Origin: Pseudoxanthomonas indica
Lineage (GTDB): Bacteria; Pseudomonadota; Gammaproteobacteria; Xanthomonadales; Xanthomonadaceae
Reading direction: 5' to 3'
Assembly (NCBI RefSeq): GCF_900167565.1
Contig: NZ_FUZV01000001.1
Location: 1,961,001 to 2,025,000, forward strand
Length of the DNA: 64,000 bases
Shown: positions 1-64,000 of the stretch, in pieces
Layout of the letters: each line of letters opens with the position of its first letter
Position numbering within the stretch: the stretch's first letter is position 1
Position numbers and translations under genes: made by a program
Notes under the pieces: model-generated
The model's input: only the letters and a program-made list of their open reading frames with translations
What the model was told of the DNA's origin: nothing
Database searches by the model: none

Positions 1-1
1 C

Positions 2-700
2 ACCGATCTGCGCGCGCGCCTGCTGGCCTTGAAGCAGCGCCTGGCGCAGTCGCCGGTGGAAGTGGACTACCGCGATCCCTCCACCGGGGAGCAGAAGCAC
101 GGCACCCTGACCGGCTCCACCGTCACCGGCCTGAGCCACGCCTTTTCCTACATGCCGGCGACGATGTCGCTGCTGCCGCTGGTGATCGATGAAGCCGATC
201 AGGGTCGCTACGGGCCGCTGATGTCGTTGTCGCAGTTCATGCAGGGCCAGGTCTCCGGACAGATGGCGCGTGGCATGCAGTTGTCGGTGATCTGCGCCGA
301 AGATGCCGACCGTTATCAGCCGGACCCGGCCGACGCCGGCACGGTGATGGGCCCGGACATGGCGCGCCTGTTCTTTTCACCCTGCGTCGCCTGGCCGAAG
401 GGCGCGCGTCCGGCGAATTTCACTGCGCCGCTGAAGTCGCCGGTACCGGCGTTGTTGATGTCCGGCGAACTGGACCCGGTGACGCCGCCGTCCTATGCCG
501 AACAGGTGCTGCAGGGCTTGCCGAAGGGTCGCCATTTTGTCCTGCACGGGCAGGGCCACAACGTGATCGCCCAGGGCTGCATGCCCAAGCTGGTGGGCCA
601 GTTCATCGAGAGCGGCGACGCCAAGGCGCTGGATGGCAAATGCCTGGACAGCATCGACGGCACGCCGGCGTTCACCGGCTTCAACGGATGGGAGCCGTGA
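2..700 (+). CDS. alpha/beta hydrolase, TAP-type C-terminal part (5' truncated by window)
   Basis: The reading frame is open from the first bases, so the true start lies left of the window; about 232 residues are visible. The visible half carries the TAP-like C-terminal hydrolase signature: SGELDPVTPP supplies the catalytic Asp (codon 473-475) and HGQGHNV the catalytic His (codon 557-559). The nucleophile elbow must lie upstream and is not seen. Proteins of this family are secreted or periplasmic peptidases/esterases that release aminoacyl groups; the substrate cannot be deduced. It ends 52 bases before the ABC exporter genes on the same strand, so co-transcription is possible. Confidence 0.8.
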   Translation, partial: TDLRARLLALKQRLAQSPVEVDYRDPSTGEQKHGTLTGSTVTGLSHAFSYMPATMSLLPLVIDEADQGRYGPLMSLSQFMQGQVSGQMARGMQLSVICAEDADRYQPDPADAGTVMGPDMARLFFSPCVAWPKGARPANFTAPLKSPVPALLMSGELDPVTPPSYAEQVLQGLPKGRHFVLHGQGHNVIAQGCMPKLVGQFIESGDAKALDGKCLDSIDGTPAFTGFNGWEP

Positions 701-752
701 TGCGCGCTCCGCTCCGCCCCATCCATCGCACTGACTTGCAGGGAGTTCTTTC

Positions 753-1499
753 ATGATTGTCGCGCAGGATCTGCACAAGTCCTTCAAGACCAAGACCGGC
801 CTGGTGAACGCGGTCGACGCGGTGAGCTTCCAGGCCAATGACGGCCAGATCACCGGCCTGCTCGGACCCAACGGCGCCGGCAAGACCACTACCATGCGCA
901 TGCTCTACACGCTGATGAAGCCGGATCGCGGGCAGGTGCTGGTGGATGGCGTGGATGCCGGCGAACAACCGGTGACGGTGCGGCGTTCGCTGGGCGTGTT
1001 GCCGGATGCGCGCGGCGTGTACAAGCGCCTGACCGCGCGCGAGAACATCGCCTACTTCGGCGAACTGCATGGCTTGTCGCGCGAGCAGATCTCGGCGCGT
1101 ACGCAGGCCTTGTCGCAGGCGCTGGACATGGACGACATCCTGGATCGGCAGACCGAGGGCTTTTCGCAGGGCCAACGCACCAAGACCGCGATTGCGCGCG
1201 CGCTGATCCACGACCCGCGCAACGTCATCCTGGACGAGCCCACCAACGGCCTGGACGTGATGACGACCCGCGCGATGCGCGGCTTCCTGCGCCAACTGCG
1301 CGACGAAGGCCGCTGCGTGATCTTCTCCAGCCACATCATGCAGGAGGTGGCCGCGTTGTGTGATCGCATCGTGGTGATTGCCAAGGGTCGGGTGGTGGCC
1401 GCGGGCACCGCCGACGATTTGCGCGCACAGGTGGGCGAGGACAATCTGGAAGAAGCCTTCGTCAAGATCATCGGCTCGGAAGAAGGACTGCAGGCATGA
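753..1499 (+). CDS. natA: ABC transporter ATP-binding protein, NatA-like
   Basis: 248-residue nucleotide-binding subunit. Walker A GPNGAGKTT at residues 38-46, an LSGGQ-like signature degenerate as FSQGQRTK (137-144), and Walker B VILDEP (158-163) followed by the D-loop. The SD sequence GGGAG sits about 10 bases before the ATG. The stop overlaps the start of the next gene (ATGA), so it is translationally coupled to the NatB-like permease, and together they form an exporter. The founding NatAB pair exports Na+ in Bacillus; the substrate in this organism is not shown by sequence, so the symbol reflects family only. Confidence 0.9.
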   Translation: MIVAQDLHKSFKTKTGLVNAVDAVSFQANDGQITGLLGPNGAGKTTTMRMLYTLMKPDRGQVLVDGVDAGEQPVTVRRSLGVLPDARGVYKRLTARENIAYFGELHGLSREQISARTQALSQALDMDDILDRQTEGFSQGQRTKTAIARALIHDPRNVILDEPTNGLDVMTTRAMRGFLRQLRDEGRCVIFSSHIMQEVAALCDRIVVIAKGRVVAAGTADDLRAQVGEDNLEEAFVKIIGSEEGLQA

Positions 1500-2677
1500 A
1501 CGTGTTCCGTACCGTAATGACGGTGATGCGCAAGGAGCTCAAGGATCTGGCGCGCGATCGCCGGACATTGGCGCTGGCCCTGTTCCTGGGACCGCTGTTG
1601 TATCCGGCCCTGATGCTCGGCATGGGCTCGCTGGCGGAGAAGCGCGCCAAGACCCAGATCGACAAGGAGCTGGAGATTCCGGTGGTGGGTCGCGAGTACG
1701 CGCCCAACCTGGTGGCCTTCCTGCAGGGCTATGGCTTGAAGGCCGTGGCGCCGCCGGCCGACCTGACCGCTGCGATCCGCAAGCAGGAAGTGGATGTGGC
1801 GCTGCGCATCAGCCCCGAGTTTCCCGCCGATTGGCGCGCCGGCAAGCCGGCGCTGGTTGAGATCCTGAAAGACAGCACGCGACGCGATGCCGAGATTCCC
1901 AGCCGGCGCCTGGAGAGCGTGTTGAATGCCTACAGCCAGCAAGCCGGCGCGTTGCGCCTGCTTTCGCGCGGCATCGATGCTTCGATTTCCAAACCGATCA
2001 ACCTGGGTACGCAGGATCTGGCGACCGTGGAAGCCAAGCGTGGCGTGTTGTTGTCGGTGCTGTTGCCCTACCTGCTGATCCTGACCTCGTTCATTGGTGG
2101 CGCGTACCTGATCTTGGATGCGACGGCGGGCGAACGCGAACGGCAGTCGTTGGAGCCGCTGTTGGCCACGCCCGCGCCACGCGGTGCGATTGTCAGCGGC
2201 AAGATCGCCGCGGCCTGCGTGATCGGCATGGCCACGCTGGTGCTGACCTTGCTGGCCTTCCGCATCAGCGCGCAGATTTCATCGGGCGTGGGACGCCAGT
2301 TGAACGTGTCTTTCCCGGCGATGGCGCAGATGTTGCTGGTGCTGTTGCCGATGCTGTTCATCGGCACCTCGCTGCTGACCTGGTTGGCGGCCAGCGCCAA
2401 AAGCATGAAGGAAGCGCAGAGCCACATGACCTGGCTGCTGCTCCTGCCGATGGTGCCGACCTTCGCCTTGATGGCCAGCCCGGTGAAGAGCCAGCTTTGG
2501 CAGTTCGCGGTGCCGTTCCTGGCGCAGAACCAGTTGATCCTCAAGGTCATCCGCAACGAGGCGATCACCTCGGCGATGTGGGGCGTCTACCTGGCCAGTG
2601 CCTTTGGTTTGGCGGCGCTGCTGTGGTTTGCCGCGGTGCGGCGCTACCAGCAGGAGAAGCTCGCCATCTCCGGTTGA
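1496..2677 (+). CDS. natB: ABC transporter permease, NatB-like (ABC-2 type)
   Basis: 393-residue inner-membrane permease. One hydrophobic segment near residues 24-44, a large soluble (probably periplasmic) domain to about residue 180, then a cluster of about six membrane helices in the C-terminal half, as in ABC-2 family members. The start codon overlaps the natA stop by 4 bases. The RERQSLEPLLATPA stretch (about residues 212-225) is the conserved cytoplasmic coupling motif of this family. A strong terminator follows 23 bases after the stop. Substrate unknown. Confidence 0.88.
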   Translation: MNVFRTVMTVMRKELKDLARDRRTLALALFLGPLLYPALMLGMGSLAEKRAKTQIDKELEIPVVGREYAPNLVAFLQGYGLKAVAPPADLTAAIRKQEVDVALRISPEFPADWRAGKPALVEILKDSTRRDAEIPSRRLESVLNAYSQQAGALRLLSRGIDASISKPINLGTQDLATVEAKRGVLLSVLLPYLLILTSFIGGAYLILDATAGERERQSLEPLLATPAPRGAIVSGKIAAACVIGMATLVLTLLAFRISAQISSGVGRQLNVSFPAMAQMLLVLLPMLFIGTSLLTWLAASAKSMKEAQSHMTWLLLLPMVPTFALMASPVKSQLWQFAVPFLAQNQLILKVIRNEAITSAMWGVYLASAFGLAALLWFAAVRRYQQEKLAISG

Positions 2678-2700
2678 GTGATCAACGCGATGCAAAAGAC

Positions 2701-2730
2701 AAGGGGCGGATTTCTCCGCCCCTTTTTTGT
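2701..2730. terminator. bidirectional rho-independent terminator
   Basis: Ten-base perfect arms (2701-2710 and 2715-2724) around a TTTC loop, followed by T-rich sequence on the plus strand; the A-rich 5' flank gives a shorter U tract on the minus strand. It separates the convergent natB and TonB-like lipoprotein genes. Confidence 0.9.
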
Positions 2731-2751
2731 TGCCTGACCTTCGTGCCGGCG

Positions 2752-3762
2752 TCAGCCGCCGGGGTTAAAGCCAATCGTGCGGCGGGTGGTGACCGGTTCG
2801 CTGACCGGCTGGAATCGCCAGCGCTTGGCAGCGGCCACGGCTTCGCGATCAAACACGCGTGCCGGGGTGGCGCGGACCACGCGAGCGGCGGTGACCGAAC
2901 CATCCACGCCGACGGTGAACTCCACCAGCACCTCACCGGCAGTACCCGCGCGCAGGGCTTCCGGCGGATAGCGCGGCGCCGGCGTGCTGATCGGACGCAG
3001 CTGGTTGGAGCCGGCTGCCGGTGCGGCCGCCGGTGCGCCGGCGGCAGGCGCCTGCTGGGCCGTGGCGCGAGCGGCGGCTTCGCGCTGTTCGGCTTCGCGG
3101 CGTGCGGTTTCCTGGCGCGCCGCTTCCTGGCGTGCGGCTTCCTGTTGCTGGGCCAGCTGCAAGGCAGCTGCCGCTTCGGTGGCCTTCTGTTGTTCGGCCT
3201 GCTGGGCCAGGCGCTGCTGATCCTTGACGCGGTTTTCTTCAGCCGCCTTGGTGCGGGCCTCGGTGTCCAGCGCACGCTGCGCCACGGCTTGCTGCGAGCT
3301 GGCGATGCTCTGCTTCAGTCGCGGCAGCGACGGCGCCTTGGCGTCGGCCTTCTCGATGATTGCGGCCAGGCGCTGGGCTTCGGTGAATTCCTCGCGCGTT
3401 ATGCTCTGCTCGGCGGCGATCACGGTATAGGGCAACAGATCGGTCAGCGCGCTGGTCACCGCCGGATCGGTCGGCAGCTTGTCGCGCAGGGCCAGGTAGT
3501 ACTCCATGGCGTTGTTGCCGCCGGGCGCGTAGATGCGGTTTTCGCGCAGTGCGTTGGTGGCCGCGTCACGCAGCTGATCAACGTTCATGGCCTGCACTTC
3601 GGCCGAGACAGCCGGCGGCGGCGGCGTGGCGGCGGTCGTGGCGGCGGGCTGGCCAGCGGTGGCCGGCGCTGCGGTTTCGTCCTTGGAGCAGGCGGCGATG
3701 GCGAGCGTCAGCAACAGCGGCAGCCACAGGCGTGGCCTGGCACTCAACGTGTTCGACAACAT
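2752..3762 (-). CDS. lipoprotein with TonB C-terminal domain
   Basis: 336 residues from the ATG at 3762, chosen because GGGGA lies about 6 bases upstream and the protein then begins with a lipoprotein signal (lipobox IAAC, Cys25); an in-frame start at 3795 would bury that signal. After the Cys comes Ala/Pro linker, a charged helical region very rich in Gln/Ala/Glu/Arg (about residues 140-235, probably coiled coil), and a TonB_C domain (about 245-336) with YPPEA and WRFQP motifs. Residues after Cys25 are S-K-D; Ser at +2 suggests outer-membrane sorting by the E. coli rule. No TonB transmembrane anchor is present, so this is not a classical TonB. A structural or energy-transducing role is open. 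Confidence 0.85.
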   Translation of the reverse strand: MLSNTLSARPRLWLPLLLTLAIAACSKDETAAPATAGQPAATTAATPPPPAVSAEVQAMNVDQLRDAATNALRENRIYAPGGNNAMEYYLALRDKLPTDPAVTSALTDLLPYTVIAAEQSITREEFTEAQRLAAIIEKADAKAPSLPRLKQSIASSQQAVAQRALDTEARTKAAEENRVKDQQRLAQQAEQQKATEAAAALQLAQQQEAARQEAARQETARREAEQREAAARATAQQAPAAGAPAAAPAAGSNQLRPISTPAPRYPPEALRAGTAGEVLVEFTVGVDGSVTAARVVRATPARVFDREAVAAAKRWRFQPVSEPVTTRRTIGFNPGG

Positions 3763-3994
3763 GATGATTCCCCTAATTGAATCGTAAGTCTGCAAAACCC
3801 CAGACCGCTAGCACGCGGGATCTGTTCCGCAATGTCAATCGGCCCGGGCAAGTTGGGCGTGGCGAACTCTACCGTTGACCTCCCCAGGTCCGCGGTAGCC
3901 ATGCCGCTGCATGCATTCTTTGTGCAGGCGGTTGTGAATTTTCGTGACGTGGTTCACGGTTCGTCGATCTGCCCGGTTTTCGCGGCAGTGCGGC

Positions 3995-5341
3995 CTACTT
4001 GCCGATGCAGAAGGTCGAAAAGATGTGGCCCAGCATCTCATCGGCGCTGATGCGGCCGGTGATTTCGCCCAAGGCGTCGTGGGCCAGGCGCAGTTCTTCG
4101 GCCGCCAGCTCCAGGTGCTCCTGCGACAGCTGGCCATCGGCGAGCTGAGCGTGGTCAGCCGCGCGCCGTAATGCATCGACATGACGCGCGCGTGCGGAAA
4201 ATTCGCCGTCGCTGCCTTCGCCCTGCCCTGCTCCCGCCAGCTCGCGCAGGCGTTGATGCAAGGCGTCGAGGCCTTGCCCGGTGGTGGCCGAGACCGCGAT
4301 GGCCCCGGGATCCTCCAGCGGGTATGAGGGCAGCAAGTCGACCTTGTTGTGGATCCACAGGCGCTGGGGAACGTCATGCAGTACGTCGGCCAAGGCCTGG
4401 CGACCGGATTCCACGTCGCGGGCGTCCACTACGATCAAGGCCAAGTCGGCCTTCAGCAGTTCGGCCCTCGTCCGGCGCATGCCTTCGCGTTCGATGGCGT
4501 CGCCGCCTTCGCGCAGGCCGGCGGTATCCACCAGGTGCAGTTCCAGGCCATCGAGCCGAATGGTCTCGTGCAGCGTGTCGCGGGTGGTGCCCGCCACATC
4601 GGTGACGATGGCGCGATCACGCCCGGCCAGTGCATTGAGCAGTGAGCTCTTGCCGGCGTTGGGTGGGCCGATGATCACCGTGTGCAAGCCATCGCGAAGT
4701 TTCCGGCCACGTTCGGCATCGGCCAGCAGTTGCGCCAGTTGCGTGCGGGCTGCCTGCAGTCCACGGCGGACCTGTTCACCACCCAGTGTGTCGATGGATT
4801 CGTCGGCGAAATCGATCGCCGCTTCCACATGCACCCGCAGGCCCAGCAATGCGGCGCCGATAGCATCCACGCGTTTCGAGAACACGCCGTCGAGCGAACG
4901 CCGGGCCGCGCGCGCGGCACGTGTGTCCGAAGCCGCGATCAAATCCGCGATGGCTTCGGCCTGGGCCAGATCCAGCTTGCCATTGTGGAAGGCGCGCTCA
5001 CTGAATTCGCCAGGCCTGGCTCGGCGAGCGCCCAGCGTTACCGCGCGATCGACCAAGGCCTGAAGCACGACGGGGCTGCCGTGTGCCTGCAGTTCCACCA
5101 CGTCCTCGCCGGTAAAGCTGTGCGGCGCGGGAAAGGCGATGACCAGGCCATCATCCAGTGTCTGCCCCTGCTCGTCGCGAAAGCGCACGTGAAACGCGCG
5201 GCGTGCGTACAGCGCTCGACCGGCAATCTGCCGGCCAATCTGCAATGCGGACGGACCGGACAGACGCACGATGCCGACGCCACCGGCTCCGGCCGCAGTG
5301 GCGATGGCGGCGATGGTCTGGGTGTTGTGCATGGATGCCAT
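3995..5341 (-). CDS. mnmE: tRNA uridine-5-carboxymethylaminomethyl(34) synthesis GTPase MnmE
   Basis: 448 residues from the ATG at 5341 (5332 is an alternative; neither has a strong SD). N-terminal folate-binding domain with [16 protein letters not shown] near the start, a helical domain, and an inserted G domain: G1 GPPNAGKS (225-232), G2 DVAGTTRDT (248-256), G3 DTAG (272-275), G4 NKVD. The C-terminus ends in the invariant CIGK, whose Cys is needed for catalysis. With MnmG it makes cmnm5U34 in tRNAs. Located downstream of yidC as in many proteobacteria; a hairpin between them suggests partial transcriptional separation. Confidence 0.97.
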
Positions 5342-5404
5342 AGGGTGCACTTGCGAAGGCGGCAAGCGTAGCGCGAACTGCCTGCTCCCTCGCAAATCCG
5401 CTGG

Positions 5405-5432
5405 CAAAAAGAAACCCGCCGAAGCGGGTTTC
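5405..5432 (-). terminator. rho-independent terminator after yidC
   Basis: Nine-base perfect arms (5411-5419 and 5424-5432) with a four-base loop; on the minus strand the stem is followed by TTTTT. It lies between the yidC stop and the mnmE start, so mnmE may need read-through or its own promoter. Confidence 0.85.
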
Positions 5433-5441
5433 CTGTTTGGC

Positions 5442-7163
5442 TTATTTCGCCTTGCTGGGTTTGGCGGTAGTGGCCACGCCACCGTATTGCTTGGTGTTCC
5501 ACCACTGCTGCAGCAGACCCAGCGCACCGTTGGTAACCCAGTACAGCACCAGACCGGAAGGGAAGAAGGCCATCATCACGCCGAACACCAGCGGCATGAA
5601 CTGCATCATGCGCTGCTGCATCGGGTCCATGCCCGGGGCCGGCGTGAGCTTCTGGGTCAGGAACATCACCAGCATGTTCAAGGCCGGCAGGATGAAGTAC
5701 GGATCGCGTGCGGTCAGATCCTGGATCCAGGCAAACCACGGCGCCTGTCGCAACTCCACCGACTCCACCAACACCCAGTACAGCGACAGGAAGATCGGCA
5801 TCTGCACCAGGATCGGCAGGCAGCCGGCGGCCGGGTTGATCTTCTCCTTCTTGTACAGCTCCATCATGGCGACATTGAGCTTCTGCTTGTCGTCGCCGTA
5901 ACGTTCCTTGAGCTGGGTCATGCGCGGCGCCACCTGGCGCATCTTGGCCATGCTCTTGTACTGCTTGGCGGCCAGCGGATACAGCGCGAGCTTGACCAGC
6001 ACCACCAGGCCGATGATCGACCAGCCCCAGTTGCCGAACAGCGAATGCAGATGGCTGAGCAGCCAGAACAGGCCTTGGCCGATGATCGCGAAGATGGCGA
6101 ACTGGCTGTAGTCCACTGCGCGATCCAGACCCGGCACGTTCTCGGCCTTGATCTTGGACACCAGCTTCGGGCCCACCCACAGGCGCGCGCTGGTGGTGGC
6201 CTGCTGGCCGGGGCCGACGTTGACGCCGGGGCCCACTTCGTTGATCAGCGGCAGCTTGCCGGTGGCGGTGTTCTGCTCACCCAGCGAGATGGTGGTGGCG
6301 TCCTGGGCCAGCGGAATCCAGGCAGTGAAGAAGTGATGCTGGAGCATGGCGATCCATCCTCCCGTCACCTGCTTCTCGATGCGTCCGTCATCGAGGAAAT
6401 CGTCATTGAACTTGCGGCGCTGATAACCGTTGTCGTACCAGGTAGCGCCGTTGAAGCTGAAAGACTCGGGATTGGTCATGCCGGTCTTGACCAGCGGCGG
6501 CTTGCGCTGCAGTTGGCGGTAGACCATGCCCTGCCACGGCGAGCTGCCGGCATTCATCACGTCGTCGCGAACCGTCAGCGCGTAGTCGCCGCGCTTGAGG
6601 ATGAAGCTGCGACGGATCGCCAGGCCGTCGTCGCCCCGCCAGATGAAGGGCACAACCACTTCATCGGCGCCAGCGGCCAAGGCGAACTCATTACCTGCTT
6701 CGGGTACGAAGCCATGCAGGTGCGTGGGCGCCTGCTTGTTGGCGCCGGTGGCAAGCCAGCCGCTTTGCGCCACGTAGTAATGCGCGGGATCCTGGGTGAA
6801 GAGCTTCACCGGGGTGCTGGCGTTGCTCTTGTCCTGCGGGAACTGCAGCAGCTCGGCTTCCAGCACGGAGCCGCCATCCAGGGTCAGTCGCAACACATCA
6901 CTGCTGACCACCACGCGTGCATTTTGACCGACCGGCGTGGTCGCACTGCTGCTGGGTTGCAAGGCTTGCGAAGGCGCCTGCGGCAGGCTGCTTGCGCTGG
7001 GCAGGTTCGGCACGCTGCCGGCCTGCGCTGCAACCGGCGTGGTGGCCGTGGTCTGGGTGGCTACGGCCGGAGCGGTCGGCGCGTTGAAGCGGCCCCACTC
7101 CATCCACAGCAGCACCGCCACCATCAGCCACGCAACAATCAGGAAAACTCGGGTCTGGTTCAT
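5442..7163 (-). CDS. yidC: membrane protein insertase YidC
   Basis: 573 residues. N-terminal membrane helix (about 5-22), an Ala/Thr/Pro-rich linker, a large periplasmic domain (about 60-340) and the conserved insertase core with about five helices in the last 220 residues, including the YxxMAKMRQ-type cytoplasmic loop and the [14 protein letters not shown] stretch. Inserts and folds inner-membrane proteins, alone or with SecYEG. Starts 13 bases after the rnpA stop, so the two are co-transcribed. No yidD gene lies between rnpA and yidC, unlike in many bacteria. Confidence 0.97.
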
Positions 7164-7176
7164 CGGACAGGCAATC

Positions 7177-7608
7177 TCAACCGGCGTTGGCTTCCGGTGT
7201 GGTGGAGGTGGAAGGGGAATTCAAGATGCGCGGCATTGTGACCTCCGCCGAGGATGCGGGCAACGCGCCTGCACGACTCAACAGGCGCTGGAAGCTGGCA
7301 CGCAGCTCCGCCGCACTGGCGGAAGCGGCGGCTGAACGCGCCACGATGACGTAGTCGCCTGCAGCCAGTTGCATGCGCACGCAACGGAACTGCTCGCGCA
7401 ACTGACGCTTGATGCGGTTGCGACCGACCGCGCGTTTGTCGACCTTGCGCGAAACAGCCAAACCGAGGCGCGCAGGCGTTTCACTCTGCAGCCAATGCAG
7501 AGCGAACAGAGGATCGGAGCATCGACGTGCCCCCTCGAAGACACGCCGGTAGTCGGACCCGCTACGAACGCGGGCCTGACGCGGGAATGCCGAAGTGGCA
7601 GTGCTCAT
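7177..7608 (-). CDS. rnpA: ribonuclease P protein component
   Basis: 143 residues from the ATG at 7608. The RNase P protein signature is present: [21 protein letters not shown] (about residues 48-68), giving the basic RNR patch that contacts pre-tRNA and the RNA subunit. The C-terminal tail after residue about 115 is Ser/Ala/Pro-rich and not part of the conserved fold. No clear SD is visible; a 12-bp hairpin ends only 7 bases before the start codon. An in-frame TTG at 7650 is upstream of the hairpin and would add a tail not typical of the family, so 7608 is preferred. Confidence 0.95.
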
Positions 7609-7615
7609 GACAGCA

Positions 7616-7645
7616 AGAAGCCCGCACTGCGATGTGCGGGCTTCT
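7616..7645 (-). promoter_or_regulatory. 12-bp hairpin between rpmH and rnpA
   Basis: Perfect inverted repeat: arms 7616-7627 and 7634-7645, six-base loop. On the transcribed (minus) strand it is not followed by a U-run, so it is not a classical terminator. It ends 7 bases before the rnpA ATG, where an SD would be expected. It could set the rpmH:rnpA ratio by attenuation, processing or translational control; which one is inference. Confidence 0.6.
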
Positions 7646-7696
7646 GGCAAAGGGTTCGCATCAAAGATGTCTTGGCCGCTGAGCGCGGCAAAGCCA

Positions 7697-7837
7697 TCAG
7701 GCGCAGAGGCGCGTGCGGCCCTTGGCGCGACGGCGCGACAGGATCTTGCGGCCGTCGGCGGTCTTCATGCGCGCACGAAAACCGTGGTCGCGCTTGCGCT
7801 TGAGATTGCTGGGTTGGTAAGTGCGCTTGGTGGCCAT
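7697..7837 (-). CDS. rpmH: 50S ribosomal protein L34
   Basis: 46-residue basic protein starting [20 protein letters not shown] and ending KGRTRLCA, a clear L34 over its whole length. The ATG at 7837 matches the family start. First gene of the rpmH-rnpA-yidC unit and divergent from dnaA. A promoter with a good -35 lies upstream. Structural protein of the large ribosomal subunit. Confidence 0.98.
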
Positions 7838-7875
7838 GGGGCCCTCGTGCGGTTTGCGGGTGGAAAGAACCGGAA

Positions 7876-7905
7876 ATTCTATAGGTATCCACCGGTTACG
7901 GTCAA
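7876..7905 (-). promoter_or_regulatory. sigma70-type promoter for rpmH
   Basis: On the minus strand a -35 TTGACC (7900-7905) is followed after 18 bases by TAGAAT (7876-7881); TATAGA with a 16-base spacer (7878-7883) is the alternative register. It lies about 40 bases before the rpmH ATG. Confidence 0.65.
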
Positions 7906-7943
7906 CACCGGTGAGCGGGATCGAATTGCGCGTCGCAAAGGCG

Positions 7944-8091
7944 TGTTCCACAAGGGCTGCCCGGGCGCATTCATCCACATCTTATGCACAGGATCGTTGG
8001 CGCGGCCCGGTGGCGGTGGTAGTCTGGCCGACCCCTTCTTTCAGGCCCCGGACCCGTGCAAACGGTCGTGCGGAGCCTGCAGTTTTCCACA
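7944..8091. promoter_or_regulatory. cluster of degenerate DnaA boxes upstream of dnaA
   Basis: Near-consensus matches to TTATCCACA: TGTTCCACA (7944-7952), TCATCCACA (7971-7979), TTATGCACA (7982-7990) and TTTTCCACA (8083-8091), each one or two mismatches off, all on the plus strand. They fall in the rpmH-dnaA divergent spacer, where DnaA autoregulation commonly acts. Binding is inferred, not shown. Confidence 0.5.
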
Positions 8092-8120
8092 CCTTGTCAA
8101 GAATCGAGTTGTCCCGCGCG

Positions 8121-9455
8121 ATGGATGCCTGGCCCCGCTGCCTCGAACGCCTGGAAGCCGAACTGCCGGCCGAAGATGTCCACACCTGGTTGAAGCCGCT
8201 GCAGGCCGAACAGCGCAATGACGCCGTCGTCCTGTATGCGCCCAACGCCTTCATCGTCGAGCAGGTGCGCGAGCGCTACCTGGGACGGATTCGCGAGTTG
8301 CTGGACTACTTCGTCGGCGCCTCGGACGTGTCGCTGGAAATTGGCTCGCGTGTGCGCGCAGCCGATGCCGGCAAGCCTGCCACCGCCCCTTCTGCGGCAG
8401 CGAATGCTTCGGTCGCGCCGGCGGAGGCGTTTGCTGGCAATCTGGATACGCACTACACCTTCGACAATTTCGTCGAAGGCCGCAGCAACCAGCTCGGACG
8501 TGCCGCCGCCTGGCAAGCCGCGCAGAAGCCGGGCGACCGCGCCCACAATCCCCTGTTGCTGTACGGCGGCACCGGCCTGGGCAAGACCCATCTGATGTTC
8601 GCCGCGGGCAACGAGTTGCGTCGCCACAATCCGGCCGCGCGTGTGTTGTACCTGCGCTCCGAGCAGTTCTTCAGCGCGATGACCAAGGCGCTGATTGAAA
8701 AGTCGATGGATCAGTTCAAGCGACGCTTCCAGCAGGTGGATGCGTTGTTGATCGACGACATCCAGTTCTTCGCCGGCAAGGACCGCACGCAGGAAGAGTT
8801 CTTCCACACCTTCAACGCATTGTTCGACAGTCGCCAGCAGATCATCCTGACCTGCGATCGCTATCCGCGCGAAGTCGAAGGCCTGGAGCCGCGCTTGAAG
8901 TCGCGCCTTGCCTGGGGCTTGTCGGTCGCCATCGAACCGCCGGATTTTGAAACCCGCGCGGCAATCGTGCTGGCCAAGGCCCATGAGCGCGGCACCGAGA
9001 TACCGGACGAAGTGGCGTTTCTGCTGGCCAAGAAGATGCGCAGCAACGTGCGCGACCTGGAAGGGGCGCTCAACACGCTGGCGGCGCGTGCCAATTTCAC
9101 CGGCCGCGCGATTACCCCGGAATTCGCACAGGAGACACTGCGCGATCTATTGCGCGCCCAGCAGCAGGCGATCAGCATTCCCAACATCCAGAAGACCGTG
9201 GCCGATTACTACGGCCTGCAGATGAAGGACCTGTTGTCCAAGCGCCGTACTCGTTCATTGGCGCGCCCGCGCCAGGTCGCGATGGCGCTGGCCAAGGAAC
9301 TGACCGAGCACAGTCTTCCCGAAATCGGAGATGCCTTTGCCGGCCGTGATCACACCACCGTGCTGCACGCCTGCCGCCAGATCCGCAGCCTGATGGAGAC
9401 CGATGGCAAACTCCGCGAGGATTGGGATAAGTTGATCCGTAAACTCAGTGAGTAA
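8121..9455 (+). CDS. dnaA: chromosomal replication initiator protein DnaA
   Basis: 444 residues from the ATG at 8121 ([16 protein letters not shown]), matching the family N-terminus. Domain I (1-75) for DnaB/helicase contacts, a short Ala/Pro linker (about 80-108), AAA+ domain with Walker [10 protein letters not shown] (149-157) and Walker [10 protein letters not shown], and domain IV helix-turn-helix ending with the DnaA signature [12 protein letters not shown]. Binds DnaA boxes and melts oriC. Followed by the oriC-like spacer and dnaN. Confidence 0.98.
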
Positions 9456-9683
9456 GCCACCTGCAGTCCTGTGGACAATCTGTGGTTGGAAATTCCGGTG
9501 ATTTTTATCCACAGGTTTCAGTACACCTTCCGCCGGGCTTGTCCAAGGGTTAGAACTAGCGGAAAATCTTTGTAATTCAGCTGTTTGTGATGCTTTCCCA
9601 CCGATTTGGCCGAAACCATCACCACCAGTTTTTAAGATCTTTCCTTCTTTTAGAAGCACAAGGCACAAGGGGCAACCACCGAC
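9456..9683. other. probable oriC (dnaA-dnaN spacer)
   Basis: 228-base non-coding spacer. It contains a perfect DnaA box TTATCCACA (9505-9513, plus strand), a one-mismatch box TTGTCCACA on the minus strand (9470-9478), a weaker TTGTCCAAG (9539-9547), and AT-richer stretches (about 9565-9600 and 9628-9660) that could act as the unwinding element. GC content is clearly below that of the neighbours. Only one perfect box is seen, so the origin may also use the boxes upstream of dnaA. Confidence 0.7.
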
Positions 9684-10784
9684 ATGCGTTTCAGCCTTCA
9701 GCGCGAAGCCTTTCTCAAGCCGCTGGCCCAAGTGGTCAATGTGGTCGAACGCCGGCAGACCCTGCCGGTCCTGGCAAACTTCCTGGTGCAGGTGCAGAAC
9801 GGCCAGTTGTCACTGACCGGTACCGATCTGGAAGTCGAGATGATTGCGCGCTGCGCAGTCGATGACGCGCAGGATGGCGAAACCACCATCCCGGCGCGCA
9901 AGTTGTTCGAGATCGTGCGAGCCCTGCCCGACGGCAGCAAGGTCACCGTCAGCCAGACGGGCGACAAGGTGACCGTGCAGGCTGGACGCAGCCGCTTCAG
10001 CCTGGCGACGTTGCCAGCCAATGACTTCCCCTCGGTGGATGAAGTCGAGGCAACCGAGCGCATCGATGTCACCGAAGCCACGTTGAAGGAACTAATTGAG
10101 CGCACTGCGTTCGCCATGGCGCAGCAGGACGTTCGTTACTACCTCAACGGCCTGCTGTTCGATTTGGCGGACCGGACCCTGCGCTGCGTGGCAACCGATG
10201 GACATCGCCTCGCATTGTGCGAAGCCGAGCTGGAGGGCGCGCCGCTCTCCAAGCGCCAGCTGATCGTGCCCCGCAAAGGCGTGACCGAACTGCAGCGCTT
10301 GCTGGAAGGCGGCGACCGCGCGCTGGAACTGGAAGTCGGCCGCAGTCACATCCGCGTGAAGCGCGACGACGTCAGCTTTACATCAAAGCTGATCGACGGC
10401 CGATTCCCGGATTACGGCGCGGTGATTCCGATCGGCGCCGACCGGGAGGTGCGTCTGGACCGCGAGGTGCTGCGGGCGGCGTTGCAGCGTGCGGCCATCC
10501 TGTCGAACGAGAAGTACCGCGGCGTCCGTGTGGAAGTCTCGCCAGGTCAGGTCAAGATCAGCGCGCACAATCCCGAACAGGAAGAAGCCCAGGAAGAGAT
10601 CGAGGCTGACACCAAGGTGGATGGCCTGGCCATTGGCTTCAACGTGAACTACCTGCTGGATGCATTGAGCGCCCTGCGTGATGAGCACATCGTGATCCAG
10701 CTTCGCGACGCCAATTCTTCGGCTTTGGTGCGCGAAGCCAGCAGCGAAAAGTCCCGCCACGTGGTCATGCCCTTGCGACTCTGA
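9684..10784 (+). CDS. dnaN: DNA polymerase III subunit beta (sliding clamp)
   Basis: 366 residues, the usual clamp length, with three repeated clamp domains. Starts MRFSLQREAFLKPLAQVVNVVERR, a typical start, with AAGGGG about 12 bases upstream. The C-terminus ends in the family-type HVVMPLRL. Forms the dimeric ring that tethers Pol III and binds MutS, DnaE and other partners through the hydrophobic cleft. A parS-like site overlaps its 3' flank and a terminator follows. Confidence 0.98.
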   Translation: MRFSLQREAFLKPLAQVVNVVERRQTLPVLANFLVQVQNGQLSLTGTDLEVEMIARCAVDDAQDGETTIPARKLFEIVRALPDGSKVTVSQTGDKVTVQAGRSRFSLATLPANDFPSVDEVEATERIDVTEATLKELIERTAFAMAQQDVRYYLNGLLFDLADRTLRCVATDGHRLALCEAELEGAPLSKRQLIVPRKGVTELQRLLEGGDRALELEVGRSHIRVKRDDVSFTSKLIDGRFPDYGAVIPIGADREVRLDREVLRAALQRAAILSNEKYRGVRVEVSPGQVKISAHNPEQEEAQEEIEADTKVDGLAIGFNVNYLLDALSALRDEHIVIQLRDANSSALVREASSEKSRHVVMPLRL

Positions 10785-10787
10785 TTG

Positions 10788-10803
10788 GGTTTCACGTGAA
10801 ACA
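10788..10803. promoter_or_regulatory. parS-like site 1 (dnaN-recF spacer)
   Basis: GGTTTCACGTGAAACA matches the parS consensus TGTTTCACGTGAAACA at 15 of 16 positions; the 14-base core (10789-10802) is a perfect palindrome. It lies 3 bases after the dnaN stop. ParB is expected to load here; parA/parB are not in the window. Confidence 0.85.
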
Positions 10804-10806
10804 TGG

Positions 10807-10836
10807 AACGCCCGGCATCGCCGGGCGTTTTCTTTT
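10807..10836 (+). terminator. rho-independent terminator after dnaN
   Basis: Ten-base perfect arms (10807-10816, 10820-10829) with a three-base loop followed by TTCTTTT. It begins just after parS site 1 and would separate dnaN from recF transcription. Confidence 0.9.
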
Positions 10837-10958
10837 GTAGATTCGAAACCCGCATGGCTGCGAGTCCCTAAGTAGAATTCCTTGATGCCTACCCATTCCC
10901 CCGCCTGTTATTGCCTCCTGGCGTCGCGCTTTGACTCTTTGCAGTATGGGCGACCGGC

Positions 10959-14608
<3,650 letters not shown>

Positions 14609-14610
14609 GG

Positions 14611-15429
14611 ATGGACAACACGCCCGCCTCCTTCGACGGGCGCGTGACGCCCACCCACGCCGTGCAACCCCTGCGCGGCGTGTTGCCGCGATGGTTGCTC
14701 GATGTGGTACTGACGCTGGTCATCGGGTTTGCCTTGATGACCTTGGCAGGCCTGATGTGGGGTGTCCTGACGGGCACTCGCTCCGCGCTGCAAGGCGCGG
14801 ATGCCGACGCAGTGGGAGCGGCCATCGCATCGCCAGGCGCGTTGGCGCAAATCGGCATGGTCTTGCTGGCATCCGCCACGACCGCGCTGCTCATCTATGT
14901 GTGGCGTCAACCGGCGACGTCCGCCGAGCGCCGGTACGCGTATCAGCAAATGCGCCGACCTCAGACCTGGGCGCTCGCGATTGCAACGGCCGTCGTCTTG
15001 TTCGCTGGCACCACCCTGGTCACGTGGCTGCTGCACACATGGGGCATGGCACCCAGCCCCGCCAACCTCGCCGTGATCCGTGCGGCGCTCGCGCAGAGCC
15101 CGACCTTTGTCGTGCTTTTCACCGTCGTGGCGGCGCCCCTGTATGAGGAGTTGTTGTTCCGCCGGGTTTTGTTCGGGCGCCTGTGGAAGGCCGGCAGGCC
15201 GGTCCTGGGGATGTGGTTGAGCGGGTTCGCCTTTGCCCTGTCGCACGAGGTCCCTGGCCTGGGGCAGGGTCCGCTGGCCGCAACCCTCTGCCTGCTGCTG
15301 GTCTACGCGGCCATGGGGGCGAGCTTTGCCTGGCTGTACAAGAAAACGGGCAGCTTGTGGGCGGCGGTCCTGGCTCACGCGGTCAACAACGCCCTGGCCC
15401 TGTCCGTGCTGCTGGTCTCCGGTCCCTGA
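14611..15429 (+). CDS. CPBP family intramembrane metalloprotease
   Basis: 272 residues from the ATG at 14611 (an in-frame TTG at 14605 overlaps the gyrB stop and is less likely). Several hydrophobic segments and the three CPBP/CAAX-protease motifs: EELLFRR (motif 1, glutamates plus Arg), FALSHE (motif 2 His) and HAVNNAL (motif 3 His/Asn). Members cleave or modify substrates within the membrane; the partner here is unknown. Directly follows gyrB without a terminator. Confidence 0.88.
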   Translation: MDNTPASFDGRVTPTHAVQPLRGVLPRWLLDVVLTLVIGFALMTLAGLMWGVLTGTRSALQGADADAVGAAIASPGALAQIGMVLLASATTALLIYVWRQPATSAERRYAYQQMRRPQTWALAIATAVVLFAGTTLVTWLLHTWGMAPSPANLAVIRAALAQSPTFVVLFTVVAAPLYEELLFRRVLFGRLWKAGRPVLGMWLSGFAFALSHEVPGLGQGPLAATLCLLLVYAAMGASFAWLYKKTGSLWAAVLAHAVNNALALSVLLVSGP

Positions 15430-15501
15430 GTTCAACCCGGATTGACGGGAAGTTAAGACTTTCTTGCCGACACTATCGCCATCCCGGAATGGAGTGCCGT
15501 C

Positions 15502-16308
15502 ATGAAGCCTTGGTTGCTGTCCGCGTCCATCGCGGCCTTGCTTGTCGCCTGTGCCACCACCACCTCGCCGACCGGACGCACGCAGGTCGTAGGGGGCGTC
15601 TCGCAGCAACAGCTGGATCAACTGGGTGCGCAGGCTTTTGCCGAAACCAAGGCGAAGGAACAGGCCAGCCGTGACGCCAAGCAGAACGCCTATGTCACCT
15701 GCGTGGTCAATGCACTTGTCCGCCAGCTACCGCCAGAGCAGCGCCAGGTCGCTTGGGAAACCGCGGTTTTCGTCGATGCCGAACCCAATGCGTTCGCGTT
15801 GCCGGGCGGCAAGGTAGGCGTCAACACGGGCATCTTCACCGTAGCCAAGAACCAGGACCAACTCGCCGCCGTGCTTGGTCACGAAATCGGGCACGTGATC
15901 AGTCGCCACCATGAGGAGAGGATTACGCGGCAAATGGGGACTCAAACGGGGCTCGGCATCCTCGGTGCCCTGGCCGGCGCCAAGTATGGGCAGACCGGCA
16001 TGGATGCCGTCAGCCAGTTCGGCAGCCTGGGAGCGCAAGGTCTGATCCTGCTGCCCAATTCCCGCACCCAAGAAAGCGAGGCCGATATCGTCGGCCAGCG
16101 CATCATGGCCCAGGCAGGCTTCGACCCCCGGCAGGCCGTCAACCTGTGGCAGAACATGATCTCGGCCGGCGGCGCCCGCCAACCCCAGTGGCTGTCCACC
16201 CACCCCGACCCTACCAATCGCATCCGCGAACTGGAGCGGGACGCGCCCGCCCTGCTGCCCACCTACGAAGCCGCCCGCAAGGCCGGCAACACCCCCAAAT
16301 GCGGCTGA
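15502..16308 (+). CDS. M48 family metalloprotease, lipoprotein (LoiP/BepA-like)
   Basis: 268 residues. Lipoprotein signal with lipobox LVAC (Cys17), zinc motif HEIGH (127-131) and the third-ligand motif ESEAD at about 197. Contains the FALPGGKVGVNTG loop typical of M48C periplasmic proteases such as E. coli LoiP (YggG). Expected to act in outer-membrane quality control. SD GGAG lies about 9 bases before the ATG. It is a stand-alone gene between the CPBP protease and the TPR protein. Confidence 0.9.
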   Translation: MKPWLLSASIAALLVACATTTSPTGRTQVVGGVSQQQLDQLGAQAFAETKAKEQASRDAKQNAYVTCVVNALVRQLPPEQRQVAWETAVFVDAEPNAFALPGGKVGVNTGIFTVAKNQDQLAAVLGHEIGHVISRHHEERITRQMGTQTGLGILGALAGAKYGQTGMDAVSQFGSLGAQGLILLPNSRTQESEADIVGQRIMAQAGFDPRQAVNLWQNMISAGGARQPQWLSTHPDPTNRIRELERDAPALLPTYEAARKAGNTPKCG

Positions 16309-16433
16309 AAAGGCCCGCCATTGCTGCTTCGCAGCAACAAAATCCTTACCAGTTCCGTCACACTTTCTGGTAGTTTTGCCGCCCCCGGACGACTTTCCGG
16401 GTCCGAGTTGCTGGCTCCCCCGAGGTGAACTTC

Positions 16434-17690
16434 ATGCTGCGTAAGTACCAATTCGTTGTGCTCTCCGTCGTCATCGCGGGTCTCTTGGCTCCCGCAAGCT
16501 CGATTGCTCAGTCTTCTTCGCAATCTGGGCGAGACGCCGCAACTTCGGAGCGCAACAAGACGAACAATGCCCGCAGCGCGCAAAACCCAGATAACAATCG
16601 CAACAAACGCAGCATGCGCGATGGAAGAGGTGGTGCGGAAGCCGAAAAATACCCGGAAGCAACTCGCGAAGCGCCGAAGACCACGTCCAAAGCCCAGAGT
16701 CAGTTGAGCAAGCTGTTCAAGGCCAACGAGAAAGAAGGCAACGAAGCCGAAGTGCTGACCCTGGCCAATGAACTGATGGCCAGCGACAAGGCCGGCCCCT
16801 ACGACAAATCGGTGGCAGCCCAGCTCGCTGCTCAGGCCGCTTACAACACCGATGACACGAAGGGTGCCAAGGAACTGGCCCAGAAGGTCATCGACTTCAA
16901 CGGCCTCGACAACAACAACCACTACGGCACGATGCTGTTCCTGGCCCAGCTGTACAGCCAGGATGACCAGTACAACGAAGCCCTGAGCACGATTGACCGC
17001 TTCCTGACCGAAACCAAGTCGCAGAAGCCGGAAGAACTGGTGGTCAAGGGCAACATCCTCTATCGCATGGAGCGCTACCAGGACGCGATTCCGGTGCTCA
17101 AGCAGGCGGTGGAATCCTCGCCCGAGCCGAAGAACGAGTGGATGCAGCTGCTGCTGGCCAGCTACGCGGAAGCGGGCCAGAACGATGCGGCGGTCAAGCT
17201 GGCCGAGTCGCTGGCCGCCAAGAATCCCACCGACAAGAAGGCCCAAATCAATCTGGCCTCCGTGTACTCGCAAGCGGACCAGACCGAAAAGGCTGCAGGC
17301 GTGATGGAAAAGCTGCGCACGGGCGGTCAGCTGACCGACGAGCGTGAGTACAAGCAGCTTTACACCATGTACGCCAACCTGGACGGCAAGGAAAAGGAAG
17401 TCATCTCGGTCATCAACGAAGGCCTGCAGAAGGGCGTCCTCAAGCAGGATGACTACCAGGTCAACCTGGCCCTGGCCCAGTCCTACTACTACTCCGAGCA
17501 GATCCCACAGGCCATCGAGGCCTGGCGGAAAGCGGCACCCCTGTCCAAGGACGGCGAGACCTACCTGAACCTTGCCAAGGTGCTGTGGCAGGAAGACCGC
17601 ATTCCCGAAGCCAAGGAAGCCGCCAAGGCTGGCCTGGCCAAGGGCCTGAAGAAGCCCGAAGAGGCCAAGAAGATTCTGGCTCTACCCTAA
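16434..17690 (+). CDS. secreted tetratricopeptide-repeat protein
   Basis: 418 residues from the ATG at 16434, chosen because GAGG lies 8 bases upstream and a clean signal peptide follows (cleavage near SSIAQ); a GTG at 16425 is inside the SD. After an Asn/Arg/Ser-rich low-complexity stretch (about 27-85), the rest is predicted helical repeats with TPR-type Ala/Leu/Tyr spacing (about 90-410). Located just upstream of tonB-exbB-exbD, as in related xanthomonads. Probably a periplasmic scaffold working with the TonB system, but no direct functional motif is visible. Confidence 0.85.
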   Translation: MLRKYQFVVLSVVIAGLLAPASSIAQSSSQSGRDAATSERNKTNNARSAQNPDNNRNKRSMRDGRGGAEAEKYPEATREAPKTTSKAQSQLSKLFKANEKEGNEAEVLTLANELMASDKAGPYDKSVAAQLAAQAAYNTDDTKGAKELAQKVIDFNGLDNNNHYGTMLFLAQLYSQDDQYNEALSTIDRFLTETKSQKPEELVVKGNILYRMERYQDAIPVLKQAVESSPEPKNEWMQLLLASYAEAGQNDAAVKLAESLAAKNPTDKKAQINLASVYSQADQTEKAAGVMEKLRTGGQLTDEREYKQLYTMYANLDGKEKEVISVINEGLQKGVLKQDDYQVNLALAQSYYYSEQIPQAIEAWRKAAPLSKDGETYLNLAKVLWQEDRIPEAKEAAKAGLAKGLKKPEEAKKILALP

Positions 17691-17729
17691 CGGGAAAACT
17701 TCACATCGCAGGTCAAAAACCACAAGAAA

Positions 17730-17760
17730 TTATGGTTTTAGGCACTGAGAATGTTATAAG
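17730..17760 (+). promoter_or_regulatory. candidate extended -10 promoter for tonB operon
   Basis: TGT-TATAAG (17752-17760) with a poor -35 TTATGG (17730-17735, 19-base spacing). The 90-base leader that follows can form two small hairpins (arms 17770-17779 with 17786-17795, and a GGACG/CGTCC stem near 17811-17826). No confident Fur box was found by eye. Confidence 0.4.
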
Positions 17761-17850
17761 CTGAGGGTTCCCCCTGACGAAACGACGTCCGGGGGCCTAA
17801 CACGATGCGGACGTTTCTGCGTCCAGCCCCAACTTTGAGTTAATTGGCGC

Positions 17851-18525
17851 ATGGCTGAACAACTGGTCATTAATCGATATCGGGAAGAAGAAGAGGACAA
17901 CAGCCTCAACTGGCCCCGGATCATCGGCATTGCTTTCGTGATCGCGCTGCACGCGGCCGCACTGCTGCTGCTGCTCATCCCGGCTGTGGCCCCGCCGGCG
18001 GAAAAGGAACAGAAGGACCGCGTGACGGTGACCATCATCGACGCGCCGCCGCCTCCGCCGCCGCCGCCGCCGCCGCCGCCGAAGCAGGACACCCCGCCGC
18101 CGCCGGTCAAGAACCTGGCGCCGCCCAAGACCACCCCGCTGCCGCCGCCGCCGGAAGCGCCGCCGATCGAGGTTTCCGAACCCCGCCCGGCTGACGTCTA
18201 CCAGCCGCCGTCACCGCCGGCCCCGCCGGCGGCCGTGTCGGACATCGGCGCCAGCGTCGACATTTCCTCGAAGAACATGAACCCGCCGCGCTACCCGCCG
18301 GCCGCGGCACGTGCAGGCATCGAAGGAACTGTCATCCTCATCATCGACGTGGACGCTGGCGGCAACGTCACCAATGTCTCGGTCGAGAAGTCCAGCCGCA
18401 ATCGCGACCTGGATCGCGCCGCGATGGAAGCTGCCCGCAAGTGGCGCTTCAATCCGTCGGTCGTCAACGGTCAGAAAGCCGCCGGTCGCGTCCGCGTCCC
18501 GGTGGACTTCAAGATGGGCGGCTAA
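17851..18525 (+). CDS. tonB: energy transducer TonB
   Basis: 224 residues. Short cytoplasmic N-terminus, one membrane helix (about 25-48) with the His of the TonB SHLS-type motif (ALHAA), a proline-rich periplasmic spanner including a run of 12 prolines (residues about 66-77), and a C-terminal TonB domain (about 140-224) with YPPAA and WRFNP motifs. Transmits the proton-motive force from ExbB/ExbD to outer-membrane receptors. Followed after 73 bases by exbB and then exbD genes, forming one cluster. Confidence 0.96.
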   Translation: MAEQLVINRYREEEEDNSLNWPRIIGIAFVIALHAAALLLLLIPAVAPPAEKEQKDRVTVTIIDAPPPPPPPPPPPPKQDTPPPPVKNLAPPKTTPLPPPPEAPPIEVSEPRPADVYQPPSPPAPPAAVSDIGASVDISSKNMNPPRYPPAAARAGIEGTVILIIDVDAGGNVTNVSVEKSSRNRDLDRAAMEAARKWRFNPSVVNGQKAAGRVRVPVDFKMGG

Positions 18526-18598
18526 GCCGCCCATTCCGTAAAAGTTACGTCACCCGCAACACTTCCAATCAATCAACACTTAAATAAAGGTAAGCGTC

Positions 18599-19360
18599 AT
18601 GCTGCAGGAAACCATCATCGCCGCCGCAGCCGGGGGCAACAACGCTGCAAGCGCCCTGACCAATATGGGCTTCGAGCACCTGATCACCGAAATGGTGCAA
18701 AAGCCCGGCGAGTACGCCGTCTCCTGGGCTGTGCTTCTGATTCTGGTCGCCATGTCGGCCATGTCCTGGTACTGGACCGTCATCAATGCACTGAAGAGCG
18801 CCCGCCTGAAGGGCCAGGCTGACCGCGTCGTCAGCACGTTCTGGGAAACCCCGAACGCGCAAGACGCCATCCGTCTGATGGAAGAGCAGCCGAAGAACGA
18901 GCCGTTCTCCAAGATCGCCCTGGACGCCGCCCAGGCTGCCGCCCACCACCAGCGCGCCGAAGGTACCGGCACTGGCGTTGGCGAGTCGCTGAGCCGTTCG
19001 GAATTCGTTGATCGCGCCCTGCGTCAGGCCGTGACCCGCGAAAGCTCGCGCCTGCAGAGCGGTATGACCCTGCTGGCCACCGTCGGCGCAACCGCTCCGT
19101 TCGTGGGTCTGCTGGGTACGGTGTGGGGCATCTACGGCGCCCTGATCCGCATCGGCGCCACCGGCCAGGCCTCCATCGACGCCGTCGCCGGCCCGGTGGG
19201 TGAAGCGCTGATCATGACCGCCATCGGTCTGTTCGTCGCCATCCCGGCGGTGTTCGCCTACAACTTCTTCAGCAAGACCAACAGCACGACGATCGCCAAG
19301 TTCGATACGTTCGCCCACGATCTGCACGACTTCTTCGCCACCGGCTCGCGCGTTCGCTAA
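18599..19360 (+). CDS. exbB: biopolymer transport protein ExbB (MotA/TolQ/ExbB proton channel)
   Basis: 253 residues with three membrane helices (about 38-58, 155-180, 195-218) and the family signature GLLGTVWGIYGAL in the second. SD AAAGGTAA lies about 9 bases upstream. Forms the pentameric channel with ExbD that energises TonB. Confidence 0.95.
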   Translation: MLQETIIAAAAGGNNAASALTNMGFEHLITEMVQKPGEYAVSWAVLLILVAMSAMSWYWTVINALKSARLKGQADRVVSTFWETPNAQDAIRLMEEQPKNEPFSKIALDAAQAAAHHQRAEGTGTGVGESLSRSEFVDRALRQAVTRESSRLQSGMTLLATVGATAPFVGLLGTVWGIYGALIRIGATGQASIDAVAGPVGEALIMTAIGLFVAIPAVFAYNFFSKTNSTTIAKFDTFAHDLHDFFATGSRVR

Positions 19361-19410
19361 GCCAGCGTCGTCAGTCCCCGCATATCGACAAGCATTGACG
19401 GAGCCCGAAA

Positions 19411-19836
19411 ATGGCTTTCAGTAGTGGTAATAGCAGTGGCCCGATGGCCGAGATCAACGTCACGCCCCTCGTGGACGTGATGTTGGTTCTGCTGATCATC
19501 TTCATCATCACCGCGCCGCTGATGTCGCATAAGGTGAAGATCGAGTTGCCGGAAGCCAACCTCATCCAGGAAAAGGATCAGGTTGCGCCACCCGTTCCGC
19601 CGATCACCGTTTCGGTGAAGGAAGACGGATCGCTGTTCTGGAATGACGAAGCGATCACCAAGGAAATCCTGGAATCGCGTCTGTCCAGCACCGCACAGCT
19701 GCAGCCGCAGCCCAAGCTCAATCTGCGTGGTGATCGCACCACCAAGATGCGCACGATCGCCGAAGTCACCAAGATCGCGCAGAGCCAGGGCATGTTGGAC
19801 ATCGGCTACGTCGCCACCAAGCAGAAGGGTCAGTAA
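19411..19836 (+). CDS. exbD: biopolymer transport protein ExbD (first copy)
   Basis: 141 residues. One N-terminal membrane helix with the essential proton-binding Asp in the motif [14 protein letters not shown], followed by a periplasmic domain. Its first 100 bases are nearly identical to those of the next gene, showing a fairly recent duplication or gene conversion. Proton-coupling partner of ExbB. Confidence 0.95.
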   Translation: MAFSSGNSSGPMAEINVTPLVDVMLVLLIIFIITAPLMSHKVKIELPEANLIQEKDQVAPPVPPITVSVKEDGSLFWNDEAITKEILESRLSSTAQLQPQPKLNLRGDRTTKMRTIAEVTKIAQSQGMLDIGYVATKQKGQ

Positions 19837-19839
19837 GCC

Positions 19840-20250
19840 ATGGCATTCAGTAGTGGTGGAAGCAAGGGCCCGATGGCCGACATCAACGTCACGCCCCTCG
19901 TGGACGTGATGTTGGTGCTGTTGATCATCTTCATCGTGACTGCGCCGATCATGACGTACCCGATCGACGTGGCGTTGCCGCAGCGAGTCATCAACCCGCC
20001 GCCGCAATTGCGCGAACCGCCGCCGCCGATCGACCTGCGCATCGACGCGGGTGGTTCGGTCACGTGGAACGCGTCGCCGGTGAACGTGCAGGATCTGCAG
20101 CAGCGCATGGAAACCGAAATCCAGCGCGATCCAACCAACCAGCCGGAGCTCCGCATTGATGCGGACCCCGAGTCGCAGTACGACGTAATGGCGAAAGTCC
20201 TGGCAGCTGCGAAGAACGCGCAGATGCAAAAAATCGGCTTCGTCCAGTAA
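19840..20250 (+). CDS. exbD: biopolymer transport protein ExbD (second copy)
   Basis: 136 residues, starting 3 bases after the first exbD stop. Same N-terminal helix [14 protein letters not shown] with the conserved Asp, but a divergent periplasmic domain. Tandem exbD1-exbD2 is known in Xanthomonas, where the second copy is not needed for all TonB functions. Confidence 0.94.
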
Positions 20251-20271
20251 CACGCACGACACTTACCTTTG

Positions 20272-20300
20272 AACGCCGCCTTCGGGCGGCGTTTCTTTTT
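20272..20300 (+). terminator. rho-independent terminator after second exbD
   Basis: Nine-base perfect arms (20272-20280, 20285-20293) with a TTCG tetraloop and a T-rich tail. It ends the tonB-exbB-exbD-exbD unit. Confidence 0.92.
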
Positions 20301-20397
20301 GTGGCCCAGGCATCTTGAGCCGGACCCGGGTGGGGGGCTTGCCAGACCGGGGCGCCCGGGCGTAGCGTGGAATCGACCCACGCGAAAGGAGTACGCC

Positions 20398-20787
20398 ATG
20401 GCTTTCTCCGCATCCGCCCGTCCCGCCGCCCTGGCGGAAATGAATGTCACGCCGCTGGTCGACGTCATGCTGGTCCTGTTGATCATCTTCATGGTCACCG
20501 CGCCACTGCTGTCCCGCCCCCTGGATCTGGCGCTGCCACAGCGATCGGACCATCCATCGAAGGCCAGCATCCTGACTTTGCAGGTAGGCAGCCAAGGCGA
20601 CCTCACGCTCGATGACAGGCCGCTGTCGCGAACCCAACTGGACGAGCGCCTGCAGGATGCCTTGCGCAGCGACCCGCGCACCGTATTGACCCTGCGAGCG
20701 TCACCCGATGCCGACTACCAGGAGGTGGTCAGCGCACTGTCCGTCGTTCGACGGGCAGGCGTCGAGCAGGTCAGCTGGCTGGATTGA
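20398..20787 (+). CDS. third ExbD/TolR family protein
   Basis: 129 residues from the ATG at 20398, preceded by a strong SD GAAAGGAG. N-terminal helix [19 protein letters not shown] carries the proton-binding Asp; the periplasmic domain differs from both ExbD copies. It lies beyond a strong terminator with a 97-base spacer, so it is transcribed separately. It has no dedicated ExbB next to it, so it may share ExbB from the main cluster or serve another energised complex. Confidence 0.9.
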   Translation: MAFSASARPAALAEMNVTPLVDVMLVLLIIFMVTAPLLSRPLDLALPQRSDHPSKASILTLQVGSQGDLTLDDRPLSRTQLDERLQDALRSDPRTVLTLRASPDADYQEVVSALSVVRRAGVEQVSWLD

Positions 20788-20796
20788 ACCCGGGGT

Positions 20797-21564
20797 TCAG
20801 CGGTTGCCGCTACGCACCGCTTCGATGATCGCGAGGTAGTTCTGCACGGTGCGATGCAGGCCGGCGTAGAGCGCCTCGCTGATCAGCGCGTGGCCGATGG
20901 ACACTTCCAGCACGCCAGGTACCACTTCGAGGAACTCCTGCAGATTTGCCTGGCTAAGATCATGGCCGGCATTGACGCCCATACCCAGGGACTGGGCTTG
21001 CCGGGCGACGTTGCGACAGCGGGCCAGCTCCGCCTCAGCATCTCCCTTGTCCACAGCCTCGGCAAAGGGGCCGGTATAGATTTCAATCCGATCCGCACCG
21101 GCCGCAGCCGCCTTCTCCAACGACGCGCAGTCGGAATCGACGAAGACACTGACCCGGCTCCCCAGCGCCTTGAGCTGGGCAATCAGCGGTTGCAGTCGGT
21201 CGGCATCACGATCGAAATCGAATCCGTGGTCGGAGGTGATCTGACCATCCGAATCCGGCACCAACGTCGCCTGTGCCGGCCGCGCGCGCTCGCACAACTC
21301 CAGGAATCCCGGATAGCCCTCGCGCGGCGGCGCGAAGGGATTGCCCTCCAGGTTCAGTTCAACGCCGGCCTCGCGGGTCAGGTCCGCCAAGGCATCCACA
21401 TCGTCAGCGCGAACATGACGCTGGTCGGGTCGCGGATGGACGGTGATTCCGTGCGCGCCCGCGTACAGGCAGGCGCGGGCGGCGCGCACCACATCCGGCT
21501 CGTCGCCACCACGCGAGTTGCGCAAGACCGCAATCTTGTTGACGTTGACGCTAAGCGCCGTCAT
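20797..21564 (-). CDS. pdxJ: pyridoxine 5'-phosphate synthase
   Basis: 255 residues from the ATG at 21564, where GGAAG is 5 bases upstream and the protein begins [20 protein letters not shown] as in the family. TIM-barrel enzyme joining 1-deoxyxylulose-5-phosphate and 3-amino-2-oxopropyl phosphate to form pyridoxine 5'-phosphate. Conserved [18 protein letters not shown] and NAGHDLS motifs are intact. Its stop lies in a palindrome shared with the convergent third exbD gene. Confidence 0.96.
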
Positions 21565-21589
21565 GCCGACTTCCATGTGCGCCATGGTC

Positions 21590-21856
21590 TCACAGCGGCG
21601 GCGGCCCCGGAGGTGTCGACTGATCGCCGCGTTTGCGCGCTTCCGCAAGCTCACGCAAGCGGCGCAGCTCGGCGGGGTCAATCATCTGTGATTCGTCGCG
21701 TTGCCGGTCGCCCATGCGCGAGGCATACCAGCCCATGATCCAGGCCACCATCAGCCCCAACGAGGTGAGCAGGCAAAGCGCCATCAGCAGCAGTGACGTC
21801 GTCCGCATCGACAACAGCAGAGCGCCGATGGCCAGCAGCAAATAGAGCCAATGCAT
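21590..21856 (-). CDS. small two-helix membrane protein, unknown function
   Basis: 88 residues with a strong SD (GGAGG) before the ATG at 21856. Two hydrophobic helices (about 1-20 and 22-42), then a charged Arg/Glu tail ending in prolines. No recognised family. It lies 25 bases upstream of pdxJ on the same strand and is likely co-transcribed with it and perhaps cls. Confidence 0.7.
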
Positions 21857-21922
21857 GGACGTTACCTCCCCGGGATCGGCGCGAGTGTACCGCGTCCGGA
21901 GCGCCGCGGAACCGGCGCTGGT

Positions 21923-23377
21923 TCACAGCAACGGCGAGGTCAGCCGGGCCAAGGCTTCGGGCAGGCGATGGCGCCACAGCGAACGTTTGCGCGAGGTGTC
22001 CACCGGCTGCGAGATGGCCAGCTCACCCTCCAGCAGCTGCGTCAGCGTGCCGGCCACGCCGGCATCGCGGAACAACATGGAAATCTCGAAATTGAGCCGG
22101 AAACTGCGGTGATCGAAGTTGGCGCTGCCGATGAGCGCGAGATTGTCGTCGCACAGCAGCGCCTTGGTATGCAGCATGCGCGGTCCGTATTCATAGACCT
22201 TGACGCCTGCCGCCAGCAGCTCATCGAAATACGACCGCGCCGCCAACGTCACCAGCCGCGAATCACTCAGCTTGGGCACCAGAAGACGTACGTCCAGGCC
22301 ACCCAATGCAGCCGACGTCAACGCCATCCGCGCCGCCTCGCCCGGAACGAAGTACGGCGTGGCCAGCCAGACCCGCGAGCGGGCGTCATGAATCGCCGAG
22401 ACCTGCAGGCGATGGATGGGCTCCCACGACGAATCCGGCCCCGATACCAGGGTCTGCGCATTGATGCCCCCCTGGATGTTGGCCTCCAGCGCACTCCACA
22501 AGCGGGTGCCGTGGAAGTCCTTGCGCGTCTGCCCCGTGGCGTAGACCCAGTCCTCCACGAACACCTGCTGGATGCTCCGCACCACTTCCCCTTCCAGGCG
22601 CAGATGCAAATCGCGGTAGGCGTCGGCGCGCAGCGTCTCGTCCTCTTCGTCCGTGATGTTGATGCCGCCAGTAAAGGCGATGCGCCCATCCACCACCACA
22701 ATCTTGCGGTGCGTGCGCAGGTTGACCCAGGGACGGGTGAAAGGACGCAGCCGGGTGGGGTGGAACCACGCGCTCTGGCCACCGGCGTCGTGCAGCGGTT
22801 GCAGGAACCGCTTGCCGACCCGGGACGAGCCCACCGCATCGAGCAGCAAGCGAACCGTCACGCCTTGCCTGGCCTTCTCCACGAGCGCGTCGAGCAGACG
22901 CTGTCCGCAGCGGTCGGGATTGAAGATGTAGTACTCGAGGTGGATATGGTTTTCCGCCTGCTTCACCGCATCGACGATGGCGTCGTAGGTTGCCGAGCCA
23001 TCCACCAGCAACTGCACGGAGGTGGCGGTAGCAGGCGGCAGACCGGTGGTGGTCTGCGCCAGCATCGCCAGCTCGGTGCAGTCCTGGTCGGCGGGGCAGA
23101 ACGTCTCGTAAGTATCCAGACCGGTGCGGGATAGATGGCGGCGCAGCTGTTGGCGCTTGATCTTCTGCGGGCCAAGCAGGAAGTAGATCAGGTAGCCCAG
23201 ATAGGGCAGCAACGAAAGCGACAACACCCAGCTCAACGTCGCTACGGGTTCGCGCTTCTGCAGCACGATCCAGGCACAGAGTGGAATCAGATAGAGCAGC
23301 CAGGCCACGGTCAGCCAGGTCTGCAGATTGGGCAGCGACGCCAGGGCGTCCCACCACTGTCGGGCGGTTTCGAGCAT
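21923..23377 (-). CDS. cls: cardiolipin synthase (phospholipase D family)
   Basis: 484 residues. Two N-terminal membrane helices (about 20-40, 47-68), then two PLD domains with HKD motifs: H223/K225/D230 and H403/K405/D410. Condenses two phosphatidylglycerols to cardiolipin at the inner membrane. Length and layout match ClsA-type enzymes. A divergent radical SAM gene lies upstream. Confidence 0.95.
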   Translation of the reverse strand: MLETARQWWDALASLPNLQTWLTVAWLLYLIPLCAWIVLQKREPVATLSWVLSLSLLPYLGYLIYFLLGPQKIKRQQLRRHLSRTGLDTYETFCPADQDCTELAMLAQTTTGLPPATATSVQLLVDGSATYDAIVDAVKQAENHIHLEYYIFNPDRCGQRLLDALVEKARQGVTVRLLLDAVGSSRVGKRFLQPLHDAGGQSAWFHPTRLRPFTRPWVNLRTHRKIVVVDGRIAFTGGINITDEEDETLRADAYRDLHLRLEGEVVRSIQQVFVEDWVYATGQTRKDFHGTRLWSALEANIQGGINAQTLVSGPDSSWEPIHRLQVSAIHDARSRVWLATPYFVPGEAARMALTSAALGGLDVRLLVPKLSDSRLVTLAARSYFDELLAAGVKVYEYGPRMLHTKALLCDDNLALIGSANFDHRSFRLNFEISMLFRDAGVAGTLTQLLEGELAISQPVDTSRKRSLWRHRLPEALARLTSPLL

Positions 23378-23436
23378 GCGCCGATTCTATGCGTAGTCTC
23401 ATGATTTGAGACGGTTGGAGAGCAGCCTCGCCCACC

Positions 23437-24512
23437 ATGGGCGATGTCATCAAGGGTCGAGGGTCAACGGGCTATCTGCCCGGGCGGTTTGCCGCAACCA
23501 CCGCCCAAGCGGCGGATGATGGCTGGCACGAACGTGACCGCGAAGACGAGATCGCCAGTTCACCCCGGACCCAGCTCACGAGGAACGCGCGCGCAGCATC
23601 ATCAGCCGCAACAGCTCGCCCGATATCCCGTTCTCGCAATCACTCAATCCCTATCGCGGCTGTGAGCACGGTTGCTCGTATTGCTTCGCGCGGCCCACCC
23701 ACGCGTATCTGGACCTGTCGCCGGGCCTGGACTTCGAGACCCGGATCTTCGCCAAGACCAATGCACCGGAGCAGTTGCGCAGGGAACTCTCCCGCCGCGG
23801 TTACCGGCCCGAACCCATCGCGCTGGGCATCAACACCGATGCGTACCAGCCGAGCGAACGCAAGCTGCAGCTGACCCGGCGCATCATCGAAGTGCTGGCG
23901 GAAACCCGCCACCCGTTCTCGCTCATCACCAAGAACGCCCTGGTGGAACGCGATCTGGACCTGCTGGAACCGCTGGCCAAAGCGAACCTGGTGCAGGTCT
24001 ATTTCTCGGTCACCACGCTGGACAATGGTTTGTCGGCGCGGTTGGAACCACGTGCCTCGGCGCCACATGCCCGCCTGCGTGCGATGCGGCGCCTCAGCCA
24101 GGCCGGTGTGCCGGTGGGCGTGATGTTTGCCCCGGTCATTCCCTGGGTCAACGATGCCGAGCTGGAAGCCGTCCTGGAAGCCGCGCGTGATGCGGGCGCA
24201 GACTCCGCCGGCTATGTGCTGCTGCGCTTGCCGCACGAAGTTGCGCCGCTGTTCCGCGATTGGCTGCAGACCCACCTGCCCCAGCGCGCCGATCACGTCA
24301 TGAGCACCATCCAGCAGCTGCGCGACGGCAAGGACTATGACGCGCGATTTGGCAAACGCTTCAGTGGCGACGGCGTCTATGCGGACTTGCTGGCCCGCCG
24401 TTTCGCCCTTGCCAGCCAGCGACTGGGCTTTGATCGCCGCAAGCGTCAAGGCCTGGACAGCAGCCAGTTCACCCCGCCCCGGGCCCCTGCGGCACAAGGC
24501 GAGCTGTTCTAG
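23437..24512 (+). pseudogene. PA0069-type radical SAM protein, frameshifted
   Basis: The N-terminal family motif KGRGSTGYLPGRF is read in one frame from the ATG at 23437 through PRTQLT (ending 23580). The remainder is read in the -1 frame from GAG at 23580: EERARSIISRN, then the [4Fe-4S] motif CxxxCxxC (Cys codons 23661, 23673, 23682) and the rest of the enzyme to 24512. One missing base near 23580 explains the break. All catalytic parts are otherwise intact, so this is either a very recent inactivation or a sequencing/assembly error. An in-frame stop upstream of 23580 in the second frame excludes a longer N-terminus there. Family members act in an undetermined radical reaction. Confidence 0.8.
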
Positions 24513-24550
24513 CCCACTCGCCGGTCCCTCACCTCGCCACGACCGACCGT

Positions 24551-25567
24551 TCAGAAGGCCAGGTTGACGGCCACCTGCGGCGACACGATGGCGGCGCTGT
24601 TGCGACCTCGCAATGACACCAGCGCCCCCACGATGACCCCGCCACGATCCGACCAGTTGTACTCCACGGCCGGCGCCAGCGAGAGGCGCCATGACGATGC
24701 AAGACGGTGATCGATCGGTGTCCGCTCAACTCCGCTGCCGATCCCGGTGCCGCGTACGCGTGCGCCATGTTCCTTTTCGTACACCAGGTCGGTCGCCAGC
24801 ACCCACTGCGGGTTGATGCTGTACTCGAGCGAGCCGGTGGCCTGGATGGCGTCGTCCAGGGTGGCGCTGCCATGAAATCCCACCTCCGTGCCATAGGCGC
24901 TGCGGCCATCCACGTTGACGTCGGCGCCGGGCAGGCGCCAGGTCAGGTTGAGGCGACCGCGCAGGTTTCTGCCTGGCAGGAAGTAGGCCTGTCCGTACAC
25001 GCCGACCGTGGTGGTGTATGCGCCGCTGCCGGTGGCGCCGAGCAGGCCCGCCTGCTCCAGCAGGTCGTGTTCGCCCGTGGGCAGATTCTGCTTGAGCACC
25101 AGCGTCACCGCCGGCGTGTGCGGCCCCTTGCCCTGCGCCAGCAACCAGTTCGCGCTCACACTGGAGTCGCTGGTGGCCCAATGCCAGTTGCCGCTTTCCT
25201 CGCGCGCCTGCACCGCATTGAGGCCCAGGCTGAGGGTCAGGCGATCACTGACGCCATACATGATGGGTAACGCCACCTGCCAATCGTCGCGCAGCGTCGG
25301 TGCTCCCTGATAGTGGCCATCGGTGTCGTAGCGCCCGGTGACATGCGTCTGGATGAGATAGGGCTCGATGATCCAGACGCCTGTGGGCAACGGCGGCGAA
25401 GAGCTGACCAACGGCCCCGTGAAGCGAAGTTCGTGGGCCGTTGCGGCATCCTCGGCCCGGCATTCGCCCGTGGTGACGCAGCTCGCAGCCAGGACAAGCG
25501 CAGCGGCGATGGACAGGTGCAACGGCGGGAAGCCTGCACGGCAAGTGGGTAAGCATCGATGCGACAT
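24551..25567 (-). CDS. outer-membrane beta-barrel protein (MetA/phenol-degradation transporter-like)
   Basis: 338 residues from the ATG at 25567 (GGAG 6 bases upstream; an in-frame ATG at 25582 has less support). Signal peptide near residues 13-35. The rest is alternating amphipathic strands rich in Gly, Tyr and Trp, ending VAVNLAF with a terminal Phe, typical of barrels. The spacing resembles the 'MetA-pathway of phenol degradation' putative porins; that assignment is by pattern only. Convergent with the radical SAM gene. Confidence 0.65.
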   Translation of the reverse strand: MSHRCLPTCRAGFPPLHLSIAAALVLAASCVTTGECRAEDAATAHELRFTGPLVSSSPPLPTGVWIIEPYLIQTHVTGRYDTDGHYQGAPTLRDDWQVALPIMYGVSDRLTLSLGLNAVQAREESGNWHWATSDSSVSANWLLAQGKGPHTPAVTLVLKQNLPTGEHDLLEQAGLLGATGSGAYTTTVGVYGQAYFLPGRNLRGRLNLTWRLPGADVNVDGRSAYGTEVGFHGSATLDDAIQATGSLEYSINPQWVLATDLVYEKEHGARVRGTGIGSGVERTPIDHRLASSWRLSLAPAVEYNWSDRGGVIVGALVSLRGRNSAAIVSPQVAVNLAF

Positions 25568-25652
25568 GGGGCACTCCGGCAAGGGTGGTCTGACCGACCA
25601 TGCCGAGCGTCTGCCGGCCCTTGCATAGGAATGCTCCGAAAAACCCCGGCGC

Positions 25653-26693
25653 TTACGCGCGGCGCGGCATGCTCAGATCGTGGCGATGGTGGTACGCCAC
25701 TGCTTCTTCCACCTCCTGACGTGAGCCCAGGAACACCGGTACGCGCTGATGCAGGTGCTGCGGCTGCAGTTCCAGGATTGCCTCGCGTCCGGTACTGGCG
25801 GCGCCGCCGGCCTGCTCCACCAGCATGCCCATGGGACTGGCCTCATACATCAGCCGGAGCTTGCCGGCCTTGCCGGGGTCCTTGTTGTCCCACGGGTAGA
25901 TGAAGATCCCGCCGCGGGTCAGGATGCGATGCACGTCGGCCACCATGCTGGCGATCCAGCGCATGTTGAAGTCCTTGCCGCGCGGTCCTTCGCTGCCGGC
26001 CATCAGGTCATCCACATAGGCCTGCATGGCCGGCTCCCAGTGCCTGCGATTGGACACGTTGATGGCGAACTCGCGCGTCTGCCCGGGAATGCACATGCCG
26101 CGCTGGGTCAGCACGAAGACACCCTGCTCGCGATCCAGGGTAAAGGCGTGTGTGCCGTGGCCGGTGCTCAGCACCAGCATCGTGCTCGGCCCATAGATGC
26201 AGTAGCCGGCTGCCACCTGCTGGCGACCCGCCTGCAGGAAATGCTCGTCGCCAGGTCGAGTCACACCCTCCGGGCAGCGCAGCACGGAAAAGATGGTGCC
26301 CACCGAGACGTTGACGTCGATGTTGGAACTGCCATCCAGCGGATCAAACAACAACAGGAAGCCGCCGCGCGGATAGGCGTCCGGAATCGGCTGGCTGTGA
26401 TCCATTTCCTCCGATGCACAGGCGGCCAGGTGTCCGCCCCAGGCGTTGGCTTCCAGCAGGATGTCGTTGCTCAGTACATCCAGTTTTTTCTGCGCCTCGC
26501 CCTGCACGTTGCCGGTGCCGGCATCGCCCAGCACGCCGCCCAGCGCCCCCTTGCCCACCGCAATGGCGATACTGGTGCAGGCGCGTGCCACCACCGCAAT
26601 CAGTTGGCGCAACTCGGCGTCGATGCGGCCGGCGCGCTGTTCCTCAATCAGGTAGCGGCTGAGGGAAACAGTCTGGGCGTGCAGCTGGGGCAT
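25653..26693 (-). CDS. fbp: class 1 fructose-1,6-bisphosphatase
   Basis: 346 residues. Metal- and substrate-binding motif [13 protein letters not shown], the ASEE metal ligands and the late [20 protein letters not shown] region are all present. Dephosphorylates fructose-1,6-bisphosphate in gluconeogenesis. Upstream lies a direct repeat that may be an operator. Confidence 0.96.
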
Positions 26694-26739
26694 GGCAGGG
26701 TCCGGAAGGCGGCGACCCGCGCATTGTCCGGATTGCCAC

Positions 26740-26757
26740 TACCAATGCAATACCAAT
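26740..26757 (-). promoter_or_regulatory. TACCAAT direct repeat upstream of fbp
   Basis: Two TACCAAT copies on the plus strand (26740-26746, 26751-26757), i.e. ATTGGTA on the fbp strand, spaced 11 bases apart (one helical turn), 47-64 bases before the fbp ATG. The phasing suits an activator or repressor dimer, but no family is recognised. Confidence 0.3.
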
Positions 26758-26782
26758 CCAGGGGCGGGCGGTGCCCCCGGGC

Positions 26783-27436
26783 TCAGATGATCCGCAGGGT
26801 GATCGCCTTGAGCACGGCGCGGGTGCGGTCGCGGGTGCCCAGCTTGTCCAGGATGTTGGAGACGTAGTTCTTCACCGTGCCCTCGGCCAGGAAAATGGTG
26901 CGCGCGATTTCCTTGTTGGAATAGCCGCCGGCGAGAAGTCGCAGGATGGCGACCTCGCGCTCGTTGAAGGGTTCGCTGGGTTGGGTTTGATCCTGGAACT
27001 GGAAGCGCGCGCGCACCGGGTCGGTGCTGACCGGCTGCAGCAGCGTGGCCCCTGCCGCCACCTGGCGAATCGCCTGGCTCAGGTCGGCGGGTGCGGCATC
27101 CTTGAGCAGAAAACCCTGCGCGCCGGCTTCGCTGGCGCGCAGCAACAGATCGCTGTCGTCAAAGGTGGTGAGCAACAGTACGGGCGTGGCATCGCCGCGG
27201 GCGCGCAGTGCCTGCAGCGCCTGGATGCCGTCCATGCCGGGCATGCGGATATCGCTGAGGACGACATCCACCGGCGTGTCGTGCAGGCGTTCCAGCAACT
27301 CGCCGCCGCCTTCGGCCTCGAACACCACCACGATGCCGGCCTGCCCTTCCAGCAGGGCGCGCAGGCCGGCGCGAACCAGGGCCTGATCGTCCGCCAGGGC
27401 GACCCGTACCGGGGTGGCACGATCAAAGGAATTCAT
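26783..27436 (-). CDS. NarL/FixJ-type response regulator
   Basis: 217 residues from the ATG at 27436 (MNSFDRATPVRVALADDQ). Receiver domain with acidic pocket ADD (15-17), phosphoacceptor Asp62 (LSDIRMPG), conserved Thr/Lys (TTFDDS, LLKD), and a LuxR-type helix-turn-helix near residues 155-210 (LLAGGYSNKEIA, GTVKNYVSNIL). Its start overlaps the kinase stop by 14 bases, so the two are translationally coupled. Target genes unknown; a palindrome in front of the kinase is a candidate site. Confidence 0.93.
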   Translation of the reverse strand: MNSFDRATPVRVALADDQALVRAGLRALLEGQAGIVVVFEAEGGGELLERLHDTPVDVVLSDIRMPGMDGIQALQALRARGDATPVLLLTTFDDSDLLLRASEAGAQGFLLKDAAPADLSQAIRQVAAGATLLQPVSTDPVRARFQFQDQTQPSEPFNEREVAILRLLAGGYSNKEIARTIFLAEGTVKNYVSNILDKLGTRDRTRAVLKAITLRII

Positions 27437-28535
27437 GCGGAAACCTCGCTTCCAGGACCAGGCCACCGAGATGGCCGCGTTCAATCGACAAGCGGCCACC
27501 GTGTTGCTCCACCCGCTCGCGCATGCCGGCCAGACCGTTGCCCTCGCGCATCACCGCCGGCGCCTGACCATCGTCGTGAATACGCAAGGCCAGTCCATCA
27601 TCGGCTTGCGCCAGGTGCACCGACAACAACGAGGCATGTGCATGGCGCACGGCATTGGTGAGCGCTTCCTGCACGACTCTGAGCAGCGTCTCGGCCAACG
27701 CCGGGTCGCGCACGGTGATGGCATCGTCAATCCGCAAGGACAGCTGCAGTGACGGCAACGGCGCCGCCAGTGCACGCAAGGCGGTCTGCAGATCCACACC
27801 GCGCGAATCGCGCAATGCCTGCACCACATTGCGGATGTCCTCGAGCAGTTCGCTGGCCAGGCGCTCACTGGTGGCCACATGCGGGTGCGTGGCCAGCGCA
27901 GGGTCGGCCGCCAGCGCGCGCAGGTTCAACTTCATCGCGGTGAGTTTGTGTCCGGCCACATCATGCAGCTCACGCGCCACACGCAACCGCTCGGCATCGC
28001 GCGCGCTGTCGGCCAGCAACGCGCGCGTGGCCAGCAGGTCGGCGTTGACCAGCGCCAGTTGATCGCGGGTGCGCTCGGCGTTGCGGGCGTAGTGGCCGGT
28101 CAGCGCGGCAAAGGCCTGGAAGCCCAGGTAGATGGTGATGAACAACCACGGCGCCGGATGATGCGCATGCAGCACCAAGCCGATGAAGCCGAGATTGGCC
28201 AGCGCCATCATCAACAGCGCCTGCCGCGCCTGCCACAACATCGCGACCTGGGCTGCGAGGATCACGAGCAATACCGCGGCGGTGCCGGTGCGCGGGGCCG
28301 CGGCAATCACGCCCAGCGCCGCCAGCAGTTCCACCCAGACGCACAGATTCTGCACGCGCCTGCGCAGGCCCGGCAGGTCCAGCACCAGGAAGCCAGCCAG
28401 AAAGATCACCATCAACCCCAGCCGCTCCGGGGTAAAGCCACCGGCTTCTGCGCGCAAGGACAGCAGGACGGCTGTCCACGTCAGCAGGCCGGCCAGGTTC
28501 AAGGGCTGCAGCAGATGTCGGAGGCGTTCGATCAT
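27423..28535 (-). CDS. DesK/NarX-type sensor histidine kinase
   Basis: 370 residues from the ATG at 28535. About five to six membrane helices in the first 150 residues, no large periplasmic domain, then HisKA_3 with phosphoacceptor His191 (RELHDVAGHKL) and a GHKL ATPase with an N-box QEALTNAVRHA and a short GNGLAGMRERV G-box. Senses membrane or intramembrane signals in related systems; signal here unknown. Paired with the overlapping response regulator. Confidence 0.92.
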   Translation of the reverse strand: MIERLRHLLQPLNLAGLLTWTAVLLSLRAEAGGFTPERLGLMVIFLAGFLVLDLPGLRRRVQNLCVWVELLAALGVIAAAPRTGTAAVLLVILAAQVAMLWQARQALLMMALANLGFIGLVLHAHHPAPWLFITIYLGFQAFAALTGHYARNAERTRDQLALVNADLLATRALLADSARDAERLRVARELHDVAGHKLTAMKLNLRALAADPALATHPHVATSERLASELLEDIRNVVQALRDSRGVDLQTALRALAAPLPSLQLSLRIDDAITVRDPALAETLLRVVQEALTNAVRHAHASLLSVHLAQADDGLALRIHDDGQAPAVMREGNGLAGMRERVEQHGGRLSIERGHLGGLVLEARFPHEFL

Positions 28536-28610
28536 GCGTCCATGCTGCCCGTCCCGAAGCCCGCGCAGCAATGCCTGCACGGCAAATGATGACTTCCGGC
28601 AGGTCGCACT

Positions 28611-28640
28611 GGCCTGCTGACACCACGCTGTCAGCAGGCC
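28611..28640. promoter_or_regulatory. 12-bp palindrome between kinase and divergent DUF1579-like gene
   Basis: Perfect arms 28611-28622 and 28629-28640 separated by six bases. It sits in the 143-base divergent spacer, 76 bases from the kinase start and 39 bases from the opposite ATG. Size and position suit a dimeric regulator site, possibly the adjacent response regulator; it could also be an RNA hairpin. Confidence 0.45.
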
Positions 28641-28678
28641 CCGCGCACGATGACCTCCCATCACGGAGGAGGTGTGCC

Positions 28679-29281
28679 ATGTCGCAATCATCCATCCCTG
28701 CCCCGCGCGCCGGCTGGTGGCCGCGCGTACTGGGCGGCTACGTGGCGGGCCTGCAGCGCAGCCTGGTCAGCGGCGAGCAACTGATCTATCCCGCTGGAAC
28801 CCGCGACGTCATCGCCGACGGCCGCCACGACTTCGATTTCCTGCATGGCCGCTGGCAGGTCCATAACGTGCGCCTGCGCGAACGCCTGGTCGGCTGCACC
28901 GACTGGGACGAGTTCCAGGCCCGGGTCGATTGCGGACCCGTGCTCGACGGCGGCGGCAACCAGGAGCAGTTCGTCACCGACTGGGCGGGCGGCTATCGCG
29001 GCATGACGCTGCGCCTGTACGACCCGCACCAGCGTCAATGGAGCCTGTACTGGGCCAATCGCGAAGACGGCGTGCTGGAGCCGCCCGTGGTCGGTCGCTT
29101 CGAGCATGGCGTGGGCCGGTTCTTTGGTCGCGATCGCGTGCACGGCCGCGAGGTCCAGGTGCGTTTCCGCTGGCATGACATCCAGCCCGACAGCGCGCAT
29201 TGGGAGCAGGCCTTCTCGACGGATCGTGGCGATACCTGGGAAACCAACTGGCACATGCATTTCAGCCGGGTGGCGGCATGA
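28679..29281 (+). CDS. DUF1579-like protein of unknown function
   Basis: 200 residues from the ATG at 28679, with a strong SD GGAGGAGG. The FDFLHGRWQVHN stretch (about residues 42-53) resembles the lipocalin-like DUF1579 start, and the middle is rich in Trp, Arg and aromatic strands. No signal peptide, so cytoplasmic. A CCTCC at 28654-28658 could pair with the SD GGAGG (28665-28669). Stop overlaps the next start (ATGA), so it is coupled with the NIPSNAP gene. Confidence 0.75.
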   Translation: MSQSSIPAPRAGWWPRVLGGYVAGLQRSLVSGEQLIYPAGTRDVIADGRHDFDFLHGRWQVHNVRLRERLVGCTDWDEFQARVDCGPVLDGGGNQEQFVTDWAGGYRGMTLRLYDPHQRQWSLYWANREDGVLEPPVVGRFEHGVGRFFGRDRVHGREVQVRFRWHDIQPDSAHWEQAFSTDRGDTWETNWHMHFSRVAA

Positions 29282-30036
29282 ACGCGCAACTTCAGGACAT
29301 GGCCGTCGCCCCGCGCATGCGGGCCGGTGCCGCCGCGACAAGCCAGCACGCGCTGGGCGTGATCGAGCTGCGTCAGTACACGCTGCATCCCGGTCGTCGC
29401 GATGAGCTCATCTCCCTGTTCGAGTCCGAGTTCATCGACACGCAGGAAGCCACCGGCATGACCCTGCTGGGGCAGTTCCGTGATCTGGACGATCCGGATC
29501 GCTTCGTCTGGCTGCGCGGTTTTGCCGACATGGACCATCGCCGCGAATCGCTCGCCGCGTTCTATCAAGGCGCCGCCTGGCAGCAGCACCGCAACGCCGC
29601 CAACGCCACCATGATCGATTCCGACAACGTGCTGCTGCTGCGTCCGGGCGCCGACATCGCATCGGGCATCGCCCTGCCCCTGCGCCAGTCCGGCGAGCCC
29701 GATGAAAGCCGCATCGTCATTGGTCTGCATTACTTCGACGCACCGGTCGGCGAGGATTGGCTGAGCCACTTCGAGCAGGTGCAACGCCCCTGGCTGGAGG
29801 ATCTGCGCGCTCAGGTGGTAGCCACGCTGGTCAGCGAGTACGCGCCAAACGACTTTCCCGCGCTGCCGGTGCGCGAAGGCGAGCACGTGTTTGCCTGCGT
29901 GCTGCGCTTTGCCAGCGAAGCCGACCACGAGCGCTGCGACCGCCAGCTGCAGGCGAGTTGGCACATTGGTTCGCAACCGCGCCGGCACGAGCTGCTGCGG
30001 CTGGCCCCCACCTCGCTTTCGCGACTGGGACGCTGA
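29278..30036 (+). CDS. NIPSNAP family protein
   Basis: 252 residues starting in the ATGA overlap. N-terminal ferredoxin-like NIPSNAP domain (IELRQYTLHPGRRDELISLFE, about residues 28-48; RGFADMDHRRESLAAFY), then a second, less conserved half. Small stress- or dimer-type alpha/beta barrel proteins; function in bacteria mostly unknown. Operon with the DUF1579-like gene and, after 48 bases, the WYL regulator. Confidence 0.85.
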   Translation: MNAQLQDMAVAPRMRAGAAATSQHALGVIELRQYTLHPGRRDELISLFESEFIDTQEATGMTLLGQFRDLDDPDRFVWLRGFADMDHRRESLAAFYQGAAWQQHRNAANATMIDSDNVLLLRPGADIASGIALPLRQSGEPDESRIVIGLHYFDAPVGEDWLSHFEQVQRPWLEDLRAQVVATLVSEYAPNDFPALPVREGEHVFACVLRFASEADHERCDRQLQASWHIGSQPRRHELLRLAPTSLSRLGR

Positions 30037-30084
30037 CATGGACCGTCTTTGCACGCAGCGCCGTCGACACGCGATGATGCCGAC

Positions 30085-30780
30085 ATGCGCCGCGCCGACC
30101 GCCTCTTCCTGATCATCCATGCCCTGCGTGGACGCCGCACTGCCCTGCCCGCCCGGACCCTGGCCGAGACGCTTGCCGTCTCGCTGCGCACGGTCTATCG
30201 CGACGTCGCCGACCTGCAATTGTCCGGCGTGCCGATCGAGGGCGAGGCGGGCGTCGGCTACCTGCTGCGCAAGGGTGCGGATATCCCGCCGCTGATGTTC
30301 AACGCCGACGAACTCGAATCGCTGGTGGTGGGCACGCGCTTCGTGCGTGCGTTTGGTGGCCAGCGCCTGGCGGCAGGCGCGCGCTCGGCCCTGCTGAAGA
30401 TCCAGGCCGTGCTACCGCCCGAACTGCAGGCGCGCGCCGAGCGGACGCGCATCTACGCGCCGGAACTCAAGGACCGCTTCGAGTCCAGCGGCCTGCTGGA
30501 TCGCCTGCATGAAGCCATCGAGGCGCGTCGGGTGCTGCGGCTGCTCTACCGGGATCAATCCGGCGAGCCCTCACGCCGCGATATCGAACCGTTGTGCCTG
30601 GCCTTCTGGGGCGGCAGCTGGACACTGGGTGCCTGGTGTCGCCATCGCGCCGACTTCCGCAGTTTCCGTCCGGACCGCATCGAACAACTGGAAGAGCCGG
30701 GTGAGACCTTCGACGAAGATCCCGCGCGCGGCCTGCAGGCCTACTTCGAACGGGTCGCGCCGCCGCCCGGGCAAGGCTAG
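30085..30780 (+). CDS. WYL-domain transcriptional regulator (YafY-like)
   Basis: 231 residues from the ATG at 30085 (MRRADRLFLIIHALRGRR), the usual family start. N-terminal DeoR/HTH_11 winged helix (about 3-57) with LAVSLRTVYRDV, then a WYL domain (about 130-205). These ligand-sensing regulators often control the neighbouring genes, so the NIPSNAP/DUF1579 operon is a likely target. Its TAG stop is shared with the convergent receptor gene within a CTAG. Confidence 0.9.
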   Translation: MRRADRLFLIIHALRGRRTALPARTLAETLAVSLRTVYRDVADLQLSGVPIEGEAGVGYLLRKGADIPPLMFNADELESLVVGTRFVRAFGGQRLAAGARSALLKIQAVLPPELQARAERTRIYAPELKDRFESSGLLDRLHEAIEARRVLRLLYRDQSGEPSRRDIEPLCLAFWGGSWTLGAWCRHRADFRSFRPDRIEQLEEPGETFDEDPARGLQAYFERVAPPPGQG

Positions 30781-32882
30781 CGTCGCCACTCCAGGCCCAG
30801 CCAGACGCTGCGGTCGGGGCCGGGCTCGTAGTAACGCGCATTGCCTTCGTTGACGATCACCGAGCCCACGTAATCGCGATCCAGCGCATTGTCCACGCGG
30901 GCAAAGGCTCGTAGTGAAGATGCGCCCCACTGCCAGCGCCGGCCAGCTTCGAGATTGACCAGCGCGTAGCCTGGCGCCGACTCGCTGCCGATATCGTTGA
31001 CCGACACATCGCCGATCGCAATGACTTCCGCCGCCGCTGACCAGACCGCGGGCTGCCAGGCCAGTCGGCTGAAGAACTGATGTCGCGCGGTGCCAGGTAT
31101 GCGCGCGCCCGCGGCCACCGGCGTGTCGGGCGTGGCGCAGCCGCTGCGTGCACAGGTCAGGAAGCCATCGCGGAACTCGGCCTGCAGCCACGTGTAAGCC
31201 AGCTGCCATTGCCAGTCCTGGCCGAACGACAGGTTCACGGCCGTCTCAATGCCTTGCCGGCGTGCCTGTCCGACATTGCGATACGTACTGCGCCCGCCCA
31301 GGTTGCTGGCCACCGACAGCTCGTCATCGGTATCGGCACGGAACAGCGCCAGATCCCATTCCCACTGATCGCCGCGCCACTTGCTGCCCAGCTCCGCATG
31401 CCGGCTGATCGCCGGCTGCAGATCGAGCGCGAGACCGGCGCCGCCGTCGGCGCGATAGCCCACTTCGTTGAAGGTCGGTGTTTCGAAGCCGCGACCGAGC
31501 GACGCGTACACGCGCCAGTCTGCGGTCGGCGCAAACATCACGCCGGCCACGGGCGTGGTCTCGGCGTAGCGCACGCTGCCACTGTCATCGGGATTGGCGC
31601 CGCGGACGTAGTGATCCACCGAAGCAAAATCGATTGCGCTACGGCGCGCGCCCACCAGCACGGACCAGGCGGGCGCCAGCTGCCACCACAGCTGCGCATA
31701 CAAGTCGCGATTCTCCACCCGGTTGCGCTCGTCGCGTCGCAGCGCGCCCTGCACGCCCAACTGATCGCCGACGAAATTCTCGTAGCCGCGGCGCTGCTGG
31801 ATCTGCCGATCCGCGCTGGCGCCTGCAGTGGCCTCCACGTCGCGCCCGGCCCACTGCCCCTGCCAGGACCAGCGCGCATCCAGCCCGCCATAGTCGTTGG
31901 CCAGATCGATCACGCCGCCACTGTTCAACGGATTGGCCTGCGCCGCGACCGGCAGCGCCAGGTACTGGCGCACCTCACGCTGGCCGCCGTAGGCCACGGC
32001 GTGCACCTTCTGGCGCTGCGCAACGGGAAGATCCAGCACCAGCCCGAGTTGATCCTGGCGTACCGACTTGCGCGTGTTGAACTGCAGGGCCACCCCGGTG
32101 GCCTGGCGCGGATCGGCCTGCCACTGCGCACGGCTCAAGCCGAGCGGGTCCTGCGCATCCGGCAAGTTCACATGATTGCCCACCAGCTGCAGGCGACCCT
32201 GCTCGCCCAGGCTCACCCCGAGCTTGCCGTTGAACGATTCGCGCCGCGCCGCGCTGTGTTCGCGATAGCCGTCCGTATCGAACACGCTGGCGGCGAGGTT
32301 GTAATCCACCCTGCCCTGGCGACCCAGCCAGCGCGCGCCCAGACTGCGGCTGCCGTGGCTGCCGGCGCCGGCGCGCACGTCCACTTCATCCGGGCTGGCG
32401 CCATCGGCGCTGAAGAACTGCAGCACGCCGCCGGACGAATTGCCGTACAGCGCCGAGAACGGGCCGCGCAGCACTTCCACGCGGTCGCCCCCCATCAGGT
32501 TGAAATGCGAGAGCTGGCCCTGCCCGTCCGGCATGGTCGCCGGCACGCCATCGGCGTACAGCCGCACGCCGCGCACGCCAAACGTGGCGCGGGCGCCGAA
32601 GCCGCGGATGGAGAGCTGGGTGTCCTGCGCATAGTTCTGGCGATCACGCGCCAACAGGCCGGGCATGCCGGCCAGTCGTTCGGACAGGTTCACTCCGGGC
32701 GAGGCGTTGGCGGCGCGCAGATCCACGCGATCCAGCGATGCCGGCGTATCGAATGCCGATACCCCTTGCAAACGCGCGGCTTCAACGGTGACACGCGGCA
32801 AGGTGGAGGGAGTTTGTTGCGCCTGGGCCGGAACGGCGGCGGCGATGGCGAGCGCCAACAAGGCGCGGGGCGAGCGGGTCAT
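30777..32882 (-). CDS. TonB-dependent outer-membrane receptor
   Basis: 701 residues. Signal peptide (cleavage near AQAQ, residue 22), a TonB-box-like TLPRVTVEAAR, plug domain (about 40-150) with QLSIRGFGARATFGVRGV, and a 22-strand barrel ending LGLEWRR. The plug and barrel motifs resemble the FecA/siderophore-receptor-like branch (PA2911 type). The C-terminal residue is Arg, not the usual Phe, which is uncommon. Convergent with and overlapping the WYL regulator by 3 bases; no terminator between them. Confidence 0.9.
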   Translation of the reverse strand: MTRSPRALLALAIAAAVPAQAQQTPSTLPRVTVEAARLQGVSAFDTPASLDRVDLRAANASPGVNLSERLAGMPGLLARDRQNYAQDTQLSIRGFGARATFGVRGVRLYADGVPATMPDGQGQLSHFNLMGGDRVEVLRGPFSALYGNSSGGVLQFFSADGASPDEVDVRAGAGSHGSRSLGARWLGRQGRVDYNLAASVFDTDGYREHSAARRESFNGKLGVSLGEQGRLQLVGNHVNLPDAQDPLGLSRAQWQADPRQATGVALQFNTRKSVRQDQLGLVLDLPVAQRQKVHAVAYGGQREVRQYLALPVAAQANPLNSGGVIDLANDYGGLDARWSWQGQWAGRDVEATAGASADRQIQQRRGYENFVGDQLGVQGALRRDERNRVENRDLYAQLWWQLAPAWSVLVGARRSAIDFASVDHYVRGANPDDSGSVRYAETTPVAGVMFAPTADWRVYASLGRGFETPTFNEVGYRADGGAGLALDLQPAISRHAELGSKWRGDQWEWDLALFRADTDDELSVASNLGGRSTYRNVGQARRQGIETAVNLSFGQDWQWQLAYTWLQAEFRDGFLTCARSGCATPDTPVAAGARIPGTARHQFFSRLAWQPAVWSAAAEVIAIGDVSVNDIGSESAPGYALVNLEAGRRWQWGASSLRAFARVDNALDRDYVGSVIVNEGNARYYEPGPDRSVWLGLEWRR

Positions 32883-32930
32883 GCACGGATTCTAGGCAAG
32901 AATCCGCGCGCACTCGATGAAGCCGATGCT

Positions 32931-33827
32931 TCAGACGTCGCCGTCGGTGGCCCAACCTTCGCCCGAGCCGCGATGGAAGACATGATCCGTGCCCTGCACC
33001 TCGCCAGCCGGAATGGCGTCCTGCGCATGCAGGCGCGCATGCAGGCGCGCATAGATCGGGGTGAAGTCGGGCGCGGTGGATTGCATCAGCTGTTCAAAGC
33101 TGTCGATGACGAAGTAGGTCTTCTGATAGGTGTCGATGCGATAGCGCGTGCGCATGATGCGCTCCAGATCAAAGCCGATCCGGTTGGGGGCGTCATCTTC
33201 CAGCGAATACAGCGATTCGCCCTTGGACGAGACGATGCCCGCACCGTAGATGCGCAGGCCCTGCGGCGTGTTGATCAGGCCAAATTCCACCGTGTACCAG
33301 TACAGGCGGGTCAAATGCACCAGCGCCTGCGGATCGATGGCATGCGCCTTCACGCCTCCTGCGCCGTAGGCCTGCATGTAGTCGGCAAACACGGGGTTCA
33401 TCAGCAGCGGCACATGGCCAAACAGATCGTGGAAGAGATCCGGTTCGGCGATGTAGTCGATCTGATCCGGGCGGCGAATCCACCAACTGACCGGGAAGCG
33501 GCGGTTGGCCAGGTGCTCGAAGAAATCCAGTTCCGGCAGCAGGCCTTCCACGCCGATGATGGTCCAGCCGGTCGTCCTGCCGAGGATTTCATTGAGCTCG
33601 CTGAAGCGCGGAATCCGATCCGGGCTCATGCCCATCGCGTCCTGCGCCTGCAGGAATTCGTCGCTGGCGCGCCCGACCAGCAGCTCCCGCTGGCGCTCGT
33701 AGAGCTTGCCCCAGGTGTCGTGGTCGGCGGCCGGGTAATCGGCCGGCTGCTCGATGATCGCCGTCGTATAGACCGGCACGTAGCCCTTGTCGGTCTGCTG
33801 GCGTTCGACGCGGCGCGGTTCGTTCAT
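32931..33827 (-). CDS. phhA: phenylalanine-4-hydroxylase
   Basis: 298 residues from the ATG at 33827. Catalytic iron ligands His133, His138 (FHDLFGHVP) and Glu181 (YTVEFGL) are intact, as is the biopterin region. Converts phenylalanine to tyrosine with tetrahydrobiopterin and O2. The C-terminal extension (about 265-298) is longer than in some bacterial enzymes. Divergent from an Lrp-family regulator across a 123-base spacer with a palindrome. Confidence 0.96.
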   Translation of the reverse strand: MNEPRRVERQQTDKGYVPVYTTAIIEQPADYPAADHDTWGKLYERQRELLVGRASDEFLQAQDAMGMSPDRIPRFSELNEILGRTTGWTIIGVEGLLPELDFFEHLANRRFPVSWWIRRPDQIDYIAEPDLFHDLFGHVPLLMNPVFADYMQAYGAGGVKAHAIDPQALVHLTRLYWYTVEFGLINTPQGLRIYGAGIVSSKGESLYSLEDDAPNRIGFDLERIMRTRYRIDTYQKTYFVIDSFEQLMQSTAPDFTPIYARLHARLHAQDAIPAGEVQGTDHVFHRGSGEGWATDGDV

Positions 33828-33866
33828 GGCGGGGCTCCAAAGGACAAACCATGCTAGCCCCGCAGG

Positions 33867-33926
33867 CACGCAATAGGCTTGCAAAGTTGCGCGACAAATG
33901 AGATTTCACGCAATACTATTGCGTGA
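33867..33926. promoter_or_regulatory. Lrp-type operator in the phhA/lrp divergent spacer
   Basis: A perfect palindrome TCACGCAAT-ACT-ATTGCGTGA (33906-33926) lies 24 bases before the regulator ATG. A half-site CACGCAAT occurs at 33867-33874, 40 bases (about four helical turns) upstream of the matching motif at 33907. Spacing and symmetry fit an Lrp/AsnC octamer wrapping DNA and controlling phhA and itself. Confidence 0.6.
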
Positions 33927-33950
33927 CTGCGTGCTGCGAGGCAACAAACC

Positions 33951-34427
33951 ATGGAATCGACCCCGCTGGACCGAATCGACCTGCGCCTGCTGGCGCTGCT
34001 GCAGACCCAGGGCCGCGCCGCCAATTCGGACATCGCCGCACAGGTGAACCTGTCGCCCTCGGCCTGCCTGCGCCGCATCCAGCGGTTGGAATCGGCCGGC
34101 GTCATCGATGGCTATGCGGCGCGGGTCAGCCCGCAGGCGGTGGGGCTGGGTCTGCAGGCGTTCGTACGCGTGCAGCTGGAAAAGCATGGCCCCGACAGCA
34201 TCGACCGCTTCGCCGAGAACATGCAGGCCTGGGAAGAAGTGGTCACCTGCCACGCGCTGACCGGCGACATGGACTACCTGCTGCATGTGGTGGTGCGCGA
34301 CCTGGAGCATTTCTCGCGCTTCCTGCTCGATCGCCTGCTCAACTCCAGTGGCGTGGCCGACGTCAACTCCAGTTTTGTGCTGCGCACGGTCAAGGGCTTT
34401 GCCGGTTGGCCGCTGCCGCGGTCCTAA
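33951..34427 (+). CDS. Lrp/AsnC family transcriptional regulator
   Basis: 158 residues. N-terminal winged helix-turn-helix (about 6-55: LDRIDLRLLALLQTQGRAAN, DIAAQVNLSPSACLRRIQRL) and a C-terminal RAM ligand-binding domain (about 70-150). Divergent from phhA, so it likely regulates phenylalanine use, by analogy with known phhA-linked Lrp regulators. Confidence 0.92.
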   Translation: MESTPLDRIDLRLLALLQTQGRAANSDIAAQVNLSPSACLRRIQRLESAGVIDGYAARVSPQAVGLGLQAFVRVQLEKHGPDSIDRFAENMQAWEEVVTCHALTGDMDYLLHVVVRDLEHFSRFLLDRLLNSSGVADVNSSFVLRTVKGFAGWPLPRS

Positions 34428-34482
34428 GCTGCGCGGCGGGCCGGATCGGTCCATCATCAGTCGCGACCCGGAGATCCCCGAC

Positions 34483-34854
34483 ATGACGGCTGGCTTGCGT
34501 AACCTGGTTCCCTTCGTCCACGTGCAGGACGTTGCGCGTTCAATCGCCTTCTACGAAAAGCTGGGCTTCGTCCTGCAGAAGACCCATGCCGAACCCGGCA
34601 CCACCCAGCCCATCTGGGCCTGGCTCGAAGGCGGGCACGGCCAGCTGATGTTGGGTCAGTCCAGTGGTCCCATCGACGCGGGTCAGCAAGCGGTGCTGTT
34701 CTACCTCTACTTCGAAGACGTCAAAGCGACCCACGCCGAACTGGCTGCCGCAGGCCTGCCGGTCGGGCCGCTGCGGTTTCCGTTCTATTGCCCGCAGGGC
34801 GAGTTCCGCCTGCACGATCCCGACGACTACGTGCTGCTGCTGGCGCATAGCTGA
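34483..34854 (+). CDS. VOC superfamily protein (glyoxalase/bleomycin-resistance fold)
   Basis: 123 residues from the ATG at 34483 (GGAG about 10 bases upstream). Single VOC domain of paired beta-alpha-beta-beta-beta modules, with VPFVHVQDVARSIAFYEKLGF at the start and LHDPDDYVLLLAH at the end. The usual metal-binding Glu is replaced in part (PQGEFRLHDPD retained), so the substrate cannot be told. Follows the Lrp regulator on the same strand. Confidence 0.85.
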   Translation: MTAGLRNLVPFVHVQDVARSIAFYEKLGFVLQKTHAEPGTTQPIWAWLEGGHGQLMLGQSSGPIDAGQQAVLFYLYFEDVKATHAELAAAGLPVGPLRFPFYCPQGEFRLHDPDDYVLLLAHS

Positions 34855-34932
34855 AAACGACAGGGCAGGGCAGCGCGGACAGCCGGTGACCGACGTGCAG
34901 GTGGCGTGCAGCGGCCGGCGTACACTGCCGGC

Positions 34933-35577
34933 ATGGACCACTCCCTGCTGCCTTCCTGGAACCGCGCCTGGCATGGTCTGGCCGCCAGCGGTGACGGTCG
35001 TGCCTGGTTTGCCCAGCTGCTGCATTGCTACGTCGAGCCGCAGCGGCATTACCACACGCTGCAGCACCTCCAGGAATGCCTCACTCATTTCGAGCATGTC
35101 CGCGCTGCAGCGGCGCATCCGCATGAAGTGGAGATGGCCCTGTGGTTTCACGATGCCATCTATGAAGTCCGCGCCGCCGACAACGAGCAGCGCAGCGCCG
35201 ACTGGGCGCGCGAGGTGCTGCGTGGCGCCGATGTGGAAGCGGCCGCGGCCGATCGCGTGCATGCACTGATCATGGCCACCCGCCATACCGCCATCCCGTC
35301 CGGCCAGGACGAGCAATTGCTGATTGATATCGATTTGTCGATCCTCGGCGCCGACGCCGAGCGCTTCGCGGAATACGAAGATCAAATCCGGCGCGAATAC
35401 GCCTTCGTGCCCGGCTGGCTGTTCAAGCGCAAGCGCCGCGCCATCCTGTCATCGTTCCTGGATCGCCCGCGTCTCTACAGCACCGCGCTTTTCCACGATG
35501 CGCTGGAACAACGTGCGCGTGCCAACCTGAGCGCCGCCATTGCCGGTCGCCGTGTCAGGGCAGGGGCCTCGGCATGA
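34933..35577 (+). CDS. HD-superfamily metal-dependent phosphohydrolase
   Basis: 214 residues from the ATG at 34933. HYHTLQH (residues about 38-44), LWFHDAIYE and the late DIDLSILG give the H...HD...D metal site of COG4339 proteins. Hydrolyses a nucleotide or signalling phosphate; substrate not predictable. Its stop overlaps the next gene (ATGA). Confidence 0.88.
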   Translation: MDHSLLPSWNRAWHGLAASGDGRAWFAQLLHCYVEPQRHYHTLQHLQECLTHFEHVRAAAAHPHEVEMALWFHDAIYEVRAADNEQRSADWAREVLRGADVEAAAADRVHALIMATRHTAIPSGQDEQLLIDIDLSILGADAERFAEYEDQIRREYAFVPGWLFKRKRRAILSSFLDRPRLYSTALFHDALEQRARANLSAAIAGRRVRAGASA

Positions 35578-36065
35578 TTCCGCCTACCGTTGAATCGCGC
35601 AGCGAAGCGGCCGCGCAGCAGGCGCGCACCGATCTTTTCCTGCTGCTGGGGCAGGCCGTGTTGACCTTGATGGCGGGCGCGTGGGCCGCCAAGGCGGCGG
35701 CGCCGCAGCTGCACGGTGCGGCGTGGATGGGGTCGGTGTTGCTGCTGACCGCGCTGGTCTGCGCGTACGGCTCGGTGCGCGTGCTGGTGGCCACCGTGCT
35801 GGCGCCTTGGGCGGTGCTGCAACTGATCCAGCGCGTTCGCGATCCACGTCAGGCGCGCGTGCCGACCACGGCAAGCGAGCGACGCTTCAGCCTGGCAATG
35901 AATGCCATAGCCATGGTCACCTTTGTTTCGGTCGCGCTGGCCGCAGCCACCGCGCTGTGGTGGCTGGCCGACGGCGTGGATCTGGTCGGCGCGCTCTGGC
36001 GATTCGGTGTGTCGGCGCTGGTCCTGGCCTTGTCCATTCCGCGCGCCATCCGCGCGCTGGGCTGA
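35574..36065 (+). CDS. small membrane protein, unknown function
   Basis: 163 residues, start in the ATGA overlap with the HD gene. About four hydrophobic segments (22-42, 50-80 as one or two helices, 107-127, 137-157). No recognised family. Translational coupling with the HD phosphohydrolase suggests a shared context. Convergent with the patatin gene with only a 14-base gap. Confidence 0.7.
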   Translation: MIPPTVESRSEAAAQQARTDLFLLLGQAVLTLMAGAWAAKAAAPQLHGAAWMGSVLLLTALVCAYGSVRVLVATVLAPWAVLQLIQRVRDPRQARVPTTASERRFSLAMNAIAMVTFVSVALAAATALWWLADGVDLVGALWRFGVSALVLALSIPRAIRALG

Positions 36066-36079
36066 TTCTCAGGCCGCCG

Positions 36080-37111
36080 TTACTGCACGGTCGCCTTGTC
36101 TTCGCATTTGTCCGATCCCCACAGTTTGCCCAGACGGAACTTGCTGTCGTCGCAGGGCGGCGGGGGAGGGGGCGCGAGCGGGGCCTTGCGCGCGGCCTGC
36201 GCGGCCAGGCGGTTTTTCTGCAGCAGCTCCAGGCGCGCGCGGATCTGCGGCAGCGCCGCCAGCGCGGCGCGTTCGCCTTCCAGGATCGCGTTGTTCTTCT
36301 GCGCGAAATCGGCCGCGCCAATCTCGTTGACCTTGGGCCGGATCACCACGTCGGCGCGCGCCAGCTCCTGCTCGCCCAGCTTCTGACCCATGATGCTGAT
36401 GGATTGGTTGACGATGCCCAGCATGTTGCCCGGGCGCGTACCCGGCGCCTTGCTGGATATATCCACCGCAATGACGAAGTCCGCGCCCAGCTGGCGCGCC
36501 GCGTCCACCGGCACCGGGCTGACCACGCCGCCATCCACGTAGGTCGCCTTGCCGATCGTCACCGGTTCGAACACGCCGGGAATGCTGCTGGAGGCGCGCA
36601 CCGCCTGGCCGGTATTGCCGCGCACGAACACCGCGCGCTCGCCGGTTTCCAGCTGGGTGGCCACCACCGCCAAGGGTTTCTTCAAATCCTGGATCGGTCG
36701 CTTGCCCACCTGCTCGTTGACGTAATCCTGCAAGGCCAGACCCTGCACCAGGCCACCGGAGAACAGGCGCACATCGCGGATCCGCGACTCATCCAGATCA
36801 AACGCCACGCGCTGCATCTGGAACGCGTCCATGCCGCTGGCGTACAGCGCGCCGACCACGCTGCCGGCGCTGGTGCCGGACACCACCACCGGCTGGATGC
36901 CGTTGGCTTCCAGCATCTTGATCACGCCGATATGCGCGAAGCCCTTGGCAGCGCCGCCGCCCAGGGCAATGCCCACCTTGATCTTCGGCAGCGGCGCAGC
37001 GGTCACCGGCGGTGCCACCACGGTGGCGGCAGGCGTTGTCGGCTTCGCGTTGTCGCCACACGCGGCGAGCAGGGCCAGCGGCAGCAGCAGCAACAGAGGT
37101 CGGCGTTTCAT
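36080..37111 (-). CDS. patatin-like phospholipase, lipoprotein
   Basis: 343 residues from the ATG at 37111, giving a lipoprotein signal with lipobox LAAC (Cys18). Patatin fold: oxyanion motif GGGAAKG (51-57), nucleophile Ser81 in GTSAG, and catalytic Asp193 in DGG. Resembles RssA-type bacterial patatins. A proline run (about 315-322) precedes a Cys pair at the C-terminus (CDDSKFRLGKLWGSDKC), possibly a disulfide. Likely acts on phospholipids in the periplasm or envelope. Confidence 0.9.
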   Translation of the reverse strand: MKRRPLLLLLPLALLAACGDNAKPTTPAATVVAPPVTAAPLPKIKVGIALGGGAAKGFAHIGVIKMLEANGIQPVVVSGTSAGSVVGALYASGMDAFQMQRVAFDLDESRIRDVRLFSGGLVQGLALQDYVNEQVGKRPIQDLKKPLAVVATQLETGERAVFVRGNTGQAVRASSSIPGVFEPVTIGKATYVDGGVVSPVPVDAARQLGADFVIAVDISSKAPGTRPGNMLGIVNQSISIMGQKLGEQELARADVVIRPKVNEIGAADFAQKNNAILEGERAALAALPQIRARLELLQKNRLAAQAARKAPLAPPPPPPCDDSKFRLGKLWGSDKCEDKATVQ

Positions 37112-37539
37112 CGGGGCGCGCAGGAATGTGAGGCCGCGCAGCATAACGCGGGCATTACGCGGGCGGCGGCGGGCAGGTGGCTGGTCGTTTCGTTGATTCA
37201 GACAAGCGCGGTTGTCGTCCGGCATGGCGCGCGCGTCTGCCCCCCATCCGCCGTTCGGGCAACTTCCCCCGCTCGCGGGGGAAGGAAAGAGGGCACGTTC
37301 CCCGCTCGCGGGGGAAGGGCTGGGAAGCAGGGAAGGCGAGGGCGGCCAAGGCCGCGGAACATACCCGCGCGGCCTCTGGCGTACGGCCGTGCCCGGCTTA
37401 TGAAACTGAATTGGCAACATCACGATTACGGTTGTAACGATCAGGACTTCCGGCCATTGCCGGGGTGGGTTGCTGTAATGCAACATTAACAATGCGGCCA
37501 GCCTGCCGCCTCCGACCACCCTCCGGAAAAGCCACCGCC
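37112..37539. other. 428-base spacer with REP-like repeats and candidate operators
   Basis: No gene supported. It holds two copies of a palindromic CCCCGCTCGCGGGG element (see separate entry), further GC-rich stems near 37330-37380, and two small inverted repeats in front of the downstream receptor: TTAC-GGTT-GTAA (about 37425-37437) and GTTGC-TGTAAT-GCAAC (37469-37484). These last two may be operator half-sites or promoter parts for the receptor gene. Confidence 0.5.
37263..37315. repeat. REP-like intergenic palindromes (two copies)
   Basis: Copy A: arms 37263-37271 and 37276-37284 around CTCG. Copy B: about 37298-37315, same core. A related pair lies at 48758-48835. Such CCCGC-palindrome families are common between genes in xanthomonads. 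Confidence 0.6.
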
Positions 37540-39810
37540 ATGTCCCAGTCCCGCCTTGCCGCGCGACCGCATCGTCTTGCGTTCGCCATCGCCGCCCTGT
37601 TGCCGTTCGGCCCCGTCCTGGCCCAGGACGCTGCACCGCCCGCCACCACGCCCCAAGCTTCGACCCTGGACGCCGTGCAGGTGACCGCGCAGCGCAAGGT
37701 CGAGAACATCCAGGACGTGCCGGTCTCCATTTCCAGCGTCAGCGGCGAGAAGCTTGACGTGCTGGGTTCCGGTGGCAACGACGTGCGCTTCCTGTCCGCA
37801 CGCGTGCCCAGCCTCAACATCGAATCCTCCTACGGCCGCGCCTTCCCGCGTTTCTACATCCGTGGCCTGGGCAATACCGACTTCGATCTCAACGCCTCGC
37901 AGCCGGTCTCGCTGATCTATGACGAAGTGGTCCAGGAAAGCCCGCTTCTGAAGGGCTTCCCGGTGTTCGACCTGGAGCGCATCGAAGTGCTGCGCGGCCC
38001 GCAGGGCACCCTGTTCGGCCGCAATACCCCGGCTGGCGTGGTCAAGTTCGAATCGGCCAAGCCGACCCGCGAACTGGACGGCTACGCCCAGCTCTCGTAC
38101 GGCACCGACGACATGTACAACTTCGAAGGCGCCATTGGCGGTCCGTTGAGCGAGCGCTGGTCCGCGCGCGTGTCGGCGCTGTACCAGCGCAAGGAAGACT
38201 GGGTCACCAACACCTACGAGCCGGGCCCGGATCGCGGCGCCGAAGGCTATGACGAAACCGCCGCCCGCGTGCAGTTCCTGTACGAAGGCGACGCGTTCGA
38301 AGCGCTGTTCAACCTGCACAAGCGCCACCTCAACGGCACCGCGCGCCTGTTCCGCGCCAACATCATCCAGAAGGGCACCAACAACTTCGTGCCCGGCTTC
38401 GACAAGGACAAGGTCAGCACCGACGGCGTCAACTTCTCCGAACTCGACACTTGGGGCGGCAGCGCGCGCCTGCGTTGGGATCTGGGCGACTACAACCTGT
38501 ATTCGATTACCGGCTATGAAACCGCCGAGTCGCTCAACCGCGGCGACATCGACGGTGGCTACGGCGCCGTGTTCCTGCCGGTCTCCGGCCCGGGCGTGAT
38601 TCCGTTTGCTTCCGAATCGGCCGACGGCCTGCCGGATCACAAGCAGATCACCCAGGAATTCCGCATCGAGTCGGACTACCAGGGCGCGTTCAACTGGCAG
38701 GCGGGGCTGTTCTTCTACAAGGAAGACATCACCATCGACAGCTTCAACTACGACTCGCTGAGCAACGGCAATCCGCAGGCCGGCCATGCGATCCAGACCC
38801 AGAAGAACGATGCGTGGGCGGTGTTCGCCTCCGGCGAATACCAGGCTACCGACAAGCTCAAGCTGCGTGGCGGCGTGCGCTACACCCAGGACGAGAAGGA
38901 CTTCAGCGCCAGCGTGCTGGAAGGCGCCCCGTTCGGCGCGCCGGTGGGCGGCCCGTACACGGTCAACACCGACAAGGACAATGTCAGCTGGGATCTGAGC
39001 GCAGTCTACGCCGCCAATGACGACATCAACCTGTTCGCCCGCGTGGCTACCGGCTTCCGCGCCCCGTCGGTGCAGGGTCGCCTGCTGTTCGCCAACGCCG
39101 CCGCCCCCAATGGTGGCGTGTCGACCGCCGATTCGGAAACGGTCATCTCCTACGAAGCCGGCGTCAAGGCGGATCTGTGGGACAAGCGCGCGCGCCTGGG
39201 CTTCACCGTGTTCCGTTACGACGTGGAAGACCAGCAGATCATCGCGGTCGGCGGCGGCGCCAACATCGCCACGCTCCTCAACGCCGACAAGACCCGTGGC
39301 CAGGGCTTCGAGCTGGATCTGGAAGCCTATGTCATCGACAACCTGCTGGTGACCCTGGGCAGCAGCTACAACGACACCGAGATCAAGGACGCCGACCTGG
39401 GCGTTGCGCCATGCGGCGGTGGTTGCACCGTGACCGATCCGATCGTCGATGGCTTCGCCCGCATCAACGGCAACTCGCTGCCGCAAGCGCCGGAGTGGGT
39501 GCACAACCTGACCGCGCGTTACAGCATCCCGATGGGCGAGGGCAACGAGCTGTACTTCTACACCGACTGGGCCTACCGCAGCGAGGTCAACTTCTTCCTG
39601 TACGAGTCGGTGGAATTCACCGGCAAGTCCTCGCTGGAAGGTGGCCTGCGCATCGGCTACGGCTGGAACTACGGTGACTACGAAGTGGCCCTGTTCGGGC
39701 GCAACATCACCGACCAGACCCGCATCGTCGGTGGCATCGACTTCAACAACCTGACCGGCTTCATCAACGAGCCGCGCTCGGTGGGCGCCGAGTTCACGAT
39801 GAAGTTCTGA
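37540..39810 (+). CDS. TonB-dependent receptor
   Basis: 756 residues from the ATG at 37540 (MSQSRLAARPHRLAF). Signal peptide to about residue 28 (VLAQ), a short Ala/Pro/Thr linker, TonB box LDAVQVTAQ, plug domain (about 45-165) with LRGPQGTLFGRNTPAG, and a barrel ending GAEFTMKF with the terminal Phe. Similar to the broad iron-complex/other-substrate receptors of Sphingomonas and xanthomonads. Convergent with a chitinase, so oligosaccharide uptake is possible but not shown. Confidence 0.92.
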   Translation: MSQSRLAARPHRLAFAIAALLPFGPVLAQDAAPPATTPQASTLDAVQVTAQRKVENIQDVPVSISSVSGEKLDVLGSGGNDVRFLSARVPSLNIESSYGRAFPRFYIRGLGNTDFDLNASQPVSLIYDEVVQESPLLKGFPVFDLERIEVLRGPQGTLFGRNTPAGVVKFESAKPTRELDGYAQLSYGTDDMYNFEGAIGGPLSERWSARVSALYQRKEDWVTNTYEPGPDRGAEGYDETAARVQFLYEGDAFEALFNLHKRHLNGTARLFRANIIQKGTNNFVPGFDKDKVSTDGVNFSELDTWGGSARLRWDLGDYNLYSITGYETAESLNRGDIDGGYGAVFLPVSGPGVIPFASESADGLPDHKQITQEFRIESDYQGAFNWQAGLFFYKEDITIDSFNYDSLSNGNPQAGHAIQTQKNDAWAVFASGEYQATDKLKLRGGVRYTQDEKDFSASVLEGAPFGAPVGGPYTVNTDKDNVSWDLSAVYAANDDINLFARVATGFRAPSVQGRLLFANAAAPNGGVSTADSETVISYEAGVKADLWDKRARLGFTVFRYDVEDQQIIAVGGGANIATLLNADKTRGQGFELDLEAYVIDNLLVTLGSSYNDTEIKDADLGVAPCGGGCTVTDPIVDGFARINGNSLPQAPEWVHNLTARYSIPMGEGNELYFYTDWAYRSEVNFFLYESVEFTGKSSLEGGLRIGYGWNYGDYEVALFGRNITDQTRIVGGIDFNNLTGFINEPRSVGAEFTMKF

Positions 39811-39837
39811 GCACGCGCAAGCGAGCTGCAGAAACAG

Positions 39838-39870
39838 AAAACGGCGAGCCCAGGCTCGCCGTTTTTCTTT
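39838..39870. terminator. bidirectional terminator between receptor and chitinase
   Basis: Arms about 39839-39850 and 39853-39864 with a two-base loop, followed by T-rich sequence on the plus strand and A-rich sequence before it. Serves both convergent genes. Confidence 0.85.
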
Positions 39871-41002
39871 ACTTCAATCCTTCCACCAGCACATCCAGCA
39901 GCTGCTCCTTCGGATCCTGCCGCTGCTCCCAGTACATGATCCCGCCCAGGCCGCGCTCACGCACGAACGCCGCCTTGGCGCGCAGGGCCTGAGGATCTTC
40001 GTAACTGATCATCCGCCGCGTGCTTGGATTCCACAGCCATGCTGCCTGCGCCTGCTCATCCCAGTGGCGCTGGAAGCCGTTGCGGTCCAGATGGTTGTCG
40101 GCGATCTCCTGCCATGCCACAAAGCCGCCATCGCCTCCGAACGCCTGCTGCAGGCCATCGTGCGCAGCGCCCACATCGGCAAACGTGCGCCCGTAGAACG
40201 CCGCGCCGATGTTGATCTTGCGGGGCGGTGCGCCGGCCGCGAGAAACTCGTCGACGGCCTGTTCAGTGGTGCGGCTGCCGGCAGGCGCGACGGCGGATCG
40301 ATGCAGGCCGGCGTGATGGCCGGTGGTCGCGGTCAGGCTGCCGTAGAAGTCGTAGGTCATCAGGTTGATCCAGTCCAGGATCTCCGCGATGCGCTTGATC
40401 TCCAGGCCACGCGCGGCCTCACCATCGGCGGCGGCAATGGTCAGCAGGTATTCGCGGCCGGGATTGACCTGCTCCAGCGCATCCAGCTTCGCGCGTACGG
40501 CTTCCAGCATCAGCGTGAAGTTGTGCTTGTCGGCCGGGCTGTGGCTGATGCCGGGACCGGGATGGCCGGGATACTCCCAGTCGATATCCAGTCCATCCAG
40601 ATCATGCCGGCGCACCAGCTCCACCGCGGTGTCGGCGAAACGCGCGCGCGCCGTCTCGCTGGCGGCCGCTTCGGAAAAATTGCCCGCGCCCCAGCCGCCC
40701 ACGGACAACAGGATTTTCAGTTGGGGATTGTCGTCGCGCAGCTTGACCAGCCCGGCCAGCGACGCGGTCGCCATCTCGTGCGGAAGGAACACTTCGTGCG
40801 CGGCGTTGACGTGGGCGAACGCAAAATTGATCACGTCCAGTTTGCCGGCGCTGATCGCGGGCAGGGTCGGCCCGTCGGCGACATAGCCGATGATGCGGTA
40901 ATCCTGCGGCGCGGCGGGCTCTGCCGCGATTGCGCTACCCGCCGTTGCGGCCAGCATCATCACCAGCGCCATCGCGCCCACACCTTGCCAAGCCTTGCGC
41001 AT
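39869..41002 (-). CDS. GH18 family glycoside hydrolase (chitinase-like)
   Basis: 377 residues from the ATG at 41002, giving a signal peptide (cleavage near AIAAE, residue 27). GH18 motifs: LLSVGGWG (strand 3, 99-105) and DGLDIDWEY (136-144) with catalytic acid Glu143. Single catalytic domain with no chitin-binding module. Secreted enzyme hydrolysing beta-1,4-N-acetylglucosamine bonds; chitin versus other substrates cannot be told. Confidence 0.92.
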   Translation of the reverse strand: MRKAWQGVGAMALVMMLAATAGSAIAAEPAAPQDYRIIGYVADGPTLPAISAGKLDVINFAFAHVNAAHEVFLPHEMATASLAGLVKLRDDNPQLKILLSVGGWGAGNFSEAAASETARARFADTAVELVRRHDLDGLDIDWEYPGHPGPGISHSPADKHNFTLMLEAVRAKLDALEQVNPGREYLLTIAAADGEAARGLEIKRIAEILDWINLMTYDFYGSLTATTGHHAGLHRSAVAPAGSRTTEQAVDEFLAAGAPPRKINIGAAFYGRTFADVGAAHDGLQQAFGGDGGFVAWQEIADNHLDRNGFQRHWDEQAQAAWLWNPSTRRMISYEDPQALRAKAAFVRERGLGGIMYWEQRQDPKEQLLDVLVEGLK

Positions 41003-41030
41003 GCCAAGCTCCTTCCAGGGGAAGGGGCAC

Positions 41031-41088
41031 TGTAGGAGGGGCTTCAGCCCCGAAGCAAGAAAAACCCCATTGCGCGAAGCTGTAGCGG
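41031..41088. repeat. REP-like element between chitinase and rhomboid genes
   Basis: TGTAGGAGGGGCTTCAGCCC (from 41031) forms a GGGGC-TTCA-GCCCC stem and resembles the TGTAGGAGCGGCTTCAGCCGC REP family of Pseudomonas and xanthomonads. A diverged inverted copy, CTGTAGCGGGCTCAGCCCG, follows at about 41080. Confidence 0.6.
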
Positions 41089-41090
41089 GC

Positions 41091-41876
41091 TCAGCCCGGC
41101 GGATCACGCGGTGGCGGAAACCGCAACACCACGCCGCGCGAACCATCGCTGTCCTGCGGTCGTACCCACAACACCGGCACCTCGCGCGGCGCAGGCGGTT
41201 TCAACTCGTCATGCAAGCGCGAGATCTCCACGTCTTCTTCTTCTTCCCAGCTGTAGCGCTTGCGCGGCAAGGGCGGATCCAGCTTGCGGAACAGAATCGC
41301 CGCGATCAGCCCACCTACCGCACCGCCCATGTGCGCCTGCCACGACACGCCGGCCTCCTGCGGCAACACGCTGAGGATCATGCCGCCATAGAACAGGAAC
41401 GCGATCATCCCGGCCGCGATCGCCGCGCGATCACGCCGCAACAGTCCGAGCATGAAGATCATGAACATCAGTCCATGGGTCAGCCCGCTGGCGCCCAGAT
41501 GATGGGTGCCCGGATCGCCGAGCAACCACGGTCCCAATCCCGCGCCCAGCCACACCACCGGCACCGCCCACAAGGTCGCACGCGGATACACGCTGCCTGC
41601 GAGCGTGCCCAGGATGAGCAGCGCGGTGGCATTGGCGGCGATGTGTTCCACCGAGCCATGCAGCAGCGGCGCGGTCAGGATGCCGAGCAGCCCCGAGGCC
41701 TGCAGCGGTGCAATGGCAAACGGCGACCAGTCGAAGCTGGACTGCGCCGAGTAGACGATGACCAGCAACAACACGAACGCCAGGCTCAGGTTCAAGCCCC
41801 GGAGCAGACGGCGGCGGTCATGCCGCCGCTGGTGTTCGGCATCGAAGGCCGGATGATCGGGATGATGAAGGTCCAT
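41091..41876 (-). CDS. rhomboid family intramembrane serine protease
   Basis: 261 residues from the ATG at 41876. About six helices between residues 27 and 195. Catalytic Ser130 in GASG, His182 in the last core helix (HMGGAVGG), and the HxxxN motif His78/Asn82. The soluble C-terminal tail (about 195-261) is Arg/Glu/Pro-rich. Cleaves membrane proteins within the bilayer. Follows terC on the same strand across an 85-base spacer with a strong hairpin. Confidence 0.9.
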   Translation of the reverse strand: MDLHHPDHPAFDAEHQRRHDRRRLLRGLNLSLAFVLLLVIVYSAQSSFDWSPFAIAPLQASGLLGILTAPLLHGSVEHIAANATALLILGTLAGSVYPRATLWAVPVVWLGAGLGPWLLGDPGTHHLGASGLTHGLMFMIFMLGLLRRDRAAIAAGMIAFLFYGGMILSVLPQEAGVSWQAHMGGAVGGLIAAILFRKLDPPLPRKRYSWEEEEDVEISRLHDELKPPAPREVPVLWVRPQDSDGSRGVVLRFPPPRDPPG

Positions 41877-41889
41877 GCGAAATCCATGG

Positions 41890-41921
41890 CGCCGCGCCCT
41901 GGCGATTGCAAGGGCGCGGCG
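41890..41921 (-). promoter_or_regulatory. 11-bp hairpin between terC and rhomboid gene
   Basis: Arms 41890-41900 and 41911-41921, ten-base loop, GC-rich, no U-run. It ends 13 bases before the rhomboid start. A second small stem (41935-41948) lies closer to terC. It may reduce read-through from terC or shield the ribosome site. Confidence 0.45.
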
Positions 41922-41961
41922 ACCTGGACGGAGCATCCCGCAGGCGGGACGGTCCGCCGGC

Positions 41962-42921
41962 TCAGCCGCCGTGGGCGGCCTTGGCCGGGCGCGCCAGGCT
42001 CAGCGCGATGGTCACGCCCAGGATCATCGCCACGCCGGCCAGCGACCACAGCACGGGAATCTTGTAGACGTCGATCAGCAACATCTTGCTGCCGATGAAA
42101 GCCAGCACGATCGCCAGGCCGTAGGGCAGCAGATGGAAACGATCGGCCATGCCGGCCAGCAGGAAGAACATCGCGCGCAGGCCCAGCACCGCGAACACGT
42201 TTGAGGTCAGCACGATGAACGGGTCCGAGGTGATCGCGAAGATCGCCGGGATGCTGTCCACCGCGAAGATCACGTCGGTCACGCCAATCAGCACCAGCAC
42301 CACGAACAGCGGCGTATACCAGCGCACGCCGTCGCGACGCACGCTCAGATCCGCACCGTGATAGTCGGGCGTCAGGCGCAGATGGTTGCGCATCCAGCGC
42401 AGCACCGGGTTCTTCTCCAGGTCCGGCTCCTTGCCGGCGGCAAACCACATCTTGATGCCGGTCAGCAGCAGGAACGCGCCAAACACGTAGAGCAGCCAAT
42501 GGAATTTGGCCAGCAGCGCGGCGCCGGCAAAGATCAGGATGCCGCGCAACACGATCGCGCCCAGCACGCCAATCACCAGCACACGCTGGCGCTGCTCTTC
42601 CGGAACGGCGAAGTAGCTCATCACCATCAGGAACACGAAGATGTTGTCCACCGCCAGCGACTTCTCGACCAGATAGCCGGTCAGGAATTCCAGGCCGACC
42701 TTGTTGGCCATCGCCGCGCCAGCGGTCTCATGCAGGTACCACCACAGGCCGCCGTTGAAGAGCAGCGCCAGGGCTATCCAGCCCAGGCTCCACCACAGCG
42801 CTTCCTTGAAGGTGACCTTGTGCGCGCCACCGTGGCGCATCAGCACCAGGTCGGCCAGCAGGGCCACCAGGACCACGCCGGCAAAGCCAGCCCATAACCA
42901 CGGATTACCGATAGATTCCAT
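41962..42921 (-). CDS. TerC family membrane protein (Alx-like)
   Basis: 319 residues, about nine helices. Conserved acidic residues in the helices, such as EKSLAVDNIFVF and TDVIFAVDSIPAIF, match the TerC/Alx metal-exporter family. The central loop (about 160-190) is cytoplasmic and charged. An upstream yybP-ykoY riboswitch strongly links the gene to Mn2+ export, as for E. coli alx. Confidence 0.93.
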   Translation of the reverse strand: MESIGNPWLWAGFAGVVLVALLADLVLMRHGGAHKVTFKEALWWSLGWIALALLFNGGLWWYLHETAGAAMANKVGLEFLTGYLVEKSLAVDNIFVFLMVMSYFAVPEEQRQRVLVIGVLGAIVLRGILIFAGAALLAKFHWLLYVFGAFLLLTGIKMWFAAGKEPDLEKNPVLRWMRNHLRLTPDYHGADLSVRRDGVRWYTPLFVVLVLIGVTDVIFAVDSIPAIFAITSDPFIVLTSNVFAVLGLRAMFFLLAGMADRFHLLPYGLAIVLAFIGSKMLLIDVYKIPVLWSLAGVAMILGVTIALSLARPAKAAHGG

Positions 42922-42990
42922 TGCGATTCCCAGACAGGTGAAGGGTGGGCCGCAGGGACGGTCAAGCAGGGAATCGAGGGGATTCCGGAC

Positions 42991-43017
42991 AGACCTTCGC
43001 CAAAACGGCGAAGGTCT
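42991..43017 (-). promoter_or_regulatory. alternative hairpin of the Mn2+ riboswitch
   Basis: Eleven-base perfect arms (42991-43001, 43007-43017) with a GUUUU loop. Its 5' arm contains the P1 3' strand, so it and P1 are mutually exclusive. There is no U-run after it, so it would act on translation, pausing or Rho rather than as an intrinsic terminator. Confidence 0.65.
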
Positions 43018-43109
43018 CGCTCACAACCGTCCGGGACGATTGCCGTGGGACCGGAGCATTACGCTCGAATTGACGGCCTTCACGCTTGGGAGCTACTCCC
43101 CTTCTGCCG
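43006..43109 (-). ncRNA. yybP-ykoY (manganese) riboswitch upstream of terC
   Basis: On the minus strand, about 104 nt. The conserved core AAGGGGAGUAGC (from 43103) is followed by GCCGUCAA and GAGCGAGACCUUCGCC. P1 forms between CGGC(A)GAAGG (43109-43100) and CCUUCGCCG (43014-43006) with one bulged A. The 3' P1 arm can instead join an 11-bp hairpin (43017-42991). The TerC ATG is 85 bases further. The pattern matches the Mn2+-sensing family. Confidence 0.85.
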
Positions 43110-43112
43110 GCG

Positions 43113-43141
43113 ATTCTCCCGGTCATGGCGGTCGCGGTCAA
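43113..43141 (-). promoter_or_regulatory. promoter for the terC riboswitch transcript
   Basis: On the minus strand TTGACC (43136-43141), 17-base spacer, GAGAAT (43113-43118). Predicted start about 43106, right at the 5' end of the aptamer P1. Confidence 0.6.
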
Positions 43142-43164
43142 CCGTGGCGGGTAAAATGTGCGGC

Positions 43165-44334
43165 ATGAACAGTCAAAACCCCGTTGTCCGCCTGAAGAAC
43201 GCCTGGCGCTCCAGCCACCCGTGGATTTTCCAGAAACTGGTGGAGAAGCCCGCCCAGAAACCCAAGCCCGGCAGCATTGTCGAGGTCGTCGGCGTGGACG
43301 GCGAGTGGATTGGCCGCGGCTTCTACAACGGCCATTCGCGGATCGCGGTGCGCATCCTGGAGACGCATCCGGAGGTGCCGGTCGACGCCGGCTGGTTCTC
43401 GCGCAAGATTGCCGAGGCCGTTTCGCTGCGCCGCGACCTGCTCAAGCTGGACGGCATCACCAACGCCTGGCGCGTGGTCCATGCCGAAGGCGACGGCCTG
43501 TCCGGGCTGGTGGTGGATCGCTATGGCGATCTGCTGGTGGTGGAGTTCTTCAGCGCCGGCATGTTCCGCCACCGCGAGTGGATCTACGAGGCCCTGCTGG
43601 AGCAGTTCCCCGGCGCACGCTTCTACAGCTTTGCCGAAGAGCACATCCAGAAGCAGGAAAGCTTCGACTTCCGCGCGCCGGATCCGGTGCCACCCTCGGT
43701 CATTAGCGAGAACGGCATCAAGTTCCGCGCCGATCCGGCCGGCGCGCACAAGACCGGCTTCTTCGCCGATCAGCGCGAGAACCGCGAGTGGCTCTCGCAC
43801 CAGTGCCAGGACAAGCGCGTGCTCGATCTGTGCTGCAACACTGGCGGCTTTGCGGTGTACGCGGCCGCGCGCGGCGCCAGCGAAGTGGTGGGCGTGGACA
43901 TCGACGAAGACGTGATCGAGATCGCCAAGGGCAATGCGCGCCTGAACGAGGTCAAGCCGAAGTTCGTCCAGGCGGACATCTTTCCGTACCTGCGCGATGC
44001 CGCCAACCGCGGCGATCAGTACGACGTGGTGATCCTGGATCCGGCCAAGATGACCCGCGATCGCGAGCAGGTGATCAACGCGCTCAAGAAATACCTGGAC
44101 ATGAACAAGCTCGCGCTGGGCGTGGTCAAGCCCGGTGGCCTGCTGGCCACCTTCTCCTGCACCGGCCTGGTCAGCGAGGAACAGTTCCTGGACATGCTGC
44201 GCCGCGCGGCCTACTTCTCAGGGCGCACGATCCAGATCCTCAAGGTGTCCGGCGCCGGCCCGGACCATCCGTTCATGGCGCACGTGCAGGAATCGCGCTA
44301 TCTCAAGGCGGTGTTCTGCCGCGTGCTGGATTGA
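43165..44334 (+). CDS. rlmI: 23S rRNA (cytosine-5)-methyltransferase RlmI-type
   Basis: 389 residues from the ATG at 43165. N-terminal PUA domain (about 1-75), then a class I SAM methyltransferase with VLDLCCNTGGFAVYAA (motif I, about 215-230) and a later DPAKMTRDR (motif IV). In E. coli RlmI makes m5C1962 in 23S rRNA. Divergent from the riboswitch-controlled terC. The 5' region overlaps the terC promoter area. Confidence 0.9.
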   Translation: MNSQNPVVRLKNAWRSSHPWIFQKLVEKPAQKPKPGSIVEVVGVDGEWIGRGFYNGHSRIAVRILETHPEVPVDAGWFSRKIAEAVSLRRDLLKLDGITNAWRVVHAEGDGLSGLVVDRYGDLLVVEFFSAGMFRHREWIYEALLEQFPGARFYSFAEEHIQKQESFDFRAPDPVPPSVISENGIKFRADPAGAHKTGFFADQRENREWLSHQCQDKRVLDLCCNTGGFAVYAAARGASEVVGVDIDEDVIEIAKGNARLNEVKPKFVQADIFPYLRDAANRGDQYDVVILDPAKMTRDREQVINALKKYLDMNKLALGVVKPGGLLATFSCTGLVSEEQFLDMLRRAAYFSGRTIQILKVSGAGPDHPFMAHVQESRYLKAVFCRVLD

Positions 44335-44372
44335 GGACGGCCACGGCAGTTCTCCCCGCTGGACCTGCAATG

Positions 44373-44399
44373 AAAAAGGCGACCCTGGGTCGCCTTTTT
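44373..44399. terminator. bidirectional terminator between rlmI and fabV
   Basis: Twelve-base perfect arms (44373-44384, 44388-44399), three-base loop, ending in TTTTT on the plus strand and AAAAA on the other side, so it works for both convergent genes. Confidence 0.92.
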
Positions 44400-44418
44400 C
44401 ACACGTAAGCGTGCTGGC

Positions 44419-45636
44419 TCAACTCTCCGGCGACAGCTCGATCACATCGAAGTCCACTTCCGGATTGACGTCGGCGTTGTAGTCCACGTCATCGCGCTCG
44501 AAGCCGAACAGCTTGAGGAACTCGTGCTTGTAGCCGGCGTAGTCGGTGAGCTCGAACAGGTTCTCCGTGCTGACCTGCGGCCACAACTGCTTGCAGGTGT
44601 CCTGCACATCCGGGCGCAGTTCCCAGTCGTCCAGGCGCAGGCGGTGTTCGTCATCAGTCTCGCCCGGCTTGCCGTCTTCGCGGTACATGCGCTCGCGGAA
44701 CAGGCGATTGAGTTGCTCGATGGTGCCTTCGTGCAGGCCCTTCTCTTTCATGATCTTGAAGACCATGGAGATATACAGCGGCATCACCGGAATCGCCGAG
44801 CTGGCCTGGGTCACCACCGACTTGAGCACCGCCACGTTGGCGCTGCCGCCACTTTCGCCCAGGCGCTTGTCCAGCCGCTGCGCGGTGTGGTCCAGATCCA
44901 CCTTGGCCTTGCCCAGCGCACCGTGCCAGTAAATCGGCCAGGTGATCTCGGTACCGATGTAGCTGAAGGCCACCGTGCGCGCACCGGGCGCGAGCACGCC
45001 GGCCTGGTCGAGCGCGTTGATCCACAGCTCCCAGTCCTGGCCGCCCATCACGGCGATGGTGTCTTCCACTTCCTGCTCGGTGGCCGGTTCAATCGAGGCC
45101 TGGACGATGGTGTCCTTGTTGGTGTCGATCGCCGTGGAGGTGTAGGTCTTGCCGAGTGGCTTGAGCGCCGAGCGCTTCACTTCGCCCGTGCCCGGCAGCT
45201 TGCGCACCGGCGAGGCCAGCGAGTAGATGACCAGATCCACCTGGCCGCCCATCTCGTTCTTGATCAGCTCGATGACCTTGGCGCGTGCTTCGTCGGAGAA
45301 CGCATCGCCGTTGATCGACTTGCTGTACAGGCCTTCGGCCTTGGCGAACTTGTCGAACGCGGCGCTGTTGTACCAGCCGGCCGTGCCCGGCTTCTTGTCG
45401 GTGCCGGGCTTCTCGAAGAACACGCCCAGCGTGTCCGCACCAAAGCCGAACGCCGCGCTGATGCGCGCGGCCAGGCCGTAGCCGCTGGATGCGCCAATCA
45501 CCAGCACCTTCTTCGGTCCGTCAGTGCGAACGCCTTGTGCGCGGGTGGCGGCGATCTGATCGCGCACGTTGAGCTCGCAACCGAGCGGATGCGTGGTGGT
45601 GCAGATGAAGCCGCGAACCTTGGGCTGGATGATCAA
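44419..45636 (-). CDS. fabV: enoyl-[acyl-carrier-protein] reductase FabV
   Basis: 405 residues. Start codon is TTG at 45636 ([20 protein letters not shown], exact family start); no in-frame ATG fits. Catalytic Tyr236 and Lys245 form the Y-x8-K motif; NADH site near residues 47-53 (GASSGYG). Reduces trans-2-enoyl-ACP in fatty-acid elongation; FabV enzymes are naturally tolerant to triclosan. A TTG start may lower expression. Confidence 0.96.
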
Positions 45637-45737
45637 CGTCGTCTACCTTGTGTATGTCTGCGCGGCATCTTAGTGCGCATGGGCCGGCGATTGAAGCCCG
45701 GACAGGACGATCACCATGACAGACGGGGGCGTATGGG

Positions 45738-47168
45738 TTAGTTCCTGGCCAATACGCTGTTGCGGCGGCTGTAGAGGAAATACACCAGCACACCCACCAC
45801 GTTCCAGGCCAGGAACCACAGCTGCGTCTTGTGCGGCAGGCTCCAGAACAGATACAGGCAGCCGCCGATCGCCAGCGGTCCCACCACCCAGGCCAGCGGT
45901 GTGCGGAACACGCGCGGCCGCGACGGGTCGCGCACGCGCAGCACCAGCAGGCACACCGACACCGCCACGAACGCCGCCAGCGTGCCGGCATTGGCCAGCG
46001 CGGCGATTTCATCCAGCCGCGCCACGCCGGCCAGTGCGGCCACCAGAATGGCGGTGAACACGGTGATGGCCACCGGCGTGCCAGTGCGCGCATTGACCTT
46101 GGACAGGCCGCGCGGCAGCAGGCCGTCGCGCGACATCACGAAGAAGATCCGGCTCTGGCCATAGAAGAACGCCAGCAGCACGGTCGGCAAGGCGATGACC
46201 GCCACGATGCCGATGATGAAGGCGGCGGTAGGTTGGCCGAGTTCGCGCATGATCAGCGCCAGCGGCTCGGCGCTCTTGCCGAACACCGTGTAGCTCATCG
46301 CACCGACGGCCGCCAGCGCCACCACCAGATAGATCAGCGTGCAGCCGACCATCGAACCGACGATGCCGATGGACAGGTTGCGCCCGGGATTCTTGGTTTC
46401 CTCGGCAGCGGTGGAGATCGCGTCGAAGCCGTAGAAGGCGAAGAAGATGATCGCCGCCGCCGCCATCACGCCACGCTCGACACCGTCGGCGCTCAGCGAT
46501 TTGGGGAAGCCGTAGGGCATGAAGGGATGCAGGTTGTTCGAATCGAACGCCGGCAACGCCACCGCGATGAACACGCCCAGCGCAATCAGCTTGAACACCA
46601 CCAGCACCGCGTTGATGGTGGCGCTCTCGCGGGTGCCGGCCATCAGCGCGCCAGCGACCAGGAAGGTGATGACAATCGCCGGCAGGTTGAGCACGCCACC
46701 GGCATGCGGGCCGGCGGCCAGCGCCTGCGGCAAGGTCACGTCCACCCCGGTGTTCTGCGAGATCCATTGCAGGAAGCCGACGAAGTAGCCCGACCAGCCC
46801 ACCGCCACCGTGCTGACCACCAGCGAATATTCCAGGATCAGGCTCCAGCCGACGATCCAGGCGATCGATTCGCCGAGCACTGCGTAGCTGTAGGTGTAGG
46901 CGCTGCCGGCCGCCGGCATCATCGTCGACATTTCGGCATAGGCCAGCGCGGCGCAGGCGCAGATCATCCCGGCAATCACGAACGACAGCAGCACGGCCGG
47001 CCCGGCCTTGTCCGCGCCCACGCCAATCAGCGTGTAGATGCCGGTGCCGACGATGGCGCCGATACCCAGCGCCACCAGGTGCGGCCAGGACAGGGTGGGA
47101 ACCAGCCGTCGGCCTTCCTCATGCACGGTGACCTGATCGATGGATTTGCGCCGGAGCAAGCTATGCAT
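45738..47168 (-). CDS. APC family amino-acid permease
   Basis: 476 residues from the ATG at 47168 (MHSLLRRKSIDQV). About 12 helices, with the APC unwound-helix motif GIGAIVGTGIYTLIG in helix 1. Resembles the cationic amino-acid transporter/YfnA-like branch. Substrate unresolved. Divergent from rmuC. Confidence 0.9.
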   Translation of the reverse strand: MHSLLRRKSIDQVTVHEEGRRLVPTLSWPHLVALGIGAIVGTGIYTLIGVGADKAGPAVLLSFVIAGMICACAALAYAEMSTMMPAAGSAYTYSYAVLGESIAWIVGWSLILEYSLVVSTVAVGWSGYFVGFLQWISQNTGVDVTLPQALAAGPHAGGVLNLPAIVITFLVAGALMAGTRESATINAVLVVFKLIALGVFIAVALPAFDSNNLHPFMPYGFPKSLSADGVERGVMAAAAIIFFAFYGFDAISTAAEETKNPGRNLSIGIVGSMVGCTLIYLVVALAAVGAMSYTVFGKSAEPLALIMRELGQPTAAFIIGIVAVIALPTVLLAFFYGQSRIFFVMSRDGLLPRGLSKVNARTGTPVAITVFTAILVAALAGVARLDEIAALANAGTLAAFVAVSVCLLVLRVRDPSRPRVFRTPLAWVVGPLAIGGCLYLFWSLPHKTQLWFLAWNVVGVLVYFLYSRRNSVLARN

Positions 47169-47318
47169 GGGTGATCCTGGGAAGGCGGTGGCGCCGGTGT
47201 CGCCGGCACGAGGCCGTGGCGAGGTGGCCACGGCGCGCGTGCAGGCTAATGGCCCGCCCCGCCGGCTGGCAACCGTTCCCGCCGCATCCCCTGAGATCGC
47301 CACGGCTACACTGTCGCC

Positions 47319-48680
47319 ATGAATTCCCAGACCCTGCTCCTGATCCTCGTCTTCCTGGCCGCGCTGGCGGTGGTCCTGCAGCTGGTGATGCTGCTGCGCA
47401 AGCCGTCCGGCAACCCGGCCGACAAGCTGGGCGAGCAGCTTGAGCGCGCACTGCGCGACGAGCACCGCGAAGGCCGCGGCGAACTGCGTGAGCAGCTCGA
47501 AGGCCTGTCGCGCCAGCAGGAGACCCGCATCGACGGCTTCGGCCGCAACCTGGCCGATCTGGGCACGCGCACCGATCAACGCCTGGATGTGTTGCGCGAC
47601 AGCCTGACCGAGGACGCGCGCAAGGGCCGGCTGGAATCGGCCGAGTCGCAGCAGCGCTTCGCCGACAATCTGGGCCAGCGCCTGTCCGAGCTGACCCAGC
47701 GCAACGAGCAGCGCATCGGCGAAATGCGCACCACCCTGGAAGCGCGCCTGAAGGAGCTGCAGGCCGACAACACCGCCAAGCTCGAGCAGATGCGGCAGAC
47801 CGTGGACGAGAAGCTGCACGCCACCCTGGAGACCCGCCTGACCGAAAGCTTCGGCAACGTCACCCGCATGCTGGCGCAGGTGCACCAGGGCCTGGGCGAC
47901 ATGACCAAGCTGGCCGCCGACGTGGGCGGCCTGCAGCGCGTGCTGACCAACGTCAAGACGCGCGGGGTGTTCGGCGAAGTGCAGCTGGCCGGCTTGCTCG
48001 AACAGGTATTCGCACCGGATCAGTACGCCGCCAACGTCGCGACCGTGCCGGGCAGCAGTGAGCGGGTGGAGTTCGCCGTGCGCTTCCCCGGCGTCTCCGA
48101 CGATGGCACCGTCTGGCTGCCGATCGATGCCAAGTTCCCGCGTGAAGACTACGAGCGCCTGCTGGATGCGCAGGAACAGGCCGACGTGGAAGGCGTGCGC
48201 CAGTACAGCGACGCGCTGGAGCGCGCCATCCGCGTGCAGGCCAAGGAGATCCGCAAGTACATCGCCGCGCCGCATACCACCGAGTTCGCGATCATGTTCC
48301 TGCCCACCGAGGGCCTGTATGCCGAAGTGCTGCGCCGCCCGGGCCTGTTCGAGGCCATCCAGCGCGAACACCGCATCACCCTGGCCGGGCCGACCACGCT
48401 GCTGGCCCTGCTCACCAGCCTGCAGGTCGGTTTCCGCACGCTGGCCATCGAAAAGCGTTCGGCCGAGGTCTGGAACATCCTCGGCAGCGCCAAGCGCGAG
48501 TTCGGCAAGTTCGCCGACGTGCTGGACTCGGTCAAGAACAAGCTCGACCAGGCCAGCAAGCAGATCGATCAGACCGGCGTACGCACGCGCGCCATCGAGC
48601 GCAGCCTGCGCGAGGTGGAATCACTGCCCAGCGCGGATGCGCCGGCGTTGACGAGGGACTCAGACGAATCGAAAGACTGA
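47319..48680 (+). CDS. rmuC: DNA recombination protein RmuC
   Basis: 453 residues. N-terminal membrane helix (about 4-22), a long coiled coil (about 30-200), then the conserved RmuC domain (about 205-390) with LPIDAKFPREDYERL. Limits inversions between short inverted repeats in E. coli. Followed by a terminator. Confidence 0.95.
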   Translation: MNSQTLLLILVFLAALAVVLQLVMLLRKPSGNPADKLGEQLERALRDEHREGRGELREQLEGLSRQQETRIDGFGRNLADLGTRTDQRLDVLRDSLTEDARKGRLESAESQQRFADNLGQRLSELTQRNEQRIGEMRTTLEARLKELQADNTAKLEQMRQTVDEKLHATLETRLTESFGNVTRMLAQVHQGLGDMTKLAADVGGLQRVLTNVKTRGVFGEVQLAGLLEQVFAPDQYAANVATVPGSSERVEFAVRFPGVSDDGTVWLPIDAKFPREDYERLLDAQEQADVEGVRQYSDALERAIRVQAKEIRKYIAAPHTTEFAIMFLPTEGLYAEVLRRPGLFEAIQREHRITLAGPTTLLALLTSLQVGFRTLAIEKRSAEVWNILGSAKREFGKFADVLDSVKNKLDQASKQIDQTGVRTRAIERSLREVESLPSADAPALTRDSDESKD

Positions 48681-48725
48681 TCCCAACCGCGCGCTCCGGC
48701 GCCGACGCAGGCAAGCAGGCAAAAA

Positions 48726-48754
48726 GAAACCCGGCCAAGGCCGGGTTTTTCTTT
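48726..48754 (+). terminator. rho-independent terminator after rmuC
   Basis: Ten-base perfect arms (48727-48736, 48739-48748), two-base loop, T-rich tail. Confidence 0.88.
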
Positions 48755-48757
48755 GCC

Positions 48758-48835
48758 CCCTCTCCCGCGAGCGGGAAAGGTGAGGGCGGATTTTTGCTCC
48801 CTCTCCCGCTTGCGGGGGAGGGTTGGGGTGGGGAC
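48758..48835. repeat. REP-like palindromes between rmuC and mlaA
   Basis: Two elements with CTCCCGCGAGCGGGA and CTCCCGCTTGCGGGGGAG cores and flanking GGTGAGGGCGG / GGTTGGGGTGG tails, the common intergenic repeat form of xanthomonads. Same family as the copies at 37263-37315. Confidence 0.65.
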
Positions 48836-48839
48836 CGCC

Positions 48840-49871
48840 TCAGCTGCCCGGCACCAGCTCCGGCATCGGCATCGCATCCACCGGCACCGTCGGGTCCGGA
48901 TCCTCGTCGTTGAGGTAGTCCGGCAGATCCTTGTCCTCGTCCTGCTTGCGCGAGCCTTCGATCTGGTACGCGCGGCGTTGCATCCACGAATCGCGCACCA
49001 GCGCGTAATCATCGACCGCGCCTTCGCGCAGGCTGTCCACCGACAACAACTGCGCGCGCGTATCCACCAGGTTCAAGCCCTGCAGGAAGATCCGCACCTT
49101 GTCCATTTCAATCTGGCGCACCACGCCGATCGGCATGTCGCCGCTCATGCCCAGGGTGTCGCGCACGGTGCGCGGGCCGAACAGCGGCAGTTCGACATAA
49201 CGCGATTTTTTCCAGCCCCAGACACCCAGGGTCTGGCCGAAGTCCTCGCTGCGGCGTGGCAGCTTGAGATCGCTGGCCGGATCGAAGATGCCGCCAATGC
49301 CGAGGGTGGAATTGACCAGGAAACGCGCCACGGTCTGTCCGGCTTCCTTCGGCCGGCCCTGCAGCAGCTGGTTGATCGCGGTGATCGGCTGGCCCAGGTT
49401 GTCGAAGAAATTGCTCACGCCCAGCCGCACCGGCCGCGGCACCACGTTGGTGTACGCCCGCGCCAGCGGACGCGCGACCGCGCGGTCCACCGCGTTGTTG
49501 AAGGTGTGCACCTTGCGGTTGAACTTCTCCCACGGGTCATACGCGTGTGGCGAGACGGCGGCGGCGGGCAGGGTGGGGTCGGCCACCGCATCGCTGGCGC
49601 CACCGTAGATGGCGGCAAAGTCGTCTTCGGCGGCGGTGGGTGCGGTGACCGTTCCGTCCGCTGCATCGCTGCTGGCGACGGCTGCGCTGTCGACCGGCGA
49701 GTCGGCCGCGACCGGCGGCACCGGCACGGCGTCCTGGGCGCCCGCAGTGACGCTGCCGTCGACGACCGGGGTGGCGGCGGGTACGGCCGTCGTTTGACCG
49801 GGCGGCGCCGACGCGCAGGCGGTAGCCAGCGCGGCGAACAACAGCACGGTGCTGAGGCGGAACAGGTGCAT
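48840..49871 (-). CDS. mlaA: MlaA/VacJ outer-membrane lipoprotein
   Basis: 343 residues from the ATG at 49871, with lipobox ATAC (Cys19). A long Ala/Val/Asp/Pro-rich linker (about 20-100) precedes the MlaA domain (about 105-305; DPWEKFNRKVHTFN, RFLVNSTLGIGGIFDPAS). Longer than the E. coli protein (about 250) because of this linker. Removes mislocalised phospholipid from the outer leaflet. Last gene of the mla operon. Confidence 0.95.
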   Translation of the reverse strand: MHLFRLSTVLLFAALATACASAPPGQTTAVPAATPVVDGSVTAGAQDAVPVPPVAADSPVDSAAVASSDAADGTVTAPTAAEDDFAAIYGGASDAVADPTLPAAAVSPHAYDPWEKFNRKVHTFNNAVDRAVARPLARAYTNVVPRPVRLGVSNFFDNLGQPITAINQLLQGRPKEAGQTVARFLVNSTLGIGGIFDPASDLKLPRRSEDFGQTLGVWGWKKSRYVELPLFGPRTVRDTLGMSGDMPIGVVRQIEMDKVRIFLQGLNLVDTRAQLLSVDSLREGAVDDYALVRDSWMQRRAYQIEGSRKQDEDKDLPDYLNDEDPDPTVPVDAMPMPELVPGS

Positions 49872-49900
49872 TCCGATTCCTTGGATGACGCGGGGGGAGG

Positions 49901-50200
49901 TCAGCCGGGGTATTCCAGTTCCGGCGTCAAGCGATACGCCGCGCACAACTCCGCAAAGCCAGCGGGCTGGCCTTCGAAGCGGGGCGCGGTGCCGCCGGCG
50001 CGCAGGCGCGCGGCGAGTTCGGCCAACAGTGCCAGTCCGGCGCTGTCGACGGTAGTGACATTGGTCAGGACAATGCGTTGCACCGCCGTCGCGCCAGCCA
50101 GCTGCGGCCACAAGGCCACGGCGGCGGCGCGATCCAGCGCGCCCTCGAAACGCAGGGCGTCGCCTTCGCGGTTGACGCTGGCCCTACTTGCCGCTGGCAT
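49901..50200 (-). CDS. mlaB: MlaB-like STAS domain protein
   Basis: 99 residues; its ATG lies inside the end of mlaC (17-base overlap in another frame). STAS fold with the VTTVDSAGLALL loop (conserved Ser). Cytoplasmic regulator of the MlaFE ABC transporter. Confidence 0.85.
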   Translation of the reverse strand: MPAASRASVNREGDALRFEGALDRAAAVALWPQLAGATAVQRIVLTNVTTVDSAGLALLAELAARLRAGGTAPRFEGQPAGFAELCAAYRLTPELEYPG

Positions 50201-50861
50201 TGGTCTGGGTGCGGCCGGCGCGCAGATCGGCCGCGACCTGGCTGATCGACTTCTGTCGCAGCGGCGCGTCGAACTGGGTCTTGAAGGTCTGCACGAAGGA
50301 CACGCCTTCCACCATCACGTCGAACACCTTCCACTGGCCGCCCACCTGGCGCAGCAGGTAGTCGACCGGAATCGGCTCGCCATCCGGGCGCTGCATTTCG
50401 CTGGCGACCTTGACGCCGCGGCCACCCGGCAGCGCCGATTCCGACTTCACCCGCACCTTGAGCTGGGTGTTGAAGTCGAGCAGGGCCGAACCGTAGCGGG
50501 TCATCAGGCTGTCGCTGAGCGCATCGGCGAATGCCTTGACGTCGGCATCGGCGGCGCCGCGGCCGTGCACGCCCAGTACCAGGCGCGCGGCGTAGTCGCG
50601 ATCAAACAGATTGTTGAACTCGCTGGCCACGTACTGGCGCAGCACGCTCGGGTTGCCCTTGAACTCGGTGCGGCGCTTTTCCAGGTTGCTGATGATGCGC
50701 GAACTGTTGACCAGCACGACCTGGCTGGCCGAACTCGGCGCCGCCTGCGCGGGCGCGGTCTGCGCCACGGCGAGCATCGGCGTGGCGCCAAACAGCGCCG
50801 AGGCCAGCATCACGGGAAGCAGCGCGCGCTGCAGCAGGGGAGTCTTGGAATGGGTCTTCAT
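50184..50861 (-). CDS. mlaC: phospholipid-binding protein MlaC
   Basis: 225 residues. Signal peptide (cleavage near AVAQ, residue 34), then the Ttg2D/MlaC domain. Periplasmic carrier shuttling phospholipid between MlaA and MlaD. Start overlaps the mlaD stop (ATGA). Confidence 0.92.
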   Translation of the reverse strand: MKTHSKTPLLQRALLPVMLASALFGATPMLAVAQTAPAQAAPSSASQVVLVNSSRIISNLEKRRTEFKGNPSVLRQYVASEFNNLFDRDYAARLVLGVHGRGAADADVKAFADALSDSLMTRYGSALLDFNTQLKVRVKSESALPGGRGVKVASEMQRPDGEPIPVDYLLRQVGGQWKVFDVMVEGVSFVQTFKTQFDAPLRQKSISQVAADLRAGRTQTNASGK

Positions 50862-51403
50862 GGGGTCGGTGTTTCCGTAGGTTGGTCGGCCGGGGCGGGT
50901 TCGGTGCCGGCAGCAGGCGCGTTGTCGCCCGGACCGGCGTTGCCGCCACCACCGCTGAACATGTATTTGCCGGCGAGCTGGAGCAGATCCACCGACGGCG
51001 TGGTAAAGGCGATTTCCTCGCCGGGCTTGAGCACTTCCGGGTCGCCGCCCGGCGACAGGCCGATGTAGTTCTCGCCCAGCAGGCCGCTGGTGAAGATGCC
51101 GGCCGAGGTATCGGCAGGCAGATCCTTGAACTTGCTGTCGATGGACAGGGTCACGATGGACTCGAATTTGACCGGATCCAACTGAATGTCGGCCACCTGT
51201 CCCACCACCACGCCGCCAATCTTGACCGGCGCCTGCTTGCGCAGCTGGCCCAGGTTGGTGAAGCGCGCGCTCAGCTCGTAGCTGCCGCCGCCGATGCCAA
51301 AACGCTTGTTGGTCGAGGCAATCGCCAGCACCAGCAACGAGGCCAGGGCCAGCAGGAGGAAGGCGCCGACGGCGAATTCGAGACGGGGTCCACGGACGGC
51401 CAT
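50858..51403 (-). CDS. mlaD: MCE-domain protein MlaD
   Basis: 181 residues from the ATG at 51403. One membrane helix (about 10-30) and one MCE domain (about 36-115) with VKIGGVVVGQV; a Gly/Pro-rich tail. Forms the hexameric periplasmic ring on MlaFE. Confidence 0.93.
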   Translation of the reverse strand: MAVRGPRLEFAVGAFLLLALASLLVLAIASTNKRFGIGGGSYELSARFTNLGQLRKQAPVKIGGVVVGQVADIQLDPVKFESIVTLSIDSKFKDLPADTSAGIFTSGLLGENYIGLSPGGDPEVLKPGEEIAFTTPSVDLLQLAGKYMFSGGGGNAGPGDNAPAAGTEPAPADQPTETPTP

Positions 51404-51407
51404 GGCA

Positions 51408-52160
51408 TCAACTCCGGAAAAGCAAAGCGGAAAGGACAAAATTGAACATCAGCACCAGCAGCGAGGCGTTGACCACCGCGCGCGTGGTGGCGATCGAGGT
51501 GCCTTCGATGGTGGGCTCGGCGTGGTAGCCCACGTAAGCGGCGACCAGCGCGCTGGTGCCGCCGAACACGGCCGACTTCAACAGGGCGACGCCAAAGTCA
51601 TCCCAGAAGTCCACACTGTTCTGCAATGCCGACCAAAAGGTGCCGTTGTCCAAACCCAGGACATGCACGGCTTCGAAGTAGCTGGCGGCGATGGCCAGGC
51701 TGCAGAAGAAGCCGGTCAACAGCGGCACGGTCAGCACCGCCGCCCAGAAGCGCGGCGCCACCGCCTTGGCGACCGGATCGATGGCCATCAGTTCCAGCGC
51801 CTTGATCTGATCGGTGGCGCGCATCAGCCCCAGCTCGGCGGCGATCGAACTGCCGGCGCGGCCGATGAACAACAGCGCCGTCAGTACCGGGCCCAGCTCG
51901 CGATACAACGAGAGCCCGAGCAGGGTGGACAGCGCATCGGTGGCGCCAAAGGTCGACAGCGTGCGGAAACCCTGCAGGGTCAGCACCAGCCCGACGAAAG
52001 CGCCGCCCACGGCAATGATCGGCAGCGAACGGCCGCCAATCTTGTAGATCTCGCGGGTCAGCTCGGCAAAGAAGTCGCGGGTGGGGCGCGAAGCGCGCAG
52101 CACGGACAGCGAGAACAGGCCGGCGCGGCCCAGCGAACGGGTGGCGGCAACAAACGGCAT
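51408..52160 (-). CDS. mlaE: phospholipid ABC transporter permease MlaE
   Basis: 250 residues, five helices, with the MlaE signature GLVLTLQGF and AELGLMRATDQIKALELMAIDP (coupling loop). Start overlaps the mlaF stop (ATGA). Confidence 0.95.
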   Translation of the reverse strand: MPFVAATRSLGRAGLFSLSVLRASRPTRDFFAELTREIYKIGGRSLPIIAVGGAFVGLVLTLQGFRTLSTFGATDALSTLLGLSLYRELGPVLTALLFIGRAGSSIAAELGLMRATDQIKALELMAIDPVAKAVAPRFWAAVLTVPLLTGFFCSLAIAASYFEAVHVLGLDNGTFWSALQNSVDFWDDFGVALLKSAVFGGTSALVAAYVGYHAEPTIEGTSIATTRAVVNASLLVLMFNFVLSALLFRS

Positions 52161-52966
52161 CAGGCAGTGGCTCCGCGCTGGATCGCATCAAAGGCGATCG
52201 GACCATCGGGCTCGCCGCGCAGGAATTGCCGCACCAGCGGGTCGGTGGTGTTCTCCAGTTCCGCCGGCGTACCAGTGAACACAAGCCCGCCATTGGCGAT
52301 CACCACCGCGTGATCGGCAATCGGCAAGGTCTCGTGCACGTGGTGGGTAACGATGATGCTGGTCAGGCCCAGGGTGCGGTTGAGCCGCTGGATCAGGCTC
52401 ATGATCACGCCGCTGGCAATGGGATCCAGGCCAGTCAGTGGCTCGTCGTAGATCATCAGCGGCGGATCCAGTGCCAGCGCGCGCGCCAAAGCAACGCGGC
52501 GGGCCATGCCGCCGGACAATTCGCGCGGATACAGGTCCGCGGCGGCACGCAGGCCCACGGCATTCAACTTGAAGTCGACGATGCGCCGGACGAGCGCGTC
52601 GCCCAGGCGCGTATGCGTTCGCAGGGGCAGAGCGACGTTCTCGGCCACGGTCAGATCGGTCAACAGGCCATTGCCTTGCAGCAATACGCCTATGCCTTTG
52701 CGCATCTCCAGCAGGGCATGGCTGCGCTCGGGCACGGCCTGCCCGAACACGTCAACCTGGCCCGCGACGGGCGGCAGTTCGCCGGTCAGGGTCGAGAGCA
52801 GGGTCGACTTGCCGCTGCCGCTGGGGCCCAGCACCGCGGTGATGCTGCCCACCGGCACGCTCAGCGAAATGTCGCGAAGAATCGTGCGATTGCCGCGGTC
52901 CAGGCGCACGCCCGCCAGGCGCACGGCAGGCGCGGACAGGGGGGCGGCGGCGGTGGCGGCAGTCAT
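52160..52966 (-). CDS. mlaF: phospholipid ABC transporter ATP-binding protein MlaF
   Basis: 268 residues. Walker A GPSGSGKST, signature LSGGMARR, Walker B LMIYDEP. First gene of the mlaFEDCBA operon, each gene overlapping or abutting the next. Confidence 0.95.
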   Translation of the reverse strand: MTAATAAAPLSAPAVRLAGVRLDRGNRTILRDISLSVPVGSITAVLGPSGSGKSTLLSTLTGELPPVAGQVDVFGQAVPERSHALLEMRKGIGVLLQGNGLLTDLTVAENVALPLRTHTRLGDALVRRIVDFKLNAVGLRAAADLYPRELSGGMARRVALARALALDPPLMIYDEPLTGLDPIASGVIMSLIQRLNRTLGLTSIIVTHHVHETLPIADHAVVIANGGLVFTGTPAELENTTDPLVRQFLRGEPDGPIAFDAIQRGATA

Positions 52967-53255
52967 CGCGTGATATCGGGATTAACGGAAAACCAACGAG
53001 GAAGAGTCACAGTTCACGGCTGAACAAAACCGAACTGTCCGGTACAGGTATTGTGCCCCAGCTCGCACCCGCCTGCATGCCCTCCCGGAGCGGCCGGGGT
53101 TTCCCTATTCGGCCGATACAACTTTAAGAAATGTGTAATTCCTGTTCCAATGCGGTGCGGGCCCGGAATGGGGGGGCCTGCCATTTGGGGTCGCGCCCTC
53201 GCAGGACGTATGCGCGACCGATTCGCCGCAGGATGGCAACAGGGGATTCCAATCT
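52967..53255. other. 289-base divergent spacer between mlaF and the autotransporter
   Basis: Must hold the promoters of both units. The centre (about 53107-53155) is AT-richer than its flanks. No known riboswitch or clear operator was recognised; SD AGGGGAT lies about 9 bases before the autotransporter ATG. Confidence 0.4.
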
Positions 53256-56200
53256 ATGTATCGGTCCAGTCCGAACCGGCCGCGTGGCCGTGTCCGCGCG
53301 TTTTTCGTCGGCGCCGTCGCGCTGATGTCGCTGTTCCTGACGGCTTCGGCCTGGGCGCAGATTGTCATCACCCCGGCCAATTTGCCGGCGGCCACGGTCA
53401 ATTCGTTCTACAGCCAGACCTTCACCGGCTCGGGTGGCAGCGCGCCGTACAGCTACCAATACACCGGGACCCTGCCTGCGGGCGTCGGCCTGAGCTCCAC
53501 GGGTGTGTTGAGCGGCTTGCCCACGGAAGCCGGCACCTTCAGCTTCACCCTCGTCGCCACCGACTCCAACGCGACGATTGGCGCGCAAGCCTACTTGTTG
53601 GTGGTGGATCCACCCACGACCTTCCTCAACCCCGTCTCGCTGTCCAACGCAACGGTGGGCGTGCCCTACGGCGAGAGCATCACCGCCAGCGGCGGCATCG
53701 CGCCTTACTCCTTCCACGTCTCGGGCGGCAGCTTTCCGCCAGGCTTGACCTTGAGTTCCAGCGGAAACCTGACCGGTATGCCCACGGCCGGCGGCACCTA
53801 CACCTTCACGATCAGCGCGAACGGCAGCAGTACCGGCGCAGGCGCGCCGCATGGCGGTTCGCGCAGTTACACGATGTCCATCAGTGCAGCCATGGTCACC
53901 CTGCCGGGCACCACGCTGTCCGACGCCATGCAAGGCTCGCCGTACTCGGCCGCACTCAACAGCGCCAGCGGCGGCACAGAGCCGTATTCCTATGCCGTCA
54001 CCACGGGTGCGCTTCCGGCCGGCCTGAGCTTGAACAGCAATGGCACGCTTACCGGAACTCCCAGCCAGTCAGGCGACTTCAACTTCGAAGTCGTTGCTAC
54101 CGACAGCAGCAGCGGCACCGGTCCGTACACCTCAGCGCCACGTGGCATCAGTCTGCGGGTGGTGGCGGTGTCACCGCCGATGGTGGGCATGGCCTTCGCC
54201 ACCGTAGCCCAGAACTCCACCAGCAATCCCATCACGCTGTCCATCTCGGCCACGCCGCCGGCGACGTCGGTGGCAGTGGCCACCCAGGCGACGCATGGCA
54301 CGGCAACGGCGGTCGGCACGACCATCTCCTATACACCCGCCAATGGCTACACGGGACCGGACGCATTCACCTACACCGCCACCAATGCAGGCGGCACCTC
54401 GTCACCCGCGACCGTCAGCATCGTGGTTGACTATCCCAACATCGTGGTCAATGCGCAGGGCTCCTGGAGTGCCCAGGTCGGCCAGCCTTTTACGCAGACG
54501 CTGGTATGGTCCGGCGGCACGTCGCCGTATGACAGTTTCGATGTGACCGGCATGCCCGACGGCGTGACCGTCACCGGAACCACGGCCAACAGCGTGACCA
54601 TCTCGGGCACGCCCACCGCGGCGGGCCCCTTCAACATCAACGCCCGTGCCCGCGACAGCAGTACCGGCGCAGGACCGTTCACGGTCGACCAGCTCTTTCC
54701 GATGTTCGTCGCCGCGCCCACACTGAATCTGCTTCCGGGCGCCGGCGCGCTCCCCGCCGCCACCTACGGCGCCGCCTTTGCACAGGGATTCAGCAGCAGC
54801 GGCGGTGTCGGCCCCTATACCTACGGCATCTCCGGCTCGCTACCCGCCGGCCTGTCGTTCAATACCGCCACCGGCCAGTTGTCTGGCATACCCGAGCAAG
54901 TGGGCCTGTTCAACTTCACCGTCAGTGTGTCCGACAGCAGCACTGGCATGGGGCCTTTCTCGACCTCCCAGAACTACTCGCTGCAGGTCACCGGACCCGT
55001 CTTCACGATCTCGCCTGCCAGCTTGCCCGTGGCCACGGCCGGAACCTATTTCAACCAGGCGTTGAGCACCAGCGGAGGTATCGGGCCGTATAGCTACTCG
55101 CTGTTCAATGGCCCGTTGCCGCAGGGTGTGACCTTGAGCGCGTCGGGTGTGATCAGCGGCACGCCGACCGAGTCAGGCACCTTCAACATTGCCATTGAAA
55201 CCAAGGACGCCAACAACCTCGCTACCCAGGCGCTCTATACGTGGGTGGTCAATCCGGCGGCCATCACGTTGTCGTCTTCGGGTTCGCTCGACGGCACTGC
55301 AGGTTCACTGCTGTCGGCCACGATCACCGCCAGCGGCGGCATTGCGCCCTACAGCTTCGCGTTGATCTCGGGGACGTTGCCCCTTGGTGTCAGTTTCAAC
55401 TCGCTCGGCGTGTTGACCGGTACGCCACGCAGTGATGGCAACTATTCGCTGCAGGTGCGCGCCACCGATCAAACGGGCAGTTTCAGCGAGCGCACTTTCC
55501 TCTACACGATTGCGCCGGCCACGATCATCGTCACGCCGCCCGTCTTGCCGGGCGGCACTTCGGGCACACCGTACAGCTACACCCTGACCAGCGCCGGCGG
55601 AATCGCGCCCTATACCTACGCGATCGCTTCCGGCAATCTGCCCGTCGGCACGAGCTTCAGCTCGAACGGCGTTCTCTCCGGTACACCCACCACGCCGGGC
55701 TCCTACACCGCCAACATCCGCTCCACCGACAACGCCGGCTACAACACCACTGTTGCCTACACGATCGTGATCTCCGCGCCCACGATTACGCTGGCGGCGT
55801 CTGCTCCGTTCGACGGCGTCGTGGGTGCGGCGCAGTCGAGCACGATCACGGCCACCGGCGGTACCGGCCCGTATCGGTACAGCGTGGTGGCGGGCGCCCT
55901 GCCGGTGGGCATGAGCTTGAGTTCCAGCGGCGTCTTCAGCGGCACACCCGTCGTCAGCGGCAGCTTCAACCTGACTCTGCGCGCGACCGACCGCTTTGAC
56001 AACGAAGGCGAGCAGACATTTGCCTATACCATCGCGGCGCCGGCCATCACCGTTGCACCGGGCACCCTCGGCAACGGCGTGCGCGGCACCGCGTTTTCGC
56101 AGGCACTGAGCGCCAGTGGTGGAATTGGCGCGTACTCCTTTGCGGTGAGTGCCGGCGCCTTGCCCGCCGGCGTGAGCCTGAGCAATGCCGGCGTGTTGAG

Positions 56201-58001
56201 CGGAACACCCACGGTGGATGGCGCGTTCAACTTCACCGTCACCGCGACCGATGCCTACGGCTTCACGGGTGCGCAGGCCTATGCCTGGACGATCGCGGCC
56301 GCACCGCCGACGACAGCCGAAGACACTGCACACGTCTTGTCGGGGGCGAGCGTCAGCATCGACGTCACCGATAACGACGTTGGCGTCATCACCAGCATCG
56401 CGGTGGTCACGCCGCCGACGCATGGCACGGCCACGGTCAACGGCTTGAACGTGGAGTACACGCCGGCGGCCGGTTACTCGGGCGAGGACAGCTTCACCTA
56501 CACCGCGACGGGTCCGGGCGGCACGTCTGCCGCGGCCACGGTGACGGTGACGGTGAATCCCGTGCCGGTGGCGGTGTCGCGCACGATCAATGCCGCGGCA
56601 GGCATCGCCGTGGAAGTGGAGTTGACCGAAGGCGCGACCGGCGGTCCGTTCACCGGCGCGGCGCTGGTGTCGTTGTCGCCGGCGCAGGCCGGCACGGCGA
56701 CCATCGCCCAGCAGGGAACCGGCGACGATGCGCGTTACGTGCTGACGTTTACGCCTGCGGCTGCGTTCTCCGGCGTGGCCACGGCGACCTTCACCCTCGA
56801 CAACGCGTTTGCCACCTCGGCCGAGGCGAGCATCGAGTTCCAGGTGACATCACGCCCCGACCCGACTCTGGATGCGGAAGTGCAGGGCCTGCTCAACGCG
56901 CAGGCACAGGCAACCCGTCGCTTTGCCAGCGCGCAGCTCAACAATTTCCAGCGCCGCCTGGAGAGCCTGCATCACGGCGGCACCGGCTTCAGCAATGGCG
57001 TCACCTTCCAGGCCAACACGCCGCATTGCCGCGATGGCATGCAGGGTGCGGCCGGTGCGCAAAGCCTGCCCAACCAGCTATGCAACCAGCAGACGAGCGA
57101 ACGCGATGGCGTCAATCCGGGTCTGCGTGATGCGTCGGCGGTGGACGCGGGCAATGCCTCGCAATCCAACAACCCGTTCGGCCTGTGGACCGGCGGCGCC
57201 ATCCGCAGCGGCAACCAGGACAGCCGCAACAATCGCGCGCGCGTGGATTTCGAGACCGATGGCCTGAGTGTCGGTGGCGACTATCGCGTCAATGACCGCT
57301 TCGCCATTGGCCTGGGTCTGGGCTGGGGTCGCGACGACAGCGAGATTGGCAACCAGGGCAGCCGCAGCGAGGGCAAGGCCTACACGCTCGCCGGCTATGC
57401 CAGCTACCACCCGGGCAAGCTGTTCCTGGATGCGCTGGTCGGCTATCAGGACCTGTCGTACGAACTGCGTCGTTACGTCACCGCCAACGGTGGCCATGTC
57501 AGCGGCTCGCGCGATGGTGGCCAGTGGTTTGCTTCGCTGTCCACCGGTGCCGACCTGCAGTACGCCAGCTTCAAGCTGACCCCGTATGCACGCCTGGACC
57601 TGGCACGTGCCACGCTCGATGGCTACACCGAGCAGGGCGATGCGCTGTACGCATTGCACTACCAGGACATGGACGTGGACAGCAGCACCGGCAACCTGGG
57701 CCTGCGCATGGATTTCCAGAAGACCACGAGCTGGGGTGCGCTGACGCCGCAGCTACGTCTGGAGTACCAGTACGACTTCCAGGGCAACGGCAGCGCCACC
57801 ATGCAGTACGCCGACCTGATGTCCGGCCCGTTCTACCGCACCAGCCTGCCGGTGTTCGACCGCAGCCGCTTCCTGCTCGGTATCGGCCTAGGCTTCAACG
57901 CGGACAACGGCCTGTCCACACGCATCGAGTACAACGGCGTGGTGGATGACAGCAACGGCACCGACCACGGCGTGATGCTCAACATCGAAAAGCGTTACTG
58001 A
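53256..58001 (+). CDS. large autotransporter with Ig-like (He_PIG) repeats
   Basis: 1581 residues. Long signal peptide with positive N-region (cleavage after Ala34, ASAWA-Q). Then about ten He_PIG-type Ig repeats of 80-90 residues (phrases like LPAGLSLSSxGVLSGTP and ASGGIAPYSF), interrupted after the third by a THGTAT...YTGPDAFTYTATN domain and followed by a second such domain near residue 1035-1110. A linker with NAQAQATRRFASAQLNNFQRRLE precedes a C-terminal autotransporter barrel (about 1300-1581). It is displayed on the cell surface and probably adhesive. No protease or catalytic motif seen. A terminator follows. Confidence 0.9.
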   Translation: MYRSSPNRPRGRVRAFFVGAVALMSLFLTASAWAQIVITPANLPAATVNSFYSQTFTGSGGSAPYSYQYTGTLPAGVGLSSTGVLSGLPTEAGTFSFTLVATDSNATIGAQAYLLVVDPPTTFLNPVSLSNATVGVPYGESITASGGIAPYSFHVSGGSFPPGLTLSSSGNLTGMPTAGGTYTFTISANGSSTGAGAPHGGSRSYTMSISAAMVTLPGTTLSDAMQGSPYSAALNSASGGTEPYSYAVTTGALPAGLSLNSNGTLTGTPSQSGDFNFEVVATDSSSGTGPYTSAPRGISLRVVAVSPPMVGMAFATVAQNSTSNPITLSISATPPATSVAVATQATHGTATAVGTTISYTPANGYTGPDAFTYTATNAGGTSSPATVSIVVDYPNIVVNAQGSWSAQVGQPFTQTLVWSGGTSPYDSFDVTGMPDGVTVTGTTANSVTISGTPTAAGPFNINARARDSSTGAGPFTVDQLFPMFVAAPTLNLLPGAGALPAATYGAAFAQGFSSSGGVGPYTYGISGSLPAGLSFNTATGQLSGIPEQVGLFNFTVSVSDSSTGMGPFSTSQNYSLQVTGPVFTISPASLPVATAGTYFNQALSTSGGIGPYSYSLFNGPLPQGVTLSASGVISGTPTESGTFNIAIETKDANNLATQALYTWVVNPAAITLSSSGSLDGTAGSLLSATITASGGIAPYSFALISGTLPLGVSFNSLGVLTGTPRSDGNYSLQVRATDQTGSFSERTFLYTIAPATIIVTPPVLPGGTSGTPYSYTLTSAGGIAPYTYAIASGNLPVGTSFSSNGVLSGTPTTPGSYTANIRSTDNAGYNTTVAYTIVISAPTITLAASAPFDGVVGAAQSSTITATGGTGPYRYSVVAGALPVGMSLSSSGVFSGTPVVSGSFNLTLRATDRFDNEGEQTFAYTIAAPAITVAPGTLGNGVRGTAFSQALSASGGIGAYSFAVSAGALPAGVSLSNAGVLSGTPTVDGAFNFTVTATDAYGFTGAQAYAWTIAAAPPTTAEDTAHVLSGASVSIDVTDNDVGVITSIAVVTPPTHGTATVNGLNVEYTPAAGYSGEDSFTYTATGPGGTSAAATVTVTVNPVPVAVSRTINAAAGIAVEVELTEGATGGPFTGAALVSLSPAQAGTATIAQQGTGDDARYVLTFTPAAAFSGVATATFTLDNAFATSAEASIEFQVTSRPDPTLDAEVQGLLNAQAQATRRFASAQLNNFQRRLESLHHGGTGFSNGVTFQANTPHCRDGMQGAAGAQSLPNQLCNQQTSERDGVNPGLRDASAVDAGNASQSNNPFGLWTGGAIRSGNQDSRNNRARVDFETDGLSVGGDYRVNDRFAIGLGLGWGRDDSEIGNQGSRSEGKAYTLAGYASYHPGKLFLDALVGYQDLSYELRRYVTANGGHVSGSRDGGQWFASLSTGADLQYASFKLTPYARLDLARATLDGYTEQGDALYALHYQDMDVDSSTGNLGLRMDFQKTTSWGALTPQLRLEYQYDFQGNGSATMQYADLMSGPFYRTSLPVFDRSRFLLGIGLGFNADNGLSTRIEYNGVVDDSNGTDHGVMLNIEKRY

Positions 58002-58025
58002 GTTTTCACCCGCCAGCAGCACCCG

Positions 58026-58067
58026 CCAACGGCGTCCCCATGTAGATGTGGGACGCCGTTGGTTTTT
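58026..58067 (+). terminator. rho-independent terminator after autotransporter
   Basis: Thirteen-base perfect arms (58026-58038, 58050-58062), 11-base loop, then TTTTT. Lies between the autotransporter stop and recC. Confidence 0.93.
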
Positions 58068-58085
58068 GTGCGGCACAATGGCGCG

Positions 58086-61000
58086 ATGCAGGGATCGCCG
58101 TCCGACTTCCGCCTCTATCACTCCAATTCGCTGGACGTGCTGGCTGGCTTGCTGGCCGCCGAATTGCGCCAGCCCGCGCCCGGGCAATCGCTGCTGACAC
58201 CGGACACCGTGCTGATTCCGCAGGTGGCCATGCGCCGCTGGCTGCAGGCGACACTGGCCAAGCAGTACGGCGTGGCGGCCAATCTGGAATTCCTGACCCC
58301 GGGTGAGTTTGTCCGCCAGGCCCTGGATGCCAACGTCGCCGGCGAACAAGACGATCTGGATGCCGCAGGTTTGAGCTGGCGCCTGTACGCGGCCCTGCGC
58401 GATCCGGTGGTGCTGGCCATGCCGGCCATGGCCGGCATGCGTGCGTATCTGTCGCACGAGGATCCGGTCAAACCCTGGGCCCTGGCCAACGAATTGGCCG
58501 GTGTGTTCGAGAAGTACCAAGCCTGGCGCCGCGATTGGTTGCTGCGCTGGGAGGCCGGCGCGGACCCGGATGATCCGCAAGCCATCCTGTGGCGGCGTAT
58601 TGCCGGCGGCCAATCGCATCGTGCGCGTCGCATCCAGGCCTATCTGGATCGCCATGGCGAGCCGGGATCGGCCTTGCCGGCCGGCCTGCCCGCGCGCCTG
58701 TTCGCCTTCGCCACGCTCAACATTTCACCGGACGTGCTGCGCGTGATCGCCACCCAGGGGCGGGTGGGCACCACCCATTTCTATCTGCCCACACCCACCC
58801 AGGCTTACTGGGGCGATCTGCAAACCCTGGGCGAGCGTCTGCGCGCGGGCGTGGCTGATCCCTTTGCCGAGGCCGGCGGCGAGAGTCGCCTGCTGCAAGC
58901 CTGGGGCGCGGCCGGTCGCGATTTCATGGCGGTACTGGGCAGCTACGAGGTGGTGCATCCGCGCGGTGAGTTTGGCGCCTATGCCGAGCCGGGCCCGGCG
59001 GATGCCCACGCGCCGCTGACCTTGCTGCAGCAGTTGCAGCGGGATCTGTTCCACCGCAACGCGCTGCCCTCGGTGCAGCGCAGCGAAGTGGATCGCCAGG
59101 ATCCCAGTCTGCAGGTCCACGCCTGCCATACCCGCCTGCGCGAAGTGCAGGTGTTGCACGATCAGCTGCGCGCGCTGCTGGAAGACGAACGCTTCCAGCC
59201 GCCACTGCAGCCACGCGAGATCGCCGTGCTGGCGCCGGATATCGATCCTTACGTGCCCTACCTGGAAGCGGTGTTCGGCGGGCAGGGTGGGCAGAGCCTG
59301 CCGTATGCGCTGGCCGATACCAGTGCGCTGGCCGGCGAGCCGCTGGCCGATGTGTTCCTGCGCCTGCTTGGCCTGCCGCTGTCGCGCTTTGGCCTGCACG
59401 AAATGCTCGACCTGCTGGCCAGTCCGCCGATTGCCGAAGCCGCGCAGTTGGACAGCGATGCCTTGGAGCGCCTGCGCGGCTGGCTGCATGCCGCCGGCGC
59501 GCGCTGGGGCGTGGATGCCGCGCACCGCGCGCAACACCAGGCGCCGCGCGATGACGCCTACACCTGGGCCTTCGCGCTGGAGCGCTTGCTGCTGGGACAC
59601 GCCAGCGGCAGCGAAGGCGAGATCGCCGGCGTGGCGCCGTGGCCGGAACTGGAAGGCGGGTCGCTGGCTGCGCTGGATACCTTGATTCGTTTGCTGCGCG
59701 TCCTCGCGCGCCAGCAACGCACGCTTGCCGAGGCGCTGGACCCGGCGCAGTGGCGTGAGCGCCTGCTCGCGCTGCTGGAAGCCCTGATTCCCGGCACGCC
59801 GCGCGATCCCGTCGCCGCGCGCACGCTCGAGCGTCTGCGCAGCCTGATCAATGATTTCGCCGACAACGCCGTACAAGCCGGCTACGTCGGCAGCGTGCCG
59901 GCGGAAGTGGTGCGCAGCCATTTCGCCGGCCTGCTTGCCGAAGCCGACACCCGCGCGCCACTGCTCACCGGTGGCATCAGCTTTGGCCGGATGGTGCCGA
60001 TGCGGCTGCTGCCGTTCCGTGCGATCTGCGTGCTGGGCCTCAACGATGGCGACTATCCGCGCCGTGACCCTGCCGCCGGACTCAATCGCCTGACCGCGGA
60101 GCTGGGCAGCGAACGTCGCCGCCACGGTGATCGCTCCACCCGCGAGGACGATCGTTTCCTGTTCCTGCAGCTGTTCGCCTCGGCGCAGGACGTGTTCTAT
60201 CTGAGCTACCTGGGCGCGGACCCTCGCGACGGCAGCGTGCGCGAGCCCTCGGTGCTGGTGAGCGAACTGATCGAGGCCGCTGCGGATTACCACCAGGATC
60301 GCGACGATGCCGCGACGCAGATGGTGGTGCGTCATTCGCTGCAGCCTTTCGCCGCCAGCGCGTTCGGCCAGGCCGGGGAACCGCGACGCTTCAGCTATCG
60401 ACAGAACTGGCGCCCGGCAGCGCTGGCCGGACGCGGTGAACGCCAACGCCTGGCACCCTGGTTCGATGGCAGCGCGCAGACGCCGCCGGCGGATGAGACG
60501 GTGATGCCGCTGCATCAGCTGCGTCGCTTCCTGATGTCGCCTGCCGCCCATTACCTCAGCCAGACTCTGGCCCTGCGCCTGCCCGAGGCGGCGGAACTGG
60601 CCGACGATCGCGAGCCGCTGAGCGTGGCCGGCGGCGGCCTGGACCGCCAACGCCTGCAGCAGGCCATTTTCCAGGGCCTGCTTGAAGATCCGGACCGCGA
60701 TTTGTATCCGACGCTTCGCGCACGCGGACTGCTGCCTTCCGGCCCGCTGGGCCAGCGCCAGCTGCAAGCGCTGCAGCAAGAAATCGCGCCCTATGCCGAA
60801 GCCTTTGCCGGCTGGCGTGGCGATGCGCAGATGCAGGCGCCGCTGCTGGCGGTCGACGTCGACGGCGTGCGTCTGCAGGCGCGGCTGGAGTCGGTCTATC
60901 CACACGGCTATGCGCGTCTGCGCTTTGGCGAACTCAATGGACCGGCGGTCATCCGCCAGGGCCTGGACTGGTTGCTGGCCAGCGCGGCAGGACTGGCGCA

Positions 61001-61370
61001 ACCGATGGTGCGCTTCCACCAGGACGAGCATGTCGGTCCGCATCCGCGCGCGCCGCTGGATCCGCAGCAGGCACATGCGGCGCTTGCGCAGCTGATCGGT
61101 CTATACAAGCAAGGCTTGGAAGAGCCGTTGCCGTTCGCGCCGTACAGCGGCTGGGCGCTGCTGCAGGCGCGCAGCGCCGAAAGCGGATTGAAAGCGGCGC
61201 AGGCGCAGTGGCATAGCGAGGGTGATCGCTGGAGCGAAGGCGACGATCCGGCCTGGCGGCTGGCGTTGCGCGGTCGCGATCTGTTCGAGGATGAGGTGGT
61301 CACCGACACCTTTGTCGGCCTGAGCCAGCACATCTACGGCTTGCTGCTGCATGGCGGAGCGCCGGCATGA
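58086..61370 (+). CDS. recC: exodeoxyribonuclease V subunit gamma (RecC)
   Basis: 1094 residues from the ATG at 58086 (no strong SD; MQGSPSDFRLYHSNSLDVLA matches the family). RecC features: inactivated helicase-like domains and the nuclease-like C-terminal fold; motifs such as VLIPQVAMRRWLQ and RFGLHEMLDLL. Recognises Chi in the RecBCD complex. Stop overlaps the recB start (ATGA). Begins 19 bases after a strong terminator, so its promoter is weakly defined. Confidence 0.93.
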   Translation: MQGSPSDFRLYHSNSLDVLAGLLAAELRQPAPGQSLLTPDTVLIPQVAMRRWLQATLAKQYGVAANLEFLTPGEFVRQALDANVAGEQDDLDAAGLSWRLYAALRDPVVLAMPAMAGMRAYLSHEDPVKPWALANELAGVFEKYQAWRRDWLLRWEAGADPDDPQAILWRRIAGGQSHRARRIQAYLDRHGEPGSALPAGLPARLFAFATLNISPDVLRVIATQGRVGTTHFYLPTPTQAYWGDLQTLGERLRAGVADPFAEAGGESRLLQAWGAAGRDFMAVLGSYEVVHPRGEFGAYAEPGPADAHAPLTLLQQLQRDLFHRNALPSVQRSEVDRQDPSLQVHACHTRLREVQVLHDQLRALLEDERFQPPLQPREIAVLAPDIDPYVPYLEAVFGGQGGQSLPYALADTSALAGEPLADVFLRLLGLPLSRFGLHEMLDLLASPPIAEAAQLDSDALERLRGWLHAAGARWGVDAAHRAQHQAPRDDAYTWAFALERLLLGHASGSEGEIAGVAPWPELEGGSLAALDTLIRLLRVLARQQRTLAEALDPAQWRERLLALLEALIPGTPRDPVAARTLERLRSLINDFADNAVQAGYVGSVPAEVVRSHFAGLLAEADTRAPLLTGGISFGRMVPMRLLPFRAICVLGLNDGDYPRRDPAAGLNRLTAELGSERRRHGDRSTREDDRFLFLQLFASAQDVFYLSYLGADPRDGSVREPSVLVSELIEAAADYHQDRDDAATQMVVRHSLQPFAASAFGQAGEPRRFSYRQNWRPAALAGRGERQRLAPWFDGSAQTPPADETVMPLHQLRRFLMSPAAHYLSQTLALRLPEAAELADDREPLSVAGGGLDRQRLQQAIFQGLLEDPDRDLYPTLRARGLLPSGPLGQRQLQALQQEIAPYAEAFAGWRGDAQMQAPLLAVDVDGVRLQARLESVYPHGYARLRFGELNGPAVIRQGLDWLLASAAGLAQPMVRFHQDEHVGPHPRAPLDPQQAHAALAQLIGLYKQGLEEPLPFAPYSGWALLQARSAESGLKAAQAQWHSEGDRWSEGDDPAWRLALRGRDLFEDEVVTDTFVGLSQHIYGLLLHGGAPA

Positions 61371-64000
61371 GCGCGCGCATCGATCCCTATCTGAGCCTGC
61401 CGCTGCACGGCGTGCAGCTGATCGAAGCCAGCGCCGGCACCGGCAAGACCTACACCCTGGCCACGCTGTATACGCGGCTGGTGGTGGAGCAGGGCTTGCG
61501 ACCAGGCGAGATTCTGGCCGTGACCTTTACCGAAGCCGCCACGCAGGAACTGCGCAAGCGCATCCGCGAACGCCTGTCGCTGGCCGCGCGCGAGCTGGAA
61601 CGCAATCCCGATCTGGTGGTAGTACCGTCTGCCGACGCCGAGTCGCAGCTCAGCGCGCAGATCCTGCGCCGCCACCTGCTGGTCGGCGATGAATCCAGCG
61701 CCGCGCTGGGCAAGCGCTTGCGTGCAGCGGCGGACGAGATCGACCTGGCGGCGATCTTCACCATCCACGGCTTCTGCGCACGCGTGCTGCGCGAACTTGC
61801 GCTGGAAAGTGGGCAGGCCTTGGACGCTCCGGAGTTGCTGGGCGGTGATCGCGCGCTGCGCGAAGAACTGGCCGCCGATCTCTGGCGCCACTACGCCGCA
61901 GACAGCGACTACGTCAGCCTGCTGGCGCAGACCTGGCCCAATCCCGAGGCACTGGCCGAGGATCTGCGCGCCTTGCTGCAACCTCTGCCACTGCTGCCGT
62001 TGCCGGTGGAAACGCAAGACCCGAGCGCGGCGCTGATCGAGGCGACGCAGGCCTTGGCTGACGCCATCGATATCCATGCCGAAGACGCGGCGGCGCTGAT
62101 CGAGGCCGCCTTCGACCGCAGGATCTTCGATGGCCGCCGCGCGCGCCGCCCCAGCTTTGCCCAGGCCTTCGCCGATCTGCAGGCGGGCCGCCGCGCCGGC
62201 ACCTGGCCACGCGACGGCCATCTGGAAAAACTGCTGCCGCACAACCTGCCCGGTTTCTGCAGGGAAGACCAGCGTGGCGCGGCGCCCGCATCGCCGCTGT
62301 TCGACGCCTTGCATGAGTGGTGGCAGGCCGATGATCGCTGGCAGGCCTGGCAGCATCAGCGCCGCCTGGCCTTGCTGCATGCCCTGCGCACGCAGGCGCA
62401 CGGGCGGCTGGATGTGCTCAAGACGCAGCGACGGGTGCAGACCTTCGATGATCTGATCGAAGGCGTGCACCAGGCCCTGGCGGGCCCGCAGGGGCCCGTG
62501 TTGATCCAGCGCCTGCGGGCGCAGTACCGCACGGCGCTGGTGGATGAGTTCCAGGATACCGACGAGCGCCAGTGGGATATCTTCCGCACGCTGTTCGCCG
62601 CGTCTGCGCAGGAGGGTGAGGATCGCGCACTGTTCCTGATCGGTGATCCCAAGCAGGCGATCTACGGCTTCCGCGGCGGCGACGTCGACACTTACCTGCG
62701 TGCGCGCGACGAGGCCACGCTGGCTCCCCGGCTCGACCGCAACTTCCGTTCGCGTCCATCGGTGTTGCGCGCGATCGATGCGCTGTATGCCAACGCCGGC
62801 GAGGAGGCCTTCCTCAAACCAGGCATCCGCTTTGAACCGGTGCAGGCCGGCGACAAACGCCAGGATCGGGATCTGTTGCGCGACGACCGCGCGGCTCCGG
62901 CCCTGACGCTGCGCGTGATCACACCCGGCGAAACGGATCCCGTCGGCGCCTTCAACGCCGAGCTCTCGCGCCAGCGCGCCACCCAAGCGTGCGTGGCCGC
63001 AATCCATGATTGGCTCAGCCTCGCCCAGCAGGGACGTGCGCAGATTGACGGCCAGCCGGTGCGACCCGGCGACATCGCCGTACTGGTGCGCAAGCATGGC
63101 GAGGCCACGCGCATCCAGCGTGCGCTGGCCGCCGTCGGCATTCCCGCCGTGGCGGCGGGCCGGCAGAGCCTGTTCGCCACCGATGAAGCGCAGGAGCTGG
63201 ATGCACTGCTGCAAGCGCTGCTGCATCCGGCCGACGACGGGCGTCTGCGTACGGCGCTGGCGACGGTGTTGCTGGGGCTGGACGCGGCGCAACTGGCCGC
63301 ACTACGCGATGCCGGCACGCCGTGGCAACGCCACCAGCATGCCGCGCTGGCCTGGCGCGCACGCTGGCAGCAGGACGGCGCCCTGGCCTTGATCACCGAT
63401 CTCTGCGCCGAACACGCACCGCGCCTGTTGGAGCTGGTGGACGGCGAACGCCGCTTGACCAACTACCTGCAACTGGCCGAACAGCTGCAGGAAGCCAGCA
63501 CCCACACGCTGGGCCCGCAAGGCCTGTCGGATTGGTTGCAGCAACGCATCGCCGAAGCCGACATCGACGACGAGGCGCAGTTGCTGCGGCTGGAGTCCGA
63601 TGCGGCCCGCGTGCAGATCGTCACCCTGCACAAGAGCAAGGGCCTGGAGTATCCGCTGGTGTTCCTGCCCTTCATCGGCATCGGTGGTGGGCGCAGTGAG
63701 CGTGGTCGCCATTGCACCGTGCATGAGCAGGGTCAGCGCGTGCTGCACTGGAAACTGGCCAAGGACGAGCCGCGTTGGCAGGCGGTGGTGCAAGCCAAGG
63801 CGCAGGAAGATGCCGAAGAAGACGCGCGCCTGCTGTATGTCGGACTGACCCGCGCCGAACACGCGCTGTGGATCGCCAGTGGCCCGTTCTACCAGGCTGC
63901 GGATAGTGCCGTTGCGCCGATGCTGCGCGATCTGGACGCGCTGCGTTCGCAACCGGAGATCGCCGTGATCGAAGGCCCGGCGGAACCGCGCCCGCCACGC
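61367..64000 (+). CDS. recB: exodeoxyribonuclease V subunit beta (RecB), 3' truncated by window
   Basis: 878 codons are visible and open to the window end. UvrD-type helicase: Walker A ASAGTGKT (21-28), motif II VDEFQDTDERQWDIF, motif III GDPKQAIYGFRGGD, motif V LHKSKGLEYPLVFLPF and motif VI YVGLTRAEHALW. The C-terminal nuclease domain lies beyond the window. Helicase-nuclease of RecBCD for double-strand break repair; recD is expected downstream. Confidence 0.96.
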   Translation, partial: MSARIDPYLSLPLHGVQLIEASAGTGKTYTLATLYTRLVVEQGLRPGEILAVTFTEAATQELRKRIRERLSLAARELERNPDLVVVPSADAESQLSAQILRRHLLVGDESSAALGKRLRAAADEIDLAAIFTIHGFCARVLRELALESGQALDAPELLGGDRALREELAADLWRHYAADSDYVSLLAQTWPNPEALAEDLRALLQPLPLLPLPVETQDPSAALIEATQALADAIDIHAEDAAALIEAAFDRRIFDGRRARRPSFAQAFADLQAGRRAGTWPRDGHLEKLLPHNLPGFCREDQRGAAPASPLFDALHEWWQADDRWQAWQHQRRLALLHALRTQAHGRLDVLKTQRRVQTFDDLIEGVHQALAGPQGPVLIQRLRAQYRTALVDEFQDTDERQWDIFRTLFAASAQEGEDRALFLIGDPKQAIYGFRGGDVDTYLRARDEATLAPRLDRNFRSRPSVLRAIDALYANAGEEAFLKPGIRFEPVQAGDKRQDRDLLRDDRAAPALTLRVITPGETDPVGAFNAELSRQRATQACVAAIHDWLSLAQQGRAQIDGQPVRPGDIAVLVRKHGEATRIQRALAAVGIPAVAAGRQSLFATDEAQELDALLQALLHPADDGRLRTALATVLLGLDAAQLAALRDAGTPWQRHQHAALAWRARWQQDGALALITDLCAEHAPRLLELVDGERRLTNYLQLAEQLQEASTHTLGPQGLSDWLQQRIAEADIDDEAQLLRLESDAARVQIVTLHKSKGLEYPLVFLPFIGIGGGRSERGRHCTVHEQGQRVLHWKLAKDEPRWQAVVQAKAQEDAEEDARLLYVGLTRAEHALWIASGPFYQAADSAVAPMLRDLDALRSQPEIAVIEGPAEPRPPR

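Follow-up and report, generated by a model that had tools for sequence, protein, structure and literature searches.

A probable manganese riboswitch of the P2-less alx type in the terC leader of Pseudoxanthomonas indica

What controls the terC-family gene of Pseudoxanthomonas indica that lies in the window analysed here, a stretch of 64,000 nucleotides of contig NZ_FUZV01000001.1? Its leader, read on the minus strand, carries in this order a sigma-70-like promoter, an aptamer-like structure and a hairpin (H1), the last two together covering positions 43109-42991. A preliminary description had taken this leader for a Mn2+-responsive yybP-ykoY riboswitch and had proposed a search with the Rfam model of the class as a check. 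That search came out empty: no Rfam family reaches gathering in the whole window, and the yybP-ykoY model, RF00080 (cut-off 45 bits), gives no match to 42900-43250 at E up to 10. As a negative test, however, it is invalid, because the leader of E. coli alx (L308 399-530), which is an accepted, Mn2+-activated member of the class (available text of PMC9603457), leaves RF00080 silent at E up to 10 as well. We take the RF00080 score, then, as a limit of the Rfam model and not as a defining feature of the riboswitch class. The RefSeq record of E. coli has no riboswitch feature at the alx leader.

Two other covariance models bear on the question. R2 was trained on 67 of the elements listed by a motif scan of species genomes (see below), none of its training records being named as Xanthomonadales and one (L222) being named only as a gammaproteobacterium; over the whole 3.96-Mb genome it returns a single match, the terC leader, at 55.3 bits and an E of 9.5e-12 (its E-values are rough owing to a short calibration). 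R1, a clade-trained model, scores the same aptamer at 97.2 bits. The alx leader obtains 55 bits with R1 and 57.2 bits with R2, two enterobacterial leaders (L182 and L239, the latter pointing to alx) having been among the training elements of R2. Of 31 RF00080-annotated loci, R1 finds 12 at E 0.01 and 29 at E 1. A weak R1 match elsewhere in the window (56673-56779) is without the L1 motif and was put down to chance.

The core motifs and the closing helix P1, which the preliminary description had reported, are present: L1, CGUCA, P1, P1.2, P3, L3, the capping stem and P4 are all legible on the minus strand (Table 1). The L1 motif GGGGAGUAG stands opposite RAGACC (43101-43093 and 43018-43013), and the CGUCA of L3, an adenosine of which coordinates Mn according to the available text of PMC6754395, is invariant in 74/74 leaders of set A1, whose selection pattern does not demand it. 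Because exact matches to GGGGAGTAGC and [AG]AGACCTT were the selection rule for the 76 leaders behind A1, no variation is possible in those columns. In the R2 alignment 93.8% of the cells are paired, against 31-47% when the structure is slid, and in the 74 distinct terC leaders 93.1% against 31-49%, the structures having been derived by us from related sequences, which gives them an advantage over their slid versions. Cells changed on both sides number 224 in the 74 leaders and 75 in shuffles, and all five helices have both-side changes among the 67 non-clade elements. P1 and P1.2 are nearly invariant within the 74 leaders and draw their covariation support from held-out leaders and other lineages: the first pair of P1.2, which the scan pattern did not impose, is kept in 81 of 82 readable elements among the matches listed (73 G-C, 8 A-U), and the first variable pair of P1 in 79 of 82 elements compared to 51.9 in shuffles. 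RNAalifold, left unaided on the terC leaders, recovered P3 and the capping stem, did not predict P4 and chose a GGGAG/CUCCC hairpin instead of P1 and P1.2. The leader precedes, moreover, a manganese-related gene, TerC. On the strength of the covariance models, of the covariation and of the conservation, we consider with high confidence that the terC leader is the aptamer of a manganese-sensing yybP-ykoY riboswitch of the E. coli alx type, and from this we infer the response to Mn2+ itself.

Table 1. Parts of the terC locus in window positions, with what supports each
Feature	Positions	Strand	Basis or remark
terC-family gene, 319 aa	41962..42921	-	presumed regulated gene; Pfam TerC 8.5e-52
GGGAAUC, Shine-Dalgarno-like region	42925..42931	-	complementary to 42975-42969
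Candidate anti-Shine-Dalgarno GAUUCCC	42969..42975	-	its 16-nt segment has z -3.17 in the window; family-wide signal
H1, 11-bp hairpin exclusive with P1, without U-run	42991..43017	-	shuffle test, terminator check, folding
Probable Mn2+ (yybP-ykoY) riboswitch aptamer, three-way junction (P2-less, alx-type)	43005..43109	-	models R2 and R1
P1 3' strand CCUUC, part of H1 5' arm	43010..43014	-	sequence, shuffle test, folding
L1 3' side	43018-43015	-	
P4 hairpin GCAAUCG/CGGUUGU	43023..43043	-	covariation
P3 arm	43044..43084	-	strong covariation
P3 arm parts: lower stem CGUG/CACG, upper stem GGCCG/CGGUC, capping stem GAGC/GCUC			
L3 UCAAUUC	43073-43067	-	within P3 arm
GCCGUCAA	43077-43070	-	sequence
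P1.2 5' strand GCUC, partner GAGC 43022-43019	43090..43093	-	G-C/A-U exchange in held-out leaders and across phyla
L1 5' side GGAGUA	43094..43099	-	invariant in sets A1 and A3, as the selection patterns of both demand
L1 GGGGAGUAGC	43101-43092	-	sequence
P1 5' strand GAAGG	43100..43104	-	sequence; P1 covariation in related sets
Sigma-70-like promoter TTGACC (43141-43136), 17 nt, GAGAAT (43118-43113)	43113..43141	-	score 9/12; conserved in relatives

The comparison with other xanthomonad terC leaders points the same way. TerC occurs in 91 of 149 genomes of the family (Xanthomonadaceae), with 93 matches, and leaders were taken from 90 of these, omitting both matches of G014 and a 41% paralogue in G057. 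The full pattern is found in 76 of the 90 and R1 adds 7 more, so that 83 carry the aptamer; the remaining 7 (L088 and the distant TerC genes L116-L121) have no R1 match at E up to 1. The 7 that R1 adds were held out of its training and score 69-87 bits with it, and in the four of them with printed alignments GUAAC and GAGU or GGGU replace GUAGC and GAGC, i.e., an A-U exchange in P1.2. Two genomes have second loci (L153 of G087 and L154 of G136), which makes two P2-less switches per genome before different TerC paralogues, this second type having GUAGCCC with GGGC in P1.2. In L164 (about 246-330) there is, judged by eye, an apparent inverted-repeat insert at the place of P2, between GUAGCUCCC and P3, and a four-way junction may have been regained there. 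As to earlier work on the family, sRNA-Xoo1 of X. oryzae can be dismissed as a terC leader, being located before thiC in the available text, and the available part of a X. campestris sRNA study gives one yybP-ykoY element by Rfam.

In the window, GUAGC and CGUCA lie 16 nt apart, which leaves no room for helix P2 and hence implies a three-way junction, whereas the crystal structures of the yybP-ykoY family are four-way junctions with P2 (available text of PMC6754395 and PMC11087558). Thus the X. oryzae yebN (PDB 6N2V) and L. lactis yoaB riboswitches share the L1 and L3 motifs with the window, the L3 of yoaB (UCAAUUC) being identical to that of the window in the available text of PMC6754395, and, unlike it, are four-way junctions with P2 according to the two papers. 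Likewise, the only RF00080 match in the organism's own genome at E 0.001 (L001, 40.1 bits, below the 45-bit cut-off) has the L1, P1 and P3 elements of the window and differs in the presence of P2 and in a long L3, UCAACACACUUGG. This element (L001 1501-1594, C1:1038314-1038407) appears to be a second Mn2+ riboswitch, upstream of a GDT1/UPF0016-type gene.

The P2-less form is no novelty of the window's lineage, as it is present in alx and also in Bacillota, Nitrospirota and other Proteobacteria. The motif scan of species genomes, which allowed GUARC and CGUCA to stand 12-21 nt apart, gave at least 119 stretches; the 80 loci listed are mostly from Bacillota, with Nitrospirota and Proteobacteria besides (phylum and order labels being assigned by us from record titles), and 76 of 83 elements among the matches listed have a spacing of 12-16 nt. 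Since this spacing is so frequent and alx itself has no P2, we do not take P2 as defining. In the records L180, L230 and L248 two such elements lie about 0.5 to 1.3 kb apart. Among the matches listed, the downstream open reading frames (ORFs) were TerC in 51 of the 73 scored and P-type ATPases in 5, with the reservation that they were picked automatically and that some are wrong genes. In the family, the ORFs behind RF00080 loci (n=30) are MntP (14) and GDT1 (14), TerC being found at none and the other two looking like wrong picks, and those behind R1-found loci are TerC in 21 of 21. A strict link between the presence of P2 and the type of gene had nevertheless to be given up: it is not absolute, because two of these 21 TerC loci (L176 and L177, outside the order) have P2-length spacing. 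RF00080 matched none of 18 P2-less loci at gathering, and at E up to 1 it gave sub-threshold matches of 27-44 bits to 4 of 8. We found no account of P2-less members in the open-access papers searched, and the form may already be described elsewhere.

The nearest known system is the Mn2+/pH riboswitch of E. coli alx, which, like the window, has a TerC gene downstream and a P2-less aptamer that RF00080 misses; its P1 3' strand doubles as H1 (GACCUUGCC/GGCGAGGUC) and, by eye, no U-run follows. It differs from the window in its long P4 and in a further hairpin, followed by a U-run, ahead of the start codon. In the window H1 is an exact stem of 11 bp (43017-43007 with 43001-42991, loop GUUUU) which ends 69 nt from the terC start, and P1 and H1 are mutually exclusive, as they share a strand. 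The preliminary description was exact on this point, and the arrangement is general: a stem of at least 8 bp arises from the P1 3' strand in 65 of 76 terC leaders, against 61/1520 with the downstream sequence shuffled. Neither a U-run after H1 nor any terminator-like site was found in 42900-43250. If a U-run is defined as at least 5 U among the 8 nt that follow an H1 stem of 8 bp or longer, none of the 76 leaders has one, 4 U being reached in 6/76 and exceeded in none.

The preliminary description saw in the missing U-run a departure from many members, and this is right with respect to Bacillota. Bacillota P2-less switches before TerC (ykoY-like) genes resemble the window in the aptamer helices, L1, L3 and the position of H1, and differ from it in the U-run: among the matches listed, 50 of 52 readable elements have the H1 stem and 43 the U-run too, so that H1 looks in them like the terminator itself. 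Nitrospirota have the stem in 4 of 5 elements listed, all four with a U-run. Among the Proteobacteria listed, where 11 of 16 elements from other orders and 7 of 8 from Xanthomonadales have the stem, the U-run is found in none (0/24), i.e., its lack is the usual state there as in alx. This split makes a shift from transcriptional to other control testable by comparison.

A promoter placing the RNA 5' end at P1 had likewise been proposed, and this is supported. Promoter-like sites scoring at least 8/12 are found in 47 of 76 terC leaders (the window included) compared to 31/1520 shuffles, with 7-11 nt from the end of the -10 box to P1, so that an RNA start at P1 is plausible. P1 can be extended by CGGC (43109-43106) with GCCG (43009-43006) and a bulged A, which requires a transcription start that far upstream. 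Divergently, a SAM-dependent methyltransferase gene with a PUA-like domain occupies 43165-44334, its ATG being 23 bp beyond the -35 box of the terC promoter.

How would such a leader act on its gene? We think it probable that it is a Mn2+-activated, alx-like cis-regulatory RNA built on P1/H1 exclusivity and on masking of the Shine-Dalgarno (SD) site; within the full mechanism the direction and strand logic are likely to be correct, and the translational step somewhat less so. The transcript would begin at P1, and as soon as the polymerase has cleared the P1 3' strand, the aptamer would be free to form. Mn2+ would dock L1 onto L3, so that P1 is held; without Mn2+ the much stabler H1 would capture the P1 3' strand, the segment directly after H1 would pair with the SD region, no TerC would be translated and the untranslated, C-rich leader would then be accessible to Rho. 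As Mn2+, by holding P1, would prevent H1 and the masking, it would raise TerC. In E. coli, alx reporters rise 3- and 6.5-fold at 1 and 2 mM Mn2+ in a mntP deletion strain, in an unbuffered medium whose pH rises as well (available text of PMC9603457). In this chain we infer Mn2+ binding, the ON direction, the translational step, Rho and the coupling of H1 to the SD helix.

Folding with ViennaRNA agrees with the first steps. When the RNA ends after the P1 3' strand, the structure of minimum free energy is the aptamer (P1 probability 0.47, competing GGGAG/CUCCC hairpin 0.65), and once the leader is complete the probabilities are 1.0 for H1 and 0 for P1. The contrast, as computed, is what a co-transcriptional switch with Mn2+ holding P1 needs, and, given the loss of P1 at full length, the model depends on timing and metal binding, both absent from the energy model. 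The competing hairpin (GGGAG-UAG-CUCCC, 43100-43088) would cover L1; of the 74 leaders, 69 and 70 keep the two C that follow CUC, although these have no partner in the aptamer.

For the translational step, the 26 nt after H1 match the SD region over 5 nt in 41 of 63 leaders (14.2 expected), over 6 nt in 23 of 63 (3.4 expected) and over 7 nt in 7 of 63 (0.7 expected), counts for which 13 of the 76 leaders were omitted (no H1 stem or insufficient length) and related leaders were treated as independent; in the window the pair is GAUUCCC/GGGAAUC. Because these matches exceed shuffles we favour translational control, which they suggest. SD pairing with the P4 3' segment, the H1 5' arm and the H1 3' arm has family mean z of 0.02, 0.21 and 0.28 (in the window -2.66, 0.87 and -0.27), and with L1 and the linker of -0.53 and -0.76, the linker value being the one that led to the match counts. 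The P4 3' segment is thus a rival partner in the window alone, its complementarity not being conserved. Strand exchange between the H1 3' arm and the leader downstream of it gave a mean z of -0.50 over 65 leaders (+0.27 in the window), and the downstream leader against the P4 3' segment, the H1 5' arm and L1 gave -0.09, -0.07 and +0.81. These tests being empty family-wide, the coupling between H1 and the SD helix is without support in the sequence.

Behind the same aptamer Rho-dependent termination could do the work instead of SD masking, with H1 or the C-rich linker as the Rho site when Mn2+ is lacking. The linker has a C/G ratio of 2.07 in the window and a median of 1.4 in the 76 leaders, as opposed to 0.84 over the opening 90 nt of the ORF, and at E. 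coli mntP Rho does act and is partly relieved by Mn2+ (available text of PMC11647493), which together make Rho a likely companion. As a substitute for masking it seems to us possible and rather unlikely, since SD complementarity is more specific than base composition and the two routes are compatible, mntP employing both according to the same text.

A less probable alternative, and one we rate low, is intrinsic termination at a further hairpin close to the start codon, in which H1 would act as anti-antiterminator. The preliminary description had the switch work without an intrinsic terminator, and this is correct for the window, where no second terminator hairpin was found in 42900-43250, and does not extend to the family: a separate terminator-like hairpin with a U-run lies nearer the start codon in 15 of 76 terC leaders against 14/1520 shuffles (start codons were picked by script and at least one, that of L014, is wrong), as it does by eye in alx. 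The platform may therefore be transcriptional in some relatives. In L027, L028, L030, L064, L067, L078, L083, L108 and others such a hairpin stands just before the SD site. The 5' arm of the second hairpin has, in a few relatives, a possible partner in the H1 3' arm; an antiterminator pairing of this kind is, however, unsupported family-wide (the mean z of -0.50 above) and was rejected.

That the leader descends from the riboswitch and has drifted to another ligand or signal, e.g., pH alone, we regard as very improbable. The ligand cannot be read from the sequence, and alx responds to alkaline pH too (available text of PMC9603457). Against drift, the window retains L1 and an L3 that has both the invariant adenosine and the sequence of the L. 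lactis loop, and TerC genes are linked to Mn in other bacteria (available text of PMC10550928 and PMC13274385). A functionless chance match, for which only the silence of Rfam would speak, is practically negligible and is refuted by the covariation of the helices, with the motif in 83 of 90 terC leaders and R2, whose training records lie outside the clade by name, matching the leader.

Returning to the Mn2+-activated, SD-masking switch, one may speculate on its history, tentatively and with more doubt than belief: Proteobacterial switches of the alx/terC type may have retained the terminator hairpin that captures P1 while losing its U-run, and may have turned it into a spacer offering the anti-SD segment to the ribosome-binding site. 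In Xanthomonadales, L1, which binds the metal, may also be covered by GGGAG-UAG-CUCCC as long as no metal is bound. Combined with the lack of P2, these traits would make them a separate, under-annotated TerC subclass.

In conclusion, these results would add to a known regulon a Mn-controlled TerC gene and, by extension, the genes behind 83 of the 90 terC leaders of the family. The Rfam model misses the P2-less form, including alx and 18 of 18 such loci at its cut-off, and annotation based on RF00080 therefore undercounts the regulation of TerC.
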